From the NCBI RefSeq assembly GCF_016901575.1, contig NZ_JACJKQ010000006.1, positions 1 to 64,000 on the forward strand: a DNA stretch of 64,000 nucleotides, written 5' to 3'. The stretch's first letter is position 1. Each line of letters opens with the position of its first letter. Both the position numbers and the translations under genes were made by a program. Source of the stretch: Enorma phocaeensis. GTDB lineage: Bacteria > Actinomycetota > Coriobacteriia > Coriobacteriales > Coriobacteriaceae. The notes beneath the pieces are model-generated. The model did not search any database, was not told the DNA's origin, and was given only the letters and a program-made list of their open reading frames with translations. Of the stretch, positions 1 to 64,000 are shown in pieces.

Positions 1-74
1 AGGGCCCCCACGAGCGAGGCGGAGATGGCGAGCGCGACCCTCCTCGTGTGCTTCTTGTTGACGCAAGCTGTCAT
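1..74 (-). CDS. Exported protein, N-terminal fragment (cut by window edge)
   Basis: The minus strand encodes an N-terminus beginning MTACVNKKHTRRVALAIS, followed by a small-residue hydrophobic run that continues off the window. This is a typical Sec signal peptide: charged n-region, then Ala/Leu/Val core. The ATG lies at 72-74 and is preceded by GGAAGGAGAAAGACGT, a strong ribosome binding site. Only about 25 codons are visible, so the mature protein cannot be identified. Its neighbour is also secreted, so a cell-surface protein is possible, but that is inference. Confidence 0.7.
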   Translation of the reverse strand, partial: MTACVNKKHTRRVALAISASLVGA

Positions 75-584
75 ACGTCTTTCTCCTTCCATAAGGAACA
101 GATAATCGCCAGTTATCCTTCCTATTGGTAAAGACGCAGGTAAAAGGCTATAAAATAGAAGAGAAAAACGAGTGGATAACCATGTATATGGGATTTAATC
201 AAGACATTTTCATGTAGCTGCTTTCGGCAAAAGACAGCGTGGGGGATACCAGGGAAAGCGTCCAATAGCCGATTTCAGGGTCTCTGCGTCTTGTATGTAA
301 GCTTGCCCATGTTCGACAGCAAGATACAGCCGGCCTTTTACTCGTATAGCTTGGCTCTGCGCTGGCTTTTGCATTGTTGTCGGCCGTCTGCCTGCTTGCC
401 TCAAAAATGCCCGCTAAAAGAACAGAATATCCTTGGTTGTTCGGCTCCTTTGGCGCGGCAACGGTGTTATTATAGTCGGGAGAGGTCTGTCCTCCTGACA
501 GCAGGCCTGCCGAACCTGCGTGGTGTGGGGTTCGACAAGCCTTTCGTTTCTTGCAAGCTGTCGTGCAGAAGGCTGTCATTTGGT

Positions 585-621
585 AGAGCCCCTTCCCGGG
601 TGATGATCGGGAAGGGGCTCT
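585..621. terminator. Hairpin with 14-bp perfect stem
   Basis: AGAGCCCCTTCCCG at 585-598 is exactly complementary to 608-621, with a 9-base loop. The stem is terminator-like, but there is no T-run on either side, so it could act bidirectionally or as a structured RNA element. Confidence 0.5.
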
Positions 622-732
622 GTCATATAGCTAGAAGTGCAAGAAAATGGGCGGGCTATTGCGTGTCATGGCAGATAACCATCTCGCTGGGCTGACGGTT
701 GCCGACTAGCAATAGCGAGCGCTGCGATAGGG

Positions 733-768
733 CCCCAGCACGCGTCACGTGATAGTGGCGTGCTGGGG
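733..768. terminator. Hairpin downstream of the subtilase gene
   Basis: CCCCAGCACGC at 733-743 pairs with 758-768 around a 14-base loop. It lies about 20 bases beyond the subtilase stop codon and is the likely transcription end for that minus-strand gene, although the T-run is poor. Confidence 0.55.
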
Positions 769-786
769 TGGACATTTTGATTCTTG

Positions 787-2901
787 TTAAGACATCTGAT
801 TTTGGCGGTAGAGGACCATTGCCATTTGAGCTCGGGTTAGAACTCCGCTTGGGTTAAGTATGTCGGTGTTGTCATAGCCTTGGAACAGGCCGACAGAAAC
901 GGCCCACTCCATGGCCTCAACTGCCCAGGAGCTGGTTTGAGCACTGTCGGAGAAATTTTCAAGGCTTTCGCTTGTAGATGGTTTTCCAGCGGCTCGCCAT
1001 AGCACTACGGCAAGCTGTTCGCGTGTAAGCGCGGCGTCTGGGTCAAAGCGGTTGGTGCCATCGTCATACCCGCTCATGAGCCCCTGTTGGGTTGCCCATG
1101 AGATAGCCGACATATACCAAGCACCTGGCACGCAGTCGACATAGTTGTCTGTATAAGACGCATCGGTTTCGGGGGCGTCGGCAAGGTTGTAGAGTATTTG
1201 CGCCAGTTGTGAACGGGAGGTTGCGTCATCGGGGCCAAAGGTGCCCAGGCGACCCTCGTCCTGATACCCCCGCATGATCCCGTTCGAATACACAAAGCTC
1301 ACCGCGCCGTAGAACCAGTCGCCTTGCTGCACGTCGTCAAACGGCACGGGTTCGATATCCGGGCCTGCGGCTACGTGGTCGGCGATATAGGCGACGGCGG
1401 CGTCGGCGTCCAGGGCGCCGTGGCTGCCGGTCGTCGCGGCGCGCTCGGCGTCAACGGGGTCGCTCATGTCATAGGAGATGGCTGTCGCCGTCTCGTAGAG
1501 CGCCTCGCAGACGTCATCCACCGTGGCGGCGGGCCGCTCGGCAAACATGAGGGCGATGGTCCCCGACACGATGGGTGCCGCCAGCGAGGTGCCGCTGCGA
1601 TATACATACGGGGAACTGTTGCTGCTCGAGCCCCTCCAGGCCGCCCAGATGTCCTCGCCGTAGGTGCTGATGTCCTTATATCGGTTGTAATCCGAGTAGT
1701 TAAGGCTGCTGCCGTCGGTCGCGAGCGCGGTCACGGCGATGCAGTCCTCGAAGTCGCTGGGATAGTTGGCATAGGTGCATGCGCTCACGCCGCTCGGGTG
1801 GCCGTTGCCGCCGGCGCACACCGTGGCGATGTCGTAGCGGTCGCGTGCGGTGGAGATGAGCCCCTCGAGCACCTCGTCGCGCATGCCGTCGACGCCGATC
1901 TCCGATCCTGCCGGCACCTCCGAGGAGTCATGGGCGCCAAGGCTCATGTTGATCACATGCAGGTTCTCCACCAGATCGCCGTCGATGTACTCAAAGATCT
2001 TCTGGTACGCGCGCACGAGGTCGTCGGTGTAGCATCCGCCGCCTTTGTCGTCGAACACCTTGATAGGCAGCACCTTGGCGTCATACGAGGCGCCCGCGAG
2101 CCCGACCCCGTTGTTGGTCACGCCGGCGATGACGCTCGTGACCGCGGTGCCGTGTCCCTGCGAGTCTTCGACGGCAGAGCCCGCCAGCATGTGCGAGCCG
2201 TCGGCGTCGTAAGCAAGGTCGGCCAAGACGTTGGAGGCCACGTCGGGGTGGTCAAGGTCGCAGCCGGAGTCCACCACGGCCACGGTCACCGCGCCCTGGG
2301 CCTTGACCTGGTCCCAGGCGTCCACAAGGCCGGTGTCATACAGCCAGTACTGGTTGCCCACATCGGTGCTGGGGCTGTCCTGTGCGGCGAAGGGGTCGTT
2401 TGTGGGAGGGTCGCTCATGGCGAGCGCGTCGATGCCGGACGCGCTGGATGCATCGGACGCATCGTCGGCCTCGGCATCCCCCTCGACGGCGCCGATGAGG
2501 TCGTAGCGGAAGTTGTACTGCACGCTCGCCACGCCGTCGACCGCCTGCGCGGCGGCAAGCGCCTCGGCGTCGGTCTGGCCGTCTGCCGGTTCTGCCTGGA
2601 GCAACATGTCGTTGGCGGTGTCGAGCGTGTCGGTCACCTCGACCCCGGCGTCTGCGAGGTCGCTCACCACGGGAGCGTCCGCGAGCGTCGAGATGCCTCC
2701 GCGGGCCTCGCGCGAGCGGACGTCCTGGCCCGCCTCGTCTTCGAGGGTGATGATGATGCCGTCGGTGGCGTCAGGGGAGGGGGTGTGGGCGGGGCTGGAA
2801 GACGCGGGCGTCGCTGCCACGGCGATGGGGGTCGCCACCAGGCCGCACACGAGCGCCGCGGATGCGACGGCCGGTCCGAGCGCGTGTCGTAAGCGTTTCA
2901 T
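787..2901 (-). CDS. Secreted S8 (subtilisin-like) serine protease with three SLH repeats
   Basis: A 704-residue exported endopeptidase. Residues 1-30 form a signal peptide. Residues about 45-135 resemble an inhibitor I9-like propeptide ending in a VASVQYN stretch. The catalytic triad is Asp211 (VVDSGCDLDHPD), His250 (QGHGTAVTS) and Ser439 (SGTSLAAP), with Asn at about 365 in AGGNG as a candidate oxyanion residue. From about 520 to the end come three S-layer homology repeats (FDDVQQGDWFY, YVDCVPGAWYM and FSDSAQTSSW starts), which bind cell-wall polymer and would hold the enzyme on the surface. The start at 2901 has AGGAGG six bases upstream; the frame stays open further upstream but lacks a signal sequence there. 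It is monocistronic and divergent from the folate gene. Confidence 0.93.
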   Translation of the reverse strand: MKRLRHALGPAVASAALVCGLVATPIAVAATPASSSPAHTPSPDATDGIIITLEDEAGQDVRSREARGGISTLADAPVVSDLADAGVEVTDTLDTANDMLLQAEPADGQTDAEALAAAQAVDGVASVQYNFRYDLIGAVEGDAEADDASDASSASGIDALAMSDPPTNDPFAAQDSPSTDVGNQYWLYDTGLVDAWDQVKAQGAVTVAVVDSGCDLDHPDVASNVLADLAYDADGSHMLAGSAVEDSQGHGTAVTSVIAGVTNNGVGLAGASYDAKVLPIKVFDDKGGGCYTDDLVRAYQKIFEYIDGDLVENLHVINMSLGAHDSSEVPAGSEIGVDGMRDEVLEGLISTARDRYDIATVCAGGNGHPSGVSACTYANYPSDFEDCIAVTALATDGSSLNYSDYNRYKDISTYGEDIWAAWRGSSSNSSPYVYRSGTSLAAPIVSGTIALMFAERPAATVDDVCEALYETATAISYDMSDPVDAERAATTGSHGALDADAAVAYIADHVAAGPDIEPVPFDDVQQGDWFYGAVSFVYSNGIMRGYQDEGRLGTFGPDDATSRSQLAQILYNLADAPETDASYTDNYVDCVPGAWYMSAISWATQQGLMSGYDDGTNRFDPDAALTREQLAVVLWRAAGKPSTSESLENFSDSAQTSSWAVEAMEWAVSVGLFQGYDNTDILNPSGVLTRAQMAMVLYRQNQMS

Positions 2902-3095
2902 AGGGCCTCCTAGCATGGGGAAACCGGCGCCCCGGTGCGCCGCGCGGGTTTCGGCGGCCGGATTCTGCGGTGGGGGAGCGCCTGTCGGTGGGTCCATTGT
3001 AGCGCGCGGCGCCTCAAGCCTGCCGCTGCCGGGCATGTCGCTGCACTTTTCTTGCATCCAGCCTTCGGGCGTCCCGTCCGGGCGTGCGTTCTGGA

Positions 3096-3101
3096 TACAA
3101 T
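3096..3101 (+). promoter_or_regulatory. Candidate -10 (TACAAT) for the folate fusion gene
   Basis: TACAAT lies 68 bases before the folP-folK start in the divergent gap. The -35 position does not match the consensus, so this rests on the -10 and its context. Confidence 0.35.
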
Positions 3102-3168
3102 AGGAGGATACGACCAGACCGCTTGCGCGCCGTCCGTCCGGACGGGCCGGCAAGGCGAAAGGATACGC

Positions 3169-4974
3169 ATGGCATACGACAAGAAAACCTGGCGGTGCGG
3201 GAAGTTCAACCTCACCTTCGACCGCCCGCGCATCATGGGTGTGCTCAATGTTACGCCGGACTCCTTCAGCGACGGCGGAGAGAACTTCGATCATGACGTC
3301 GCCATCAAGCGCGGCTTGGAGATGCTCGACGCCGGCGCCGACATCATTGACGTGGGCGGGGAGTCCACGCGCCCGGGCTTTACCCCGGTGAGCGCCGACG
3401 AGGAGGCCAAGCGCGTCCTCCCCGTCGTCCGCGCGCTCGCGTCGCACGGGGCCATCGTGTCCATCGATACCCGCCACGTCGAAGTCGCCAAGGCGGCGGT
3501 TCGCGTCGGCGCGTCCATCGTGAACGACGTCACCGGCTTCACCGATCCCAAGATGGTCGAGTTCATCACCTCAAGCCAGTGCGGCGTGATCATCGCCCAT
3601 GCAGGAGAGGTCGCAGAGCCTGCGCGCGCCCATACGCCGGTGCAGCTGGACACGTCGGCGGCGGCCTTTGTCGCCGAGAAGGCGCGAGCCGCGGCGGCAG
3701 CCGCAGAGGAGCAGCAGAAGAGCGCGTCCAAGGCCCAAAAGGGCGGACGCGGCAAGCTGCTCGGCGGGACGCGCCTGGGCGGCGGAGTCATCCAGCCGCC
3801 GCTTCCGTTTGGCGACGTGCCCAACGGGTCCGCGGCGAACGCCCAGACCGATCCCAAGAAGCAGGCCGAGGAAGAGAAGAAGCGCAAGCTCGACGCCATC
3901 GCGGCGGCAACGGTGGCAAAGACCGCCGAGGCCAAGCGCGCCGCCGCCCAGCAAGACGACAAGGACGCCAAGAAGGATGAGGGCAAGGATTCCGAGGCGC
4001 CTGCTCCCGAGGACCGCCTCGCCGCCATCATGCGCCGCTCGGCCCGCCGCGAGGAGGCTTACGTGAGCACCTCCCAGCGCCGCCGCTTCACGCTGCCCGA
4101 CTCCGCGCCCGTCATGCGTCGCGTCATGGGCTTCCTCTCCGATCAGGCCCGTGCGCTCATCCACGCCGGCGTGTCACGCGACCGCATCTGCATCGATCCG
4201 GGCGCCGGGTTTGGCAAGAGCACCAACGAGGACATCATCATCCAGCGCGAGACGGCGAAGATGGCTTCGCTCGGCTATCCGCTGCTGTGCGCCGTGTCGC
4301 GCAAGCGCTTTATCGGCACCGTCGCCGGCGTGCCCGAGGCGGCCGATCGCGACGCCGCGACCTTCGGCGTGTGCCTCGGCGCCATCCAGGCGGGCGCGAA
4401 CATCGTGCGCGTGCACGACGTTGCGGGATTCGCCCAGTTCCTGAACGGCTTCTGGGCCGTCGCGCGCCCCCAGCCCCGCCGCGCCTTCGTGGCGCTCGGC
4501 TCCAACCTGGGCAAGCGCATGGACAACATCCGTGCGGCGCGCGACCTCATTGCCGAGATTCCGCTCACCTGCGTGTCGAGCTGCTCGCGCATCTACGAGA
4601 CCGAGCCCGCCTACGAGACGCGCCAGGACTCCTTCGCCAACGCCGTCATCGAGGTGCGCACCGAGCTCTCTCCGCTCGTGCTGCTCGACGAGCTCATGAA
4701 GGTCGAGAACAAGCTGGGGCGCAACCGCACGGCGTCTGCCCGCGAGAACGGCCCCCGCACCATCGACTGCGACCTCATCTGGATGGATGGCGAGGTCCAC
4801 GGTGGCAACAAGCTGCGCCTTCCGCACCCAAAGCTGGGCGAGCGCGACTTCGTGCTCGTGCCGCTCGAGGACCTCATGCATGACCCGGCGAGGTTCTTCC
4901 GCTACGAGGGCGTGAAGGTGCTCGAGCCCGAGGAGCGCGTCGGACATGTGACCGGCGAGCTCGGCGCGCTCTAA
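3169..4974 (+). CDS. folP-folK: Fused dihydropteroate synthase / HPPK with a long insertion
   Basis: A bifunctional folate enzyme of 601 residues. Residues 17-146 and about 300-435 make dihydropteroate synthase (7,8-dihydropterin pyrophosphate plus p-aminobenzoate to dihydropteroate), shown by MGVLNVTPDSFSDGG, DVGGESTRPG, SIDTRH, DPGAGFGK and SRKRFIG. Residues about 438-601 are HPPK, which pyrophosphorylates hydroxymethyl-dihydropterin, shown by VALGSNLG and RENGPRTIDCDL. Between the DHPS halves, residues about 147-300 are an Ala/Lys/Glu/Gln-rich, probably disordered segment absent from normal DHPS. The order FolP-FolK is opposite to the eukaryotic FolK-FolP fusion. No separate folB is visible. 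The start at 3169 has AAAGGA upstream. Cytoplasmic, target of sulfonamides as a family. Confidence 0.92.
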   Translation: MAYDKKTWRCGKFNLTFDRPRIMGVLNVTPDSFSDGGENFDHDVAIKRGLEMLDAGADIIDVGGESTRPGFTPVSADEEAKRVLPVVRALASHGAIVSIDTRHVEVAKAAVRVGASIVNDVTGFTDPKMVEFITSSQCGVIIAHAGEVAEPARAHTPVQLDTSAAAFVAEKARAAAAAAEEQQKSASKAQKGGRGKLLGGTRLGGGVIQPPLPFGDVPNGSAANAQTDPKKQAEEEKKRKLDAIAAATVAKTAEAKRAAAQQDDKDAKKDEGKDSEAPAPEDRLAAIMRRSARREEAYVSTSQRRRFTLPDSAPVMRRVMGFLSDQARALIHAGVSRDRICIDPGAGFGKSTNEDIIIQRETAKMASLGYPLLCAVSRKRFIGTVAGVPEAADRDAATFGVCLGAIQAGANIVRVHDVAGFAQFLNGFWAVARPQPRRAFVALGSNLGKRMDNIRAARDLIAEIPLTCVSSCSRIYETEPAYETRQDSFANAVIEVRTELSPLVLLDELMKVENKLGRNRTASARENGPRTIDCDLIWMDGEVHGGNKLRLPHPKLGERDFVLVPLEDLMHDPARFFRYEGVKVLEPEERVGHVTGELGAL

Positions 4975-5091
4975 GCGCGATTCGGACCCCATGCGTCTAC
5001 GATGCGCCTGGCTGCTCGTGGTGGGCGGCCGGGCGCATGCGGTATCAGGGGGCTTTTGCGCCGCGTATGCCGGGGGTGTACGAGGCGTGCC

Positions 5092-5862
5092 CTAGCGGTT
5101 GCACATGCGGCGGTAGATCTCGCAGATGCCCTTCAGGGTGAGCTGGCCGTCCACCTCGTCGAAGGCGTCGGTGGAGCCGGCCACCACGCCAGCCAGTCCG
5201 CCCGTGGCGATCACGCGGGCATCCGGCGCCCCGAGCTCGGCCTTGATGCGGGCGACCATGCCCTGGGCCATGGCGGCGGCGCCTATCACGGCGCCGCTCT
5301 GGACCGCCTCGACGGTGGTGGAGCCGATCGCGTGCGCAGGGGCCTCCAGGGGCACGCTCGCGAGCCTTGCGGCGCGGGCGGTGAGCGCCTCCATCGAGAT
5401 GCGCAGGCCGGGCGCGATGGCGCCTCCGATGTAGTAGCCGTCGGCGTCGATCACGTCGATATTGGTCGCCGTTCCAAAATCCACCACGATGGCGGGCGCG
5501 CCGTAGAAGGTCTCGGCGGCCACGGCGTTGGCGATGCGGTCCGCTCCCACCTCGGAGGGGTTGGGGGCGTGCACCTTGGTGACTTCGGCGGTGTCTGCGC
5601 CGATGACCACGGCGTCTGCCGACAGGCGGCGGGCGACGGAGCGCCAGGCGCGCGACAGCTGGGGGACCACGCCGGCGAAGGCGACCGCGTCGACGTCCGA
5701 GAGCGCAAGGTCATACATGCGAAAGTATCCCAGCAGTCGAACGTGCAGCTCGTCGGCGGTAAAGGAGCGGTCGGTCGGCATGCGCCAGGAGCGCACCAGC
5801 TCGCCGCCGTCAAAAAGCCCCAAAGCGGTCTGGGTGTTGCCCATGTCGATGGCAAGCAGCAT
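5092..5862 (-). CDS. coaX: Type III pantothenate kinase
   Basis: A 256-residue CoaX that phosphorylates pantothenate in the first step of coenzyme A synthesis. The ASKHA-fold motifs are visible: the phosphate loop DMGNTQT at residues 6-12, GADRIANAV from 106, the catalytic-site Asp128 in VDFGTATN, and GGAIAPGL at 146-153. Length is normal for the family. AGGAG lies a few bases before the ATG at 5862. It is transcribed away from ccmE, and the two share a short promoter region. CoaX enzymes are known to need a monovalent cation and to escape CoA feedback. Confidence 0.95.
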   Translation of the reverse strand: MLLAIDMGNTQTALGLFDGGELVRSWRMPTDRSFTADELHVRLLGYFRMYDLALSDVDAVAFAGVVPQLSRAWRSVARRLSADAVVIGADTAEVTKVHAPNPSEVGADRIANAVAAETFYGAPAIVVDFGTATNIDVIDADGYYIGGAIAPGLRISMEALTARAARLASVPLEAPAHAIGSTTVEAVQSGAVIGAAAMAQGMVARIKAELGAPDARVIATGGLAGVVAGSTDAFDEVDGQLTLKGICEIYRRMCNR

Positions 5863-5945
5863 TGGCTCCTCCGGTCTCGCATGCGTGCGCTCGGCCCGCG
5901 GTTCGTCGTGTTTTGCAGCAATATGGGCTGCATTTCTGCGCTCAT

Positions 5946-5953
5946 TGTATACT
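5946..5953. promoter_or_regulatory. Divergent -10 region between coaX and ccmE
   Basis: The palindromic GTATAC core gives TATACT rightward (5948-5953) toward ccmE and TATACA leftward toward coaX. No clear -35 is seen on either side. Confidence 0.4.
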
Positions 5954-5994
5954 TACTGCGTTCTCTGTGGACCGATTGAGCATGTGGAGCGCGC

Positions 5995-6660
5995 ATGAAC
6001 AAAAAGGCGAAGCGCCGTCTCATGGTTGTGGGCGGCATCGTGGTCATTGCCATGCTGGTCATCGTTGCCATCGCGGGCGCGGGCGGCTCGGCGACCTCTT
6101 TGACGGTGGGCGACGTCCTTACCGGTCAGTACGAAAGCAAAAAGGTGCAGGTTTCGGGCTCGGTGGTCGCCGATTCCATCACGAGCGAGGGCACGTCTGC
6201 CACCTTTGCCATCACGCCCGAGGAGAGCGATGGCTCAGAGACCCTGCAGGTGTCCTATGACGGGGCGCTGCCCGCCACGTTTGGCGCGGGCGTGGTCGCC
6301 ATTTGCACGGGGACCGTCGAGGACGGTACGCTCGCCTGCTCTGAGCTCGTGACCAAGTGCCCGTCCAAATATGAGAGCGCCGAGGGCTCGCTGACCGTCA
6401 AGGGCCTGCTCGATCAGGCGGATTCCCTCGGCGGGGACGAGGTGTCGGTGTGCGGCTACGTGTCCGGCCAGGTCAACTCGGTAGACGCCGACTATCGTTT
6501 CGTGCTGGAGTCGCAGGGCGAGACCATAGAGGTGAAATGGGACGGCGGCATGGACGAGGCCGTGGCCGACGGCACCGCGGTGGTGATCAAGGGGTCGCTC
6601 GGCTCCGACGGCTCCTTCGTGGCCTCCGAGCAGCCGGCGATCGACGAGTCGGTGGCCTAG
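5995..6660 (+). CDS. ccmE: Cytochrome c maturation heme chaperone CcmE, CxxxY type, extended
   Basis: CcmE takes heme from CcmC and passes it to the CcmF lyase outside the membrane. The protein has a positively charged start, one membrane anchor (residues about 9-28) and an OB-fold containing KVQVSGSVVADSI and LQVSYDG. The heme-binding residue of classical CcmE is His in HxxxY; here the site is Cys122-Pro-Ser-Lys-Tyr126, the rarer CxxxY form known from Desulfovibrio and archaea. At 221 residues it exceeds the usual 140-160, because residues about 130-215 look like a second OB-like half (EVSVCGYVSGQVNSV, IEVKWDGG). It opens the ccmE-F-A-B run. Confidence 0.85.
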   Translation: MNKKAKRRLMVVGGIVVIAMLVIVAIAGAGGSATSLTVGDVLTGQYESKKVQVSGSVVADSITSEGTSATFAITPEESDGSETLQVSYDGALPATFGAGVVAICTGTVEDGTLACSELVTKCPSKYESAEGSLTVKGLLDQADSLGGDEVSVCGYVSGQVNSVDADYRFVLESQGETIEVKWDGGMDEAVADGTAVVIKGSLGSDGSFVASEQPAIDESVA

Positions 6661-6813
6661 GGGCGTCCGCCGCGCCGTCACGACCGCTGCCGGGCGGGGT
6701 CTTAGGGCTTGGCGCCGGGCGGCTCGCGGGGCGGTGCCCGGCGGAGGGCGACAGGGTCGCGCGCCGCTGCCGGCATCATGCCGACAAGATGATATAAGAG
6801 GGGATAGAACCAT

Positions 6814-8982
6814 ATGATTTCCACGTTGGGAAACGTGCTGCAGGTGCTGGCGATGCTGGTGGCCCTGGTCGCCGCCGCCTCTCTTGCCGTGGGCGTGAAG
6901 ACGCGCCGCGAAGGGGCCGTCAACGCCGGCTATCTGCTGGTGTTTGGCAACGCGGTGGCGCTCACCGCGTGCGTGGCCATCATCCTGCTGTGCTTTTTGA
7001 CGAGAAACTTCAGCCTAGCCTACGTCGCGTCGAACTTCCCGCAGACGGACAGCCCGCTGCTGCCGCTCTACCAGGTCGCCGGCGTCTGGGCGGGACGCCA
7101 GGGGTCGCTTTTGTTCTGGACCTGGCTCATCTCGGTGTTCTCTGCGATGGTCGCATGGCGACGCATGCGCGTGACCGACGACCTTTCCTCGGTGGCGCTT
7201 GCCGTGTCGGAGGTGGTCGTGGCGCTCTTCTGCGCGACCCTCGTGTTCTCCGAGTCCAACAATCCCTTCATCGCCACCGCGGCGCAGTATCTCAACGAAG
7301 ACGGCACCCTCGTGTCGTCGGCGGGCGGCATGAACCCGCTGCTGCTCCATTGGGCGATGGTCCTGCACCCGCCGGCGACCTTCATCGGCTATGCCGGCTG
7401 CGCCATCCCGTTCGCCTATGCCATGGCGGCCCTCATCACCGGCGACGTGAGCGCCCGCTGGGTCGAGCTGAGCGACCGCGTGGCCATCTTCTCGTTCATC
7501 TTCCTCACCATCGGCATGGCGCTCGGCGCCGTCTGGGCGTACGTGGTGCTGGGCTGGGGCGGCTTTTGGGCGTGGGACGCCGTCGAGAACGCGAGCCTGT
7601 TCTCCTGGCTGTCCGCCGTCGCCATGATCCATAGCTTCACGATGTACCGCAAGCGCGGCTGCTTCAAGCGCTGGAGCATGTTCGCCGCGGTCATCACCTT
7701 CATCTTCGTCGTGCTGGGCACGTTTATCACGCGTTCGGGCCTCGTCCAGTCCGTGCATGCCTTTGCCGAGGACCCCGTCTCCACCTATTTCTTCCTGGCG
7801 ATCATGGTGCTCGCCGCGCTCTCCTTCCTCGTTCTTCTGGTATATCGCCACGGCACGCTCGACGATGCCGAGGAGATCGAGTCGCTTGCATCAAAGGGAG
7901 GCTCGTACTACCTCACCAATCTGGTGTGTATCGTGGGCGCGGTGCTTGTGGCCTACCTCACGGTCTCGAGCTCGCTGCCCACGTGGATGCCGCTCGGCGG
8001 CCAGGTGGTCTCGGCGGGCGTCTACAACGCGGTCGCGCGTCCTGCGACGGCGCTCTTCGGCCTGCTCATGGCCGTTTGCCCCATGCTGGGCTGGCGCCGC
8101 ACCGATGGCGCCGCCTTCGCACGCAACATGCGCGTCCCCGCGGTTTTGGGCGCGGCGTTCTTCGTCGTCCTCATGGCCTATTTTGTGACGGCGCTGGTCC
8201 CCGCATACGACGCGGTGATCGCGGCGGGCGGGGATCCCGCCGCCACCCTTGCCGAGCAGGGGCCGCGCTGGTACTACTTCGCGCTCACGGTGGTGTCGTT
8301 TCTTGCCGCGGCGCTGCTGCTCGCCTCGTCCGCGTACCTGCTGGGCCGCGGCGTGCGCGGCCGCATGCGCTCCAAGGGGGAGAATCCGGCGCTGGCGGTC
8401 GTGAACCTCTTCCGTCGCTCTCCGGCGCAGGCGGGCGGATACCTCGCCCATCTTGGTTGCGCGATTGCGCTGGTGGGCCTGGTCGGGTCGGGGATGTATG
8501 TGCAGGAGCACACCATCACCCTGTCGCCGGACGCGAGCGAGGGCGACTATGTCTACGCGTCCGAGTCGGTGGGCGGCTACCAGCTTATCCTCACGGGCGT
8601 GGACGACTATTTCGATGAGGCGGACAGCCGAATCATGCGCCTGCACCTCACGGTTTCGCGCGCCGTCGACGACGTCTCCGCCCTTGAGGATTCAAACAGC
8701 CTGGGCGAGGTCATCGGCGAGCTGACGCCGTCGATGGAGGTCTCTGCCGTCACCCAGCAGCAGACGCTGCACGCGGGCGTGCTCACGTTCCCCACCGAAG
8801 ACCTCTTCGTGGCGTTCCAAGGCACGAATGCCGACGGCTCTCTGTCGGTAAGCGTCAAGGTGAACCCTCTTATCCTGTGCAACTGGGTCGGCGGCGGCAT
8901 CGTGGTGGCGGGTATCGTCCTGGCCTTCGTGCCGCGGCGGGCCACGCCGCTCATCGCCGCTGACGAGCGAAAGCGGGCCTAG
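6814..8982 (+). CDS. ccmF: Cytochrome c heme lyase subunit CcmF
   Basis: A 722-residue polytopic membrane protein that attaches heme to CxxCH motifs of apocytochromes c. The tryptophan-rich WWD signature appears as WGGFWAWDAVENASLFSW at residues about 248-265, and conserved external His residues lie in the HWAMVLHPP region and in later loops. It is somewhat longer than typical CcmF (about 630-660) because of an external segment at about 570-690 before the last membrane helix. The start at 6814 has AGAGGGG upstream. The ccmA start follows after only two bases. Confidence 0.93.
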   Translation: MISTLGNVLQVLAMLVALVAAASLAVGVKTRREGAVNAGYLLVFGNAVALTACVAIILLCFLTRNFSLAYVASNFPQTDSPLLPLYQVAGVWAGRQGSLLFWTWLISVFSAMVAWRRMRVTDDLSSVALAVSEVVVALFCATLVFSESNNPFIATAAQYLNEDGTLVSSAGGMNPLLLHWAMVLHPPATFIGYAGCAIPFAYAMAALITGDVSARWVELSDRVAIFSFIFLTIGMALGAVWAYVVLGWGGFWAWDAVENASLFSWLSAVAMIHSFTMYRKRGCFKRWSMFAAVITFIFVVLGTFITRSGLVQSVHAFAEDPVSTYFFLAIMVLAALSFLVLLVYRHGTLDDAEEIESLASKGGSYYLTNLVCIVGAVLVAYLTVSSSLPTWMPLGGQVVSAGVYNAVARPATALFGLLMAVCPMLGWRRTDGAAFARNMRVPAVLGAAFFVVLMAYFVTALVPAYDAVIAAGGDPAATLAEQGPRWYYFALTVVSFLAAALLLASSAYLLGRGVRGRMRSKGENPALAVVNLFRRSPAQAGGYLAHLGCAIALVGLVGSGMYVQEHTITLSPDASEGDYVYASESVGGYQLILTGVDDYFDEADSRIMRLHLTVSRAVDDVSALEDSNSLGEVIGELTPSMEVSAVTQQQTLHAGVLTFPTEDLFVAFQGTNADGSLSVSVKVNPLILCNWVGGGIVVAGIVLAFVPRRATPLIAADERKRA

Positions 8983-8984
8983 GC

Positions 8985-9731
<747 letters not shown>

Positions 9732-10460
9732 ATGGCGCAAGACTCGAAGCCCGGCACGATGCGCGTCTCGAGCTGGCGGCAGTATCGGGCGCTCTTGCTC
9801 AAAGACTTGAGGCAAGAGGTGCGCACGCGTGAGATGCTCACCTCCATGGTGGTCTACGCGCTGCTCGTGCTCACCATCTATGGCGCGGCGCTCGCGCAGG
9901 TGGGTGACCGCGTCGAGGTGGTGTCGTTTGCTGGAGGCCTGCTGTGGGCGCTCATCATCTTCACGAGCTTGCTCGGTCTCAACCGCAGCTTCTCGCATGA
10001 GACCGAGTCAGGCTGCCTTGAGGGCATCCTGTTGGCCCCGGTGGATCGCGCCGTGGTGTTTTTGGCCAAGGCGACGTCAAACCTCATCTTCTTGGCGTTG
10101 GTGGAGCTCATCACCGTGCCGCTGTTCTTCCTCTTTTTCCTGTCGGGCGCGGAGCTTGCATCCACGACGCCCATGATGCTCCTGCCGCTGGTCGTGGGGA
10201 CGATCGGCGTTGCCGGCGTGGGCACGCTGCTATCCACCATGACCATCGATACCAGGGGCCGCGATGTGCTGCTGGCGATCCTGTTCATCCCCGTGGTGTT
10301 CCCGCTGCTGTATGCGTGCGTGTCGGCCACCAGCGTTGCGCTCATGGGGGTCGAGGGAACCTTCGGCACGTTTTGGACCTCGCTTGCGCTGGCAGGCGCC
10401 TACGACGTGATCATGATCGCCGCGGCATGGGGCCTCTACGAGTTCGTCGTGGACGCCTGA
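9732..10460 (+). CDS. ccmB: Cytochrome c maturation permease CcmB
   Basis: A 242-residue membrane protein with six predicted helices and the family features LLKDLRQEVRTRE near the N-terminus and SHETESGCLEGILLAP in the middle. It forms the membrane partner of the CcmA ATPase. The ATG follows the ccmA stop with no gap, and an SD-like GGGATGGGGG lies inside the end of ccmA. It ends the first ccm transcription block: a separate promoter-like sequence precedes ccmC. Confidence 0.92.
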   Translation: MAQDSKPGTMRVSSWRQYRALLLKDLRQEVRTREMLTSMVVYALLVLTIYGAALAQVGDRVEVVSFAGGLLWALIIFTSLLGLNRSFSHETESGCLEGILLAPVDRAVVFLAKATSNLIFLALVELITVPLFFLFFLSGAELASTTPMMLLPLVVGTIGVAGVGTLLSTMTIDTRGRDVLLAILFIPVVFPLLYACVSATSVALMGVEGTFGTFWTSLALAGAYDVIMIAAAWGLYEFVVDA

Positions 10461-10488
10461 GCGTCGGACTCGTCCGTGGACGCGCCCT

Positions 10489-10515
10489 CTAGTAGACTAG
10501 GGGGCGCTGTATAAT
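10489..10515 (+). promoter_or_regulatory. Promoter with overlapping inverted repeat, upstream of ccmC
   Basis: A perfect TATAAT lies at 10510-10515. The -35 position has no TTGACA-like hexamer. It overlaps the inverted repeat CTAGT-AG-ACTAG (10489-10500), which would be well placed for an activator or repressor. This suggests ccmC-ccmD can be transcribed separately from ccmE-F-A-B. Confidence 0.5.
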
Positions 10516-10559
10516 GCGAGTGTTTCACAATGGTAACTCTTAAGGGAAGGGAGGGCGCT

Positions 10560-11585
10560 ATGGCAGCGGATTCTCCTGTCCGGGCATCTTCTGGCGGCTC
10601 GCCCGCGCGCGGTGGCCTCATCGATCGCCTGACATTCGCGGCGCTGGTGCTGGGCGTGCTGCTGACCGCCATCGATGTGGTGTGGACGTTTACGCTCGCA
10701 CCCATGGTCCAGGGGGCAGAGCTCTCGGAGCCTGCCATCATCGGAGGAACGCAGGTCACAACCAAGCTGCTGCTCAGCCAGAAGATTTTCTACCTGCATG
10801 TTCCGGTGGCGGTTGCGTCGTTTGTGGTCATGTTTTTCGCTGCGCTGTGGGCGGTGCGCTTTCTTATGACCAAGGACCGTGCGTTTGACCTTCGCTCGAA
10901 GACCGCCATGGAGGTCACGCTCGCCTTTATCGTCGCGACCATGATCTCGGGCGATTTGTGGACGCGCTTCGAGTGGGGCGTGTGGTGGGTCTGGGAGCCG
11001 CGGCTCACGACCTACTTCATCCTCATGCTGCTGGTGATCGGGTACTTTATTTTGCGCAATGCGCTCGACGACCCGGAGCGGCGCGCACGCTTTTGCGCCG
11101 TCTTCTGCGTGGTCGCGTTCATCGATGCACCGATTTCATTCATGATCACCCGCCTGGTGCCGTCATCGATTCATCCGGTGGTCTTTCGCACCGACAGCGG
11201 CTTGCCGCCCATGATGCTGATACCGTTTTTGTTGGGGCTGTTCGGCATGCTGTTCATTGCGTTTGCGCTTACCAGGCTTGCCCTGCGCATCAATGCCGAT
11301 GCCCAGGAAGTCGAGGACCTGAAGGAGCGTCTGGAAGAGCAGGATGCATGGAAGTCTCGCGCCGCTGCCGACGCCGCGTTCGAGCGCCTTCGCGCTGGAG
11401 CGAGGGAAGCCGTCGCGGCTGACGAGGCGCCGGCCCGCGCAGATTCTCCGGACGCGTCGACGACGGGCGCCGCTACAGGCGCTGCCGCCGATGGGGCGGG
11501 GGTCTCCACGACGGCACATGCCGAGGTGGCACCCGCCGATTCCGAATCGCCCGACACCCACCTTGATAGCTCCCAGGAGGCATAG
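10560..11585 (+). CDS. ccmC: Heme handling protein CcmC with C-terminal extension
   Basis: CcmC loads heme onto CcmE. Six membrane helices and the WWD motif EWGVWWVWEPRLTTY (about 139-153, with Glu in place of the usual Asp) are visible, as are the flanking external His candidates in YLHVP and SSIHPV. About 90 extra C-terminal residues form a charged coiled stretch (VEDLKERLEEQDAWKSRAA) followed by an Ala/Asp/Ser-rich tail absent from typical CcmC of about 245 residues. I chose the ATG at 10560 because GGGAGGG lies just upstream; an in-frame ATG at 10530 lies too close to the -10 box. Confidence 0.9.
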   Translation: MAADSPVRASSGGSPARGGLIDRLTFAALVLGVLLTAIDVVWTFTLAPMVQGAELSEPAIIGGTQVTTKLLLSQKIFYLHVPVAVASFVVMFFAALWAVRFLMTKDRAFDLRSKTAMEVTLAFIVATMISGDLWTRFEWGVWWVWEPRLTTYFILMLLVIGYFILRNALDDPERRARFCAVFCVVAFIDAPISFMITRLVPSSIHPVVFRTDSGLPPMMLIPFLLGLFGMLFIAFALTRLALRINADAQEVEDLKERLEEQDAWKSRAAADAAFERLRAGAREAVAADEAPARADSPDASTTGAATGAAADGAGVSTTAHAEVAPADSESPDTHLDSSQEA

Positions 11586-11587
11586 CC

Positions 11588-11782
11588 ATGGATCCCATTC
11601 TTGCCGAGGTGTACTCCACCGTACTTCCCGCCGCCCCGTTTGTAATCGCAGCCTATGTTGGCATTTGGATCGCGTTGTTTGCCTATGTGTTCGTGCTGTC
11701 GCGTCGTGCCAAGCGCACGCGCGAGGACATCGACGCGCTTCGCGAGGCGCTCAAGTCCCGCGAAGACAGGCTCAAGGAGTAG
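11588..11782 (+). CDS. ccmD: Small membrane protein CcmD
   Basis: A 64-residue protein with one membrane helix (PFVIAAYVGIWIALFAYVFV) and a basic cytoplasmic tail that turns into a short charged helix (SRRAKRTREDIDALREAL). This is the CcmD architecture; CcmD helps release holo-CcmE from the CcmABC complex. It starts two bases after ccmC and has AGGAGG in the ccmC 3' end. No ccmG, ccmH or ccmI follows, so thiol reduction of apocytochrome must be encoded elsewhere. Confidence 0.85.
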   Translation: MDPILAEVYSTVLPAAPFVIAAYVGIWIALFAYVFVLSRRAKRTREDIDALREALKSREDRLKE

Positions 11783-11921
11783 GGGCGCGCACCGGGACGT
11801 CGATGATCTCCCGCCGATGTCTGCGGCGTGGGGTTTCGTGCCTGCCGCCGCCTTTACGGTGGCATATTGCGGGGACATATTTGACGGAAATGTGGAGCAT
11901 CTTGTTATGTGAACCGCGTGC

Positions 11922-11950
11922 TTGCCATCAGGGGCCGTCCATCGTAATAT
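11922..11950 (+). promoter_or_regulatory. Promoter of tRNA-fMet
   Basis: TTGCCA (11922-11927) and TAATAT (11945-11950) are separated by exactly 17 bases, and the tRNA begins 31 bases after the -10. Confidence 0.65.
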
Positions 11951-11980
11951 ATCTTTCTGCGCTGAGGCGCAGCCAGACAT

Positions 11981-12057
11981 TGCGGGGTGGAGCAGTCTGG
12001 TAGCTCGCCGGGCTCATAACCCGGAGGTCGTAGGTTCAAATCCTGCCCCCGCGACCA
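11981..12057 (+). tRNA. Initiator tRNA-Met (CAT)
   Basis: A 77-base cloverleaf with encoded CCA and anticodon CAT. Initiator hallmarks are three consecutive G-C pairs in the anticodon stem (GGG CTCATAA CCC), a purine11-pyrimidine24 pair (A11-T24) in the D arm, and no Watson-Crick pair at 1-72. Here that position is T1-G72, a wobble rather than the C-A mismatch of E. coli. Confidence 0.96.
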
Positions 12058-12068
12058 AGAATTCGCAG

Positions 12069-12097
12069 CCCGGAGGTCTTATGGCCTTCGGGTTTTT
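12069..12097 (+). terminator. Intrinsic terminator after tRNA-fMet
   Basis: CCCGGAGGTC pairs with GGCCTTCGGG around a TTAT loop (two wobble pairs), followed directly by TTTTT at 12093-12097. Confidence 0.85.
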
Positions 12098-12298
12098 GCA
12101 TGTGCACCTACCTGACAGTTCGCCGGCAATCTCTCATGGTCGCAGCGACGAGAAAGCTCTCCCATACTGCCCTGTAGCCATCGGAAGGCGGACGACTCGA
12201 TTTGTATGCATGGCGACCCCGGTGTGTTAAGCGTTGGTGTGGGGTTCGGATTCGTTTTCGGAGATAAAAACAAGGGCTTTTCACGTTGGAAGCGGAAG

Positions 12299-12508
12299 AA
12301 TATGGCCGTTTTTGCCAGATACGAACGATTGCGCCTGCCTGCAGAACGGCTCCTCGCGGAGCGAGGACAAAACAGCAGAAATCTAATGAATATAATTGGC
12401 AAACTTGATGTGATTAATGCATATTACTGTATGCCGACCCATCGGATGACGGAGGGTGGGGTCGCAGCTGTTGTTTAATCGTTCGTATCTGGCAAAAACG
12501 GCCAAATA
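12299..12508. mobile_element. MITE-like element with 28-bp terminal inverted repeats
   Basis: Bases 12303-12330 and 12477-12504 are perfect 28-bp inverted repeats (TGGCCGTTTTTGCCAGATAC and onward), 146 bases apart. The element is flanked on both sides by AATA (12299-12302 and 12505-12508), which looks like a target-site duplication. The interior has no gene; it includes a small stem (CGGCTCCTCGCGGAGCGAGG region) and is richer in A+T. No transposase is present. The rest of the gap up to 12767 shows nothing else I can support. Confidence 0.7.
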
Positions 12509-12767
12509 ATCAAAAACGAACGAAAAAAGCGTGCCCATGCGTTCAAGGTGTATCAAGTTGTATGAGCGTCTGGAGGGCAGATTGGCGGCTCCTGCGTAAG
12601 ATGACGGCGAGCGCGCAGTCATGTAGCGTGTCCACGGAGCGGGCCCTGCTCCAAATCTTGGAGACAGGACCCGCAAGCGGCTTGCAAGCAGAGGGAGGGC
12701 TGAAGAGGGCGTTGCGACGGCCCGCCCCCCTGCCGCGGCAGGAAAAGGCGGCAGGTCGGATTGTTTG

Positions 12768-13085
12768 CTAGGCGCGGCGAATGCGGACGGCGGTCCCCGA
12801 GGCAACGGTCATGATCATGCCTTCGAACGTTTCATAGCCCAGCGAGGCGCCGACCACCGCGTTTGCTCCAAGTTCCTCGGCGCGTTGCATCATCTCAGAG
12901 ATGACCTCTTCACGCGCACGCTGCATCTCGTCTTCATAGCCTGCGGAGCGGCCGCCAAACACGTTGCGGAGGCTTGCGCCCAGGTCGCGGAACATATTGA
13001 CGCCCATGACGGCCTCTCCGGCGACGATTCCGAGGTATTCGGTGACCTGATATCCAGAGATGTCGGGTGTGGTGGTTACGATCAT
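12768..13085 (-). CDS. YbjQ/UPF0145 family protein
   Basis: A 105-residue protein of the heavy-metal-binding-like YbjQ family. The family pattern is clear: [11 protein letters not shown] at the start, [16 protein letters not shown], then [22 protein letters not shown] and a C-terminal strand with GTAVRI. Members form small barrel pentamers; their cellular role is unsettled. The start at 13085 has AAAGGAG upstream; the frame extends about 30 codons further but with no SD there. Confidence 0.88.
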
Positions 13086-13599
13086 GATTCGCTCCTTTCG
13101 CGAGATAAGGACTTGGCATAGGGGCGGGCGGTGCTTGCACGTTCCTTGCTGTGACAGGAGGACGCGACGCATCGGGGGCTCTTGCGCGGCCGTCCTTGTG
13201 CAATGTAACAGGGCGGGCGCTTGGCGCAGCCGGATGTCCTCGTCCGATTAGCCCCAGTATACGGTGGCGGCGGTAAAGAAGGTCTCAAGGAAGCCTAAAG
13301 ACTGGCGGGTGGTAGAAAGAGGTCCGCAGCAGGACCTATGGTGGGTCTTATGGGACGCAGGCCGCATGTGTCCAAAGGCCCGGCCATGTGGCAGGGCCGA
13401 GCCGGGCGGATGGCCGGATCACGCCGGGGGCGATGCCGGGCGTTGTCGGGGAAGGTCGCATTTCGGCGTCAGCCATGGCGGCCGCCCTCCGCACGCCCCG
13501 CGTCGGGCAGGGGCGGCTGGATTGGGGCGCAAGGCTAGGGCGACGCGAAAGCGTGGGAAGGATTCGGGTATGCTGTGGGAAACGCTCCGGGAGGTTCGC
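13086..13599. other. Intergenic region between ybjQ and a small membrane gene
   Basis: Open frames here lack ribosome binding sites. A short stem AGGTCC/GGACCT lies at 13320-13337. TATGCT at 13569-13574 is a probable -10 for the downstream gene, and the same GGGTATGCTGT string precedes the SPFH gene at about 15292. I recognise no RNA family here. Confidence 0.4.
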
Positions 13600-13794
13600 A
13601 TGCCCTACATCTATTTGATCATCGCCGTGCTCGTGATCGCAGCCGTCATCTCGTTGGTCTTTTCATTCTTGGGGATTCTCTTGGTGGGGGCGCTGCGTCT
13701 GCTGCCCATCGTTTTTATAGCGCTGCTTATCGCCGTCTTGATAGGCAAGGTGAGGATCACCGTCGTACATGGCAAGAAGCGGGATGATGACTAG
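13600..13794 (+). CDS. Small two-helix membrane protein
   Basis: A 64-residue hydrophobic protein, MPYIYLIIAVLVIAAVISLV at its start, with a second helix (LRLLPIVFIALLIAVLIG) and a short basic/acidic tail (HGKKRDDD). I do not recognise the family. GGGAGG lies six bases before the ATG at 13600. An earlier in-frame ATG at 13570 overlaps the likely -10 TATGCT and is therefore less likely. A hairpin follows at about 13811-13842 (GCGACG...CCCCTC-TCC-GAGGGG...CGTCGC). Confidence 0.65.
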   Translation: MPYIYLIIAVLVIAAVISLVFSFLGILLVGALRLLPIVFIALLIAVLIGKVRITVVHGKKRDDD

Positions 13795-13953
13795 GAGGGC
13801 TCCGTCTTCTGCGACGCCCGCCCCTCTCCGAGGGGACGTCGCCGTTCCCGGCAAAGCGCTTTGCACGCACCGTTGCGAGGGGTATCGTGAAGGTTCCGCC
13901 GCCCGCGGGCAAGCCGTCCCGCGGCCGGACCATCCCTATCGAGAGGAGCGTCC

Positions 13954-15204
13954 ATGGCGTATTCGATTCTTGCGCAGGAGGATCCCGAGGTCGCGTCTGC
14001 TATCGGCCGCGAGCTTGCCCGCGAACGCGACACCATAGAGCTTATCGCTTCGGAGAACATCGTGTCCCCCGCCGTTCTCGAGGCGGTGGGAAGCATCCTT
14101 ACCAATAAGTATGCAGAGGGCTATCCGCGCCGTCGCTACTACGGCGGCTGCGAGGCGGTGGACGTGGTGGAGGACATCGCTCGCGAGCGTGCATGCCGGC
14201 TCTTTGGGTGCCGGCATGCCAACGTCCAGCCCCATTCGGGCGCCAACGCCAACCTGGCGGCGTATGCGGCGCTGCTCGAGCCTGGTGACACGGTCATCGG
14301 CATGCGCCTTGACCAGGGAGGGCATCTCACCCATGGTTCTCCGGTCAACTATTCGGGACGCCTCTATCGCTTTCTGTCTTACGGCCTCGATCCCAAGACC
14401 GAGACCATCGACTACGACGGTCTTGAGGACCTTGCCCGGCGCGAGCGCCCCAGGCTTATCGTCGGCGGCGCATCGGCGTATCCGCGAACGATCGATTTCG
14501 AGCGCCTCGCCTCAATCGCGCACGGGGTGGGTGCGCGGCTCATGGTCGACATGGCCCATATCGCAGGTCTCGTCGCAGCAGGCGTGCATCCCTCGCCCGT
14601 GCCCTATGCCGATGTGGTGACCTCGACCAGCCACAAGACCCTGCGTGGTCCTCGCGGCGGATTCATCCTAACCAACGACGACGAGCTCGCCCGCGCGGTC
14701 GACAAGGCGGTGTTTCCCGGGACGCAGGGAGGTCCCCTCATGCATGTCATCGCCGGCAAGGCGGTGGCGTTTGGCGAGGCCCTGACGCCGGAGTTCGCTT
14801 CATACATCGAGCGCGTGGTGAAAAACTGCCACGCGATGGGCGAAGGGCTGGTCGACGGCGGCCTTCGCCTGGTTTCCGGCGGAACCGACAACCATCTGTG
14901 TCTGGTCGACCTGACGGCTTCGGGCGTGACGGGCAAGGAGGCCGAGCAGCTGCTCGATGGCGTCGGGCTCACGGTGAACAAGAATGCGATTCCGGGAGAG
15001 CCCCGATCGCCGTTCGTGACGAGCGGCATTCGCGTGGGGTCTGCCGCAGGAACCACGCGCGGCTTCACCGAGCAGGAGTTCTACGAGATCGGCGCGCTCG
15101 TGGCCCGTTCCGTCTTCCACGCGGGGGACGAGAACGGGCTCGGCGAGGTGCGCGTCCGCGTGCGCGAGCTGCTCGCCGCCCATCCGCTCTATCCTGAGCT
15201 CTAG
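13954..15204 (+). CDS. glyA: Serine hydroxymethyltransferase
   Basis: A 416-residue PLP enzyme that interconverts serine and glycine and supplies methylene-tetrahydrofolate, so it links to the folate gene earlier in the window. Family motifs include [47 protein letters not shown] and [12 protein letters not shown] with the PLP-binding Lys at about 228. Length is normal. GAGAGGAGCG precedes the ATG. It has its own transcription unit between two unrelated membrane-protein genes. Confidence 0.97.
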
Positions 15205-15331
15205 CGCGGTCTCCGCCCGCCGCCTGCGTTGCGCCGTCTGGCGATGGGCGCGAGATTTGATGCGCCCCTGATATCGGCATGCCATGAATCGGGTATGCTG
15301 TCCTCAACCGTTCCCGATTGAAGGAGCAACC

Positions 15332-16297
15332 ATGTTCTACTCCATCGGCAATCTGCTTGGTGGCCTGTTCGGCCTGATTGTGCTCGTTGTGCTGGTCGTG
15401 ATCATCCTCTTGAACACGCTGTTCGTGGTCAAGCAGCAGCACGCGGTCATCATCGAGCGCCTAGGCAAGTTCAACCGAATCGTGGGCGCGGGAATCCACG
15501 CGAAGATTCCCATCATCGACCGCAAGGCGGCGACGGTGAGCCTGCGTACCATGAAGAACGGGTTCGACATCGATGCCAAGACCGAAGACAACGTGACGAT
15601 CGGCCTCGAGGTGTCGGCCCAGTATCACGTGAGCTACGAGATGGGATCGGGCCCCGCGGATTCCGGCGTCTACAAGAGCTACTACATGCTGCAGCAGCCG
15701 GTTGCCCAGATGCGCGATTTCATCACCGACGCCCTGCGCTCCTCCATTCCGGTCTACACCCTCGACGAGGTCTTTGCAAAAAAGGATGACATCGCCAAAG
15801 ACGTGAACGCCACCGTGTCCGAGCAGATGGCCGCCTACGGCTTCACGCTCGTGTCGACCCTCATCACGCGCATCGCGCTGCCCGCCGAGGTCGAGGACTC
15901 CATGAACCAGATCAACGCCGCGCAGCGTACCAAGGCTGCCGCGCAGGATCTCGCCGAGGCGGACCGAATCCGTCGCGTCACCGAGGCAAAGGCCGAGGCT
16001 GAGGCCATGGAGAAGGCGGGCGAGGGCATCGCCAACCAGCGCAAGGCCATCGCCATCGGCATCAAGGACTCGCTCGAGACCATCCAGGAGACCGGCGTGG
16101 GCAACGACGAGGCCAACCAGCTGTTCATGTTCACGCAGTGGGCGGAGATGATGACGGAGTTCGCACGCACCGGCAAGAGCTCCACCGTGGTGCTTCCGGC
16201 GGACTTCACGCAGACCGCCTCGATGTTCGAGCAGATGGTCGCGGCGACGGAGACCCATGAGCAAGCGGGCGCTCCGGCGTCGATGCCAAAAGAGTAG
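15332..16297 (+). CDS. SPFH (stomatin/prohibitin) family membrane protein
   Basis: A 321-residue protein with one N-terminal membrane segment (GLIVLVVLVVIILLNTLFVV), an SPFH domain (QQHAVIIERLGKFNRIVGAG through ALRSSIPVYTLDEVFAKKDDI) and an Ala/Glu-rich coiled coil (LAEADRIRRVTEAKAEAEAM). Such proteins assemble into large rings that organise membrane microdomains or protect proteases. No NfeD partner is adjacent, which would have suggested the slipin/NfeD pair. The ATG at 15332 has AAGGAG upstream. Confidence 0.9.
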   Translation: MFYSIGNLLGGLFGLIVLVVLVVIILLNTLFVVKQQHAVIIERLGKFNRIVGAGIHAKIPIIDRKAATVSLRTMKNGFDIDAKTEDNVTIGLEVSAQYHVSYEMGSGPADSGVYKSYYMLQQPVAQMRDFITDALRSSIPVYTLDEVFAKKDDIAKDVNATVSEQMAAYGFTLVSTLITRIALPAEVEDSMNQINAAQRTKAAAQDLAEADRIRRVTEAKAEAEAMEKAGEGIANQRKAIAIGIKDSLETIQETGVGNDEANQLFMFTQWAEMMTEFARTGKSSTVVLPADFTQTASMFEQMVAATETHEQAGAPASMPKE

Positions 16298-16371
16298 CCA
16301 TCTGGCCTGAGCGGCGCGCAGCGTCTCGGCGGCCATTCTGCTGAGAGCAGAAGTCATAGGGGTTTTGATGG

Positions 16372-16396
16372 GGCCGTCTCCCCGAGGGAGGCGGCC
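16372..16396. terminator. Hairpin between convergent genes
   Basis: GGCCGTCTCCC pairs with GGGAGGCGGCC (one wobble) around a three-base loop. It lies between the SPFH gene and the convergent gene ending at 16531. A TTTT run on the left side helps leftward termination little, so activity is uncertain. Confidence 0.5.
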
Positions 16397-16530
16397 TCAG
16401 TCATGCTATGAGAGGGACCCGTCGCACCGTCGGATGCAGCGAGGGCGTCTTTGCACGGCGGGCTTGCCGCAAGGCAGGGGTGGGGCCGTGCCCGCGGCGG
16501 GGGCGGCCTGCAAGAGCGCGGGCGGCGGCG

Positions 16531-17700
16531 TTACCAGAGCCTGAAGAGGCTTTGGATGTTCCCCTCCCAGTCCTCGCTGTCGCGCGTGAGCGTCGCCGGG
16601 GAGGTCGAGGCGTCGGCGGCGTAGTCCTGCAGGAAGTAGTCGCGCGACTCGGCTTCGTCCAGGGCGCGCTCCTTGGCGTCCTCGAGCGCCTGGGCAATTT
16701 GGGCGCGCTGGTCGTCATCAAACACCATGTCGGTACGATATATGTCCGAATACTCGCTGAAGATGAACGAGCTCACGTAGTAGGCGATGTCGCCCGCATT
16801 GGGCACGGTCGCGTCGAAATACACGGTCGCCGTGGCGCTGAAGCCGTCGTAGGAATCAAGGTAGGAGTAGGCATCGGTGATCTCGAACGTCATGGTGTCG
16901 AGTATCCACCTCGCCACCTCGTAGCTGTCGACGCCGGCGTTTTCCGCGCTCGTTCCGCAATACGAGTTGAAGGACTCGGCGAAGTCGTCGCCTATGCGCT
17001 TGACGAGCGTCCCGTCGGCGTCGGCGACGAGCGCCTCGAGGTCCGCCTGGGTCTGGTCTTGCGCGTCTTGCGCGACGTCGTCTTCGAGCTGCTCAATTTC
17101 GCTGTAGGTGAGTCCGTTGCCATAGGTGTTGTCATCGCCGGCGTCGTCGCTGTAGTCATAGGAATACGAGACACTGTAGTGATCGGTGAAGAAGGCCTGG
17201 TCGATCGTGTCGACGGTGGCGGAGCAGGCGGCCTCAAGCAGACCGACGCCGCCGCTGAAGAGGAAAAGGACGACGATGATGGTGATGCATCCTTTGTTGC
17301 GCTTGCCTCCGCGGGCGCTTTGTTGGGCGCGTTTGGCCTCTCGGGCTGCCTGGCGGGCGAGCTTGATTGATGCGCGGGCGCGCTCTGCCGCTACGGTGCC
17401 CGGCGTACCATCGGTCGAGGGCGCCTCGTAGGCGTCGGGAAGTTCGGTGGGGGCGCGATAGCCGTCGTCGCTTTTCGTCGAACGGCGGCGTGTGGAAGAT
17501 GGATCCGATTTGGGCCGCTGCCTGCGTTTGTGGGGCCTGTCAAAACTCCTGGGCCGTCCAGCGCCTCGAGGCGCCCGCTCCTCCGATGGCTCTACGTCGC
17601 CAGAATCCATCACCTGGTCGCCGCTCGGCATTATGGGGTCTGGTGCGTTGAAGGGGTCGATTTGGGGTTCTTCGGTGCGGGGGCGCTGGTTCCAGCTCAT
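16531..17700 (-). CDS. Single-pass membrane protein of unknown function
   Basis: A 389-residue protein I do not recognise. Residues 1-135 are a polar, Arg/Lys/Pro/Ser-rich cytoplasmic part (RPHKRRQRPKSDPSSTRRRS) ending in a basic helix (ASIKLARQAAREAKRAQQSA). One membrane segment follows (CITIIVVLFLFSGGVGLLEA), then an acidic Tyr/Asp-rich extracellular part of about 230 residues with two Cys. The layout resembles type II anchored coriobacterial envelope proteins. GAGGTGA lies before the ATG at 17700. Confidence 0.7.
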   Translation of the reverse strand: MSWNQRPRTEEPQIDPFNAPDPIMPSGDQVMDSGDVEPSEERAPRGAGRPRSFDRPHKRRQRPKSDPSSTRRRSTKSDDGYRAPTELPDAYEAPSTDGTPGTVAAERARASIKLARQAAREAKRAQQSARGGKRNKGCITIIVVLFLFSGGVGLLEAACSATVDTIDQAFFTDHYSVSYSYDYSDDAGDDNTYGNGLTYSEIEQLEDDVAQDAQDQTQADLEALVADADGTLVKRIGDDFAESFNSYCGTSAENAGVDSYEVARWILDTMTFEITDAYSYLDSYDGFSATATVYFDATVPNAGDIAYYVSSFIFSEYSDIYRTDMVFDDDQRAQIAQALEDAKERALDEAESRDYFLQDYAADASTSPATLTRDSEDWEGNIQSLFRLW

Positions 17701-17804
17701 GGCTTCACCTCGTCATGAGAACATGTGCGCGGTGCCTCATGGCCGGAGGTGCCGCGCGAATGGCGGGCGGGTAGGTGCCCGGCTGCGCCGGACACCCGGT
17801 GTGG

Positions 17805-17978
17805 CTAAAGCGTCCAGTCGTCCTCATCGTCGCCCTGCTTGGGCCCGCGGTCCACGTACAGCTTGTGCGTGCGGCGCTCGAGCACGAAGGCCACGATGGC
17901 GGTGATGACGACGCCTGCGAAGAAGAGCACGGCAAAGCCCTCTCGCGTCCCAAACAAAAAGGTGAAAATCTCGTCCAT
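17805..17978 (-). CDS. 57-residue single-helix membrane protein
   Basis: The minus strand encodes MDEIFTFLFGTREGFAVLFF, a continuing hydrophobic helix (AGVVITAIVAFVLE), a basic junction (RRTHKL) and an acidic tail ending DDEDDWTL. The frame is complete and its composition follows the positive-inside rule. It lies between the previous gene and serS and is read away from serS, under the shared AT-rich promoter region at 18018-18029. The ribosome binding site is weak (AAGTTGG). Function unknown. Confidence 0.55.
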   Translation of the reverse strand: MDEIFTFLFGTREGFAVLFFAGVVITAIVAFVLERRTHKLYVDRGPKQGDDEDDWTL

Positions 17979-18017
17979 CTTGCCAACTTGTCTTCTCGGT
18001 GCGGGACATGACGTAAT

Positions 18018-18029
18018 AAGTATATACTT
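18018..18029. promoter_or_regulatory. Palindromic divergent -10 region upstream of serS
   Basis: AAGTATATACTT is a perfect 12-bp palindrome that provides TATACT in both directions, toward serS and toward the 57-residue gene. Neither direction has a clear -35. Confidence 0.45.
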
Positions 18030-18100
18030 GCGGAAGCGCTGCCACGAGGCGGTGTGTAAAGCCTTTGCAATCGAGACGCATATCTAACCCGGAGGGGATC

Positions 18101-19390
18101 ATGCTCGATATCAAGTTTGTTCGCGAGAATCCGGACGCCATCGACGTCGCCATGGCGAATCGTCAGACCACATGGGACCGCGAGCGGTTCTTTGCACTGG
18201 ACGAGGAGCGTCGCTCCGTCATCACCGAGGTCGAAGAGCTGCAGGCGACGCGCAACGCCGAGTCCAAGAAGATCGGCGTTCTGATGCGCGAGGGCAAGCG
18301 CGACGAGGCCGAGGCGGCCAAGGAGGCCGTGCGCGAGGTCAACGAGAAGATCGAGGGGCTTGCCGCGCGCCGTTCCGAGCTCGAAGGCGAGCTGGCCGAC
18401 TTTATGGCGCATCTGCCCAACCTGCCGTACGAGGCGACGCCCGTCGGAAAGGACGAGACCGAGAACCCCGAGCGTCGCCGCTGGGGCACCCCGCGCGACT
18501 TCGCGGCGGAGGGCTTCGAGCCCAAGCCGCACTGGGATCTGGGTACCGACCTGGGCATCCTCGATTTTGAGCGCGGCTCCAAGCTTTCCGGCGGGCGCTT
18601 CACGGTGCTTGCCGGCGCCGGCGCCATGCTCGACCGCGCGCTCGAGAACTTCTTCCTGAACACCCACATCTCCCGCGGCTTCAAAGAGTTCATTCCGCCC
18701 GTGGTGGTAAACCGCGAGATCATGTTCGGCACGGGCCAGCTGCCCAAGTTTGAGGACGACGCCTATCACGTGGGCGACGACCAGTTCCTCATCCCCACGG
18801 CCGAGGTCGTGCTCACCAACCTGCATGCCGGCGAGGTGCTCGATGCCGCCGACTTGCCGCTGCGCTACACCGCCGGCACCCCGTGCTTCCGCGAGGAGGC
18901 GGGCTCTGCAGGCCGTGACACGCGCGGCATCATTCGCCAGCATCAGTTCACCAAGGTGGAGATGGTCAAGTTCGCCAAGCCCGAGGAGTCCGACGCCGAG
19001 CTTGAGAGCATGACCGCCGAGGCCGAGTACATCCTCCAGCAGCTCGGGCTGCCGTATCGCGTGATCAGCCTGTGCACCGGCGACCTGGGCTTCTCGGCGC
19101 GCCAGACCTACGATATCGAGGTGTGGCTGCCGAGCTACAACAGCTACAAGGAGATCTCGTCGTGCTCCAACTGCGGCGACTTCCAGGCGCGCCGTGCCAA
19201 CATCAAGTATCGCGACCCGGAGAACTTCAAGGGAACGCGCTTCGTGCACACGCTCAACGGCTCGGGCCTGCCTACGGGGCGCACCATGGCCGCCATCATG
19301 GAGAACTATCAGAATCCTGACGGCACCATCACGGTGCCCGAGGTCCTGCGCCCCTACATGGGCGGCATGGAAAAGATCTCCATCGACTAG
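18101..19390 (+). CDS. serS: Seryl-tRNA synthetase
   Basis: A 429-residue class II synthetase that charges tRNA-Ser. Residues 1-110 form the helical arm that reads the long variable arm of the tRNA ([14 protein letters not shown], then a coiled coil). Motif 2 is [20 protein letters not shown] and motif 3 is [20 protein letters not shown] in the serine pocket is also visible. GGAGGGG precedes the ATG at 18101. A tRNA-Ser gene lies about 4.5 kb downstream. Confidence 0.97.
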
Positions 19391-19444
19391 ATGCCTTACA
19401 GGGAGGGGGTAGCTGTCAGCCGCCTTCCGTACTCTCTTTCCATT

Positions 19445-19498
19445 TCAGCCCCTGTTCGGAACGGCGCGACGCCTGTCGCCCGCTCCGACAGGGGCTGA
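19445..19498. terminator. Bidirectional terminator between serS and the dipeptidase
   Basis: TCAGCCCCTGT (19445-19455) pairs exactly with 19488-19498 and an inner CGGA/TCCG extends the stem. It serves two convergent genes. Confidence 0.65.
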
Positions 19499-19512
19499 TT
19501 GCTTTCGTGTCC

Positions 19513-20514
19513 CTAGGACCAGCGGGCAAAGAAGGCGTGCGCGTTGTCGAAACAGAGTTTGCGCGTGACGTCTGCGCCGAAGCGCGCGACAAGCTGCTTT
19601 TGGAAGTGCGGCATGTCGTCTGCGGTGGCGATGCACGGCGGGGTGTCGCATCCGTCAAAATCGCTGCCGAGGGCCACGGTGCGCTCGCCGCCGAGCTCGA
19701 GCCAGCGATCGATATGGCGAGACAGGTCGTCGAAGGTGGGGACGCCCTCGGAGCTGATGAATATGTCGGCATAGTTGAGCCCGACGATGCCGCCGCGGTC
19801 GCGGATCTCGCAGAACTGCGCGTCGGTGAGGTTGCGTGGATGCCCGCATACGGCGCGGCTGTTGGAGTGGCTTGCCACGAAGGGGCGCGTCGCGAGGCGG
19901 GCGACCTCATCAAAGCAGCGGTCGTTGAGATGGGACACATCCAGGACCATGCGGGCGTCCTCCATGCGGCGCAGCGCCTCGCGCCCGACATCTGTGAGGC
20001 CTGCCGACTCGTCGTCATGCCCGCTTGCAAGAGGTCCCGCGGCGTTCCAGCTGAGTGACGCCATGAGCACTCCTGCGCGCCTGAGGGCGTCGATATGGGC
20101 AAGGTCTGCCGCGAAGAGGCGGGCGTTCTCGATGGTGCGAACCCCTAGCAAGCGCCCGGCCTCGGGCTGCTCGGGAATGTCCTGCGCGCTGGCGACAAGC
20201 GAGAACGCCTCGGCGTGCCGGCCCGCCTGCTCATCGAGATTCGCGCTGACATGCTCGTAGAATCGCACGGAATCCTGAGGCGAAAGCGCATCGGGAATAT
20301 AGCAAGCAAAACACTGGACCCACGGCGTGGAGCCGACGCGCTCAAGCGAGAGGTGGCCGCGATTCGTCTTGATGTCGCGGATCTCGTCGAGATGCTCCTC
20401 GTCCCCCGGGCCATATGCATCGGAGCCGAGCGTCGCCTTGAGGTCTTCTGGAAGCGACTGCCATGAGAGGCGATCGGCGGTGTCGCAGTGAAGGTCGAAT
20501 ACGGGATAGGCCAT
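19513..20514 (-). CDS. Membrane-dipeptidase family (M19) metallopeptidase
   Basis: A 333-residue binuclear zinc dipeptidase homologous to renal dipeptidase. The first metal site is His9-Cys-Asp11 (VFDLHCDTADR); further conserved parts are LDVSHLND, FVASHSNSRAVCGHPRNLTD and ALGSDFDGCDT. It probably hydrolyses cytoplasmic dipeptides. I chose the ATG at 20514 because a TATACT -10 (20556-20561) sits almost on the earlier ATG at 20553; the 20514 site has only a weak SD (AAGGGCAG), so the start stays uncertain. Confidence 0.9.
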   Translation of the reverse strand: MAYPVFDLHCDTADRLSWQSLPEDLKATLGSDAYGPGDEEHLDEIRDIKTNRGHLSLERVGSTPWVQCFACYIPDALSPQDSVRFYEHVSANLDEQAGRHAEAFSLVASAQDIPEQPEAGRLLGVRTIENARLFAADLAHIDALRRAGVLMASLSWNAAGPLASGHDDESAGLTDVGREALRRMEDARMVLDVSHLNDRCFDEVARLATRPFVASHSNSRAVCGHPRNLTDAQFCEIRDRGGIVGLNYADIFISSEGVPTFDDLSRHIDRWLELGGERTVALGSDFDGCDTPPCIATADDMPHFQKQLVARFGADVTRKLCFDNAHAFFARWS

Positions 20515-20590
20515 GGATTCAGCTGCCCTTCGCACGCAGGTATAAAGACCCATTCAGTATAGCCTCTCGCCCGGACACGCGTTAGGAATG

Positions 20591-20619
20591 GGAACAAAAG
20601 TTCCACGAACATATGTTCT
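20591..20619 (+). promoter_or_regulatory. Two adjacent SOS-box-like palindromes (candidate LexA sites)
   Basis: GGAACAAAAGTTCC (20591-20604) and CGAACATATGTTCT (20606-20619) are separated by one base. Compared with the Bacillus LexA/DinR consensus CGAACRNRYGTTYC, the second fits 13 of 14 positions and the first 12 of 14. They lie between the divergent dipeptidase and the small gene at 20667, about 50-75 bases before the latter. LexA binding is inference. Confidence 0.5.
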
Positions 20620-20666
20620 TATTTCAAATAGACTGGAATAAGAAGCAGGCGCAGGTGGAGGGGGAG

Positions 20667-21008
20667 ATGATCGAGGTGGCGAGCGAAGTCGTGCTATTCA
20701 GCTTCCAGCAGGACGGGGAGCGCTTCAGGGTGGCGTGCGCGCACGGTCCAGATGGAAGCCTGGGGCTCTGCGAGGCGAGCCGGGGCCCCTGGACACGGTG
20801 GTGCTATGGCTCCGAGAGCCACCGGCGGCGCCTTGTGATGCCGGTGCCGACGGTCGAGCGGCTGTGCCGGGAGTGGGGAGCGGCTGGCGCCGGACAGCTC
20901 GCCTGCGTCCTGGCTGTTCGATATACGGGGTTCGCGTGCCTCAGCGAGGTGCAGCGGCATCTGGACGAGAAAAAACTTTCCTACACCCTGGTTGGCGACG
21001 AGACATAG
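20667..21008 (+). CDS. Small protein of unknown function behind SOS-box-like sites
   Basis: A 113-residue protein with no recognised domain. It begins MIEVASEVVLFSFQQDGE, contains two Trp-rich turns (GPWTRWCYGSESH) and a C-terminal helix-strand part (SEVQRHLDEKKLSYTL). The frame opens at 20613, but that ATG lies inside the second palindrome and has no SD. The ATG at 20667 has GGAGG at a five-base spacing and is preferred. If the upstream boxes are real, the gene would be induced by DNA damage. Confidence 0.6.
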   Translation: MIEVASEVVLFSFQQDGERFRVACAHGPDGSLGLCEASRGPWTRWCYGSESHRRRLVMPVPTVERLCREWGAAGAGQLACVLAVRYTGFACLSEVQRHLDEKKLSYTLVGDET

Positions 21009-21095
21009 AGGAGGGTGGCGCAAAGAAATATGCAGAGCATCTTCGCAGGTAGAGGCCTTGATGCAAAACCGGGCAAATTTTTTTCAAAAAAGTGC

Positions 21096-21127
21096 TTGAC
21101 GGATAGGGGGGACGATGCCATTATATT
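21096..21127 (+). promoter_or_regulatory. Promoter of tRNA-Arg
   Basis: TTGACG (21096-21101) is followed 17 bases later by CATTAT within the AT-rich CATTATATT (21119-21127), just before the tRNA. Confidence 0.6.
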
Positions 21128-21136
21128 CACTGCGCC

Positions 21137-21213
21137 GCGGCGTTACCTCAGCTGGATAGAGGGTCTGACTACGAATCAGAACGTCATAGGTTCGAATCCT
21201 ATACGCCGCACCA
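21137..21213 (+). tRNA. tRNA-Arg (ACG)
   Basis: Cloverleaf with acceptor stem GCGGCGT/ACGCCGC, anticodon stem CTGA/TCAG around loop CTACGAA (anticodon ACG, read as ICG after deamination), T-loop TTCGAAT and encoded CCA at 21211-21213. Confidence 0.96.
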
Positions 21214-21223
21214 GCCGAACTTG

Positions 21224-21251
21224 AAAGGGCACTCTCCGGAGTGCCCTTTTT
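21224..21251 (+). terminator. Intrinsic terminator after tRNA-Arg
   Basis: AAAGGGCACTC pairs exactly with GAGTGCCCTTT around a TCCG loop, and the run continues as TTTTT to 21251. Confidence 0.92.
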
Positions 21252-21388
21252 CGTATCTCCTCACGTTCGGCGAGCGATACGGCCGCAGGCGGAATAGTCC
21301 GGCTTCGGAACATGGGCGGCGGGCACAATGGGGGCAGGCGAAGGCGGCCCCGTCCGTGTCGCCGCGACCCATACGAGGGGGTGCGTCC

Positions 21389-23803
21389 GTGTCCGATTCA
21401 TCGTTTAAGTTGCCGCTCTTGGCGGGACGTAAGAAGCTCCCCGCGTTGCCTGGGCAGCAAAAAGGCGTGCAATACGGCGTTATCTGGGACGCTTGCCCCA
21501 TTCCCGAGCGCGGCTCGTGCTATGTGGTGCGCTTCGAGTCCGCGTCGACCGTTTCGATCCTTGCCTATGTGGACAATCGAGGCGGCGTGTTTCATGTCGA
21601 CCATCCCATCACGCTTGCCCCCGCGGGAGAGCCCGATCTTGCCGCCGTGCCCGATTCCAACGGCCACGAGGGCACGCTCTATGTCAAAGACGCCCATGCC
21701 GCGCTTCAGCCTCATGGGCGCTACCATGGCGCATTTTCGGGCCTCATGCGCGAGGTGGGCGACACCGAGACGTGGAACACGCAGCGAAGCCTCGGGTACC
21801 GCCCCTTCATGGCGTCGGTGTATCTGCGGCTATGCGTCATCGACGGCGCCTCGTCTCCGCGTCCCGACCTGGATGGCGCCGCCGTCGATGCCGCTCCGCG
21901 CGCGCTCGGCCGCAAGGTGTCGCTGTTCGCGGACTTCTCGTCGACGCCTCTGCCCGACGCGATCGATGCTGTGCTCTATCGCATTGCCGAGCAGCGCGAC
22001 CCCTCCGGCATCGAGCTGTTTGCGCGCCGCGTGCTCTCGTCGATCGATCTGGAGCGCCTGCGCTCCATCGTGGCCAAGAGCCCGGTCTCGCTGGTTCGCA
22101 TCGACCGCATGGACGGTTTCTATCTGGTGTTTGACCGCGGCGAGCTCGACGCGGATGAGGAGCGCTTTGTTCTCGCTGCCGAGGCGGCGATAAACCGTGT
22201 ATACCGCGTGCTCGCGGCGCTTGGGTTTGGCCTGGCACCGGCGACCTCGTCGCCCTCGGAAGAGGCCTGCTCCGTTTTGGACCAGCATTCGTTCAGAGAG
22301 GTGACGGGGCATGTCGAAAAGCTCCTGTCACGAGCCGTCGCGCCCAATCCGTGGATACAGCCCGGGTCGCTTGCGGCCAAGCCGGGCGGCGAGTGGGATA
22401 TGCGCACGCGCTTTGCGTCGCTCTGCGAGAGCCTCAACCTCATCGTGCGCTTTGAATATGGATTCCAGTGCTCCTCCGCCTCGCGTGGCTTCACGGTTGA
22501 GTTTGTCGAGCCCTCGTCCGACGCCATGCCTGCCGAGGCATACGATCAAGAGATGCGAGCCTGGCGAAGGCTTGACGAGGAGGGCCGCTCGCTTCTTGCC
22601 GATGAGTACGCCTGCCGCATGTCGCTCGTGGCCGCTGCGGCGGCGTTTGCGTCGAGCCTAATGGTGAGCTCGTGCGCGGTGGTGTGCCGAGATGCCGTGA
22701 CCCGCGAGCCCCGCCGCGCATTCTTTTTTGAGCGCACCTCCTTTACGGCAGACGTGGTCCCGCTCGCCGAGCGTCTCTGCGATCAGCAGCTTCGCTCCGG
22801 GGCCGCGCGGCGGGCATTGTCGCAGTATGCCTGTAAAGGCCCCGCCGTTCGCCCCGTGTGCGACGAGGCGTGCTTCGTCTCGCCGCGCGATGACGGGCGT
22901 AGATTGCCGCCCGGGCTGCAACGCCTGCTGCTCGCCGACACGGCGTCCGAACTCGAGGTCATGGAGGCTCCCGACGATCCCTATATGGCGCGGCTGCACG
23001 AGCTGCGCGAGCGCATGCCGCAGGACCGCGACGGCGCCGTGGCGGGGTTCATCGAGTTGGTGGGTGAGCTTGAGGCGTCGTGCGCCGCGGCGGAGCTTCT
23101 CAGCGACCGCCCCATGCGCAGCGAGTTTTGCGAAAGCTATCTCGGACGCATCGTGGTGCCGCTGACCGTCGACGACCCGGAGACGCGTATCCATCGGGTG
23201 CCCGACGCCCTCTTCTTCGCCCAATACGAGCTCGGCGACGCCTACTTCCGCGCAGGCGACCTCGACCGAGCGCTCGTGGAGGCGCGCAAGCTGCTCGACA
23301 TGGCGGCGACCTCGATGCAGGCCCACTTCATGATGGTGAACGTGCTGGCGCGCATGGAACGCTTTCAGGAGGTGGCCGAGGTGGTGCGGCATGGCGCGCG
23401 CGTGTCCTATGACCGCGAGTCGCTCGCATATCTGTACTACCGCGGCGCCTTCGCCTTCTGGGCGCTGGGAGAGCGCGAGACGGCGCTCGCCCTCTACTGC
23501 CTGATTCCCCATGGAGGCCATCTAGGCGAGCTTGCACAGGCCGAAATGCAGCCTCTTATGGCAGAGATGGACCGGACGGAGCGTCCGGGCATCGAAGAGG
23601 TTGCGGCCGTGGTGCGCTCTGCCGGCCTTGCCATGCCCCCCGACCAGGCGGTGGTGGACCAGATTTCAGACGCTGCCGTGCTCCTTGCCGACAACGGGTT
23701 CTTCCATCTGTCGAATCGCTGCGTTCGCGGCATGTGGCACATCATGGGCCATGACGAGCTGGGCGTTGTGAGCCGTTCGCTCTTGCCGGAGCCAAGATTC
23801 TAA
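21389..23803 (+). CDS. Large TPR-like protein of unknown function
   Basis: An 804-residue soluble-looking protein with no recognised catalytic motif. Residues about 1-150 form a beta-rich part; the middle is alpha/beta with no membrane segments. Residues about 600-690 look like tetratricopeptide repeats (FFAQYELGDAYFRAGDLDRA, AHFMMVNVLARMERFQEVAE, LYYRGAFAFWALGERETALA), suggesting a protein-interaction surface. I placed the start at the GTG at 21389, with GAGGGGG seven bases upstream; the frame runs back into the tRNA terminator. It stands alone between two tRNA genes. Confidence 0.75.
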   Translation: MSDSSFKLPLLAGRKKLPALPGQQKGVQYGVIWDACPIPERGSCYVVRFESASTVSILAYVDNRGGVFHVDHPITLAPAGEPDLAAVPDSNGHEGTLYVKDAHAALQPHGRYHGAFSGLMREVGDTETWNTQRSLGYRPFMASVYLRLCVIDGASSPRPDLDGAAVDAAPRALGRKVSLFADFSSTPLPDAIDAVLYRIAEQRDPSGIELFARRVLSSIDLERLRSIVAKSPVSLVRIDRMDGFYLVFDRGELDADEERFVLAAEAAINRVYRVLAALGFGLAPATSSPSEEACSVLDQHSFREVTGHVEKLLSRAVAPNPWIQPGSLAAKPGGEWDMRTRFASLCESLNLIVRFEYGFQCSSASRGFTVEFVEPSSDAMPAEAYDQEMRAWRRLDEEGRSLLADEYACRMSLVAAAAAFASSLMVSSCAVVCRDAVTREPRRAFFFERTSFTADVVPLAERLCDQQLRSGAARRALSQYACKGPAVRPVCDEACFVSPRDDGRRLPPGLQRLLLADTASELEVMEAPDDPYMARLHELRERMPQDRDGAVAGFIELVGELEASCAAAELLSDRPMRSEFCESYLGRIVVPLTVDDPETRIHRVPDALFFAQYELGDAYFRAGDLDRALVEARKLLDMAATSMQAHFMMVNVLARMERFQEVAEVVRHGARVSYDRESLAYLYYRGAFAFWALGERETALALYCLIPHGGHLGELAQAEMQPLMAEMDRTERPGIEEVAAVVRSAGLAMPPDQAVVDQISDAAVLLADNGFFHLSNRCVRGMWHIMGHDELGVVSRSLLPEPRF

Positions 23804-23821
23804 AGACTTCGTGCAGCGTCC

Positions 23822-23851
23822 TTGTGCTTTGGTGCCGGTGTACGCTAATAT
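23822..23851 (+). promoter_or_regulatory. Promoter of tRNA-Ser
   Basis: TTGTGC (23822-23827), an 18-base spacer and TAATAT (23846-23851) lie directly before the tRNA; the -10 is the same as that of tRNA-fMet. Confidence 0.6.
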
Positions 23852-23864
23852 ATGACCTTGCTAC

Positions 23865-23955
23865 GGAGAGCTGACCGAGAGGCCGAAGGTGCTCGCCTGC
23901 TAAGCGAGTATTCCCCACAAGGGAATCTGGGGTTCGAATCCCCAGCTCTCCGCCA
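23865..23955 (+). tRNA. tRNA-Ser (GCT)
   Basis: A class II tRNA with acceptor stem GGAGAGC/GCTCTCC, anticodon arm CTCGC-CTGCTAA-GCGAG (anticodon GCT, for AGC/AGT), a long variable arm (TTCCC...GGGAA), T-loop TTCGAAT, discriminator G and encoded CCA. Confidence 0.96.
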
Positions 23956-23964
23956 GTTGACGCT

Positions 23965-23998
23965 AAAGCCCGCTTCCCATCAGGGAGGCGGGCTTTTT
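23965..23998 (+). terminator. Intrinsic terminator after tRNA-Ser
   Basis: AAAGCCCGCTTCCC pairs with GGGAGGCGGGCTTT (one wobble) around ATCA, followed by TTTTT. Confidence 0.9.
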
Positions 23999-24107
23999 GC
24001 TGTGAAGGGCGGGGCTCGAGCCCCGATGGGGCGCGGCACGCAGCAAGCGCGCGGATCCCGACAGGAGCGCGGCACGCGCGCGGGCTTCTGCTTCGCCGCC
24101 ATCCTCG

Positions 24108-24165
24108 CCAAAGCTCGGTCTTTTTACAAAATCGGGGCGTATTTCGAAATAATACCGAGCTTTGG
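24108..24165. repeat. Short palindromic intergenic repeat
   Basis: CCAAAGCTCGGT (24108-24119) is exactly inverted at 24154-24165. Between them are a TTTTT run and the palindrome TATTTCGAAATA. A further AAAGCTCG occurs at 24182-24189, suggesting a partial third arm. It lies between tRNA-Ser and gluQ and is A+T-rich compared with its flanks. No copy of the full unit is seen elsewhere in the window. Confidence 0.5.
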
Positions 24166-24268
24166 TGAAATGTTGCCCCCTCAAAGCTCGATAACGTTGT
24201 AGCAACGGCGTATTGCCTGCAGCGCTTGCGCAGCCACTTGCGCCGAGGGCGCTGCAGCCCGTCTTCGT

Positions 24269-25270
24269 TTACCGTCCGGCTTGGGCTTCGGGCGCGTCCA
24301 GGCAGTGGTTCTCGCGATGCGCGCGCACCAGGTCCCAGCTGAAGATCTCGGCGAGCTGGGAGGCGCTTCGCGGGCTCGTGTCCGGCGCGAGCCCCGTCAT
24401 GCCGGCAAGCCATCCCAGCAGCCGCTCCGGAGAGCCAAAGCGGTCCTTCAGGCCCTCCATGTCAAGGTCGCGGTCGCGCTTCGAGAGTCGGCGTCCGTCT
24501 GCGGCAACGAGCAGCGGCACGTGGGCGTACGAGGGATGGGGGAGGCTCAAAAGGTCCTGGAGGTACATCTGGCGGGGGACGGAGTCCAGAAGGTCGCACC
24601 CGCGCACGACCTCGGTGACGCCCATCTCGGCATCATCTACAACGACTGCTAGCTGGTAGGCGTAGATTCCGTCGCTGCGCCGCACGAGGAAGTCTCCGCA
24701 TTCGCGTTCGAGCACTTCGCTGCGAAGCCCAAAGACGCGGTCGACAAATGAAATCGTGCCGTCGCGATCGTTTTCAGCTGGAACGCGCAGGCGGAGGGCG
24801 GCAGGTCGCCGCCGAGAGCGCTCGGCAACCTCTTGTGCGCTAAGGCCGCGGCATGTGCCCGCGTAGATGGGCGTGCCGTCGCTGGCGTGCGGGGCGGATG
24901 CGGCGTGAAGCTCCGCGCGCGTGCAGAAGCAGGGATAGAGAAGCCCCTGCTCGCGCAGGCTCTCTATGGCGGCATGATAGAGCTCCATGCGGTCGCTTTG
25001 GTGCACGGGGCCCTCGTCCCATTCAAGGCCGAGCCAGCGAAGGTCGTCGATGAGCAGCTCCGTCCAAGGGCCGTGTTGGGTGCGCGGGTCGAGGTCCTCG
25101 ATGCGCAGGACGATCTTGCCTGACGCGCTTCGCACGGAAAGCCAGGCAACAAGCGAGGCGAATACATTGCCAAGATGCATGCGGCCCGATGGCGAGGGGG
25201 CGAATCTGCCCACCGGCGCATGGGCGCCTTTGGAGTCTGCGACGTTCGCCTCGATGTGTTGCTCAGACAC
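24269..25270 (-). CDS. gluQ: Glutamyl-Q tRNA(Asp) synthetase
   Basis: A 333-residue truncated glutamyl-tRNA synthetase homologue (GluQ/YadB) that glutamylates the queuosine at position 34 of tRNA-Asp. The HIGH-like motif is SPSGRMHLGN and the KMSKS-like motif is RRLSKRDRD. Cys residues for zinc are in YPCFCTRAEL and GTCRG. The anticodon-binding domain of GluRS is missing, as expected. The frame begins with an ATG at 25285, but AAGGGGG five bases before an in-frame GTG at 25270 marks a better start. Confidence 0.88.
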   Translation of the reverse strand: MSEQHIEANVADSKGAHAPVGRFAPSPSGRMHLGNVFASLVAWLSVRSASGKIVLRIEDLDPRTQHGPWTELLIDDLRWLGLEWDEGPVHQSDRMELYHAAIESLREQGLLYPCFCTRAELHAASAPHASDGTPIYAGTCRGLSAQEVAERSRRRPAALRLRVPAENDRDGTISFVDRVFGLRSEVLERECGDFLVRRSDGIYAYQLAVVVDDAEMGVTEVVRGCDLLDSVPRQMYLQDLLSLPHPSYAHVPLLVAADGRRLSKRDRDLDMEGLKDRFGSPERLLGWLAGMTGLAPDTSPRSASQLAEIFSWDLVRAHRENHCLDAPEAQAGR

Positions 25271-25301
25271 GATGGCCCCCTTCATGCTTGCACCGAAGGC
25301 T

Positions 25302-25307
25302 AGTATA
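25302..25307 (-). promoter_or_regulatory. -10 element (TATACT) of gluQ
   Basis: TATACT reads leftward here. It would start transcription at about 25295, leaving a leader of about 25 bases before the preferred GTG. No -35 match is seen. Confidence 0.4.
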
Positions 25308-25400
25308 GCGGTGCGAGCGGAGGGCCGGCCCCGGTGGCGTCAGATGCGCGCGCCTCAGGTCGAAAAGACCGGATGCGGCCTGGCGCGTGGGACATACAAC

Positions 25401-25430
25401 AAGGAACCCCGGGCGAACCCGGGGTTCCTT
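25401..25430 (-). terminator. Terminator of the ferritin gene
   Basis: AAGGAACCCCGGG (25401-25413) pairs exactly with 25418-25430 around CGAA, about 85 bases beyond the ferritin stop. The leftward tail is TTGTTGT, a modest T-rich stretch. Confidence 0.75.
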
Positions 25431-25513
25431 GGAAAAGGGGGGCGATGTTCGGGCGATGCGGCGGCCCGACAGCCGAGTCGAGTGTGTCGGGCGCCGCCGC
25501 CGTGCAGAGCCGC

Positions 25514-26032
25514 CTACAGCGGCAGAGCGGTCATCTGGGTATAGACGCGAGTCTGATACTCGCGGTCGAGGTCATAGAGGCCCTTCGGGTCGCACCCGAA
25601 CAGCTTCATGTTGGTGATCATGTCGCGGGCGTTGGTCTCCTCCTCGCCCTGCTCGGATACGAACCAGTCCAAGAACTTCATGGTGCGCACGTCGTGCAGC
25701 TCGTGTGCGACCTCGTAGCAATGATGGATGAGGCTCGTCACGTACTCTTCGTGCTCAAGGCCGGCCTCGAGTGGGGCGAGGTCGTTGTCGAAGGTCTTGT
25801 CGGGCTTGGCGATGGCCTCCATCGTGGGGGTGAAATCGTTGTCCAGGAGGTAGCGGCGAATGGCCAGAGCGTGGTCCATCTCCTCTTTAGCCTGAATTTC
25901 ATACCAGTTGGCGAAGCCCTTGAGGCCGCGGTCCTCGTAGTAGTCGGCAAAGGTGAGGTACAGGTAGCTGGAATACAGCTCCTTGTTGATCTGGTCGTTC
26001 AGGACCGATGTGACCTGCTCGTTGAGTGCCAT
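25514..26032 (-). CDS. ftnA: Ferritin
   Basis: A 172-residue non-heme ferritin that oxidises and stores iron in a 24-subunit shell. Ferroxidase-site residues are visible: Glu18 (NKELYSSYLY), Glu51 and His54 (KEEMDHA), Glu93-96 (LEHEE) and Gln in SEQGEEE. Length is typical. AGGAAGGG precedes the ATG at 26032. The 5' leader contains a hairpin and TATA-like boxes, so a single-gene unit with its own promoter is likely. Confidence 0.95.
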   Translation of the reverse strand: MALNEQVTSVLNDQINKELYSSYLYLTFADYYEDRGLKGFANWYEIQAKEEMDHALAIRRYLLDNDFTPTMEAIAKPDKTFDNDLAPLEAGLEHEEYVTSLIHHCYEVAHELHDVRTMKFLDWFVSEQGEEETNARDMITNMKLFGCDPKGLYDLDREYQTRVYTQMTALPL

Positions 26033-26370
26033 GAGATAAAACCCTTCCTGTTGACGACGGGCGCGGTCGCCCGTGTATACATAACGAACTATACCCACCT
26101 GTGCGGACACATTCCCGAGGGGCGTCCGCGCCCCGCTTCGTCGCGAATTCTTCATGACTTGCCACGGGACCCGGGACTGCGGAGCCTGGGGGCGGCGGCG
26201 CGCTGCGGTTCCCAGGCCGGGGCGGGCGCGGCATAGATGCGGCGCCTGGCTCGGCGGGCACTGCGCCGAGCGCGCTCGCGGGCGGGGCTGCCGCCGGCCG
26301 CTTGGCAGGGCGGCGCGTGGGGACGCCATGTACAATGGGGGCAGCATATCCTGGAGGGAAGGGGCTTGCC
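26033..26370. other. Divergent gap between ferritin and the DUF2207 gene
   Basis: On the ferritin side, ACGGGCG/CGCCCGT forms a hairpin at 26057-26074 in the leader, and TATA-like boxes lie around 26075-26100 (leftward TATGTATAC and TATAGT). On the other side TACAAT at 26331-26336 is a candidate rightward -10. No iron-box match is obvious to the eye. Confidence 0.4.
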
Positions 26371-28410
26371 ATGAATACGCGTTGTTGTTCGTCGGAGGCG
26401 CGCATGCCCATCGTGCGGCGTGACGGTGCGTCGGGGGCGTCCCGCACATATCGCCCGCGGGTGCCCCGACATGTGGCTGCGCGACTGATCGCCTGCGTGG
26501 CGGTGGCCTTGGTGGCGCTTTTTGCAGCGCCGGCATGTGCTCATGCCGAGTCGTTTGATACGACGCGCGTCGACATTTCTGCCGCGGTGCTGCCCGACGG
26601 CGACCTGCAGGTGACCGAGCTGCGCACGCTCGAGTTTGACGACGACGTCAACGGCGTCTTTTGGACCCTCCCCATCTCTCAAAACCAGCAGGGAACGACC
26701 GTCTCATACAACATCGGGCGCGTCGAAGCCATAGGCGAAGATGGCTCGCGACAATCGTTCTCACAGGTAGAGTTTGCCGAGAACGGCGACGCGGGCGTCT
26801 TCACCGCCATCGCCGACTCGACTGAGCTTGAGGTCAAGCTGTTCTCTCCGCAGGAGAGCGGCGACATCGTCACCTTTTCCCTTTCCTACACCCTCACGGG
26901 CGCCGTTATGGCATGGTCTGACACGGCGGAGCTGTATTGGCAGTTTGTGGGGCCCGGCTGGGAAGTCGACTCGAACGACGTGACGCTCAAGGTAAGCTTT
27001 CCGGACGCCTCGCTGCCCGGCGCGGGCGAGCAGGACGGCGGGTCGGCGGACGGAGCGGCTTCCGAAGGCCTTTCGGCAGAGGACGTGCGCGCCTGGGCCC
27101 ACGGGCCGCTCGATGGCAGCGTCTCGATTGACCTGACCGAGCCGAGCGCTTCCTTCACGGCGCCGAGGGTCAGTTCGGGCGAGTTTGCCGAGGCGCGCAT
27201 CGCGTTTCCCGTCGATTGGGTGCCAGGGCTCTCAGCCGATGCATCCGAGCGGCTTCCGACCATATTGGATGAGGAGCAGCAGTGGGCAGAGGAGGCCAAC
27301 GCGCGCCGCGAACAGGCCCGCACGGTTGCCGCCGTCGGATCCGCCGTGCTGCTCGGCGCGGGCTTCCTGGTGCTCGTTGCCGCGATCGCCTTCAAGTTCA
27401 CCCGCGGCCGCTCGCCCCGGCCGCAGTTCCAGGACACCTATTTCCGCGACGTGCCCTCTTCCGACCATCCGGCCGTCATCGCCGCCTTTATGGAGGGCGG
27501 CTCGGTTCCCGACAGCGCCTTCGTCGCCACGCTCATGCATCTGACGGACGAGCGCGTCATCGAGCTGTCGCTTGAGACGACCGAGAAGCGGGGGCTTTTG
27601 GGCAGCAAGGAGAAGAACGACTATCGCATGACGCTCGCCGACCCGGCGCGCGCCACCTCGGCGATCGATCGGGCGGCGATCGACCTGTACTTCGGCTATG
27701 GCGCCTCACAGGGGGCGAGCGTCCTGTTTGGCAGCGTGGGCGATGAGGCGAAGGGGAGCCCCAAGGACTACTCCAAGCGCCTCGAGGACTTCAAGGCCGA
27801 GGTGTCGGCGCACCTCGAGATGCGCGGGCTCATTCAGTCGCGAGGAGGCGAATTCCAGGCAGCCACGTTGGGGCTCGGTGCCCTGGTCGTGGTCGGAGGC
27901 GTGTTTTTCCTGATTGCGACGGACGGTGCCGCCCTGCCCGCCACGCTTGTTGCCATGCTGCTCGCCCTTGCGGCGATCTTCGTCTCCTTTACCTTCCGTC
28001 GCTACTCGCGCGAAGGCGTGGAGCTCAAGGCGCGTTGCGAGGCGCTCAAGCGCTGGCTCGAAGACTTTACGAGGCTCTCGGAAGCGGTCCCAGACGATCT
28101 TGTCCTGTGGAACAAGCTCCTGGTGATGGCCGTCGCGCTGGGCGTGTCCGACGAGGTCTTGCGCAAGCTGGCAGATGCCGTGCCTCGCGACCTGCGCGAA
28201 GACGAATTTGGCGGCTACTACTATCCCGTGTATTGGTGGTGCTATCCGCATGTCGGCCTGGGCTCGCCGGCGCATGAGATGCAAGGCGTGCACCAGGCAA
28301 CCATCTCTGAGCTTGCCACGAGCCTCGACAGCTCTTCGGGCGGCTTTGGAGGCGGATTCTCCGGTGGCGGAGGCGGCGGCGTCGGCGGGGGCGGCGGCGG
28401 AAGCTTCTAG
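26371..28410 (+). CDS. DUF2207 family membrane protein with Gly-rich C-terminus
   Basis: A 679-residue envelope protein. A signal sequence (ACVAVALVALFAAPACAHA) precedes the extracellular DUF2207 part (FDTTRVDISAAVLPDGDLQV, VNGVFWTLPIS). A membrane segment follows at about 325-345, then a cytoplasmic alpha/beta part, a pair of helices (LGALVVVGGVFFLIATDG and next) and a Gly/Ser/Phe tail (GGGFSGGGGGGVGGGGG). The function is unknown, and such tails are typical of the family. GGAGGGAAGGGG precedes the ATG at 26371. Its stop codon overlaps that of the convergent acetyltransferase. Confidence 0.88.
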   Translation: MNTRCCSSEARMPIVRRDGASGASRTYRPRVPRHVAARLIACVAVALVALFAAPACAHAESFDTTRVDISAAVLPDGDLQVTELRTLEFDDDVNGVFWTLPISQNQQGTTVSYNIGRVEAIGEDGSRQSFSQVEFAENGDAGVFTAIADSTELEVKLFSPQESGDIVTFSLSYTLTGAVMAWSDTAELYWQFVGPGWEVDSNDVTLKVSFPDASLPGAGEQDGGSADGAASEGLSAEDVRAWAHGPLDGSVSIDLTEPSASFTAPRVSSGEFAEARIAFPVDWVPGLSADASERLPTILDEEQQWAEEANARREQARTVAAVGSAVLLGAGFLVLVAAIAFKFTRGRSPRPQFQDTYFRDVPSSDHPAVIAAFMEGGSVPDSAFVATLMHLTDERVIELSLETTEKRGLLGSKEKNDYRMTLADPARATSAIDRAAIDLYFGYGASQGASVLFGSVGDEAKGSPKDYSKRLEDFKAEVSAHLEMRGLIQSRGGEFQAATLGLGALVVVGGVFFLIATDGAALPATLVAMLLALAAIFVSFTFRRYSREGVELKARCEALKRWLEDFTRLSEAVPDDLVLWNKLLVMAVALGVSDEVLRKLADAVPRDLREDEFGGYYYPVYWWCYPHVGLGSPAHEMQGVHQATISELATSLDSSSGGFGGGFSGGGGGGVGGGGGGSF

Positions 28411-29060
28411 CGGGTCGCCGTTTGCTGTCGGGGCGCAAGGTCAAGCCCATAGAGGTAGGTCTCCTCCGGCAGCAGCCCCCGCTCGTCTGCGTTCGCGCGG
28501 TGCGCGGCGAGGCGGGTGAGTCCCTGGCGCTCGTAGAACGCCCAGTTGCATTCGGTGTCCGTGCTGAGATAGAGCCTCGCCTGCCCGCTTGCGGCGAGAT
28601 GCGCCGCTGCGGCCTCGAGGAGCGTCGCGCCGATTCCGCGGCGCCTGGCGGCGCCGTGCACGGCGAGGAGGGTGACCTCGCTTTCTGCGGGCGCACCGCA
28701 CGCGGCGACCAGCTCGTCGCCTATGCGGCAGGACAGGTCGATGTGCGCCTGGTAGCGTCTTGCGCTATGCGCGTCGAGGGCATCCATCTGCTCGAGATAG
28801 CCGCGCGCCGCGCCCTGCCAGCGCGCCGCCCGGGCGGGGTCCACCGACCCGCCTCGTGCGAGCACCACGCCGCCCGGCACCCCGTCTACGAGCGCCACCT
28901 GCGTGAAATTCGATACAGAAAGGCAGTACGCAAGGTCGTCGCACGCTTCGAGGAAGTTATAGCGCTCTATGCTGGAGCGGGTGTGCCACAGCGGCTGTAG
29001 GATCTCGGCGAGGGCATCGAAGTCGGGCGTCTCAAACGGGCGATAGCAGATTTCAGGCAT
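28407..29060 (-). CDS. GNAT family N-acetyltransferase
   Basis: A 217-residue acetyl-CoA-dependent acetyltransferase of unknown substrate. The acetyl-CoA loop RRRGIGATLLEAA follows the strand VTLLAVHGAA, and the last GNAT strand/helix appears as LYLSTDTECNWAFYERQGL. The N-terminal half has its own charged region (PLWHTRSSIERYNFLEACDD). The start at 29060 (MPEICYRPFE) matches domain boundaries but has only a weak SD; the frame extends further upstream in low-complexity sequence. It shares CTAG at 28407-28410 with the DUF2207 stop. Confidence 0.82.
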   Translation of the reverse strand: MPEICYRPFETPDFDALAEILQPLWHTRSSIERYNFLEACDDLAYCLSVSNFTQVALVDGVPGGVVLARGGSVDPARAARWQGAARGYLEQMDALDAHSARRYQAHIDLSCRIGDELVAACGAPAESEVTLLAVHGAARRRGIGATLLEAAAAHLAASGQARLYLSTDTECNWAFYERQGLTRLAAHRANADERGLLPEETYLYGLDLAPRQQTATR

Positions 29061-29336
29061 GCTCGGAGCTCGCTTTCTGTCACGTGTCATGCCCACGTGG
29101 GCGTCGCGACGCGGGCGGATGCCCACATTTTGCCACGGCGGATCCCGCCAGGCGGGCGCCTGCGCCTCGCCGCCAGAACGGGGTGCGCGGCCAGCCGCTT
29201 GCCGGCACTTGTTCGCGTTTGCGCTAAAACCGCCCTCGCCGCGCATCCGGCCGTCGCCGATGCGCTACATTAGAGACGTTATGCCGCGCACCCGGTCGGC
29301 TTGCCGGCGCGGGCGCTACAGTTCAAGGAGGGGCGC

Positions 29337-30971
29337 ATGGCACAGGACGTGAAGATCAAGCGCGCGCTGATCTCGGTGACCGACAAGACGGGGGTCGTCG
29401 AGTTCGCGAAGGCGCTGCAGGAGGACTATGGCGTGGAGGTGATCTCGACCGGCGGCACGGCGCGCGCTCTCGTAGAGGGCGGCGTACCGGTCACGCCGAT
29501 CGAGGAGTTCACGGGCTTCCCCGAGATGATGGACGGGCGCGTGAAGACGCTGCACCCCAAGGTCCATGGCGGACTGCTCGCGCGCCGCGACTCGGAGCAG
29601 CACATGGCTGAGGCTGCGGAGCACGACATCAAGATGATCGACCTGGTGTGCGTGAACCTCTACGAGTTTGAGAAGACCGTCGCTAAGCCCGACGTCACCT
29701 TTGCCGACGCCATCGAGCACATCGATATCGGCGGCCCCAGCATGCTGCGCTCCGCCGCGAAGAACAACGATTCGGTCACGGTGGTGTGCGACCCCGCGGA
29801 CTACGAGAAGGTCCTTGAGGAGATGCGCGTCCACGACGGCTCCACCACGCTCGCCACGCGCCGCCGCCTGGCGGCAAAGGTCTACACCACGACCGCTGCC
29901 TACGATACCGCCATCTCCCTGTGGCTCAATGACTACCTCGGAGGCCAGGACGCCGCGGTCGAGGGCGGCGACGCCTTCGAGCCGCCTGCGGAGTTCAGCC
30001 TGCATCTCACCAAGGTCCAGGACCTTCGCTACGGCGAGAACCCGCATCAGTCCGCGGCGGTCTATCAGTTCGGCGAGGACTTCGCCCCCTTCGGCGCCTC
30101 GGCGAACCCGCTCGTTGGCGCCACGCAGATCCAGGGCAAGCCGCTCTCGTACAACAACCTGCTCGACGCAGACGCCGCATGGAACGCGGTGCGCGAGTTT
30201 GACGAGCCGGCATGCGTGATCCTGAAGCACCAGAACCCCTGCGGGTCGGCCGTTGCCTCCGACGTGACCAAGGCCTACGACCGCGCCTTCGCCTGCGATC
30301 CCAAGAGCGCCTTCGGCGGCATCATCGCGGTGAACCGCGAGGTGCCCTATGAGCTCGTCGAGCATTTTGCCGACCAGAACAAGCAGTTCGTCGAGGTGCT
30401 CATCGCCCCCGGCTACACCCAGGCCGCGCTCGACCGCCTCGCGAAGCGCACGAACCTTCGCGTGCTTGCCACGGGCGGCGCCGAGGGCCATGCAAAGCTC
30501 GAGCTTCGCTCGGTGGACGGAGGCATGCTCGTGCAGTGCGTCGACACCGTCGACGAGGATCCCACCGAGTTCACCTGCCCCACGATCCGCAAGCCCACTG
30601 ACAAGGAGATGACGGACCTGCTCTTTGCCTGGCGCGTGGTCAAGACGGTCAAGTCCAACGCCATCCTCGTCGCCAAGAACGAGGCGGGCATCGGCATGGG
30701 GCCGGGGCAGCCAAACCGCGTGGACTCCGCCCTCATGGCCTGCGAGCGCGCCGAGGAGGCCTGCGAGCGCATGGGGATCTCGGCCGACAACCTCGTCGCG
30801 GCGTCCGATGCGTTCTTCCCCTTCCGTGACAACGTCGACGTGCTTGCCGAGCACGGCGTGACGGCCATCATCCAGCCCGGCGGCTCCGTGCGTGACGACG
30901 AGTCCATCAAGGCCTGCGACGACCACGGCATCGCCATGATCTTCACGGGCACCCGCCACTTCCGTCACTAA
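29337..30971 (+). CDS. purH: Bifunctional AICAR formyltransferase / IMP cyclohydrolase
   Basis: A 544-residue enzyme for the last two steps of IMP synthesis. The N-terminal MGS-like cyclohydrolase domain has ISTGGTAR, GRVKTLHPKVHGG and DIGGPSMLRSAAKN. The C-terminal formyltransferase has LRYGENPHQ, KHQNPCGSA at about 297, DPKSAFGG and FFPFRDNVD. It needs 10-formyl-tetrahydrofolate, linking to folP-folK and glyA. AAGGAGGGG precedes the ATG at 29337. A weak hairpin GGCCCG/CGGGCC follows at 31010-31028. Confidence 0.97.
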   Translation: MAQDVKIKRALISVTDKTGVVEFAKALQEDYGVEVISTGGTARALVEGGVPVTPIEEFTGFPEMMDGRVKTLHPKVHGGLLARRDSEQHMAEAAEHDIKMIDLVCVNLYEFEKTVAKPDVTFADAIEHIDIGGPSMLRSAAKNNDSVTVVCDPADYEKVLEEMRVHDGSTTLATRRRLAAKVYTTTAAYDTAISLWLNDYLGGQDAAVEGGDAFEPPAEFSLHLTKVQDLRYGENPHQSAAVYQFGEDFAPFGASANPLVGATQIQGKPLSYNNLLDADAAWNAVREFDEPACVILKHQNPCGSAVASDVTKAYDRAFACDPKSAFGGIIAVNREVPYELVEHFADQNKQFVEVLIAPGYTQAALDRLAKRTNLRVLATGGAEGHAKLELRSVDGGMLVQCVDTVDEDPTEFTCPTIRKPTDKEMTDLLFAWRVVKTVKSNAILVAKNEAGIGMGPGQPNRVDSALMACERAEEACERMGISADNLVAASDAFFPFRDNVDVLAEHGVTAIIQPGGSVRDDESIKACDDHGIAMIFTGTRHFRH

Positions 30972-31108
30972 TGGGTCGTTGGGGGACGGCGACGTCTTGA
31001 CCCATCCGAGGCCCGTTCGGAGCGGGCCCCGGCCTTTGTCCCCGACATGGCGGCCGGGCGTGCCGGCCGCGGGCGACGAAGATCCACAGCGGCCCCGCCG
31101 GGGTCTTT

Positions 31109-31137
31109 GGGAGGAGGGCTTGTGCGGCCCTCCTCCC
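31109..31137 (+). promoter_or_regulatory. Strong leader hairpin upstream of the fbp remnant
   Basis: GGGAGGAGGGC pairs exactly with GCCCTCCTCCC around a 7-base loop, ending 20 bases before the fbp ATG. There is no T-run. It could be a leader structure or the end of an upstream transcript. Confidence 0.4.
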
Positions 31138-31157
31138 CGTCTGATAGGGAGGCTTGC

Positions 31158-31680
31158 ATGCCTGCGCGCGACCGCCAAGACCAGACCATCAAGTACCTGA
31201 AGCTGCTCGCCCGTGAGTTTCCCAACGAGCAGGCCGTCTTCACCGAGATCATCAACCTGCAGGCGATTCTCAACCTGCCCAAGGGCACCGAGCACTTCAT
31301 GAGCGACCTGCACGGCGAGTACGAGGCGTTCCTGCACATCCTCAACAACTGCTCGGGCGTTATTTGCGAGCATGTGGACGAGGACTTCGGCGACACGCTC
31401 TCAGATGAAGAGAAGAGCGACCTCTGCACGCTGGTCTACTATCCGCGCGAGCTCGCGGGGTATGCGCCTGAAGGCCCACGAGGCGTTCAAGAGCGTCGAG
31501 GAGGCGCTGGTCCACAATGCCGACATCCAAAGCGTGACCACGCACTTCGAGACCCCGAGCCGCCGCATCATGGTGTCAGACACCGATACGGGCGAGGCGA
31601 TTCGCGAGCAGATCGGCGACCTGCGCCTGCTGCTCGACGCCTATCGCACGGGAACTATCGAGCCCGGAGGCGGGGCATAA
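31158..31680 (+). pseudogene. fbp: Class III fructose-1,6-bisphosphatase, internally deleted
   Basis: Class III FBPases (gluconeogenesis) are about 640 residues. The first about 98 codons here match the family N-terminus (IKYLKLLAREFPNEQAVFTE, GTEHFMSDLHGEYEAFLHIL, TLVYYPRELAG). At about 31455 the match ends. It resumes in another frame with a C-terminal part (MRLKAHEAFKSVEEALVHNA, EQIGDLRLLLDAYRTG) that ends at 31680. Roughly 470 central residues, including most of the metal site, are missing, so no activity is expected. The SD (AGGGAGG) and start are intact. Either a recent deletion or an assembly error. Confidence 0.8.
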
Positions 31681-31724
31681 TGAAGGGGCGTCCGTGAGGG
31701 CGAGGCGTTTCGAGAGGGGCCGGT

Positions 31725-32390
31725 ATGGCGCTGATCTATATAGTCGAGGACGACGCCGCTATCCGCGGGGAGCTCGTCCAGGTGCTCGAGCGGAGCGGGT
31801 TTGCGGTCGCATGGTGCGAGACGTTTGACCGCGTGGTCGAAGACATCCAGGCGGCAGGCCCAGACCTCGTGCTTCTTGACCTCACGCTGCCGGGAACCGA
31901 CGGGCAGTTTGTATGTCGCGAGCTGCGGGCGGTCTCCGAGGTCCCCATCATGGTGCTCACCTCGCGCGTGACCGAGATTGACGAGGTCATGAGCATGACC
32001 ATGGGTGCCGACGATTTCGTGCCCAAGCCGTATCGCGCACGCGTGCTCGTGGCGCGCATCCAGGCGCTGCTGCGTCGTGTGGCGGGAGCCCAGGACCGGC
32101 GCGTGGTGGAGCACAACGGCGTCACGCTCGACCTTTCGCGCTCCACGGCGTCTGCCAACGGCCGGCAGGTGGAGCTCACCAAAAACGAGATGCGCATCTT
32201 GGCGCTGCTCATTTCACGGGCCGGCACCATCGTTTCGCGCGAGGCAATCATGCGCGACCTGTGGGACTCCGATGCCTTCGTCGATGACAACACCTTGACG
32301 GTGAACATCAACCGCCTGCGCGCCACGCTCGAGAAGATCGGCGTGACGGGGTATCTCACCACGCACCGCGGACGCGGATACTCGGTGTGA
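31725..32390 (+). CDS. OmpR-family response regulator
   Basis: A 221-residue two-component regulator. The receiver has the acidic pair Glu8-Asp9-Asp10, phospho-acceptor Asp52 (LVLLDLTLPG), a Thr in VLTSR and the conserved Lys in VPKPYRA. The C-terminal winged helix (about 128-221) shows ELTKNEMRILALLISRAG and DDNTLTVNINRLRATLE and ends in HRGRGYSV. It resembles BceR-type regulators. The histidine kinase follows after seven bases, so they form an operon. GAGAGGGG precedes the start. Confidence 0.94.
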   Translation: MALIYIVEDDAAIRGELVQVLERSGFAVAWCETFDRVVEDIQAAGPDLVLLDLTLPGTDGQFVCRELRAVSEVPIMVLTSRVTEIDEVMSMTMGADDFVPKPYRARVLVARIQALLRRVAGAQDRRVVEHNGVTLDLSRSTASANGRQVELTKNEMRILALLISRAGTIVSREAIMRDLWDSDAFVDDNTLTVNINRLRATLEKIGVTGYLTTHRGRGYSV

Positions 32391-32397
32391 GGCGGCC

Positions 32398-33471
32398 ATG
32401 AACCTCGCTACGTATCTCCGCTCGTCCTGGCCTGCCGTCGCGCTCGCGACGTTTTCGATCGCCATGTGCGGCTTCGTGCTCGCGGTCTCTGCCTCGGGCG
32501 CGGCGGTGTCGCTGCTGGCCTGCGGCATCGTGGCCGCCGGCTTCGTCTTGGCCTTTGCCGTCGAGTACCTGCGCCGGCGCTCGTTTTATCGCACGCTCGA
32601 TCGCTATGCCTCGACGGTGGAGCATCCGCTATGGATCACCGAGGCCGTCGACCGCCCCGACTTCGTCGAGGGCGAGATCGTCTACGATGCGCTCGCCGCC
32701 GTGGCAAAGGCCGCCAACGATGACGTAGCGTCGTATCGCAGGCAGGCGGTCGATTATCGCGAGTACATCGAGACGTGGGTCCATGAGGCGAAGTCGCCCC
32801 TGGCAGCGGCGCACCTCATGCTGGACAACCTCCAGGCCGACCCCTCGCTCGACGGGGCGTATCCCAAGCTCGACGCCCTCGACGAGGAGCTGCGCCGCGT
32901 GGAGGGCTATGTCGAGCAGGCGCTGTTCTATGCCCGGTCGGAGGCCGTGGAACGCGACTACCTCATTCGGAGCTACAGCCTGGACTCCTTGGTCGCCGAC
33001 GCCATCAAGGCAAATGCCCCGTCGCTCATCGCCGCCCACATCGCTCCGGTGCGCCGCGGCCTTGGTTATTCGGTGTTCACCGACCAGAAGTGGATCGAGT
33101 TCATCTTGGGCCAGGTCATTCAAAACAGCGTGAAGTACGCGGGGGCCGACCATCCGTTTATCGAGTTTTCCGCCCGCCTTCTCAACGAGGGCGGCGCCAA
33201 TGAGTGCGTCGAGCTGACGGTGCGCGACAATGGGTGCGGCGTGGGCGCCGCAGACCTGCCTCGCGTGTTTGAGAAGGGTTTTACCGGCGAGAACGGGCGC
33301 GTGGGCAAGCGTTCGACCGGAATCGGGCTCTATCTGGTCAAGCGCCTGTGCGACAAGATGGGCGTCGGCGTGGAGGCCGCCTCGTGCGAGGGCGAAGGCT
33401 TCGCGGTGATGTTTCGGTTCTCCACCAACAGGTTCCACTATATCGATCGGGGGGGGGGTCCTCTAGGATAG
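32398..33471 (+). CDS. BceS-like intramembrane-sensing histidine kinase
   Basis: A 357-residue kinase with two closely spaced N-terminal membrane helices (residues about 12-32 and 36-56) and almost no external loop, like Bacillus BceS kinases that sense antimicrobial peptides through an ABC transporter. The phospho-acceptor is His129 in WVHEAKSPLAA. ATPase motifs are QNSVKYA (N-box), DNGCGVG and STGIGLYLVKRL. No BceAB-type transporter is adjacent. The last few codons read through a run of ten G (33449-33458), so the C-terminus is sensitive to slippage or sequencing error. Confidence 0.9.
   Translation: MNLATYLRSSWPAVALATFSIAMCGFVLAVSASGAAVSLLACGIVAAGFVLAFAVEYLRRRSFYRTLDRYASTVEHPLWITEAVDRPDFVEGEIVYDALAAVAKAANDDVASYRRQAVDYREYIETWVHEAKSPLAAAHLMLDNLQADPSLDGAYPKLDALDEELRRVEGYVEQALFYARSEAVERDYLIRSYSLDSLVADAIKANAPSLIAAHIAPVRRGLGYSVFTDQKWIEFILGQVIQNSVKYAGADHPFIEFSARLLNEGGANECVELTVRDNGCGVGAADLPRVFEKGFTGENGRVGKRSTGIGLYLVKRLCDKMGVGVEAASCEGEGFAVMFRFSTNRFHYIDRGGGPLG
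33449..33458. repeat. G10 homopolymer near the kinase 3' end
   Basis: Ten consecutive G lie 13 bases before the kinase stop codon. Gain or loss of one base would replace the last residues and shift the stop. Confidence 0.8.
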
Positions 33472-33606
33472 GGACTCTGCACTGGAAGGCCTCGGGACCT
33501 TCTGATAGCCCGGCTTGAGAGGCTGCGGGCGCGCCGGGCGCATGCTCGGGGCGCCTTGTAGGTGCCCACATGGTGCAAGACGGACTCGACGTGGCCTGAT
33601 ATGGCA

Positions 33607-33629
33607 GGCGCCCCGCAGGGCGGGGCGCC
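33607..33629 (-). terminator. Hairpin downstream of the universal stress gene
   Basis: GGCGCCCCGC pairs exactly with GCGGGGCGCC around AGG, about 25 bases beyond the usp stop. Confidence 0.6.
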
Positions 33630-33654
33630 GGGAGCCTCTCTGTCGCGCCTTGCG

Positions 33655-34092
33655 CTATTTCACCACGAGGATGTCGCACTCGGTGCTGCGTAGCAGGAAG
33701 GTCGAAATCGAGCCGAGAAGCGCGTACTTGATGGACGATAGGCCGCGGGCGCCGCACATGACCAGGTCGGGCTGCACGACGTCGAGCATCTCGTCTTTGA
33801 GGGTCTCGCGGATGCGGCCGGCGCGGATGATGATCTGGACCTCGGGGATGTCGGCGTTTTCCTTCGCTTCCTCGACCTGGGTGGCGATGGAGTTGCGGAA
33901 CGCCTCCTCGAGCCCGTTGACCAAGTCGACCGGATAGGCGCCGGCGCTCTCGAGGGCGGTGGAGTCGATAACGTGACCGATGATCAGCTTCGCGCCGTTG
34001 TTGGCGGCAACCTTTATCGCGCGCGCCAGGACAAAGTCCTGCTGGTCGGTACCATCGAGCGCAACGAATACCTTGGAATAGCCTTCGTTCAT
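33655..34092 (-). CDS. Universal stress protein (UspA family)
   Basis: A 145-residue single-domain Usp. It starts with KVFVALDGTDQQDFVLARAI and ends with the ATP-binding signature GARGLSSIKYALLGSIS followed by STECDILVVK, so it belongs to the nucleotide-binding branch. Such proteins accumulate in stress and growth arrest; the exact partner is unknown. GGAGGA precedes the ATG at 34092. It is divergent from uppP. Confidence 0.93.
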   Translation of the reverse strand: MNEGYSKVFVALDGTDQQDFVLARAIKVAANNGAKLIIGHVIDSTALESAGAYPVDLVNGLEEAFRNSIATQVEEAKENADIPEVQIIIRAGRIRETLKDEMLDVVQPDLVMCGARGLSSIKYALLGSISTFLLRSTECDILVVK

Positions 34093-34354
34093 GGGTCCTC
34101 CTTCGGGTCATGCTAGAGACTCCGTGCGCCTCCGCGAATCCATTCCCTGACCGGGTTATACCCTACGCTATGCACACACGTCCTTATTATTCTGTGAACG
34201 TGCGCTGATTGTCAGGCGGTGTCGCTGGGGGCGGGTCGATAATGGGGCTTCAGACTTTTGAGATGTCGCCGCCGCGTTCCCCGTGGCTGCCGAGCGCTTC
34301 TGTGCCGGGTTGCGAGGGTGGGGCGTGGCGGACACGCTGGCGACGGGAGGCGTC

Positions 34355-35326
34355 GTGGATATCATCGAGCTTCTAAAATCGGCCTTCTTGGGCCTTGTCG
34401 AGGGCATCACCGAGTGGCTGCCCATCTCCTCGACGGGCCACATGATCTTGGTCAACGAGTTTATGCAGCTCAACGTGAGCGAGGAGTTCTGGAACATGTT
34501 CCAGGTGGTCATCCAGCTGGGTGCCATCCTCGCCGTGTGCGTCCTGTTCTTCCATAAGCTCAATCCCTTTAGCCCCAGCAAGGGCAAGGAGGGTCGTCGG
34601 AACACCTGGAAGCTGTGGGGCAAGGTCGTTCTGGGATGCATTCCTGCTGCGGCGATCGGCATCCCACTCGACGACTTCATGGAGCAGCATTTCTACAACG
34701 CGCCCGTTGTGGCGGCTGCGCTCATCGTGTACGGCATCGCCTTCATCGTGATCGAGCGCTGGCGTGCTCGCAAGCTTGCCGCGCGCGTCGCCGCCGAAGG
34801 GGTTGTTCCCGGCAGCCGCCCTGCGGGGGCGCACTTTGCAAAGCCCGCCTCTGCCGCCGAGCCGACGCCCGATGGCGATTTTGGCGCCATCACCACGCTT
34901 GAGGACCTGCCGTGGAAGGTGGCCTTCGGCATCGGCGTCTTCCAGGTGCTCTCGCTCATTCCGGGAACGTCGCGCTCGGGCTCGACCATCATCGGCGGCC
35001 TCCTTCTGGGCACCACCCGCTCGGTTGCGGCGGAGTTCACGTTCTTCCTCGCCATTCCCGTCATGTTTGGCGCGAGCGCCCTGCGCCTTCTGAAGTATGT
35101 GCTCATAGACGGCGGCACCTTTGGAACCAACGAGATCGCCATCATGGCCGTGGGGTGCCTGGTTGCCTTTATCGTCTCGCTTGTCGCGATCAAGTGGCTC
35201 ATGGGGTTTGTGAAGCGGCACACCTTCTCGGCCTTCGGCGTGTACCGCATCGTGCTCGGCGTCGCGGTGCTGGCGTTCTTCCTCGTGATCGCGCCGGCCC
35301 TCGGCATCTCCACCAACGTGGCGTAA
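34355..35326 (+). CDS. uppP: Undecaprenyl-diphosphatase
   Basis: A 323-residue integral membrane enzyme (BacA/UppP) that dephosphorylates undecaprenyl pyrophosphate to recycle the lipid carrier for cell-wall synthesis. Signatures are [17 protein letters not shown] near the start and [10 protein letters not shown] in the second half. A polar loop of about 50 residues ([19 protein letters not shown]) between helices is longer than in E. coli UppP. I chose the GTG at 34355, with GGGAGG upstream; the frame extends back without an SD. Confidence 0.93.
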
Positions 35327-35385
35327 GCGTGGCGCCGCCGTCATCGGCATCGATGGCGGCGGCGTTTTTTCCGACAGATGCCGAT

Positions 35386-35562
35386 TTCTGTGCAAAAAGT
35401 TGATTTGTCGGTCAAATATCGCTTTGATACAGAATGCCTGTTTTTTATGCACGTTGCTGACCAGGGAAAATGCTTGCATCGCAATGTCCGGCGTTCAAAT
35501 AATCGATTTGTCGGTTCACCAGGCGGAGGATTGGGACCGACAAATCGATTTTTTGCACAGAA
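35386..35562. repeat. Intergenic inverted repeat, TGTGCAAAAA...TTTGTCGGTC family, copy 1
   Basis: The left arm at 35388-35413 and the right arm at 35535-35560 are inverted copies that match at 24 of 26 positions; both start from TTCTGTGCAAAAA at the outer edge. A second inner arm AATCGATTTGTCGGT (35501-35515) pairs exactly with 35536-35550. The arms thus form alternative hairpins ending in T-runs. There is no gene inside. The same arms occur at about 38165-38337. The rest of the gap 35327-35685 has only a terminator-like hairpin. Confidence 0.75.
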
Positions 35563-35620
35563 GCGGGGCTTCTTCCGGAAAATCGTCAAAGCGGCCATTC
35601 AGGGCATGCATATTTTGCTG

Positions 35621-35662
35621 GTGGGCGCCCGGAGCAGGGGTGCTAGAAGCCGGGGCGCCCAC
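35621..35662 (-). terminator. Hairpin downstream of the truncated FAD dehydrogenase
   Basis: GTGGGCGCCC (35621-35630) pairs exactly with 35653-35662, 24 bases beyond the stop at 35686. Confidence 0.5.
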
Positions 35663-35685
35663 AGTTCTTCTGCCGGGCAGCTTCC

Positions 35686-35908
35686 TTACAGCTCCTCCGC
35701 CAGGTAGCCTCCCATGAGATGGCCCATGACGCTCGCCATCATGAGGCCGCGCGTCCAGCCGCTCGAGTCGCCGAGGCAGTGGAGGCCTGCGACGTTGGTG
35801 GTGAAGCGCTCGTCCATGCGCACGCGGTTGCTGTAGAACTTGAGCTCGGGGGCATAGAGCAGGGTCTCCGCCGAAGCGAAGCCGGGGATCGCCTGGTCGA
35901 GTCCTGCG
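35686..35908 (-). pseudogene. C-terminal remnant of a COG2509-type FAD-dependent dehydrogenase
   Basis: About 73 C-terminal codons remain (IPGFASAETLLYAPELKFYS, LHCLGDSSGWTRGLMMASVM, MGGYLAEEL). Intact relatives are about 450-550 residues and carry an N-terminal FAD-binding fold that is absent here. The match ends abruptly at about 35908, where a different gene's sequence begins in the opposite direction. No start codon or SD belongs to this fragment. Confidence 0.75.
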
Positions 35909-35909
35909 T

Positions 35910-36276
35910 TCTGTACCTGCTGTTCGCCGACGTTCTGACGCCTGAGCTCATGATGGCGTTCTACATCTTCTTCGGCGTGGGCCAGGGTTTTGGCATGAGC
36001 ACCTCCATGACGCACGGTCTGTCCTGCCTGCCGGAGGAGCTCCGCACCGACGGCAGCTCGGTCTTTAACACCTTGCAGCAGCTCGGCGGCTCGGTGGGCG
36101 TGAGCGCCGTGACGGCGGTGGTGGGTGCGGCCCAGGCGGGGGCCGTGTCCATGGAGGCCGGCACGGCTGCCGGCGGCAAGATGGCGTTCATGCTGCTGAC
36201 CGCGGTGATAGCCGGCGCGGTCGCGGCAAATGTGGTGGCGTTCTACGCGAAGCGCAGGCAGTCCGGCCGCGCCTAG
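35910..36276 (+). pseudogene. C-terminal remnant of an MFS (DHA2-type) drug/proton antiporter
   Basis: About 120 codons match the last helices of a DHA2-type transporter (LTPELMMAFYIFFGVGQGFG, DGSSVFNTLQQLGGSVGVSA) and end with a basic tail (AKRRQSGRA). Intact members have about 450-500 residues. The match begins at the same point where the opposite-strand dehydrogenase fragment ends, so one deletion appears to have removed the 5' parts of two divergent genes and their promoters. Confidence 0.75.
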
Positions 36277-36387
36277 CGCCCAGGCTGTACGTCGATGGGG
36301 TCGAACGAGGCTCTTGCCCTGTGCCACAATGGGGCTGTATCCGCATGCGCCCGCCGCATTGGCTCGACAAACAAAGAAGGGATCGCC

Positions 36388-37059
36388 ATGGACATTTCTC
36401 GTCAGCAGCTCGCCTCCTACATGGATCACACCTTGCTTAAGCCCGAGGCGACGGCGGCCGACATCGACCGTGTCGTCGAGGAGGCGCTTCAATTTGGGAC
36501 CGCATCGGTGTGCGTGAACCCCTGCTGGGTCTCGCGCGTCTCGAAGGGGCTCGAGGGCTCCGGCGTCGCGACGTGCACCGTTATCGGGTTCCCCCTGGGC
36601 GCCACCACGACCGCCGCCAAGGTTGCCGAGGCGCGCGAGGCCGTCGACACCGGCGCGAACGAGGTCGACATGGTCATCAACATCGGCCGCCTCAAGGCCG
36701 GCGAGGACGATGCCGTTCGTGGCGATATCGCTGCCGTCGCGGACGCCGCGCACGAGGGAGGTGCCCTGCTCAAGGTGATTATCGAGACGTGCCTGCTGAC
36801 CGACGAGGAAAAGGCCCGCGCCTGCGTGCTCTCAAAGGAGGCCGGTGCGGACTTCGTCAAGACGTCGACCGGATTCTCGACCGGAGGCGCCACCTCAGAC
36901 GACGTGCGGCTCATGCGCGAGACGGTCGGGGCCGACATGGGCGTCAAGGCATCGGGTGGCATCCGCACCCTCGCCGACGCCATGGCCATGATTGACGCCG
37001 GCGCGTCGCGCCTGGGCGTGTCCGCCGCGGTGAGCATCCTGGAGGAGCTGCCCGCCTAG
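36388..37059 (+). CDS. deoC: Deoxyribose-phosphate aldolase
   Basis: A 223-residue class I aldolase that splits 2-deoxyribose-5-phosphate into acetaldehyde and glyceraldehyde-3-phosphate. Motifs are [38 protein letters not shown] and the Schiff-base Lys158 in [21 protein letters not shown] precedes the ATG at 36388. It opens the deoxynucleoside salvage group deoC-deoD-deoB. Confidence 0.97.
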
Positions 37060-37087
37060 CGACCGTGCTCCGAGAGACGTGCAGCAT

Positions 37088-37129
37088 CGCCCCCGTTTTC
37101 TGCCATGTATGTGGCAGAAAACGGGGGCG
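37088..37129. terminator. 18-bp perfect hairpin after deoC
   Basis: The arm at 37088-37105 is exactly complementary to 37112-37129, with a 6-base loop TGTATG. There is no T-run immediately after. It may end or attenuate transcription between deoC and deoD, or stabilise the deoC 3' end. Confidence 0.55.
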
Positions 37130-37310
37130 ACTTTGGTCTGGGCGGGAAACATAATGGAGACACGGAAATCATGGCGGCGACAGCGCGCGGCGCGATGATG
37201 GGGATGCCTCGGGCGGGTCGCTGAAGCGATGCGTCCGTGCGGGGCTCGCCTCATGCGGTCCACGGCCTGAAGCCGTCATCAGGTAGTTTGCCAGACGAAG
37301 GAGACCGACC

Positions 37311-38027
37311 ATGCCTAAGACGCCCACGCCGCACAACGCCGCCCTCGAGGGGGATTTCGCCCCTGTCGTTCTCATGCCGGGAGACCCCTTGCGGGCAAAG
37401 TATATCGCCGAGACGTATCTCGACGACGCCCGTCAGGTGACCGGCGTGCGAGGCATGCTTGGCTTTACGGGCAGCTATCAGGGCAAGCCCGTCTCGGTCA
37501 TGGGGCATGGCATGGGCATGCCCTCCATCGGCATCTACTCGTATGAGCTGTATCACAACTATGGGGTGGAGACGATCATCCGCGTGGGCTCTGCCGGCGG
37601 CTACGCCGACGACCTTGAGCTACGCGATGTGGTCGCCGCCCAAGGCGCTTGCACCGACAGCAACTATGCCAACCAGTTTGGCCTGCCCGGGACGTTTGCC
37701 CCCATCGCCGATTTCGAGCTGCTCTCTGCTGCCGTGGCCGCCGCCAAGCGCCAGGGCGTGAAGATCCGCGTGGGCAACGTGCTCTCCAGCGACGTGTTCT
37801 ATGACGGCGGGGCAAACGAGCGCGCCTGGAAGCCCATGGGGGTTCTTGCCACAGAGATGGAGGCCGCTGCCCTGTATATGAACGCCGCCGCCGCTGGCAA
37901 GCGCGCCCTGTGCCTGCTCACCATCTCGGACATCCCCTCGCGTGGGCTTGGACTGCCCGCCGAGGAGCGTCAGACAAGCTTCAACCAGATGCTCGAGGTG
38001 GCGTTGGAGACCGCTCTGTCCTGCTAA
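37311..38027 (+). CDS. deoD: Purine nucleoside phosphorylase, DeoD type
   Basis: A 238-residue hexameric-type phosphorylase that cleaves (deoxy)purine nucleosides with phosphate. Family motifs are TPHNAALEGDFAPVVLMPGD, LRAKYIAE, VMGHGMGMPS, IRVGSAGG, the ribose-site METEAA-like TEMEAAALYM and the catalytic Asp in LTISDIP. Its product deoxyribose-1-phosphate goes to DeoB and then DeoC. GGAGACC precedes the ATG. Confidence 0.95.
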   Translation: MPKTPTPHNAALEGDFAPVVLMPGDPLRAKYIAETYLDDARQVTGVRGMLGFTGSYQGKPVSVMGHGMGMPSIGIYSYELYHNYGVETIIRVGSAGGYADDLELRDVVAAQGACTDSNYANQFGLPGTFAPIADFELLSAAVAAAKRQGVKIRVGNVLSSDVFYDGGANERAWKPMGVLATEMEAAALYMNAAAAGKRALCLLTISDIPSRGLGLPAEERQTSFNQMLEVALETALSC

Positions 38028-38078
38028 GCCGCATCGAGGCGTCCTCGGCGTCTTCGAGCGGCGTGCCGGCCGACTGGC

Positions 38079-38108
38079 GAGTCCGCGCACAAAAGAGTCC
38101 GCGCACAA
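38079..38108. repeat. 14-bp tandem direct repeat
   Basis: GAGTCCGCGCACAA occurs at 38079-38092 and again at 38095-38108, separated by two A. It lies between deoD and the larger inverted repeat. Confidence 0.7.
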
Positions 38109-38164
38109 TAATATGCACGCTCCGGATCGGTGGGCAATGGTTTTTCTGCCGAAGGGCCTATTCC

Positions 38165-38337
38165 TGTGCAAAAAAGTGATTTGTCGGTCGCCTCGGGATG
38201 ATTGAGGCGACCGACAAAACGAACTTTTGCACATCCGATTCGCGCATATGCACGCTTTGCCTGGTCAGAGTCATGCATAACATTTATGCAAATCTGCATA
38301 TCGGCGATTGTTGACCGACAATTCGACTTTTTGCACA
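38165..38337. repeat. Intergenic inverted repeat, TGTGCAAAAA...TTTGTCGGTC family, copies 2 and 3
   Basis: TGTGCAAAAAAGTGATTTGT begins an arm at 38165-38194 that is inverted at 38204-38233, with the inner part TTGTCGGTCGCCTC exactly paired. A further right-type arm (GACCGACAATTCG then CTTTTTGCACA) ends at 38337. The arms share the TGTGCAAAAA edge and the GTCGGTC core with the element at 35386-35562. The remaining gap between deoD and deoB holds nothing else apparent except the 14-bp direct repeat. Confidence 0.75.
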
Positions 38338-38448
38338 TTTTTAGGCATGTGCGCAGAAAAACGCCGTCATTACGGCGTGACGCCTATCCGGCCGGGGAGG
38401 CGGCTCGGTGACGTCAAAGGGGTGCCTCGCGCAAAGAAAGGAATGCTC

Positions 38449-39651
38449 ATGAGATATCGTCGCATGCTGGTCATCGTGATCGACTCGATCGGCGTAGGGG
38501 GTGCGCCAGACGCCTCGAAGTACAACAGCGCCGGCGCAGACACCTTGGGTCACATGGCGGAATTCTTCGTAGACAGCCTGGGGCGTCCGCTGGACATTCC
38601 AACGATGACCAAGCTTGGCATCTGCGGCACGCATCCCGGCGGCCTCGCGGGCATCGACGGGCCGGCGAGGCCTATGGGCGCCTTCGGCCGCATGCAGGTC
38701 ACGAGCTTCGGAAACGACTCCCTGGACGGCCACTGGGAAATGATGTGCCTCCCCGCACGGTTCCACGTGGATTACTTCCCCGAGGGCTTTCCGCCTGACC
38801 TGCTGAAAAAGCTGGAGGACTTCTCCGGTCGAGGCATTATATGCAACAAGCCGTATTCCGGCACGCAGGTCATCTATGACTATGGCGAGCGGCAGCTCAA
38901 GACCGGAGAGCTCATCGTGTACACCTCGGGCGATTCGGTGCTTCAGATCGCCGCGCACGAGGAGGTCATTCCGCTCGACGAGCTCTATCGCATCTGCGAA
39001 TACGCGCGCACGCTCATCAACGGCCCCGAAATCACCATGGGTCGCGTGATCGCCCGGCCGTACGTGGGCACCTGCAAAGAGGACTTTGCGCGCACGGCGA
39101 ATCGACATGACTACGGCCTCGAGCCTACGGGCCCCACTGCGCTCACCATGCTGCACGACGCCGGATATGACGTCATCTCGGTCGGCAAGACCTGGGACCT
39201 TTTCTGCGGGCAGGGCTTCGACTGCAACTATCACAACGAGAGCAACATGGACGGCATGGACCATGTCGACGAGGTCATGGCACAGGATTGGCAGGGTCTG
39301 TGCTTTACCAACCTGGTCGACTTCGATGCCGTCTACGGGCATCGGCGCAATGCGCAGGGCGATGGGGAGGCCCTCGAGGCGTTTGACGAGCGTCTCGGCA
39401 GGGTGATGGAATCCATGCGCGATGACGACCTGCTCATGGTGACCGCAGATCACGGCAACGATCCCACCTACACGGGAACCGACCACACCCGCGAGCTCGT
39501 GCCGCTGCTCGCGTGGTCGCCGTCGATGAGTCGTCCCGGATGCGATTTGGGCCTGCGTCCCACCTGCTCGGACCTTGGCGCAACGGTGCTTGAGAACTTT
39601 GGCGTCGAGGGAAACGGCGAAGGTACGAGCTTCCTTGCAGCCGTGAGCTAG
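38449..39651 (+). CDS. deoB: Phosphopentomutase
   Basis: A 400-residue alkaline-phosphatase-superfamily mutase that converts (deoxy)ribose-1-phosphate to the 5-phosphate. Metal-site and family motifs are VIVIDSIGVGGAPDA, ADTLGHMAE, SFGNDSLDGHWEM, VTADHGNDPTY and GTDHTRELVP. AAGGA precedes two in-frame ATGs; 38449 has the better spacing (six bases) than 38443. The 420-bp repeat-bearing gap from deoD may loosen operon coupling. Confidence 0.95.
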   Translation: MRYRRMLVIVIDSIGVGGAPDASKYNSAGADTLGHMAEFFVDSLGRPLDIPTMTKLGICGTHPGGLAGIDGPARPMGAFGRMQVTSFGNDSLDGHWEMMCLPARFHVDYFPEGFPPDLLKKLEDFSGRGIICNKPYSGTQVIYDYGERQLKTGELIVYTSGDSVLQIAAHEEVIPLDELYRICEYARTLINGPEITMGRVIARPYVGTCKEDFARTANRHDYGLEPTGPTALTMLHDAGYDVISVGKTWDLFCGQGFDCNYHNESNMDGMDHVDEVMAQDWQGLCFTNLVDFDAVYGHRRNAQGDGEALEAFDERLGRVMESMRDDDLLMVTADHGNDPTYTGTDHTRELVPLLAWSPSMSRPGCDLGLRPTCSDLGATVLENFGVEGNGEGTSFLAAVS

Positions 39652-39709
39652 CGGCTGCAAACCTCCGTGGCGATTGCTTGAGCGGGGAGCCTGCGTCCGT
39701 GCGGGCGGG

Positions 39710-39715
39710 TATACT
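39710..39715 (+). promoter_or_regulatory. -10 element (TATACT) upstream of pcrA
   Basis: TATACT lies 58 bases before the pcrA start. No -35 is recognisable. Confidence 0.35.
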
Positions 39716-39772
39716 GGTCAGGCTAAATCATGACGCCTGCCGGGGCGGGCGCGGGACGCTGGGAGCTGAGGT

Positions 39773-42544
39773 ATGCCGCAAGAGTTGCCGTGGGAGAAGA
39801 ATATGAGGCTGGGCGCCGTTCCGGGGGCGAGCGGGCCCGCGGGATCGTCCGCTCCTGCAAGGGGCCTGTCTGGCGCCACGGGATCGGTGGCGACGCCGTC
39901 GTTCTCGGGAGCCCCCGCCTCGGCACCGGTCGCATCCTCGTCGGCTGCCTGGACCAGCTCGTCGGCTGTCCCCGCATACGAGCAGGTTCCGCTCGATGTC
40001 TACGACGCCCCGACTCCCGCCCGCCCGGCCAAGCCGGTCGTTGACATCGACGGGCTGAATCCCGCCCAGAAAGAGGCGGTCCTCACCACCGAGGGCCCGC
40101 TTCTTGTTCTTGCGGGCGCCGGCTCGGGAAAGACCCGCGTACTCACCTTCCGCATCGCCCACATGATCGCCGACCTGGGCGTTCGGCCCTGGCAGATGCT
40201 TGCCATCACCTTTACCAACAAGGCGGCGGCTGAGATGCGCGAGCGTCTGCAGGCCCTGCTGCCCGACGGCACCCGCGGCATGTGGGTGTGCACGTTCCAT
40301 GCCATGTGCGTGCGCATGCTGCGCGAAGACGCCGACCTTCTCGGCTATACCGGCCAATTCACCATCTACGATGACGACGACTCGCGCCGCATGGTGCGCG
40401 ACATCATGCAGGCGCTTGGCATCGAGCAGAAGCAGTATCCGCTCAACATGATCCGCTCGAAGATCTCGACGGCCAAGAACGCCATGGTGGGGCCCGACGA
40501 GTTCCAGTCGCGGGCAAGCTCCCCGCAGGAGCAAAAGGCCGCCCAGGTCTACCAAGAGCTCGAACGGCGTCTGCGCGCCGCCAACGCCATGGACTTCGAC
40601 GACCTGCTGGTGCGCACGCTCGAGCTCTTGCGAAGCCGCCCCGAGGTGCTCGAGAAATACCAGGAGCGCTTCCGCTACATCAGCGTGGACGAGTACCAGG
40701 ACACCAACCATGTCCAGTACGAGATCGCAAACCTTCTTGCCGCGAAGTACCAGAACCTCATGGTGGTGGGCGACGACGACCAGTCCATCTATAGCTGGCG
40801 TGGCGCCGACATCTCAAACATCCTCGACTTCGAGGAGGATTTTCCCCGGGCGAAGGTGGTCAAGCTCGAGCAGAACTATCGTTCGACCGGCCACATCCTG
40901 TCCGCCGCAAACGCCGTGGTGCGCCACAATTCGCAGCGCAAGGACAAGCGGCTCTTCACCGCGATGGGCGATGGCGAGAAAATCCAGGCGTATCAGGCGT
41001 CCGACGAGCGCGACGAGGGACGCTGGATTGCTGCCGAAATCGAAAAGCTGCGTGCGGCAGGCACGAGCTACGACGACATCGCGGTGTTTTACCGCACGAA
41101 CGCCCAGTCGCGCATCCTCGAAGACATGTTCCTGCGTGCGGGCGTGCCCTACAAGATCGTGGGCGGCACGCGCTTCTTCGACCGCGCCGAGATCCGCGAC
41201 GTCATGGCCTACCTCAAGATGATCGTGAACCCTGCGGACGAGATGAGCGTAAAGCGCGTGATCAACACGCCGCGACGCGGCATCGGCTCGACCTCCATCG
41301 CCAAGATCGAAGAGCTCGCGCGTGAGAACCGCTGCAGCTTCTTCCAGGCGTGCGAGATCGCGACGGCCGAGACCGGCCGCTTCTCGGCAAAGGTGCGCGC
41401 CTCGCTTGCCGACTTCGTGCAGATCGTGCGCGACGGCCGCCGCCTAGACGGCGAGTTGAAAAACGTCGTCGACGCCATCGTCGACAAGACGGGCCTTGTC
41501 CAGGCGTTTCGTGCCGAGGGCACCATGGAGGCAGAGAGTCGCGCCGAGAACATCCAAGAATTCTTGGGCGTCGCGGCGGAGTTCGAGGAGACTCACGACG
41601 ACATCGAGGGAACGCTCGAAAGCCTCGAGGAGCTGAGGGCGGCGGGCCTCGATGTCGAGGAGCCCCTGACCGATGTCGAGCCGGGTCTTGCGGCGGGGCC
41701 GACCGAGCTGTCGCGCGCCTCGATCGAGGCCGTCGAGATCGAGCGCACCTACGGAAAACTCGCCTGCGCGGCGTTGCCCGCGCTGCTCGAGTGGCTGGCG
41801 CTCCGAAGCGACCTCGACGCCCTTGCCGGCGAGTCGCACGCCATCACCATGATGACCGTGCACTCCGCAAAGGGCTTGGAGTTCCCGGCGGTCTTTGTGG
41901 CGGGCCTCGAGGAGGGCATCTTCCCGCATGTGGCCGGCTTCTCGGACGACCCCGCGAAGCTCGAAGAGGAGCGTCGCCTGGCATATGTCGCCATCACGCG
42001 TGCGCGCAAACGGCTGTTCCTCACCTATGCCGCCACACGCCGAACCTACGGCTCCACGCAGGCGAATCCGCGCAGCCGCTTTGTGGGCGAGATTCCTGCC
42101 GAGGACATCGAGTTTTCGGGTGTGGGGTCCGCCGGCTTTGAGGGCACGGGCTGGGAGAAGCGCGGGGACCGTCGCGGAACCTATGGCTCGGGCGTGGGTT
42201 CGGACATGTACGGTGGAAACGTCTTCGGGTCTTACACGCGCTCCACGGGCGGCGTGTCGCGTCACACGGGCATCAGCCCTGAGGCAGGTCGCAAGCCGGC
42301 GACCTTTGGCAGCGGGGCGCCGCGGGCCGCGCGCGAGCGCAACGGATCGCTTGTCGAGCGCCGCCGTCCAGACGCCGCCAAGGCTGCCGAAGCATTTGCG
42401 GTCGGCGACAAGGTGCGCCACAAGACGTTCGGCGCCGGCGAGGTCATCGGCGTTGCGGGCGACATGATCGAGGTCACCTTCGAGAAGACCGGCCAGACCA
42501 AGAAGCTCATGAAGGGCTTCGCCCCCATCGTGAAGGTCGAGTAG
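39773..42544 (+). CDS. pcrA: UvrD/PcrA-type DNA helicase
   Basis: A 923-residue superfamily 1A 3'-5' helicase for nucleotide excision repair and replication-fork clearance. Residues 114-121 are Walker A (AGAGSGKT); other motifs are ITFTNKAAAEM (Ia), VDEYQDTN (II), DDDQSIYSWRGA (III), LEQNYRS (IV), TMMTVHSAKGLEFP (V) and YVAITRAR (VI). A C-terminal Tudor-like fold (GDKVRHKTFGAGEVIGV) is typical of PcrA and binds RNA polymerase. The first about 90 residues are a Ser/Ala/Gly/Pro-rich extension; GGGAG lies upstream of the ATG at 39773. Confidence 0.95.
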   Translation: MPQELPWEKNMRLGAVPGASGPAGSSAPARGLSGATGSVATPSFSGAPASAPVASSSAAWTSSSAVPAYEQVPLDVYDAPTPARPAKPVVDIDGLNPAQKEAVLTTEGPLLVLAGAGSGKTRVLTFRIAHMIADLGVRPWQMLAITFTNKAAAEMRERLQALLPDGTRGMWVCTFHAMCVRMLREDADLLGYTGQFTIYDDDDSRRMVRDIMQALGIEQKQYPLNMIRSKISTAKNAMVGPDEFQSRASSPQEQKAAQVYQELERRLRAANAMDFDDLLVRTLELLRSRPEVLEKYQERFRYISVDEYQDTNHVQYEIANLLAAKYQNLMVVGDDDQSIYSWRGADISNILDFEEDFPRAKVVKLEQNYRSTGHILSAANAVVRHNSQRKDKRLFTAMGDGEKIQAYQASDERDEGRWIAAEIEKLRAAGTSYDDIAVFYRTNAQSRILEDMFLRAGVPYKIVGGTRFFDRAEIRDVMAYLKMIVNPADEMSVKRVINTPRRGIGSTSIAKIEELARENRCSFFQACEIATAETGRFSAKVRASLADFVQIVRDGRRLDGELKNVVDAIVDKTGLVQAFRAEGTMEAESRAENIQEFLGVAAEFEETHDDIEGTLESLEELRAAGLDVEEPLTDVEPGLAAGPTELSRASIEAVEIERTYGKLACAALPALLEWLALRSDLDALAGESHAITMMTVHSAKGLEFPAVFVAGLEEGIFPHVAGFSDDPAKLEEERRLAYVAITRARKRLFLTYAATRRTYGSTQANPRSRFVGEIPAEDIEFSGVGSAGFEGTGWEKRGDRRGTYGSGVGSDMYGGNVFGSYTRSTGGVSRHTGISPEAGRKPATFGSGAPRAARERNGSLVERRRPDAAKAAEAFAVGDKVRHKTFGAGEVIGVAGDMIEVTFEKTGQTKKLMKGFAPIVKVE

Positions 42545-42574
42545 CCGACGCCGCGGGGCGGGCGATGGACGGAT

Positions 42575-42594
42575 GGGGACGGGGCCGTTTCATC
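42575..42594. repeat. Half copy of a REP-like hairpin
   Basis: GGGGACGGGGCCGTTTCATC differs at two positions from the left arm of the hairpin at 43528-43576. The two copies bracket the ATPase remnant. Confidence 0.6.
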
Positions 42595-42636
42595 TCGTCT
42601 CGCCCTTATTTGCCCCCCTCAAAGCCCTTCTGCGTT

Positions 42637-42672
42637 TTCTGCAGCTTCTGCAAATTCTGCAGCTTCTGCAAA
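42637..42672. repeat. 18-bp tandem repeat (two copies)
   Basis: TTCTGCAGCTTCTGCAAA is repeated exactly at 42637-42654 and 42655-42672, just before the ATPase remnant. A TATAGT at 42675-42680 follows. Confidence 0.75.
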
Positions 42673-42689
42673 CGTATAGTCGGGGAAAG

Positions 42690-43502
42690 ATGGGCCGTCT
42701 TATGCGCATAACCGGTCCGCGCGGCTCAGGCAAGACGGTTCTTCTCACCGAGCTGGGCGAGCTCGTCGCACAGCAAGGCTGGAATGTGGTCAACGTTGTT
42801 TCGGACGAGGATGTGCTCGATTCGATTCGTCGCCAGCTGCTTAGGTCGTTGCACGTGGCGCGTGCCGCGGTCACTGCCAACCTGCCGTTCGTATCGGCGG
42901 AGGTGGATGTTGCGGAGCTGCCCGCCGACGCGACGTTTCGCGAGGTGTTTGAGTACGAGGTGCGCCGTTACACGAAGCGCGAAGAGCCGGCGAGCATTCC
43001 CATTGATGAAGTCGCTGTTGCACTCAAGGCGAGTATTGAACGCTCGGGGCTGCATATTGAAGACGAGGCCCTTGCCTGCGCAGCCCGTGCCACTGAGGGC
43101 TATGCGTATCTCACGCAGCTCGTGGGACACAGCGTGTGGCGTGTTGCGCGACGACATGCGGCGACATCGTTGATTATTTCTCAGCATGATGTGAAGGAGG
43201 GCGTGCAGGTTGCGCGTGACGAGTATGAGCGCGCCGTGCTCGATACGGCCCTAGCGGACCTTACCCTGCCGAGCGTTCAGTACCTGCTGTCAATGTGTGT
43301 GGACGAGGGCGCCTCATCGACGGGAGAGATAGCTCGGCGCATGGGAAAGCCGACCGCCGACGCCAACTCATATCGTCGCATCCTTATTGCACGCCAAATC
43401 ATAGAAGCGACTGCACCGGGGTACGTGGCGTTTTCCATGCCGCGTATGAAGGAATATCTCGAGAGGAACAAGGATAGGATTCTCGCGCGGTACGGACGGT
43501 AG
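42690..43502 (+). pseudogene. AAA+-type ATPase with missing N-terminus and core
   Basis: The frame encodes a P-loop (ITGPRGSGKTVLLTELGELV), then about 75 residues, then directly the C-terminal helical part typical of this single-protein ATPase family (ATEGYAYLTQLVGHSVWRVA, helix-turn-helix GEIARRMGKPTADANSYRRI). The region with Walker B (normally a VDE-type motif) and sensor 1, about 110 residues, is absent, as is the usual N-terminal stretch. The reading frame is open, so an alternative is a divergent short protein. A -10-like TATAGT lies just upstream, but the SD is weak. Confidence 0.6.
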
Positions 43503-43527
43503 AATTGGCGGCCGAGATGGGATAGAA

Positions 43528-43576
43528 GGGGACGGGTTCGTTTCATCCGGAACATGGATGAAACGAACCCGTCCCC
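43528..43576. repeat. REP-like 21-bp perfect hairpin
   Basis: The arm 43528-43548 (GGGGACGGGTTCGTTTCATC plus C) is exactly inverted at 43556-43576 around a 7-base loop. A partial copy lies at 42575-42594. It may also serve as a terminator for the convergent kinase gene ending at 43598. Confidence 0.7.
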
Positions 43577-43597
43577 ATTCATCCCGAATCGGTCCGC

Positions 43598-45595
43598 CTA
43601 GATGCAGAATCCTGGGACCACGCCCGCCTCATCGGTGGCGGCGGTGGCGAAATGGAAGGGGTCGCCGTTAGGGCCTACGCGGTTGAAGTTCACGGCGCCC
43701 TCCGACAGCGATACGTCCGGGCTTGGCGTACGGAGCCACCAGTAATCTGGCTCGTCCTCCTGATTGCGAATGAGCGCCGGATGGTTGGACTGGGGCATGA
43801 CCCCTTGTTCGCGGAAGTAGGCGTACTGCCTGCCTTCCGTATTGAGGATGTCGGCGAGAAAACGGAACCCGTCTGAGAACGAGAGGCGTTCGCGCGCGCC
43901 CACCAGCTCGCAATAGCTTAAAAGCCACACGCTGTCTTCGGTGGTGGTGACCGAGGCGGGGTCTTCGCTGCCGCCGACGTTGTTGGTGTATTTGATCACC
44001 GGCTTTATGACGGCGGCGAGGTCCGCGTCTAGATGGTCGATGAAGGAGCCGCCGAGCCAGGCCCGCATGTCGGAGTCTTTCCAGGCGCCCGTTGCAAGCG
44101 TGCTGTCATTCATGGGCTTGGTGGCCACCACCTCGTCAAACATGAATGTGAGGCCCGCCTTGCCCGTGCCATCGGCGAGGTCGTCGTGCGCGATGCCCAC
44201 GAGTCGTACGTGCGCGGGGATGCCGTTGTACGTCACGCGCTTCAGCCGGCTGCCATCGATGTGCCCGTCCCCGTCGACGAGCGCCGCCTCTCGTGCGATG
44301 CCCAGCGCCTCCTCGTCAGACTCGGCGGCCGAGATGCGTGCCGAGAGGTCGGCCAGCTCGTCCCAGGAGTAGTCGTCGAGGCTGCGCGGGGCGAAAAGCC
44401 CGAATCCCTTGGTGGCGACCGCCGCGGTGCCGAGCGCGACCGCGCCCGCCCCCATGACGGCACCGGCGACGATTCCGGTGACAAATGCGCGACGGGAATA
44501 TCTTCTTGGCTGCGGGGCGGTGCCGGCGTTGCTCGCGCGGGGGCATTCGCATGGGCTTGCCTGCCGGGGCGGTGCCTCGTGTCCCTTGGCCCAGCTCTTC
44601 AGGCGTGAGAGCAGCTCCTCGTTGCCGATGCGCTCGTCCTGTTGGCGTCGGATGCCGGCCATGATCGCCTCTACAAGGGGCTCGTCTGCATCGCAGCGCG
44701 GCACGAGGGGCATGGGGTCATGCTCCGTCTTCATGCGATAAGGCGACACGGCGAGCGTCATGCCGTGGCCAAAAGGCGTCGCTTGCGCGTAGAGCTCGTA
44801 GAGCACGCTGCAGAGCGCATAGACGTCGATGGATCGCGACGTGCGTAGCCGTGCGATGTCTGGCATGTCGGTTGCGAGCATCTCGGGCGGGGCGTAATCG
44901 GGCGTTCCGTTGCGCCAAATGTTGGAGACCATGGTGAGCGAGGTATCTGCTGGCTCAACGGTGGCGCTGCCCAGGTCGATGAGGCAGACGTCGTAGATGT
45001 TCTCGGCCGCCTGCCGTTCAAGCGGGACACAGTCGCAGCGCAGCAAGATGTTTTTAGGCGAGAGGTCGCGGTGCACAAAATGTTCGTCGAGCGCCCCTGC
45101 CCGCGCGAGCACCTCGAGCACGCCGATGCCGATGCCCGCTACCGCCGTCGCGCCGACGCGTCCGTACACATCGGCGGGCAGCTGGGCGACGGCCTCCTTG
45201 AGCGTGAAGCCCTCGATCCACTCCATGAGGATTGCGGGAACATCATCGATCATGCCCAGGCCATAGAGTTTGGGAAAGCCCGCCAGACGCGAGACGGCTG
45301 CCTGCGTGCGGTACTCCTCGATGAAGGTCTGGATACGAAGGGGCAGCATGCGGCCGCGCTCCTCACCCTCCAGGTCGTCTGCCTTGAGGACTTTGAGGGC
45401 GAATGTCTCGCATTCGGTGTTGCTCACACGATAGACGGTGCTGGAGGTGCCCAGCCGCTTGGTGCCGGCATCGTCGGCAAGCAGGGTGGTGTAGCGTCGC
45501 TTGACGTCCTCCTCTTCCCCGGGCGCCACGGCAAAGGTTGCGTCGAACGAGGCGAGCTCTATGAGCTGCGAAGGCTGTATGTCGAAGTGCTCCAT
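43598..45595 (-). CDS. Membrane Ser/Thr protein kinase with extracytoplasmic DUF6273 domain
   Basis: A 665-residue Hanks-type kinase. Kinase features are LGTSSTVYRV (P-loop region), Lys68 (FALKVLK), the catalytic loop HRDLSPKNIL with Asp177, DLG at 207-209 in place of DFG, and GTPDYAPPEM. Residues about 340-370 are a polar linker, 371-394 a single membrane helix (FVTGIVAGAVMGAGAVALGT), and about 455-665 a DUF6273-like domain (IAHDDLADGTGKAGLTFMFD, WKDSDMRAWLGG, DSVWLLSYCE) exposed outside. It looks like a receptor kinase with an unusual sensor in place of PASTA. It follows the FHA gene after 77 bases and probably shares its operon. Confidence 0.85.
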   Translation of the reverse strand: MEHFDIQPSQLIELASFDATFAVAPGEEEDVKRRYTTLLADDAGTKRLGTSSTVYRVSNTECETFALKVLKADDLEGEERGRMLPLRIQTFIEEYRTQAAVSRLAGFPKLYGLGMIDDVPAILMEWIEGFTLKEAVAQLPADVYGRVGATAVAGIGIGVLEVLARAGALDEHFVHRDLSPKNILLRCDCVPLERQAAENIYDVCLIDLGSATVEPADTSLTMVSNIWRNGTPDYAPPEMLATDMPDIARLRTSRSIDVYALCSVLYELYAQATPFGHGMTLAVSPYRMKTEHDPMPLVPRCDADEPLVEAIMAGIRRQQDERIGNEELLSRLKSWAKGHEAPPRQASPCECPRASNAGTAPQPRRYSRRAFVTGIVAGAVMGAGAVALGTAAVATKGFGLFAPRSLDDYSWDELADLSARISAAESDEEALGIAREAALVDGDGHIDGSRLKRVTYNGIPAHVRLVGIAHDDLADGTGKAGLTFMFDEVVATKPMNDSTLATGAWKDSDMRAWLGGSFIDHLDADLAAVIKPVIKYTNNVGGSEDPASVTTTEDSVWLLSYCELVGARERLSFSDGFRFLADILNTEGRQYAYFREQGVMPQSNHPALIRNQEDEPDYWWLRTPSPDVSLSEGAVNFNRVGPNGDPFHFATAATDEAGVVPGFCI

Positions 45596-45660
45596 GGTGA
45601 TACCCTTTCACCTGGGCCAGAGGTGGTGCATCGGCATTGTATGCCGCGCTTTGCGGTGGT

Positions 45661-45672
45661 GGTTGCGCAACC
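45661..45672. promoter_or_regulatory. Palindrome GGTTGCGCAACC upstream of the kinase
   Basis: A perfect 12-bp palindrome in the gap between the FHA and kinase genes, 66 bases from the kinase start. Its 10-bp core GTTGCGCAAC recurs at 46746-46755 upstream of the FHA gene. Confidence 0.5.
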
Positions 45673-46635
45673 TCAGGGGGCGAGCTTCATGACCAAGAAG
45701 CGCGTGGTGGCGCCCAGGCAGATGATGTCGCTGTTGCGTATTTCGAACGGCTCCGATACGGCGTTGTCGCCGGGGGCCTCATCGGCGGAATCGCGGAGCC
45801 GGTAGATGGCCTTGTTTGCTCCCGAAATGACGCACGTGCCGTTGGTGGAGCCTAGATCGACCAGGTACCAACGCCCTCCGTCGCGCCAGATGCGCGCGTG
45901 CTGCCGCGACACGTCGGGGTCCACGTCGGCAATGGCCGACGTGCCTGTGGGCAAGCACCCCAGAACGGTTCCCGTGTCCTCGCAGGACAGCTTGTGGATG
46001 GGCGGGCGGAAGGCCCCGTCCACCAAACGGATGAGACCAAGCTGGGGCAGAGGGCTGGCGGTCGAAGACGCCTGCCGCGGCGACGGGTTGGTGGCGACCA
46101 TGGTGTCAAGCGACAACGAGAGCGAGGAGCTGGCGAAGGCATCGACTTTTTCGGCAGCGGCTTGGGGGCTGGTGAGACAGCCGGTTGCGATGAACTGCAT
46201 GACTAGCAAGAGCGCTCGATCGCTCTCCTGTCTCATGGTGAAGGACATGATTTTCTGCACCACGTTGGCGTAAGGCATGGGGTCGATGCCGTTCGCCTCG
46301 AGCGCTTCTTGCATGGCGAGCGCCGCGGTGTCGCGATAGTGCGCGATGACCTCCGAGCAGCCGCCCCTGCCGCCTCCGTGAGCCGCTATGGCGCGGGCGG
46401 CGACGGTTTGCGCGCTGGAGGCAAGGTCGGCGAAGAGCTCGTGCGGCAGGGCGAAGGGCTGCGCATGGACAATCTCGCGAGAAAGGAAGGTCTTGTCGTC
46501 GATGCGCTGCTGAAGCGACTTGCCTCCGTAGAGCGCGGTGCGGTTGAGCAGCAGGCGCGCGGCGTCGCGATGGGCGATGCCGCAGAACCTTCGCAGGTCA
46601 CCGAACATGGCCGAGCTCGGAGTCTCGCCCATCAT
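45673..46635 (-). CDS. FHA domain protein
   Basis: A 320-residue protein whose C-terminal part (about 215-320) is a forkhead-associated domain that binds phosphothreonine: LGCLPTGTSAI, DVSRQHARIWRDGG and YLVDLGSTNGTCVI. The N-terminal about 200 residues are helical and unrecognised (RRFCGIAHRDAARLLLNRTA). It lies directly upstream of the Ser/Thr kinase on the same strand, so it is a likely kinase substrate or reader. GGGAGGGGG precedes the start at 46635. Confidence 0.85.
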   Translation of the reverse strand: MMGETPSSAMFGDLRRFCGIAHRDAARLLLNRTALYGGKSLQQRIDDKTFLSREIVHAQPFALPHELFADLASSAQTVAARAIAAHGGGRGGCSEVIAHYRDTAALAMQEALEANGIDPMPYANVVQKIMSFTMRQESDRALLLVMQFIATGCLTSPQAAAEKVDAFASSSLSLSLDTMVATNPSPRQASSTASPLPQLGLIRLVDGAFRPPIHKLSCEDTGTVLGCLPTGTSAIADVDPDVSRQHARIWRDGGRWYLVDLGSTNGTCVISGANKAIYRLRDSADEAPGDNAVSEPFEIRNSDIICLGATTRFLVMKLAP

Positions 46636-47108
46636 GCACCCCCTCCCCGCAATTGGTCGCCCCCATCAACCTTAGCATACGGGCTGGCCCTGCGTGCCAT
46701 GCGCGATGCATGTGTTACGGCGCTGAATGCTGCGAGCCGGTAGAAGTTGCGCAACTTTCAGCTCGCTGCCTGCTTCATGCTGGAAACGTGGGGGTGGGCA
46801 GGCGGCGTCAGCGCCGCCATGTCGGGGGAGAGCCGGGACGCATGCCGCGCGCCACGATGGGCAGATCCATGCACGACAGCTTGCATGTGGCGATGCGTCC
46901 CGGCCGCCGTCCTCCCGGAAGCGATCTCCTCCTGTTGTTGATTTAGCGAAGGTCAGGCGGATAGCCGGCGAGTATGTCGTCGCGGGCGAGCTCCCATTCG
47001 GCGCGATCGACGAAAGACACGCGCGCCTCGACGAGCCGCCCTTCTCGTCTTCTGCTATGGTGGATGAACTCGATATGCCATGGGATGGGGGGAGACGTGG
47101 AAGAAATC
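46636..47108. other. Divergent gap between the FHA gene and brnQ
   Basis: Apart from the palindrome at 46744-46757, I see no gene with a credible start. A frame ending at 47116 reads DLAKVRRIAGEYVVAGELPF in its last third and looks somewhat protein-like; it could be a gene remnant, but the evidence is insufficient. Confidence 0.35.
46744..46757. promoter_or_regulatory. Palindrome AAGTTGCGCAACTT upstream of the FHA gene
   Basis: A perfect 14-bp palindrome about 110 bases before the FHA start and about 350 bases before brnQ. Its core equals that of the palindrome before the kinase gene, suggesting one regulator for both. Confidence 0.5.
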
Positions 47109-48449
47109 ATGAATAGGGGCGCCGATGCCGGGCGCGGTCGCGCGAGCCTTTCGCCCCGTCAGCTGGCATCGGTGGGCATCGCGCTGTTTTCGATGTTTTT
47201 CGGTGCGGGCAACCTTATCCTGCCTCCGCTTTTGGGCGTTCAGGCTGCGGCCGATACCCCCGCGGCGATCGTCGGGTTCTTTGTGACCGGTGTCGGCCTC
47301 CCGGTGCTCGGCATCGTTGCGGTGGCGCTCGCCGGCACCGTTCGCGAGCTCGCCGCGCGCGTGCATCCCCTGTTTTCACGCATTTTCGTGGCGGCCGTAT
47401 ACCTGTCCATCGGCCCCTGCCTGGCGATTCCGCGCACGTCGTCGACTGCGTTTGAGATGCTCGCCCCGCTGCTGCCCGAGGGCGTCTCTGCCGACGTCGC
47501 GCGCCTTGTATTCTCGGTGTGCTTCTTCGTGGCCGCCTATGTGCTCGCCATGCATCCTGGGCGCATCACGCGTCTGCTGGGGCGCATCACGGGCCCGGCG
47601 CTCATCGTGCTCATCGCGGCGGTCGTTGGCTCGGCGCTCTTCGCTGCGGGCGAGCCGCTCGTGCCGGCGCAGGCGCCCTACGACGCCAACGCTGCCGTGC
47701 AGGGCTTCCTTACCGGATATCAGACCATGGACCTTTTGGCGTCGCTCACCTTCGGCCTGGTGATAGCGACCAACATTCGTGGCATGGGGGTCACCGAGCC
47801 CGGCGGCGTCATGCGCGAGGTGTGTCGTGCCGGCGTCATCGCGGGCGCTCTCATGATGCTGTTGTACGGCGGGCTCGCGGTCGTGGGCGTTCGCCTGTGC
47901 TCGTCGCTTGCGGGCGCCACAAACGGCGCCACGGTGCTCACCGCGTCGGCGACGCTCCACTTTGGTGTCGCCGGAACGGTGGTCGTCGCGGCGATTTTCT
48001 TGCTGGCGTGCCTCAACGTGTGCATTGGCCTCATCAGCTGCTGCGGCACCTATTTCGCGCAGGAGATTCCCCGGGCTTCCTATCGGGTGTGGGCGGCGGG
48101 CTTTGCCGCGTTCTCATGCGCGATTTCGAACTTTGGCCTCGATGCCATCCTGGCGTTCTCCGTGCCCCTTCTGGGGGCGCTCTACCCCATGGCCATCGTC
48201 ATGGTCGTCATGGGCATGTTGCACCGGGCGTGCGACGCGGTCCCGCACGTGTGGCCGTGGGTGGTGGGCGTCACGGGGGTGGTGAGCGTTGTCACGAGCC
48301 TTCGCGACGCGCTGGCACCCGGCGCGTGGATGCCTCTCGATGCGCTGCCCTTTGCGTCCATGGGGCTCGGATGGGTGATTCCCGCCATCGTGGCGGCGGT
48401 CATCGGCGTGGCGCATGCCTACGCCGAACGCGATCCGGGGAACGCGTAG
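47109..48449 (+). CDS. brnQ: Branched-chain amino acid transporter BrnQ/LIVCS family
   Basis: A 446-residue permease with about 12 membrane helices that imports Leu, Ile and Val with a cation. Family signatures are SMFFGAGNLILPPLLG in helix 1, IGPCLAIPRTSSTAFEM, GYQTMDLLASLTFG and CLNVCIGLISCCGTYF. The start is uncertain: ATG 47109 has a distant GGGGGGAG, and an in-frame GTG at 47097 has it too close. A short GCGGCC-GAAA-GGCCGC stem (48449-48464) follows the stop. Confidence 0.93.
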   Translation: MNRGADAGRGRASLSPRQLASVGIALFSMFFGAGNLILPPLLGVQAAADTPAAIVGFFVTGVGLPVLGIVAVALAGTVRELAARVHPLFSRIFVAAVYLSIGPCLAIPRTSSTAFEMLAPLLPEGVSADVARLVFSVCFFVAAYVLAMHPGRITRLLGRITGPALIVLIAAVVGSALFAAGEPLVPAQAPYDANAAVQGFLTGYQTMDLLASLTFGLVIATNIRGMGVTEPGGVMREVCRAGVIAGALMMLLYGGLAVVGVRLCSSLAGATNGATVLTASATLHFGVAGTVVVAAIFLLACLNVCIGLISCCGTYFAQEIPRASYRVWAAGFAAFSCAISNFGLDAILAFSVPLLGALYPMAIVMVVMGMLHRACDAVPHVWPWVVGVTGVVSVVTSLRDALAPGAWMPLDALPFASMGLGWVIPAIVAAVIGVAHAYAERDPGNA

Positions 48450-48777
48450 CGGCCGAAAGGCCGCATCCGCCTGCTCCGAGCGTCCCGTTGCCCCATGCCC
48501 CGGCTTGCCTGTCCGAGGAATTCGGGCGGCTCGTCAGCGGGCCTTCCTGCCGGGCCCTGTGCGCTCACCGACGCGCCGGGGACTCTCGCGCGGTCGTGGT
48601 GGTGGGCTCTTCTCGCACGGCATATACTCTCTGCTCGGATACCAACGCGGCGGTGCACTCTCGCGTGGCCGGCGGCCGGGCTCGCCCGGACGTCGGAAGG
48701 CGCCCAGCGGAAATGCTTCCTCGCGTGATGCGGCCGCATATGCGGCCGCCCAAGCAGCCTATGCGAAAGGGGACATC
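48450..48777. other. Gap between brnQ and glucokinase
   Basis: It contains the GAAA-loop stem at its left end, a TATACT (48622-48627) as a candidate -10 and the 20-bp palindrome at 48729-48748. No gene is seen. Confidence 0.4.
48729..48748. repeat. 20-bp perfect palindrome before the glucokinase gene
   Basis: GCGGCCGCATATGCGGCCGC is fully self-complementary, with two GCGGCCGC octamers around ATAT. It lies 29 bases before the start codon, so it may act as an operator or as a leader hairpin near the ribosome site. Confidence 0.6.
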
Positions 48778-49734
48778 ATGCCTGAGACGAAGAACTACTA
48801 CGTGGGCCTCGATGTGGGCGGTACATCGGTCAAGATGGGTCTGTTTACCGAGGACGGCGAGCTTCTCGCAAAGCACAGCGTGCCCACGCCCCCGCTGATC
48901 GACGCCGCCGGATATGCCGCGGTGACCGGAGGCATCGAGCAGCTGGTGGGCAAGGCGAGCGTCGCCATTTTGGACGTGAAGGGCATCGGCGCCGCCATCC
49001 CGTGCCCCGTGCCCGCCGACGGCAACGTCAAGCTCCAGGCCAATATCCAGCTCGATGTCCCCGGCCTTTCCGAGGCGCTCCTGGCGCGCTGTCGCAACGC
49101 GACGGTGAAGGTGGAAAACGACGCCAACGCCGCCGCCATGGGCGAGCTGTGGGCGGGCAGCGCCCGCGGCAACCGCAGCTTTGTGTTCGTCACGCTGGGC
49201 ACGGGCGTCGGCGGCGGCGTGGTCATTGACGGCAGCGTGGTCTCTGGCGTGGTGGGCGCCGGCGGCGAGATCGGCCATATGAGCATGAATCCCGACGAGA
49301 CGCGTGTGTGCGGCTGCGGCGGCCGCGGCCATCTCGAGCAGTATGCCTCCGCTACGGGCATCGTCACGAGTTACAAGATGGAATGCGCCGCCCGCGGGGT
49401 GGAGCCTGTCGAGCTTACGGGGACGAGCGACTCGCGCTCCGTCTTCGAGGCGGCAAAGAACGGGGACGAGGCCGCATGGGCGGCGATCGACACCATGTGC
49501 GACTATCTCGGCCGCGCCCTCGCCCTCATCTCGAGCGTCGTCGACCCGGAGGCGTTCGTGCTGGGCGGCGGCACCTCCAACTCGTCCGACATGTTTATGG
49601 ACCGGCTGGTAGAGCGCTACAAGAGCTATGCGCTTGCCGTGTGCACCGAGACGCCCATCGAGGTCGCCTCGCTGGGCAACGACGCCGGCATCTTCGGAGC
49701 CGCTTACGTGGCGCTTCAGGCCGCTGGGAAGTAG
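48778..49734 (+). CDS. glk: ROK family glucokinase
   Basis: A 318-residue sugar kinase that likely makes glucose-6-phosphate. The ATP loop is GLDVGGTSVKMG, the catalytic-base Asp is in VENDANAAAMGE, and LGTGVGGGVV and GAGGEIGHM form the substrate side. The ROK zinc motif CxCGxxGC appears as Cys178-Gly-Cys-Gly-Gly-Arg-Gly-His185, with His in the last position. No DNA-binding domain is present, so it is an enzyme, not a ROK repressor. AAAGGGGAC precedes the ATG. Confidence 0.92.
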   Translation: MPETKNYYVGLDVGGTSVKMGLFTEDGELLAKHSVPTPPLIDAAGYAAVTGGIEQLVGKASVAILDVKGIGAAIPCPVPADGNVKLQANIQLDVPGLSEALLARCRNATVKVENDANAAAMGELWAGSARGNRSFVFVTLGTGVGGGVVIDGSVVSGVVGAGGEIGHMSMNPDETRVCGCGGRGHLEQYASATGIVTSYKMECAARGVEPVELTGTSDSRSVFEAAKNGDEAAWAAIDTMCDYLGRALALISSVVDPEAFVLGGGTSNSSDMFMDRLVERYKSYALAVCTETPIEVASLGNDAGIFGAAYVALQAAGK

Positions 49735-49745
49735 GCAGATGGGAG

Positions 49746-49782
49746 CGCGCCGCCCCGCGTCTGCGCAAGACGGGGCGGCGCG
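49746..49782 (+). terminator. 12-bp GC hairpin after the glucokinase gene
   Basis: CGCGCCGCCCCG (49746-49757) pairs exactly with 49771-49782 around a 13-base loop; there is little T-run. Confidence 0.6.
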
Positions 49783-49897
49783 TTCATGCACGAGGGCGCT
49801 CAAATAAGAAAGACGCAGCTCGTTCGTGCTACGATACTGTGTGCTCAATCCGTTGGCGGGACATATGCCCTGCCTCTTCGTGCGAAAGGGAGCCCCT

Positions 49898-50842
49898 ATG
49901 AGCACCGTATTCGTCTTTGGACATCAGAATCCCGATAACGACGCCATCATGTCTTCTGTCGTGCTGGCCCAGCTGCTGAATCAGCTCAACTATAACGGCG
50001 ACACCTATGAGGCCCGCTGCCTCGGCCCGCTGCCTGCCGAGTCTGCGAAGCTGCTTGCCGACAACGGCGTCGACAAGCCGCGCCTGCTCAAGGGCATCAA
50101 GGCGCTCGCAGGCAACAAGGCTCCGCAGCGCGTGGTGCTCACCGACCACAACGAGGCCGGCCAGTCGGTCGAGGGACTCGAGAACGCCGAGATCGCCGGC
50201 ATCGTCGACCATCACCGCTTCGGCGGCCTCACCACCGCCGCCCCGCTGCACATCGTGGCGCTTCCTTGGGGCTCCAGCTGCACGATCGTCACGTGGCTCT
50301 TCGACATTCTTGGCGTCGAGCCCACCGAGACGCAGGCAAAGCTGCTGCTCTCGGCCATGATGACCGACACCCTCATGCTCAAGAGCCCTACCACCACCGA
50401 GGTGGACCGCGCCATCGCCGCGGAGCTGGGCGCCAAGCTCGGCGTCGACCCCGTGAAGTTCGGCATGGAGGTCTTCCTGTCGCGTCCGTCCGGCTCCTTC
50501 ACCCCCGAGCAGATGGTCGGCAACGACATCAAGCTGTTCGAGGTCGGCGGCAAGAAGCTGCTCATCGGTCAGTACGAGACGGTCGATAAGTCGCGCGCGC
50601 TCGGCATGATCCCCGAGATCCGCAAGGCCATGGGCGCCTACATGAAGAAGAAGGGTGCCGACGGCATCGTGCTGTGCATCACGGACATCATGGAGGAGGG
50701 CTCCCAGGTGCTGCTCGAGGGCGACACCGCTGCCGCGCAGAAGGGCCTCAAGATCGAGGACGTGGCAGAGGGCGTTTGGTGCCCCGGCGTGCTCTCGCGC
50801 AAGAAGCAGGTCGCGGCTCCCATCATCGCGGCCGCCGAGTAG
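49898..50842 (+). CDS. ppaC: Manganese-dependent inorganic pyrophosphatase (family II)
   Basis: A 314-residue DHH-family enzyme that hydrolyses pyrophosphate. Metal-site motifs are FGHQNPDNDA (His9, Asp13, Asp15), VVLTDHNE and IVDHHRFGG. The C-terminal DHHA2 domain carries LSRKKQVAAP with the conserved basic SRKKQ. There are no regulatory CBS domains, so this is the short form. AAAGGGAGC precedes the ATG at 49898, which is preferred to earlier in-frame starts. Confidence 0.96.
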   Translation: MSTVFVFGHQNPDNDAIMSSVVLAQLLNQLNYNGDTYEARCLGPLPAESAKLLADNGVDKPRLLKGIKALAGNKAPQRVVLTDHNEAGQSVEGLENAEIAGIVDHHRFGGLTTAAPLHIVALPWGSSCTIVTWLFDILGVEPTETQAKLLLSAMMTDTLMLKSPTTTEVDRAIAAELGAKLGVDPVKFGMEVFLSRPSGSFTPEQMVGNDIKLFEVGGKKLLIGQYETVDKSRALGMIPEIRKAMGAYMKKKGADGIVLCITDIMEEGSQVLLEGDTAAAQKGLKIEDVAEGVWCPGVLSRKKQVAAPIIAAAE

Positions 50843-50868
50843 TCGCCTGACATATAGCATTTGAATTC

Positions 50869-50906
50869 GAGCCCGGGTTTGCGCTTGCATGGCGCGGCCC
50901 GGGCTC
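50869..50906 (+). terminator. Hairpin after ppaC
   Basis: GAGCCCGGG (50869-50877) pairs exactly with 50898-50906; the 20-base loop has further short self-complementarity. No T-run. Confidence 0.5.
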
Positions 50907-51184
50907 GCTGCAAACCTAGGCGTTGCCGACATGCCGGACGTGGCGGCAGGTGCCGCGGCGCCCCGTTCGAGCGGTGGGGCGCCATCGCGACGCCATGCCT
51001 GCTGTCGCGGAGGAGCTGTGGATTCGTGGGGCGCTCGCAGCAGACACGGGCCGATTTGGGCAAAGATAGTACAGAAACAGTCGGCGAGGTGCCCGGGGGC
51101 GCTTCGCCTTGTCATGGGGGAGGGCGAGGCTGCTCGGCAAGGTTGCCGGCGCCGCGCACTCGAGGAATTCCAAGGAGCATCACG

Positions 51185-51262
51185 ATGGCGAGCGGCAAGC
51201 GTAGCGCCCGCGATGCGCGTATGGCTGCAAAGGCGGTCGAGCGCAAGGCGGTTGTGGCATAG
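51185..51262 (+). CDS. Possible 25-residue basic peptide
   Basis: AAGGAG lies seven bases before an ATG that encodes MASGKRSARDARMAAKAVER and five more residues, then TAG. The product would be a strongly basic helix. It has no recognised relatives, and the good ribosome site is the main support. It could also be the surviving start of a lost gene. Confidence 0.3.
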   Translation: MASGKRSARDARMAAKAVERKAVVA

Positions 51263-51351
51263 GGTAGCTGTTCGGCGACGAGTCGCCGGTCGCTGCCTGC
51301 TGGCCCTACCGTAAGCTCAATCGCCCTAGCTTGGCTCCTTGGAGGTTGCCC

Positions 51352-52359
51352 ATGCCCTATCTTGTTGAATTTCTCCTCATTCTCGTCGGCTTCGTGCTGC
51401 TGGTGGTCGGTGCCGACAAGCTCGTCGAGGCGGCGAGCAACATCGCCGCGCGTTTCGGCATGCCCGAGCGCGTCATCGGCCTCACCATCGTCGCGCTGGG
51501 AACGTCTCTGCCCGAGCTCGTGGTGAGCGTCACCTCGGGTGTTGCCGGCCATGCCGACATGGTCTTTGGCAATGTGGTCGGCAGCTGTCTTGCAAACATC
51601 CTGCTCATCCTCGGCATCTCTGCGCTGATCGCCCCCATTCCGCTTGCGCGCAGCACTCGTCGCTTTGAGATTCCGGCAAGCATCGCCTCGGTGGCCGTGC
51701 TGCTGGTATGTGCGAACACGGGCGGGTCGATCTCTGTGCTCGAGGGCGCGGCGATGCTCGTCCTGTTCGCGGCGTTCATGATCCGCTCCGGCATGGTTGG
51801 CATGCGGGCAAAGCGCTCCGTCGACATGGACGACGTCGAGTCGCTGGGCGCCCCCGTTGAGGAGCGGCCCGCTTTGAGCGTTGAGAAGGCCGCGCCGGGC
51901 CGCCATCCGAACATCCTCATCGATGTTCTGGTCATTGCGGTAAGCGTCGTGCTGCTCAAATGTGGCGCGGACCTTGTGGTCGATAACGCGGTGGTCGTGG
52001 CGAGCGGGCTCGGCGTAAGCGAGCGCGTGGTCGGGATCACGGTCGTGGCGCTTGGCACCTGCCTGCCCGAGTTGGTGACCGGCGTGGTCGCCGCCCTCAA
52101 GGGCAACACCGAGATAGCCGTGGGCAACGTAATCGGCTCGAATGTGGCAAACGTGCTGCTCGTGGTCGGCGCGCCGGCGCTCTTCTCGCCCGTGCCCTAC
52201 GATGCGGCGTACAACTTCGACTTCGTCCTGCTGCTCATCTTCACGGTGGCGCTGCTTGTCTGCGCGAGGCGCGCTCCGCGCAACCGCGTGGGCCGCATCG
52301 ACGGCATCGCGTTCACGTTTTTGTATGTCTCCTACATCGTGGCATCGATGCTGCGATAG
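51352..52359 (+). CDS. Ca2+:cation antiporter (CaCA/YrbG family)
   Basis: A 335-residue membrane exchanger with the two inverted alpha repeats of the superfamily: GTSLPELVVSVTSG with GNVVGSCLANILLILG, and GTCLPELVTGVVAALKGNTE with GNVIGSNVANVLLVVG. A polar cytoplasmic loop joins the two halves. It probably exports Ca2+ in exchange for Na+ or H+. GGAGG precedes the ATG at 51352. The nhaA gene follows after 47 bases, so the two may form a cation-homeostasis operon. Confidence 0.92.
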   Translation: MPYLVEFLLILVGFVLLVVGADKLVEAASNIAARFGMPERVIGLTIVALGTSLPELVVSVTSGVAGHADMVFGNVVGSCLANILLILGISALIAPIPLARSTRRFEIPASIASVAVLLVCANTGGSISVLEGAAMLVLFAAFMIRSGMVGMRAKRSVDMDDVESLGAPVEERPALSVEKAAPGRHPNILIDVLVIAVSVVLLKCGADLVVDNAVVVASGLGVSERVVGITVVALGTCLPELVTGVVAALKGNTEIAVGNVIGSNVANVLLVVGAPALFSPVPYDAAYNFDFVLLLIFTVALLVCARRAPRNRVGRIDGIAFTFLYVSYIVASMLR

Positions 52360-52406
52360 GATGGCGGGAAGTTTTCGGGCACGGCAAGGGGAGCGAGGCA
52401 TATCCG

Positions 52407-53798
52407 ATGGCAGGGCGCGATTCATTGCAGGCGAAGGCGGGTCTGGTGGAGGACGGCGGCTCGAGGTCGATCATCAGCGAGCACCAGCGCCGCCGGCTCG
52501 AGCGCCGCAGCATGCTTGAGAACGTTACGAGCAACGGCACCATCTCGGCTTGCGTCATGATCCTCGCCGCAGCCGCTGCGGTGGTGTGCGCCAACACCGA
52601 CGCCTTCTATGCGATCCATGACTGGGCCATGCAGCCCGTGGCGATCGTGGTCGGTGGCTGGGAGTTCTCGCTCACCTTTGAGCTGTTTGTGAACGACTTT
52701 TTGATGGCGGTCTTCTTCTTGCTGGTGGGCATCGAGCTCAAGTATGAGATGACGGTGGGCGAGCTGCGCCGGCCCCGCCAGGCGATGCTGCCCATGCTCG
52801 CCGCGGTGGGCGGCGTGGTGATGCCAGCCACGATCTATGCGGTGGTCAACCGCGGCGGCGCCGTCTACGGCTGGGCGATTCCCATGGCGACCGACATCGC
52901 CTTTGCGCTTGGCGTGCTGTCGCTTGTGGGTAGCCGCGTGCCCCCGGCGATCAAGGTGTTCTTCTCGACGCTCGCCATCGCCGACGACCTGCTTGCCATC
53001 GCCGCCATCGCGCTGTTCTACGGACACGCTCCCCATCTGGGATGGCTCGCGGGGGCGGCGGTGGCCACGGCTCTGCTGGCTCTTCTGAACCGACGCCGTC
53101 ATTTCCGGCTCGCTCCATACCTGGCGCTTGGCCTGGTGCTTTGGTTTTTCCTATACCAGTCGGGGGTGCATGCGACGCTCGCCGGCGTGATCCTGGCGTT
53201 TACGATTCCCGCGCGCTCGGATATCCATGCGGGCAGCCTGGTGGAGTGGCTCGGGTCCAAGCTTCCCGAGCTTGACGACCGCTTTGATGACGAGGCGCAC
53301 ATTCTCGGCCAGCACGACTTCACCCATGCCGTGCGCGGCGTCGAGCGTGTCGTGCACCGGGTGACGCCTCCGCTGCAGCGTCTTGAGCACTATATCTCGA
53401 CGCCGGTCAACTTCGTCATTCTGCCCTTGTTCGCCTTTGTGAATGCCCAGGTAAGGCTCGTGGGCGTCGATTTGGGCGCACTTGTGGTGGACCCGGTTGC
53501 GCTGGGCACCTATTTTGGCATGCTGCTTGGAAAGCCCGCGGGCATCTTTGGCGTGACGTTTCTTCTGGTCAGGTTCGGTCTTGCCGAGCTACCGACGGGG
53601 GTTCAGTGGAAGCATATCCTGGGGGTCGGCATTCTCGGTGGCATCGGGTTCACGATGTCGATCCTCATCTCGGGGCTGGCGTTCACGGAGATCCCAGCGG
53701 AGCTTCTCGCGGCGAAGACCGCCATCCTTGCCGGTTCGGTATCCGCCGCGCTCATCGGCCTGGGATATATGCAGGTCGCATGCAAGAAGTGCGCCTAG
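52407..53798 (+). CDS. nhaA: Na+/H+ antiporter NhaA
   Basis: A 463-residue antiporter that expels Na+ for H+ and sets cytoplasmic pH. The ion-site Asp residues are Asp163 (PMATDIAFALGV) and the pair Asp193-Asp194 (LAIADDLLAIAAIALFY). Further signatures are FFLLVGIELKYEMTVGEL and GGIGFTMSILISGLAF. An insert of about 70 residues (KLPELDDRFDDEAHILGQHD) lies between the halves, as in many actinobacterial forms. GGGGAGCGAGG precedes the ATG. Confidence 0.95.
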   Translation: MAGRDSLQAKAGLVEDGGSRSIISEHQRRRLERRSMLENVTSNGTISACVMILAAAAAVVCANTDAFYAIHDWAMQPVAIVVGGWEFSLTFELFVNDFLMAVFFLLVGIELKYEMTVGELRRPRQAMLPMLAAVGGVVMPATIYAVVNRGGAVYGWAIPMATDIAFALGVLSLVGSRVPPAIKVFFSTLAIADDLLAIAAIALFYGHAPHLGWLAGAAVATALLALLNRRRHFRLAPYLALGLVLWFFLYQSGVHATLAGVILAFTIPARSDIHAGSLVEWLGSKLPELDDRFDDEAHILGQHDFTHAVRGVERVVHRVTPPLQRLEHYISTPVNFVILPLFAFVNAQVRLVGVDLGALVVDPVALGTYFGMLLGKPAGIFGVTFLLVRFGLAELPTGVQWKHILGVGILGGIGFTMSILISGLAFTEIPAELLAAKTAILAGSVSAALIGLGYMQVACKKCA

Positions 53799-53835
53799 GG
53801 GGTGCGGATATCCCGCGCTAGGCGCAGCCCACCCG

Positions 53836-54090
53836 TTATTCCACGGTCCCGTAGGCGCTGCTCCAGCCGTGCGCGGCGAGCGCCGAGTTCAGCTGGTCGC
53901 ATAGCCGCTGTCGCTCGTAGACCCCAGGGGGCACGAGCTCCACGATTTCCTGCAGGTCGCGGTCGAGGTCGAGAATCTCGGCCTGGACGACCAGGTCCAG
54001 CCGGTCGACGGCAGTCTTGCCGAGGTACAGGCTGTCGACCAGACGCTGGAGCTCGCCGAAGGCTTCCGCCTGAAACATATCCATATCCAT
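53836..54090 (-). CDS. Small hypothetical protein
   Basis: An 84-residue acidic, largely helical protein (MDMDMFQAEAFGELQRLVDS, VQAEILDLDRDLQEIVEL) with no membrane segment or known motif. GGAGGGAG precedes the ATG at 54090, which supports translation. It is convergent with nhaA. Function unknown. Confidence 0.6.
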   Translation of the reverse strand: MDMDMFQAEAFGELQRLVDSLYLGKTAVDRLDLVVQAEILDLDRDLQEIVELVPPGVYERQRLCDQLNSALAAHGWSSAYGTVE

Positions 54091-54301
54091 GGGGCTCCCT
54101 CCATCGATGCCGGCGTCGACATCGGTGTCCCGCGCCGGCTGTCGGTTGAGTGTGAAGTGCAGTCCTCGCCTATGCTACCAGCACAGGGCCCGACATGTCC
54201 CCCCCCGCGGCGTCGTACGACCGGGGCATGGGTGCCCGCATCTGTTCGGCGTAGGTTCTGTTGCGACGCGACTCCGTCGCTGCCGCGAGCGGCGCGGCAG
54301 G

Positions 54302-54307
54302 TATACT
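54302..54307 (+). promoter_or_regulatory. -10 element (TATACT) before the aminotransferase operon
   Basis: TATACT lies about 105 bases before the aminotransferase start, with no clear -35. Confidence 0.35.
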
Positions 54308-54411
54308 AGGCGAGATTGACGTACCGTCCCGCTGGCTCCTGCATGCCGGCGTGGGCCCGGAGCGTAGCGCGGCAGGGCGCTGCCCCGGTCATGGTGATGG
54401 GGAGGAACAAC

Positions 54412-55698
54412 ATGGAGACGATATACCAGCGCATGGGAGCTGAGGAGCTCGCGGCGGCGATCGCCGCGCTCGAGGCAGAGGTTGCCGAGGTGACGGCAAA
54501 GGGCCTCAAGCTCGACATGGCGCGCGGCAAGCCGAGCCCGGAGCAAGTGGCCATCTCCCGCCCGTTGCTCGACGTGCTGAGCAGCTCTGCCGACCTCATG
54601 GACGAGGGCGTTGACTGCAGCAACTACGGCTGCTTCGAGGGCATCCCCTCGGCTCGTCGTCTCGCAGGCTCCTTCTTGGGCGTGCCTGCCGGCCAGACCA
54701 TCGTGCTGGGCTCCTCGAGCCTGAACATCATGCAGTCGGTGCTCGTGCACTACTGGGAGAAGGGCGTGCCCGGCTACACCCCGTGGCGCAAGCTTGAGAG
54801 CGTGAAGTTCCTGTGCCCCGTGCCTGGCTACGACCGTCATTTCGGTCTTACCCAGGACCTGGGCATCGAGAACATCCCTGTTCGCATGACGCCCACCGGC
54901 CCCGACATGGACGAGGTCGAGCGCCTCGTCGCTGAAGACAGCTCCATCAAGGGCATGTTCTGCGTTCCTAAGTATTCCAACCCCACCGGCATCACCTATT
55001 CCGATGAGACGGTCCGCCGCCTGGCGACCATGAAGTGCGCCGCCCCCGACTTCCGCATCGTGTGGGACAACGCCTATTGCGTGCATGACCTGACCGATCA
55101 TGGCGACAAGCTGCTCAACATCCACGATGTCGCGCTCGAGGCCGGCAACGAGGACCGCGTCCTCGAGTTTGCCTCCACCTCGAAGATCACCTTCCCGGGT
55201 GCCGGCGTCGCCTTCTTCGGCTCGTCGTTTGCCAACATGGCCGAGGTTTCGCGCACCCTGCAGGTGGGCCTCATCAGCGCCAACAAGCTCAACCAGCTTG
55301 CGCACGCGCGCTTCCTTCCCACCATGGATGCGCTGCACGCCCACATGGCAAAGCATGCCGAGTTCTTGCGCCCGCGCTTCGCGCTCGTGCAGGAGAAGCT
55401 GCGTGACGGCCTCGGGGAGACCGGGTGCGCTACATGGACGAACCCCAACGGCGGCTATTTCGTCTCGTTCGATTCCCAGCCGGGCTCGGCGAAGCGCATC
55501 GTCGCGCTGTGCCTCCAGATGGGCGTGAAGCTCACGCCCGCCGGTGCCACCTGGCCTTATGGCATCGATCCCGAGGACACCAACATCCGCATCGCGCCCA
55601 CCTATCCTTCGCTTGAGGAGCTGGGCGCCGCGCTCGATATCCTGGTGCTCGCGACCAAGCTCGTGTGCGCTCAGCTCGCCGCCGAGGAGCGCGCGTAA
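54412..55698 (+). CDS. Class I/II aminotransferase, aspartate aminotransferase Ic-like
   Basis: A 428-residue PLP enzyme. The Schiff-base Lys is Lys258 in FASTSKITFPGAG; other PLP contacts are Asn190 (KYSNPTGITY) and Asp219 (IVWDNAYCVHDL), with Arg in NIRIAPTYP for the substrate carboxylate. The overall pattern fits subgroup Ic aspartate aminotransferases, which pass amino groups between aspartate and 2-oxoglutarate; the substrate is inferred. GGGGAGGAACAAC precedes the ATG at 54412. Its stop overlaps the next start (TAATG). Confidence 0.88.
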   Translation: METIYQRMGAEELAAAIAALEAEVAEVTAKGLKLDMARGKPSPEQVAISRPLLDVLSSSADLMDEGVDCSNYGCFEGIPSARRLAGSFLGVPAGQTIVLGSSSLNIMQSVLVHYWEKGVPGYTPWRKLESVKFLCPVPGYDRHFGLTQDLGIENIPVRMTPTGPDMDEVERLVAEDSSIKGMFCVPKYSNPTGITYSDETVRRLATMKCAAPDFRIVWDNAYCVHDLTDHGDKLLNIHDVALEAGNEDRVLEFASTSKITFPGAGVAFFGSSFANMAEVSRTLQVGLISANKLNQLAHARFLPTMDALHAHMAKHAEFLRPRFALVQEKLRDGLGETGCATWTNPNGGYFVSFDSQPGSAKRIVALCLQMGVKLTPAGATWPYGIDPEDTNIRIAPTYPSLEELGAALDILVLATKLVCAQLAAEERA

Positions 55699-56201
55699 TG
55701 GCCGACGAGTTCTTTGACGACGAGCAGGAGCTGATGGAGGCGTCCGTCGACGCTTCCGTGTCTTTGCGCGAGCAGGACTCGTCTGCGGATTCTGGCGAGG
55801 GCTCCTCCCGCGCGGCCAAGGATGCGCGGAACGCGGAGGGCTCCCGGCCGCGCAGGCGCGGCAAGGCGTCGCCCTCGAAGGGAGGCGCCCGCCCCGCCGA
55901 GGGGGAGGGGCCGCAGCGACGCGACCCGCCGCCCTTTTGGATGGTGCTCGCCATCGCCGCCATCGCGCTCGTGCTGGGCGTGGTGATCGGCTACCTGCTG
56001 GGCTCCTCCGCAACCTTGGGGGCGCTCGAGCAGCAGCAGGCGCAATACCAGAGCTCGGAGGGGACGAGCGACGTCGACGAATCGTATGGGCTGCCCGAGG
56101 GGCACCCCGACGTGACCGTTGACGAGGACGGCACCGCGCACGTGGACGGCGACGCTGCCTCCAGCGACGCTTCGAGCGCCGATGCCGCCTCGACCGAATA
56201 G
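55698..56201 (+). CDS. Single-pass membrane protein of unknown function
   Basis: A 167-residue protein with an acidic N-terminus (MADEFFDDEQELMEASVDAS), a basic Arg/Gly/Pro stretch, one membrane helix (FWMVLAIAAIALVLGVVIGY) and an acidic Ser/Asp tail outside. It overlaps the aminotransferase stop by one base and is followed after eight bases by a TPR protein with the same topology, so the two may work together. I do not recognise the family. Confidence 0.7.
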   Translation: MADEFFDDEQELMEASVDASVSLREQDSSADSGEGSSRAAKDARNAEGSRPRRRGKASPSKGGARPAEGEGPQRRDPPPFWMVLAIAAIALVLGVVIGYLLGSSATLGALEQQQAQYQSSEGTSDVDESYGLPEGHPDVTVDEDGTAHVDGDAASSDASSADAASTE

Positions 56202-56209
56202 GAGGAGCC

Positions 56210-56917
56210 ATGGCGTTTAACGCGCAACAGACGGGGCGCGCCCGCGTCGCGATCGTCATCGCCGCCCTTGTCGTGGTGGCGGTCATCGTGGTGGTGCTCG
56301 TGCTTCAGCTTGCCGCCCCGCAGCCCGGGACATCGTCGCAGGCTGCGTCCGATGCGACGCAGGCCGATGCTGCCGGGTCGGACGTAGGCTCTGGGGCGTC
56401 CGCTGAGGACGAAGACGTCATGGAGACGGTCGATGCGCAGTATGGCACGGCTGCCCAGACGCTTCGCACCCAGTACGAGGCGGACCCATCCAACCCCTCT
56501 GCCCTGCTCAATCTGGCAAACGGCTACTTTGACTGGGGCGTCGCGGCGCTCAATCACGCAAACGGCACCGAGGACGAGGCGCATGCGCGCGAGATCTTTA
56601 CCCGCGCCATCGAGTATTACGACGAGTATCTCGACGGCAACCCCGATTCGAAGTCGGTCGTAGTCGATCGCGCCATCTGCGTGTTTTACACCGGCGAGCA
56701 CGAGGAGGCGATCTCGGCGCTCGAAGACCTGCTCGCCGAGGACGACACCTTTGCGCCCGCTTGGGCAAACCTCGGCATGTTCTACGAGAACGACGGACGC
56801 GTCGAGGACGCCGCGACTGCCTACCAGCGCGCGATTGACGTCGCGGGCGACGACGACGCGTACAATGTAGTCGATTACGCACAGCAACGCCTGGACGCCC
56901 TGAACGCGTCCAACTAG
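56210..56917 (+). CDS. Membrane-anchored TPR protein
   Basis: A 235-residue protein with an N-terminal membrane anchor (residues about 12-33), an Ala/Asp/Ser linker and three tetratricopeptide-like repeats (PSNPSALLNLANGYFDWGVA, DRAICVFYTGEHEEAISALE, APAWANLGMFYENDGRVEDA). TPRs form a helical scaffold for protein binding; here it faces outside the membrane. AGGAGGAGCC precedes the ATG. Third gene of the aminotransferase operon. Confidence 0.8.
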   Translation: MAFNAQQTGRARVAIVIAALVVVAVIVVVLVLQLAAPQPGTSSQAASDATQADAAGSDVGSGASAEDEDVMETVDAQYGTAAQTLRTQYEADPSNPSALLNLANGYFDWGVAALNHANGTEDEAHAREIFTRAIEYYDEYLDGNPDSKSVVVDRAICVFYTGEHEEAISALEDLLAEDDTFAPAWANLGMFYENDGRVEDAATAYQRAIDVAGDDDAYNVVDYAQQRLDALNASN

Positions 56918-56993
56918 ACCCGCGTCCGCCTCCGGGTCATCCCAGCGGGGCCGCGCAGGACGCCGCGCCCCATCCCATAGAGAAGGAGCGACC

Positions 56994-57308
56994 ATGGAAC
57001 TCACGATCACCACGAACCCCGCGCCCGAGCGTTATACCATCGCCGTCGTCGGCGAGGTGGACATCTCGAACGCCACCAAGCTTCGCGACGCCATCGACCT
57101 TGCGCTCGAGCAGCCCACCGAGGAGGTCTGCCTCGACTTCGGGCAGGTCGCCTACATCGATTCGACCGGCGTCGGCGTGCTGGTGGGCGCGGCGCACCAT
57201 GCGGCGGAGCGCGGCCTTCGTTTTGCGGTGGTCAACGCTCAGCCCGGCGTCATGAGGGTGGCGCAGCTGCTGGGCGTCGATCAGGAGATTTCCATCACGG
57301 CCCTGTAA
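56994..57308 (+). CDS. STAS domain anti-sigma factor antagonist
   Basis: A 104-residue SpoIIAA-type protein. The phosphorylation site is Ser57 in YIDSTGVGVLV, and VGEVDISNATKLRDAI is the typical N-terminal strand-helix. Unphosphorylated forms bind and silence an anti-sigma kinase (RsbW/SpoIIAB type), but no such kinase or sigma factor is in the window. AGAAGGAGCG precedes the ATG. Confidence 0.9.
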   Translation: MELTITTNPAPERYTIAVVGEVDISNATKLRDAIDLALEQPTEEVCLDFGQVAYIDSTGVGVLVGAAHHAAERGLRFAVVNAQPGVMRVAQLLGVDQEISITAL

Positions 57309-57323
57309 AGACTGCCCGTCGTG

Positions 57324-57353
57324 CCGCCCGGGCCTCGGGCTGGGCGGTATACT
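57324..57353 (+). promoter_or_regulatory. STAS gene terminator and tatA -10
   Basis: CCGCCC/GGGCGG (57324-57347) forms a stem that probably ends the STAS transcript, and TATACT (57348-57353) follows at once as a candidate -10 for tatA. Confidence 0.4.
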
Positions 57354-57430
57354 CATACGGTTATGTGCTCATCATCGCCATGCGGCCCCGTACGCATGGC
57401 TCAAGAAACGAATCCCCTTGGAGGTTTCGC

Positions 57431-58078
57431 GTGCTAGGAATCGGCGAGGGCGAGCTGCTGATCATCGTGGTCTTCGCCTTTCTTCTGTTTGGACCGGACA
57501 AGCTCCCGCAGATGGGTCGCACCATCGGGCGCGCGCTCCGACAGTTCCGAGAGACCCAGGAAAAGATGACGTCGGTGGTGCAGACCGAGGTCATCGATCC
57601 CATGGCTGCCGCCGCCCAGGCGCCAAAGCCCAAGAAGCCCGCCGCGGTCGCCGCCGCCGAGGACGAGGATGCCGACGTGGCCAACGAGAAGGCCGCGGAG
57701 GCGCGCAAGGAGACCTTTGCCGAGCGCCGTGCCCGCCTTGCCGCTGAGAAGGCGGCGAAGGAGGCGGCGTCGGATGAGGACGCCGCCCCTGCGGACGGGG
57801 CTCCCGCTGCCGCAGGCGCCCAGGCACCTGCCGCCGCGGATGCACCTGCGCCGAAAGATTCCGACGATGTCGTTCAGGCGGATGCCGTCAAGCAGGAGGA
57901 GGCTCCTGCGGAGGATGCGGCCGTGCATACCACGGCCGACCTGTATGCCCGGCGTCCGCGCAAGCATCGTGTCGCCGCTGCGGAGGAGGACGCGGCTGCA
58001 GGCGAGGGCCCTGCCCCGGATGTCTCGGAGGCCGCCTCTGCAACCGATGCCTCGTCCACGGAAGGAGGTGAGCGGTAG
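57431..58078 (+). CDS. tatA: Twin-arginine translocase TatA/TatB-type protein
   Basis: A 215-residue protein with the TatA layout: short N-terminal membrane helix (GEGELLIIVVFAFLLFGPDK with the FGP hinge), an amphipathic helix (LPQMGRTIGRALRQFRETQE), then a long Ala/Glu/Asp/Pro-rich disordered tail of about 150 residues. Typical TatA has 60-100 residues; the tail and length are more TatB-like. It is the only TatA/B gene seen. The GTG at 57431 has GGAGG seven bases upstream and overlaps no earlier gene; tatC begins at its last base. Confidence 0.9.
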   Translation: MLGIGEGELLIIVVFAFLLFGPDKLPQMGRTIGRALRQFRETQEKMTSVVQTEVIDPMAAAAQAPKPKKPAAVAAAEDEDADVANEKAAEARKETFAERRARLAAEKAAKEAASDEDAAPADGAPAAAGAQAPAAADAPAPKDSDDVVQADAVKQEEAPAEDAAVHTTADLYARRPRKHRVAAAEEDAAAGEGPAPDVSEAASATDASSTEGGER

Positions 58079-58866
58079 TGCCCATCGGACCTGCGCGCAT
58101 GCCGCTTCTTGACCACCTGGGGGAGTTGCGCCGCCGCCTCACCATCGTCGTGGTGACGGTGCTCGTCATGACGGTCGTCATGTACTTCGCCACGCCGACC
58201 ATCGTCGACATCCTGAGCGATCCCATCGCCCCCTTCGTGCCGAGCGGCCAGTTCTACATCATGTCTTCGCTCGGCGGCTTCTCGCTGCGCTTCGGCATCG
58301 CCATCAAGATCGCCGCCGTGGCCTGCACGCCGATGATCCTCTGGCAGATCCTTGCCTTCTTCCTGCCCGCGCTCAAGCCGAACGAGCGCCGCTGGGTGGT
58401 GCCCACGCTCTTTATCGCCGTCGCGCTGTTCTTTGCGGGCGCCATCTTCGCGTACGCCCTCATCATCCCCGCCGCCTTCGAGTGGCTGCTGGGCGAGACG
58501 AACGCCATCGCGACCGCGCTGCCCGACCTGGAGAACTACATCAACACCGAGATCCTGCTCATGGTCGGCTTCGGCATCTCCTTCGAGCTGCCGCTCGCCG
58601 TGTTCTATCTGGCGACCTTCCACATTGTGCCCTATGCGAGCTTCCGCAAGGCGTGGCGCTACATCTATGTGATCATGCTCGTGATCTCGGCGTCGGTGAC
58701 GCCCGACGCGAGCCCCGTGACGCTTCTGCTGCTCTATGCGGTCATGCTCTCGCTCTACGAGATCTCGCTTGCCATCACGCGCTTTGTCATCGTCGCGCGC
58801 GAGGGCAAGGGGGGCCTGACCGGCAGCCGACTGGGACTCTTCGGGGAAGAGGACGAGGAGGCGTAG
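58078..58866 (+). CDS. tatC: Twin-arginine translocase subunit TatC
   Basis: A 262-residue six-helix membrane protein that recognises RR signal peptides and recruits TatA. Family features are PLLDHLGELRRRLTI, the external loop with PFVPSGQFYIMSSLGGFSLR, WQILAFFLPALKPNERRW, and SVTPDASPVTLLLLYAVM. The GTG at 58078 overlaps the tatA stop by one base and has AAGGAGGTGA. The Tat system exports folded cofactor proteins, such as hydrogenases. Confidence 0.95.
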   Translation: MPIGPARMPLLDHLGELRRRLTIVVVTVLVMTVVMYFATPTIVDILSDPIAPFVPSGQFYIMSSLGGFSLRFGIAIKIAAVACTPMILWQILAFFLPALKPNERRWVVPTLFIAVALFFAGAIFAYALIIPAAFEWLLGETNAIATALPDLENYINTEILLMVGFGISFELPLAVFYLATFHIVPYASFRKAWRYIYVIMLVISASVTPDASPVTLLLLYAVMLSLYEISLAITRFVIVAREGKGGLTGSRLGLFGEEDEEA

Positions 58867-58873
58867 CGCTGCC

Positions 58874-59230
58874 ATGCATGAGCTTGGCATTGTGGACGGC
58901 GTGCTTTCCACGGTGCGCTCGACGGTTCGTCATGAGGGAGCGAAGCGCGCCTTGGGGGTCACGTTGCGTATCGGCGACATGACGGAAGTGGTGCGCGAGT
59001 CGCTTGATTTTGCATGGGATGTGCTGCGCGAGGAGGACCCTCTGACAGCCGACTGCGTGCTCACGGTCGAGGAGGTCCATCCTGCGAGCGTGTGCCGCGC
59101 ATGCGGAGCGTCGTTTGATCACGACACGCGCCATCTGCGGTGCCCGGCGTGCGGCAGCGGCGATACGCGGCTGCTTCATGGTCGCGAACTCGATATCGTC
59201 TCGGTCGAGATCGAAGACTCGGACGAATAG
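58874..59230 (+). CDS. hypA: Hydrogenase nickel incorporation protein HypA
   Basis: A 118-residue nickel metallochaperone. The N-terminal Met-His2-Glu nickel site is intact (MHELGIVDGV), and the zinc site is the four Cys residues 74, 77, 90 and 93 (CRACG, CPACG). With HypB it delivers Ni2+ to the large subunit of a [NiFe] hydrogenase; none is encoded here. It starts seven bases after tatC. Confidence 0.95.
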   Translation: MHELGIVDGVLSTVRSTVRHEGAKRALGVTLRIGDMTEVVRESLDFAWDVLREEDPLTADCVLTVEEVHPASVCRACGASFDHDTRHLRCPACGSGDTRLLHGRELDIVSVEIEDSDE

Positions 59231-59245
59231 AATAGAGACATCTTG

Positions 59246-59283
59246 AGGGCCGCCTGCGACGCTCCATGCGCCGGGGCGGCCCT
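59246..59283. terminator. Hairpin between hypA and hypB
   Basis: AGGGCCGCC (59246-59254) pairs exactly with 59275-59283; the loop is 20 bases. No T-run, so it may only attenuate. Confidence 0.4.
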
Positions 59284-59339
59284 ACACCTATGGGACGTCG
59301 CGCGAGGCGCGAGACGCCCCGCCGACGCAAGGAGGGCTC

Positions 59340-60053
59340 ATGTCTGAGCGCACCATCGATATCTCTGCTCCCATCTTGTCGCGCAACGAGCGCCTTGCCA
59401 GCGAGCTGCGCGAGCGCTTCCGCACGACGAGCACGTTTGTCATCAACGTGCTTTCGAGCCCCGGGTCGGGAAAGACCTCTACCATTCTTGCCACCAACGA
59501 TCGCCTGCGTGACGGATACGGTCTGCGCTGCGCCGTTATCGAGGGCGATATCGCGTCCGACGTCGATGCCGTCACCATGAAAGAGGCGGGCATACCGGCC
59601 GTGCAGATCAATACGGGCGGGCTGTGCCACCTCGAGGGCAACATGATCCGCGAGGCGGTCGACGCCCTCGACGCAGGGGTGGGGCTCGACGCCATCGACG
59701 TCATCTTTATCGAGAACGTCGGCAACCTCGTCTGCCCGGTGGATTTCGATCTAGGCGAGAACCTGAGCATCATGATCCTCTCGGTGCCCGAGGGCGACGA
59801 CAAGCCGGTCAAGTATCCGGGAATCTTCCAGCATGCCGGCGCCATCCTGCTCAACAAGGTCGATGTGGCGTCCGCCTTCGACTTTGACCTCGCGGCCTAC
59901 AACGCCACGCTCGACGACCTGAATCCGCTCGCGCCGCGCTTTAGCGTCAGCGCCACCAAAGGCGACGGCATGGACGGCTGGGTCGGATGGCTCGCCGCCC
60001 AAATCGGGTCGCGCAAGGGCGGGGAAGGTCTGTCCAGTTCCGCATGTGAGTAA
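59340..60053 (+). CDS. hypB: Hydrogenase nickel incorporation GTPase HypB
   Basis: A 237-residue SIMIBI GTPase that drives nickel insertion with HypA. The P-loop is SSPGSGKTS (39-47), the metal site near the switch is Cys96-His97 (GLCHLEG) and Cys132 (NVGNLVCP), and NKVD gives guanine specificity. The His-rich nickel-storage stretch of some HypB proteins is absent. A gap of about 109 bases with a hairpin separates it from hypA. GGAGG precedes the ATG. Confidence 0.95.
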   Translation: MSERTIDISAPILSRNERLASELRERFRTTSTFVINVLSSPGSGKTSTILATNDRLRDGYGLRCAVIEGDIASDVDAVTMKEAGIPAVQINTGGLCHLEGNMIREAVDALDAGVGLDAIDVIFIENVGNLVCPVDFDLGENLSIMILSVPEGDDKPVKYPGIFQHAGAILLNKVDVASAFDFDLAAYNATLDDLNPLAPRFSVSATKGDGMDGWVGWLAAQIGSRKGGEGLSSSACE

Positions 60054-60213
60054 GCATCTCCCCAGCTCAGACGGTATGCAACCAAAGGTTGCGGGAAATT
60101 CCCACCAGACTTGCTGGCATGATGGCGCGCGCTCCGGCTACGGTGTGGCCAACGGCGCCGCACAGCAAGAGGGTATGAGTTCGGGACGCAGGGCCCGGCG
60201 GATTGGGGTCAGT

Positions 60214-60957
60214 ATGAATGTGCAGATTGCGCAGCGCCTGGCAGAGCTCAGGCGCGCAAAAGGATACAGTCAGGAGGCGTTGGCAAACCGGCTGGGCCTT
60301 TCTCGCCAGGCGGTCTCAAAGTGGGAGCGTGCGGAGAGCTCCCCCGATACCGAGAACCTCATCGCGCTCGCGCGTCTCTACGGCGTGAGCTTGGACGAGC
60401 TTCTCAGCGTGGACAAAGATATCGAGGAGGATATTGCGTTCGAGCGTGCCGACCGTGTGGCAAAGACGGCGCTGGACGCCGCCGGGCAGGCTGTCGACCG
60501 CGAGGCGGCAGCCCAGGCGGTCGCGGCGGCGACGCAGGCGAGCCAGGCCGCTGCCCGCGCAGCAGAGGCGGCGAGCCAGGCGACGAGCCAGGTGACTCGT
60601 GCGAGCGTCGATGCCGAGCGGCTTCGCGTCAAAGGACCGTGGCGCTCCTTTCCCTACGGCATCTTGATGATCCCCCTGTGGTTCGTGCTGACGCTCGCCG
60701 GAGCGGCGCCGTTCTCGTTCTTGGTGTTCTTCAGCATCCCGGTCTATCACTGGCTGGCAAACATCATGGACGGGGCGATGGCGCGCGAGGCGACGCCGTG
60801 CCCTGCAGTCGACGGCGAGCCCGCGTCGTCGCAAGGCGTGTCTGGGTGGGGCCCGAGCCGAGCGGCCGCGTCCGAAGAGCCCGCCGCTGTTGACGCGGCG
60901 GCGGTTGGCCGAGGCGGTCGCCCGGTCGATCCTCGCGGCGTCGAAGGGAGGCGGTAG
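60214..60957 (+). CDS. XRE-family regulator with membrane anchor
   Basis: A 247-residue protein. Residues about 5-58 are a Cro/C1 helix-turn-helix (RLAELRRAKGYSQEALANRL, SRQAVSKWERAESSPDTENL). Residues about 80-135 are a long Ala-rich helix (AAQAVAAATQASQAAARAAE). Two membrane helices follow at about 145-185 (GILMIPLWFVLTLAGAAPFS), then a polar tail. It would bind DNA while tethered to the membrane. The DUF4097 gene starts two bases after its stop, so both likely act in one envelope-sensing pathway. The start is placed at 60214; an ATG at 60175 has an SD that is too close. Confidence 0.82.
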   Translation: MNVQIAQRLAELRRAKGYSQEALANRLGLSRQAVSKWERAESSPDTENLIALARLYGVSLDELLSVDKDIEEDIAFERADRVAKTALDAAGQAVDREAAAQAVAAATQASQAAARAAEAASQATSQVTRASVDAERLRVKGPWRSFPYGILMIPLWFVLTLAGAAPFSFLVFFSIPVYHWLANIMDGAMAREATPCPAVDGEPASSQGVSGWGPSRAAASEEPAAVDAAAVGRGGRPVDPRGVEGRR

Positions 60958-60959
60958 CC

Positions 60960-61901
60960 ATGGTGCGCCTCTCTAAGAGCGAAAAGATAAAGGTCGCGGT
61001 GGCTGCCGTGCTGATTGCACTTATCGTCGGCGCGCCGGTCGTGTTCGCGGTGTCGGGCGGATGGCTCGGCGCGGTCTCGAGCTGGGTCCCTCCGCTCGAT
61101 GATTGGGCGACATCCATAGTTGGCGACGTCGACGGAGACGGCTCCGCTGCCCGCCGCACCAAGATCGATGACCCCATCGATATGAACGAGACCTTCTCCG
61201 CGAGCTCGGTCAAAAAGCTCGATGTCACGTGGAACGGAGGCGAGCTTCGCATCAAGCAGGGAACGGGCGACGAGGTCGTGGTTCGCGCGCGCATCGGCGC
61301 GGGGGTCTATGACATGGATCCCAGTCAGGCGTCTATACGGCTCGACGATGCCACGGGCACCCTCATCGTTGACGACGGGCTGCCGAAAAGCGACAACGGG
61401 CGCACCTACCCACCGTTCGAGCTGACGATCGAGCTTCCCTCAGGACTCGCGCTCGACGCTGTGGATGTTTCGGGGACGGCGGCGTCGATGGCTTTCGACC
61501 GCGTCGCCTGCGACGAGCTGGACGTGTCGACGGTGAGCGGCGACGTATCGGCGCGCGAGGTCGATACGGGGCATGCGGACATCGTCACGGTGAGCGGCGC
61601 GGCTGCTTATTCCGGCGCGTCGAGCTCCACGCTCTCGATCAAGAGCGTGTCGGGCGCGCTGAACGCGGCGCTCTCGGGGTCGTTGCCGCCAAACATCGAG
61701 CTCAACTCGACAAGCGGAGAGATCTCTCTCGATGTCCCAGACGACGCGGACTTCACGCTGACGAGCGATCGCGTCTCGGGGGGCTTCTCGAGCGAGCTCG
61801 GAGAGGTCACGGAGGATGGGACGAGCGCCAGGGTCGTGTCCGGGTCGGGGACATGCCAGATCGTAGCCGACTCGGTGAGCGGCGCGGTGCGGGTGCATTG
61901 A
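60960..61901 (+). CDS. Membrane-anchored DUF4097 (putative adhesin-like) protein
   Basis: A 313-residue protein with an N-terminal membrane helix (VAVAAVLIALIVGAPVVFAV) and an extracellular beta-helix-like repeat region (KKLDVTWNGGELRI, LDVSTVSGDVSAREVDTGHA, LSIKSVSGALNAALSG, ARVVSGSGTCQIVADSVSGA). The repeated V-S-G-x turns are typical of DUF4097/DUF4098 proteins, often paired with PspC or anti-sigma-like regulators. GGGAGGCGG precedes the ATG. Confidence 0.85.
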   Translation: MVRLSKSEKIKVAVAAVLIALIVGAPVVFAVSGGWLGAVSSWVPPLDDWATSIVGDVDGDGSAARRTKIDDPIDMNETFSASSVKKLDVTWNGGELRIKQGTGDEVVVRARIGAGVYDMDPSQASIRLDDATGTLIVDDGLPKSDNGRTYPPFELTIELPSGLALDAVDVSGTAASMAFDRVACDELDVSTVSGDVSAREVDTGHADIVTVSGAAAYSGASSSTLSIKSVSGALNAALSGSLPPNIELNSTSGEISLDVPDDADFTLTSDRVSGGFSSELGEVTEDGTSARVVSGSGTCQIVADSVSGAVRVH

Positions 61902-62110
61902 TCCAGATGATGGCGTAGCCGTTTTGACCCATTTGCTTGTCAAATTCGCGCATACACGCGCTTCATGGTATGGTGCGGTATCGAAAGAGACCCCCGCGCG
62001 GGCTCACGGGCGCCGCCGGTTGCCAGCCTTGCTTCCAAGCGGGCGGACGGCCGGCGGCTTTGCCCCAGGAGTCGGCGTCGGAGAAGGCATAATGGGTAAG
62101 GAGCCCCTCG

Positions 62111-64000
62111 GTGAAGCTCGTCATCGCAGAGAAAAACATCGCCGCGCAGAAGATCGCCCAGCTTTTGAGCGACGCCGGCAAGCCCAAGAACGACAAGGTC
62201 TACAACACCGCCGTCTATCGGTTTACCGTCCAGGGCGAGGACTGGGTGTCCATGGGCCTTGCGGGCCATATCCTGGCGCCCGATTTTCCCGACGAGATCC
62301 TCTTCGACAAAAAGCAGGGCTGGTACAGCGTTACGGAAGACGGCGAGGTGCTTCCCGCCGACGTGCCCGACGGCCTTGCACGGCCGCCGTACAGCTCCAA
62401 GCGCAGGCCCTACCTTGCCAACGGCATCAACATCAAGGGCTGGAAGGTCGAGAGCCTGCCGTATCTCACGTGGGCTCCCATCGTGAAGAAGCCTGCGGAG
62501 AAAGAGATCATCCGCGCGCTCAAGAACCTTGCCAAGAAGTCCGACGCGGTGATCATCGCGACCGACTTCGACCGCGAGGGCGAGCTTATCGGCTCGGACG
62601 CGCTCGATATGGTGCGCGAGGTCGCGCCCGACATCCCCGCCTATCGCGCGCGGTACTCGGCGCTTATCAAGGGCGAGGTGACGGCGGCGTTCGACAACCT
62701 CGTCGAGCTGGACCAGAACCTGGCTGACGCGGGCGAGAGCCGCCAGTACATCGACCTCATCTGGGGCGCGGTGCTCACGCGCTACCTCACGCTGGCGCGC
62801 TTCGGCGGCTTTGGCAACGTGCGCTCGGCGGGCCGCGTCCAGACGCCCACGCTGGCGCTTGTGGTCGAGCGCGAGCGCGAGCGCCTGGCGTTTGTGCCCG
62901 AGGACTACTGGCAGATTCGCGGCATCGGCGCCGCCCAGGGCCGTCCCGACACCGAGTTCAAGATCAGCCACGCCACGGCCCGCTTTACCGACAAGGCAGC
63001 GGCAGAGACGGCCTTCGCACATGTGGATGGAGCCACGTCGGGCCGGGTCACGGCGGTGGCAAAGCGTTCTCGCAAGCAGCAGCCTCCCACCCCGTTCAAC
63101 ACGACGTCGCTTCAGGCGGCCGCCGCGGCCGAGGGCATCTCGCCCGCACGCACCATGAGGATCGCCGAAAGCCTCTACATGAGCGGCTTCATCTCCTACC
63201 CGCGTGTCGACAACACGGTCTACCCGCGCTCGCTCGACCTCGCTGGCATCGTGGGCGGGCTTGCGGCGGGGTCTCCGGCGCTGCGGCCGGTGTGCAACAA
63301 GGTGCTTGCCGGCCCCATGAAGCCCGCGCGAGGCAAGACCGAGACCACCGACCATCCGCCCATCCATCCCACCGGCCAGGGCAACCCCGAGACCCTCGAC
63401 GGAGGCCAGAAGAAGCTCTATATGCTGATCGCTCGGCGTTTTCTGGCCACGCTCATGGGGCCCGCGACCATAGAGAACACGAAGCTTTCCATCGATGTCG
63501 CCGGCGAGCCCTTCACGGCGTCGGGCGACGTGCTGGTCGAGGCAGGCTTCCGCGAGGCCTATCCGTACGGTCTCAAGCGCGACGAGCAGCTGCCCCCGCT
63601 CGTTGAGGGCGACATCGTCGACGTGCGCGACATCAAGCTCGAGGCAAAGCAGACCGAGCCGCCGGCGCGCTACAGCCAGGGCCGTCTCGTGCAGGAGATG
63701 GAGAAGCGCGGGCTGGGCACCAAGTCGACGCGCGCCTCGATCATCGAGCGCCTCTACCAGGTGCGCTACCTCAAAAACGACCCCATCGAGCCGAGTCAGC
63801 TGGGCATGGCCATCGTGGATGCGCTGCACGACTTCGCGCCGCGCATCACCACGCCCGAGATGACCGCGGAGCTCGACGAAGACATGACCAAGGTCGCCGA
63901 GGGCGCCGACACGCAAGACCACGTGGTTGATCATTCGCGCGCGCTTCTGGCGGGCATGCTCGACACCCTTATCGAGCACAAAGACGACCTGGGCGAGGCC
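62111..64000 (+). CDS. Type IA DNA topoisomerase, 5' part (cut by window edge)
   Basis: The frame is open for 630 codons to the end of the window. The Toprim fold has Glu7 (KLVIAEKN) and Asp152-x-Asp154-x-Glu156 (ATDFDREGELIG). SAGRVQTPTLALVVERERE and the active-site Tyr363 in SGFISYPRVDNTVYPRS follow. The PR-D-NTVYP context is closer to archaeal-type topoisomerases than to E. coli TopA. The enzyme relaxes or decatenates DNA through a single-strand break. The GTG at 62111 has AAGGAG at a 7-base spacing. The end, with possible zinc fingers, is not visible. Confidence 0.93.
   Translation, partial: MKLVIAEKNIAAQKIAQLLSDAGKPKNDKVYNTAVYRFTVQGEDWVSMGLAGHILAPDFPDEILFDKKQGWYSVTEDGEVLPADVPDGLARPPYSSKRRPYLANGINIKGWKVESLPYLTWAPIVKKPAEKEIIRALKNLAKKSDAVIIATDFDREGELIGSDALDMVREVAPDIPAYRARYSALIKGEVTAAFDNLVELDQNLADAGESRQYIDLIWGAVLTRYLTLARFGGFGNVRSAGRVQTPTLALVVERERERLAFVPEDYWQIRGIGAAQGRPDTEFKISHATARFTDKAAAETAFAHVDGATSGRVTAVAKRSRKQQPPTPFNTTSLQAAAAAEGISPARTMRIAESLYMSGFISYPRVDNTVYPRSLDLAGIVGGLAAGSPALRPVCNKVLAGPMKPARGKTETTDHPPIHPTGQGNPETLDGGQKKLYMLIARRFLATLMGPATIENTKLSIDVAGEPFTASGDVLVEAGFREAYPYGLKRDEQLPPLVEGDIVDVRDIKLEAKQTEPPARYSQGRLVQEMEKRGLGTKSTRASIIERLYQVRYLKNDPIEPSQLGMAIVDALHDFAPRITTPEMTAELDEDMTKVAEGADTQDHVVDHSRALLAGMLDTLIEHKDDLGEA

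Follow-up and report, generated by a model that had tools for sequence, protein, structure and literature searches.

In enterobacteria, BIMEs and RIP elements are composed of inverted REPs arranged around an IHF site, and invertons, together with inversion systems of the Hin/Gin type, possess inverted sites around a short segment that carries an internal enhancer. REPINs are REP doublets that form hairpins and are accompanied by RAYT transposases. They have been described as inverted doublets which are extragenic, contain less conserved spacers and exhibit paired changes at their ends (PMC3116915). The small DNA elements reported here, one of which lies in a 64,000-nucleotide stretch of the Enorma phocaeensis genome (hereafter the window), resemble REPINs in being extragenic inverted doublets with a fixed spacing, a less conserved spacer and sequence populations within a genome (PMC3116915). 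However, their arms are 28 bp long rather than 16-mers over REPs, and they display a helix-phased spacing, a polar internal motif and outer A-tracts. With BIMEs and RIP elements they share two inverted units flanking a central motif, an intergenic location and a preference for 3' regions, although they lack REP palindromes, are longer, follow a specific helical lattice and occur in another phylum. Apparently, these elements constitute an undescribed family dispersed in gut Coriobacteria; a literature search, which mostly reached sources other than subscription journals, retrieved no account of such elements in this group.

The element in the window is short and non-coding and carries inverted repeats at both ends, its two 28-bp arms being exact reverse complements (28/28) with an outer span from arm to arm of 202 bp (12303-12504). 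An earlier note on this DNA had described these perfect ends as well as AATA directly beside each of them, and both descriptions are accurate. The features are listed below, R1 being a profile, built from the 56-bp arm sequence, that was used to search relatives.

11981 to 12057, plus strand: tRNA-Met(CAT), upstream neighbour of the element
12278 to 12528, no strand assigned: whole unit of 251 bp from outer T-tract to outer A-tract, as predicted from homologues
12278 to 12281, minus strand: left outer A-tract (TTTT on the plus strand), a column conserved in A1/A2
12299 to 12302, plus strand: AATA abutting the left arm, judged coincidental (identical 4-mers in 1/37 elements)
12303 to 12330, plus strand: left arm, TGGCCGTTTTTGCCAGATACGAACGATT, matching profile R1 with E=1.9e-8
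12369 to 12378, plus strand: candidate off-centre motif AAAACAGCAG, tentative (compare AAAACCGCAGG in G042 and Enorma)
12477 to 12504, minus strand: right arm, exact reverse complement of the left arm, matching profile R1 with E=1.2e-11
12505 to 12508, plus strand: AATA next to the right arm, likewise regarded as a coincidence
12523 to 12528, plus strand: right outer A-tract GAAAAAA

The tRNA-Met(CAT) gene and a minus-strand gene at 12768-13172 place the element in a 3'-3' convergent region. According to crude gene calls, the ORFs across it show no coding signal, in agreement with the non-coding interior noted earlier, while the A+T-richness claimed for this interior is valid in relative terms only (50% G+C as compared to 65% for the 64-kb window). 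The repeat exceeds chance by a wide margin: the 15-bp outer part of the arm occurs twice in the window, where 0.11 occurrences are expected, and reversed-pattern controls of the 28-mer produced no matches genome-wide. GAAAA(A) tracts are located about 25 bp beyond each arm. Among the copies in this genome, a loose A-rich stretch directly outside the arms terminates in GAAAAA at a distance of about 18 bp, in both directions, and the outer tract is placed at +33-35 bp from the arm anchor; the left tract of the window is weaker than the tract of other arms. Because these outer GAAAAA tracts are conserved, the unit probably covers ~12278-12528 and the AATA pair falls inside it; the arms had thus been correctly reported, but the conserved unit is larger and reaches the outer A-tracts.

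An arm search of the Enorma phocaeensis assembly containing the window (G000; 2.36 Mb, 108 contigs) revealed one lone arm and five further inverted pairs:

C23:14956-15138, inverted pair
C45:59040-59241, inverted pair
C17:34952-35167, inverted pair
C16:16760-16982, inverted pair
C33:7409-7612, inverted pair

Other copies therefore exist, so that the refuting condition named in the earlier note (no other copies) does not apply, and a dispersed inverted-repeat family is indeed present; these copies, however, share their arms alone, since BLAST among the six pairs detected no similarity outside the arms and the interiors are unrelated. The lone arm (G000:C23:123152-123179; L070, ~6153-6180), for which no partner arm was found, possesses a short hairpin of its own and lies between a gene with a heavy-metal-associated (HMA) domain, whose stop codon it follows by 7 bp, and a tRNA-Gly ~125 bp further on. 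The remnant of an IS3-type transposase adjoins the C33 element (G000:C33:6698-7508, L065).

Among relatives, the R1 search identified eight inverted pairs in the close relative Candidatus Limicola stercorigallinarum (G001), six in Enorma massiliensis phI (G006), 13 in a further genome of genus g2 (G042), all three belonging to the Coriobacteriaceae, and at least three in G010, with related or multi-arm versions in G060, G018, G082, G023 and G063. The arm sequence differs from genome to genome and is near-uniform across the elements of one genome; by inspection, only the G042 arms are near-palindromic, those of Enorma and Limicola being not. The exact degenerate pattern of the window arm yielded 0 matches in GTDB contigs, and a three-mismatch pattern of the same arm matched in most relatives, where matches are largely due to chance or coding sequence with the exception of those in G010, G042 and G063. 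In IMG/VR contigs, three arm patterns (window, G001/G006 and G042) gave 0 matches, so that no link to phages was found. G063, from a different family within the order, contains clusters of the ATCGTGCATAAGTCGAAAAAA motif in both orientations (L040/L120), with arms recurring ~50 bp apart near a CIRCE-like sequence, TTAGCACTC...GAGTGCTAA. Inverted pairs in G060 (L087, L100), with arms of ~42 bp, TTAACCCCCT outside the arm and spans of 227 and 228 bp, look like a further subtype, and G018 (L102) harbours a 161-bp element whose inverted arms match over 53/64 bp (GTGGCCATTTTTGACAGCTTGGTGACAGCGAT core). Five of the 13 G042 elements are contained within 125 kb (C3: 954-1078 kb), and most elements of this genome occupy the side where the putative origin is located (the GC skew switches near 1.33 Mb), a pattern which is not significant.

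Measured between homologous anchors in 37 elements, the distances between arms are 139-141, 150-151, 161-163, 169-172, 183 and 190 bp, and they fit 140 + 10.5k bp with R=0.86 at 10.5 bp in 12 genome classes (Rayleigh p ~1.5e-4; permutation p<2e-4, with 0/5000 random sets reaching this R), distances that are not fully independent given that elements of one genome may have a common ancestry. The sizes from outer tract to outer tract, available for 33 elements, cluster at ~221, 232, 243, 253 and 264 bp, i.e. in the same steps. Inside the elements there is an asymmetric off-centre motif, AAAACCGCAGG in G042, Enorma and G010 and AAAACTGTCGGAAA in Limicola, which has been found in both orientations, is phased with respect to the arms (left R=0.73, right R=0.85) and follows the leading strand in 20/27 cases (p=0.02). 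In the genome that contains the window this motif is weak, being clear in some G000 elements only; in the window, AAAACAGCAG is positioned 50 bp from one anchor and 108 bp from the other, near the helical lattice, although it was picked after the fact and the allowed form of the motif was relaxed for G000. Interior columns align above the shuffled null in both G001 (3258 versus a maximum of 2674) and G042 (2470 versus 1922). The phased distances are suggestive of a protein-DNA complex on double-stranded DNA in which the sites follow the turns of the helix.

A crude codon-based gene call provided the context of neighbouring genes for 32 classifiable elements, 15 of which are located in convergent gaps (versus 16% of the control gaps, p=9e-5) and one in a divergent gap (versus 21% of the control gaps, p=0.01). 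Some intergenic positions are partly common to different genera: the site between carA and carB is occupied in G001, G006, G010 and G021 by elements whose arms differ from genome to genome, that between feoB and a nicotinamidase-like gene is common to G001 and G006, and a site 3' of prs to G006 and G000. In several relatives carA and carB are directly adjacent and element-free, but no single-copy target site was seen at these junctions. The earlier note had attributed the perfect ends to recent mobility or strong selection; since positions cross genera and the spacing of the arms is constrained, they are better explained by selection acting on the arms, and recent mobility is not supported.

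From the observed arms, spacing, polarity and distribution we infer, with a probability of roughly one half, that the element is a looped nucleoprotein site for a putative fast-evolving protein. This sequence-specific protein would bind both inverted 28-bp arms, outside each of which an A-tract follows at some 2-3 turns, while the DNA between them would be bent at the off-centre motif so as to bring the arms to the same helical face, where their bridging would fold some 220-265 bp into a loop or wrap. Arms, motif and helical spacing would be all that matters in such a complex, and the remaining interior sequence would drift; the specificity of the protein would shift between species, with all sites of a genome following, and the sites would be inherited at intergenic, preferentially 3'-3', positions, where they may now and then duplicate and invert. 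A free interior of fixed phase, a polar motif, outer A-tracts and a convergent 3' location all fit a double-stranded nucleoprotein loop, and the genome-wide replacement of arms suggests a partner that is sequence-specific and evolves rapidly. Candidate roles include a domain boundary, supercoil handling or the remnant of a recombination system, an architectural role being favoured because convergent 3' regions are enriched.

On the other hand, several observations argue against such a loop, among them the weakness of the motif in G000 and the limited independence of the distances. The arms of one pair match each other better than upon random re-pairing in G000 (p=0.0005), G006 (p=0.0005) and G042 (p=0.0015), though not significantly in G001 or G010, and simple protein binding needs no such matching. 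Moreover, contigs C13 and C22 of G001 carry paralogous elements whose interiors align in direct orientation (83/142, as compared to 44 in reverse and a shuffled maximum of 58) and whose outer flanks, up to the A-tracts, match in a crossed arrangement (24/25 and 20/25), from which it follows that one inner segment was inverted between the arms and that the A-tracts delimit the copied unit. These paralogues, within G001 alone, are the one strong candidate for both orientations; such a flip relative to the flanks suggests recombination at the arms and, combined with the matching within pairs, indicates that this has occurred. The association of motif orientation with the leading strand argues weakly against constant flipping.

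The main rival, which is a serious one even if we consider it unlikely, is a REPIN-like non-autonomous mobile population dependent on a putative transposase, with selection acting on the ends and on synapsis length and with the interior left free. It would have in common with REPINs the inverted doublets, less conserved spacers, paired end changes and extragenic location (PMC3116915), and it is favoured by the Limicola C13 and C22 elements, which share flanks up to the A-tracts as if a whole 253-bp unit had been copied, as well as by the carA-carB site, which is filled or empty depending on the species. Yet, as opposed to the situation in REPINs, the Y1 transposase (RAYT, PF01797) is absent from three carrier genomes, G042 with its 13 pairs, G021 and G063, on which ground RAYT was rejected as a general partner. 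A low copy number, positions common to different genera and the lack of a target duplication are further counterarguments, and helical phasing would be unexpected for a single-stranded hairpin intermediate. Finally, the arm search of G000 yielded no larger element that terminates in these arms, and all arm matches correspond to the six short pairs and the lone arm (in an assembly of 108 contigs, from which a copy may be missing); the active partner transposase with matching ends, as previously proposed, was accordingly not encountered in this search. Target duplications at the outer A-tracts were also considered and rejected, these being mostly 0-3 bp with nothing consistent.

Rather improbable is the notion of an inverton, in which a site-specific recombinase would act at the arms, with the motif serving as recombinational enhancer, and flip about 170 bp. 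Inverted sites, a phased and enhancer-like internal motif, arms matched within pairs and the one inferred inversion, that of the inner segment of C13 versus C22 relative to the flanks, are reminiscent of invertons and Hin/Gin systems, but searches for serine and tyrosine recombinases detected no common recombinase. No serine recombinase exceeded the cut-off in the carriers G001, G021 and G063, and a dedicated enzyme of this type was therefore rejected as a general partner; G021 and G063 encode just two tyrosine recombinases each, presumably XerC/XerD. An 11-6-11 tyrosine-recombinase site model was dropped, as the arms lack a consistent dyad across genera. In addition, the motif orientation is non-random and tends toward the direction of replication, the context consists of housekeeping 3' regions rather than of surface-gene promoters, with few or no promoter contexts overall, and inversion may also come about by passive (replication) template switching between the arms.

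The classical MITE reading, with AATA as a 4-bp target duplication and an active transposase as partner, is very improbable and already largely refuted. Such a MITE would likewise be short, dispersed and equipped with terminal inverted repeats, here perfect over 28 bp with AATA on both sides, and further arm copies are present in the genome; however, identical 4-mers abut the arms in 1/37 elements, that of the window (chance ~1%), which does not sustain AATA as a target duplication, the unit runs past AATA, the interiors are non-homologous, G000 contains no element with the same ends and positions cross genera. A structured RNA or terminator with the arm pair as closing stem is scarcely credible, for even though the whole window element gives a very stable RNA fold (z=-9.6) and some elements reside inside operons (carA-carB), this stability stems from the arms, the interiors taken alone giving no sign of RNA structure (mean z values of -0.65 and -0.18), tRNAs alone reach threshold in Rfam 15 for the window region and the loci tested, arm mismatches are mostly not G-U, and the spacing follows B-DNA turns.

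If the looped nucleoprotein site is taken as the preferred reading, a broader claim can tentatively be advanced, namely that these elements may represent Coriobacteriales-wide chromosomal DNA-architecture sites, about 6-13 per genome, which are phased and three-part, looped by a putative fast-evolving protein and kept at housekeeping intergenic loci across genera. The usual explanation for dispersed inverted repeats in bacteria is that they are remnants of mobile elements. What is conserved here, at many loci and in several genera, is a length in whole helix turns and not the interior, while the arms are replaced in each genome. Taken together, these features suggest that this common gut lineage possesses a sequence-specific system for chromosome folding or recombination which has not been described in it, and the arm sequence may be used as bait for the protein.
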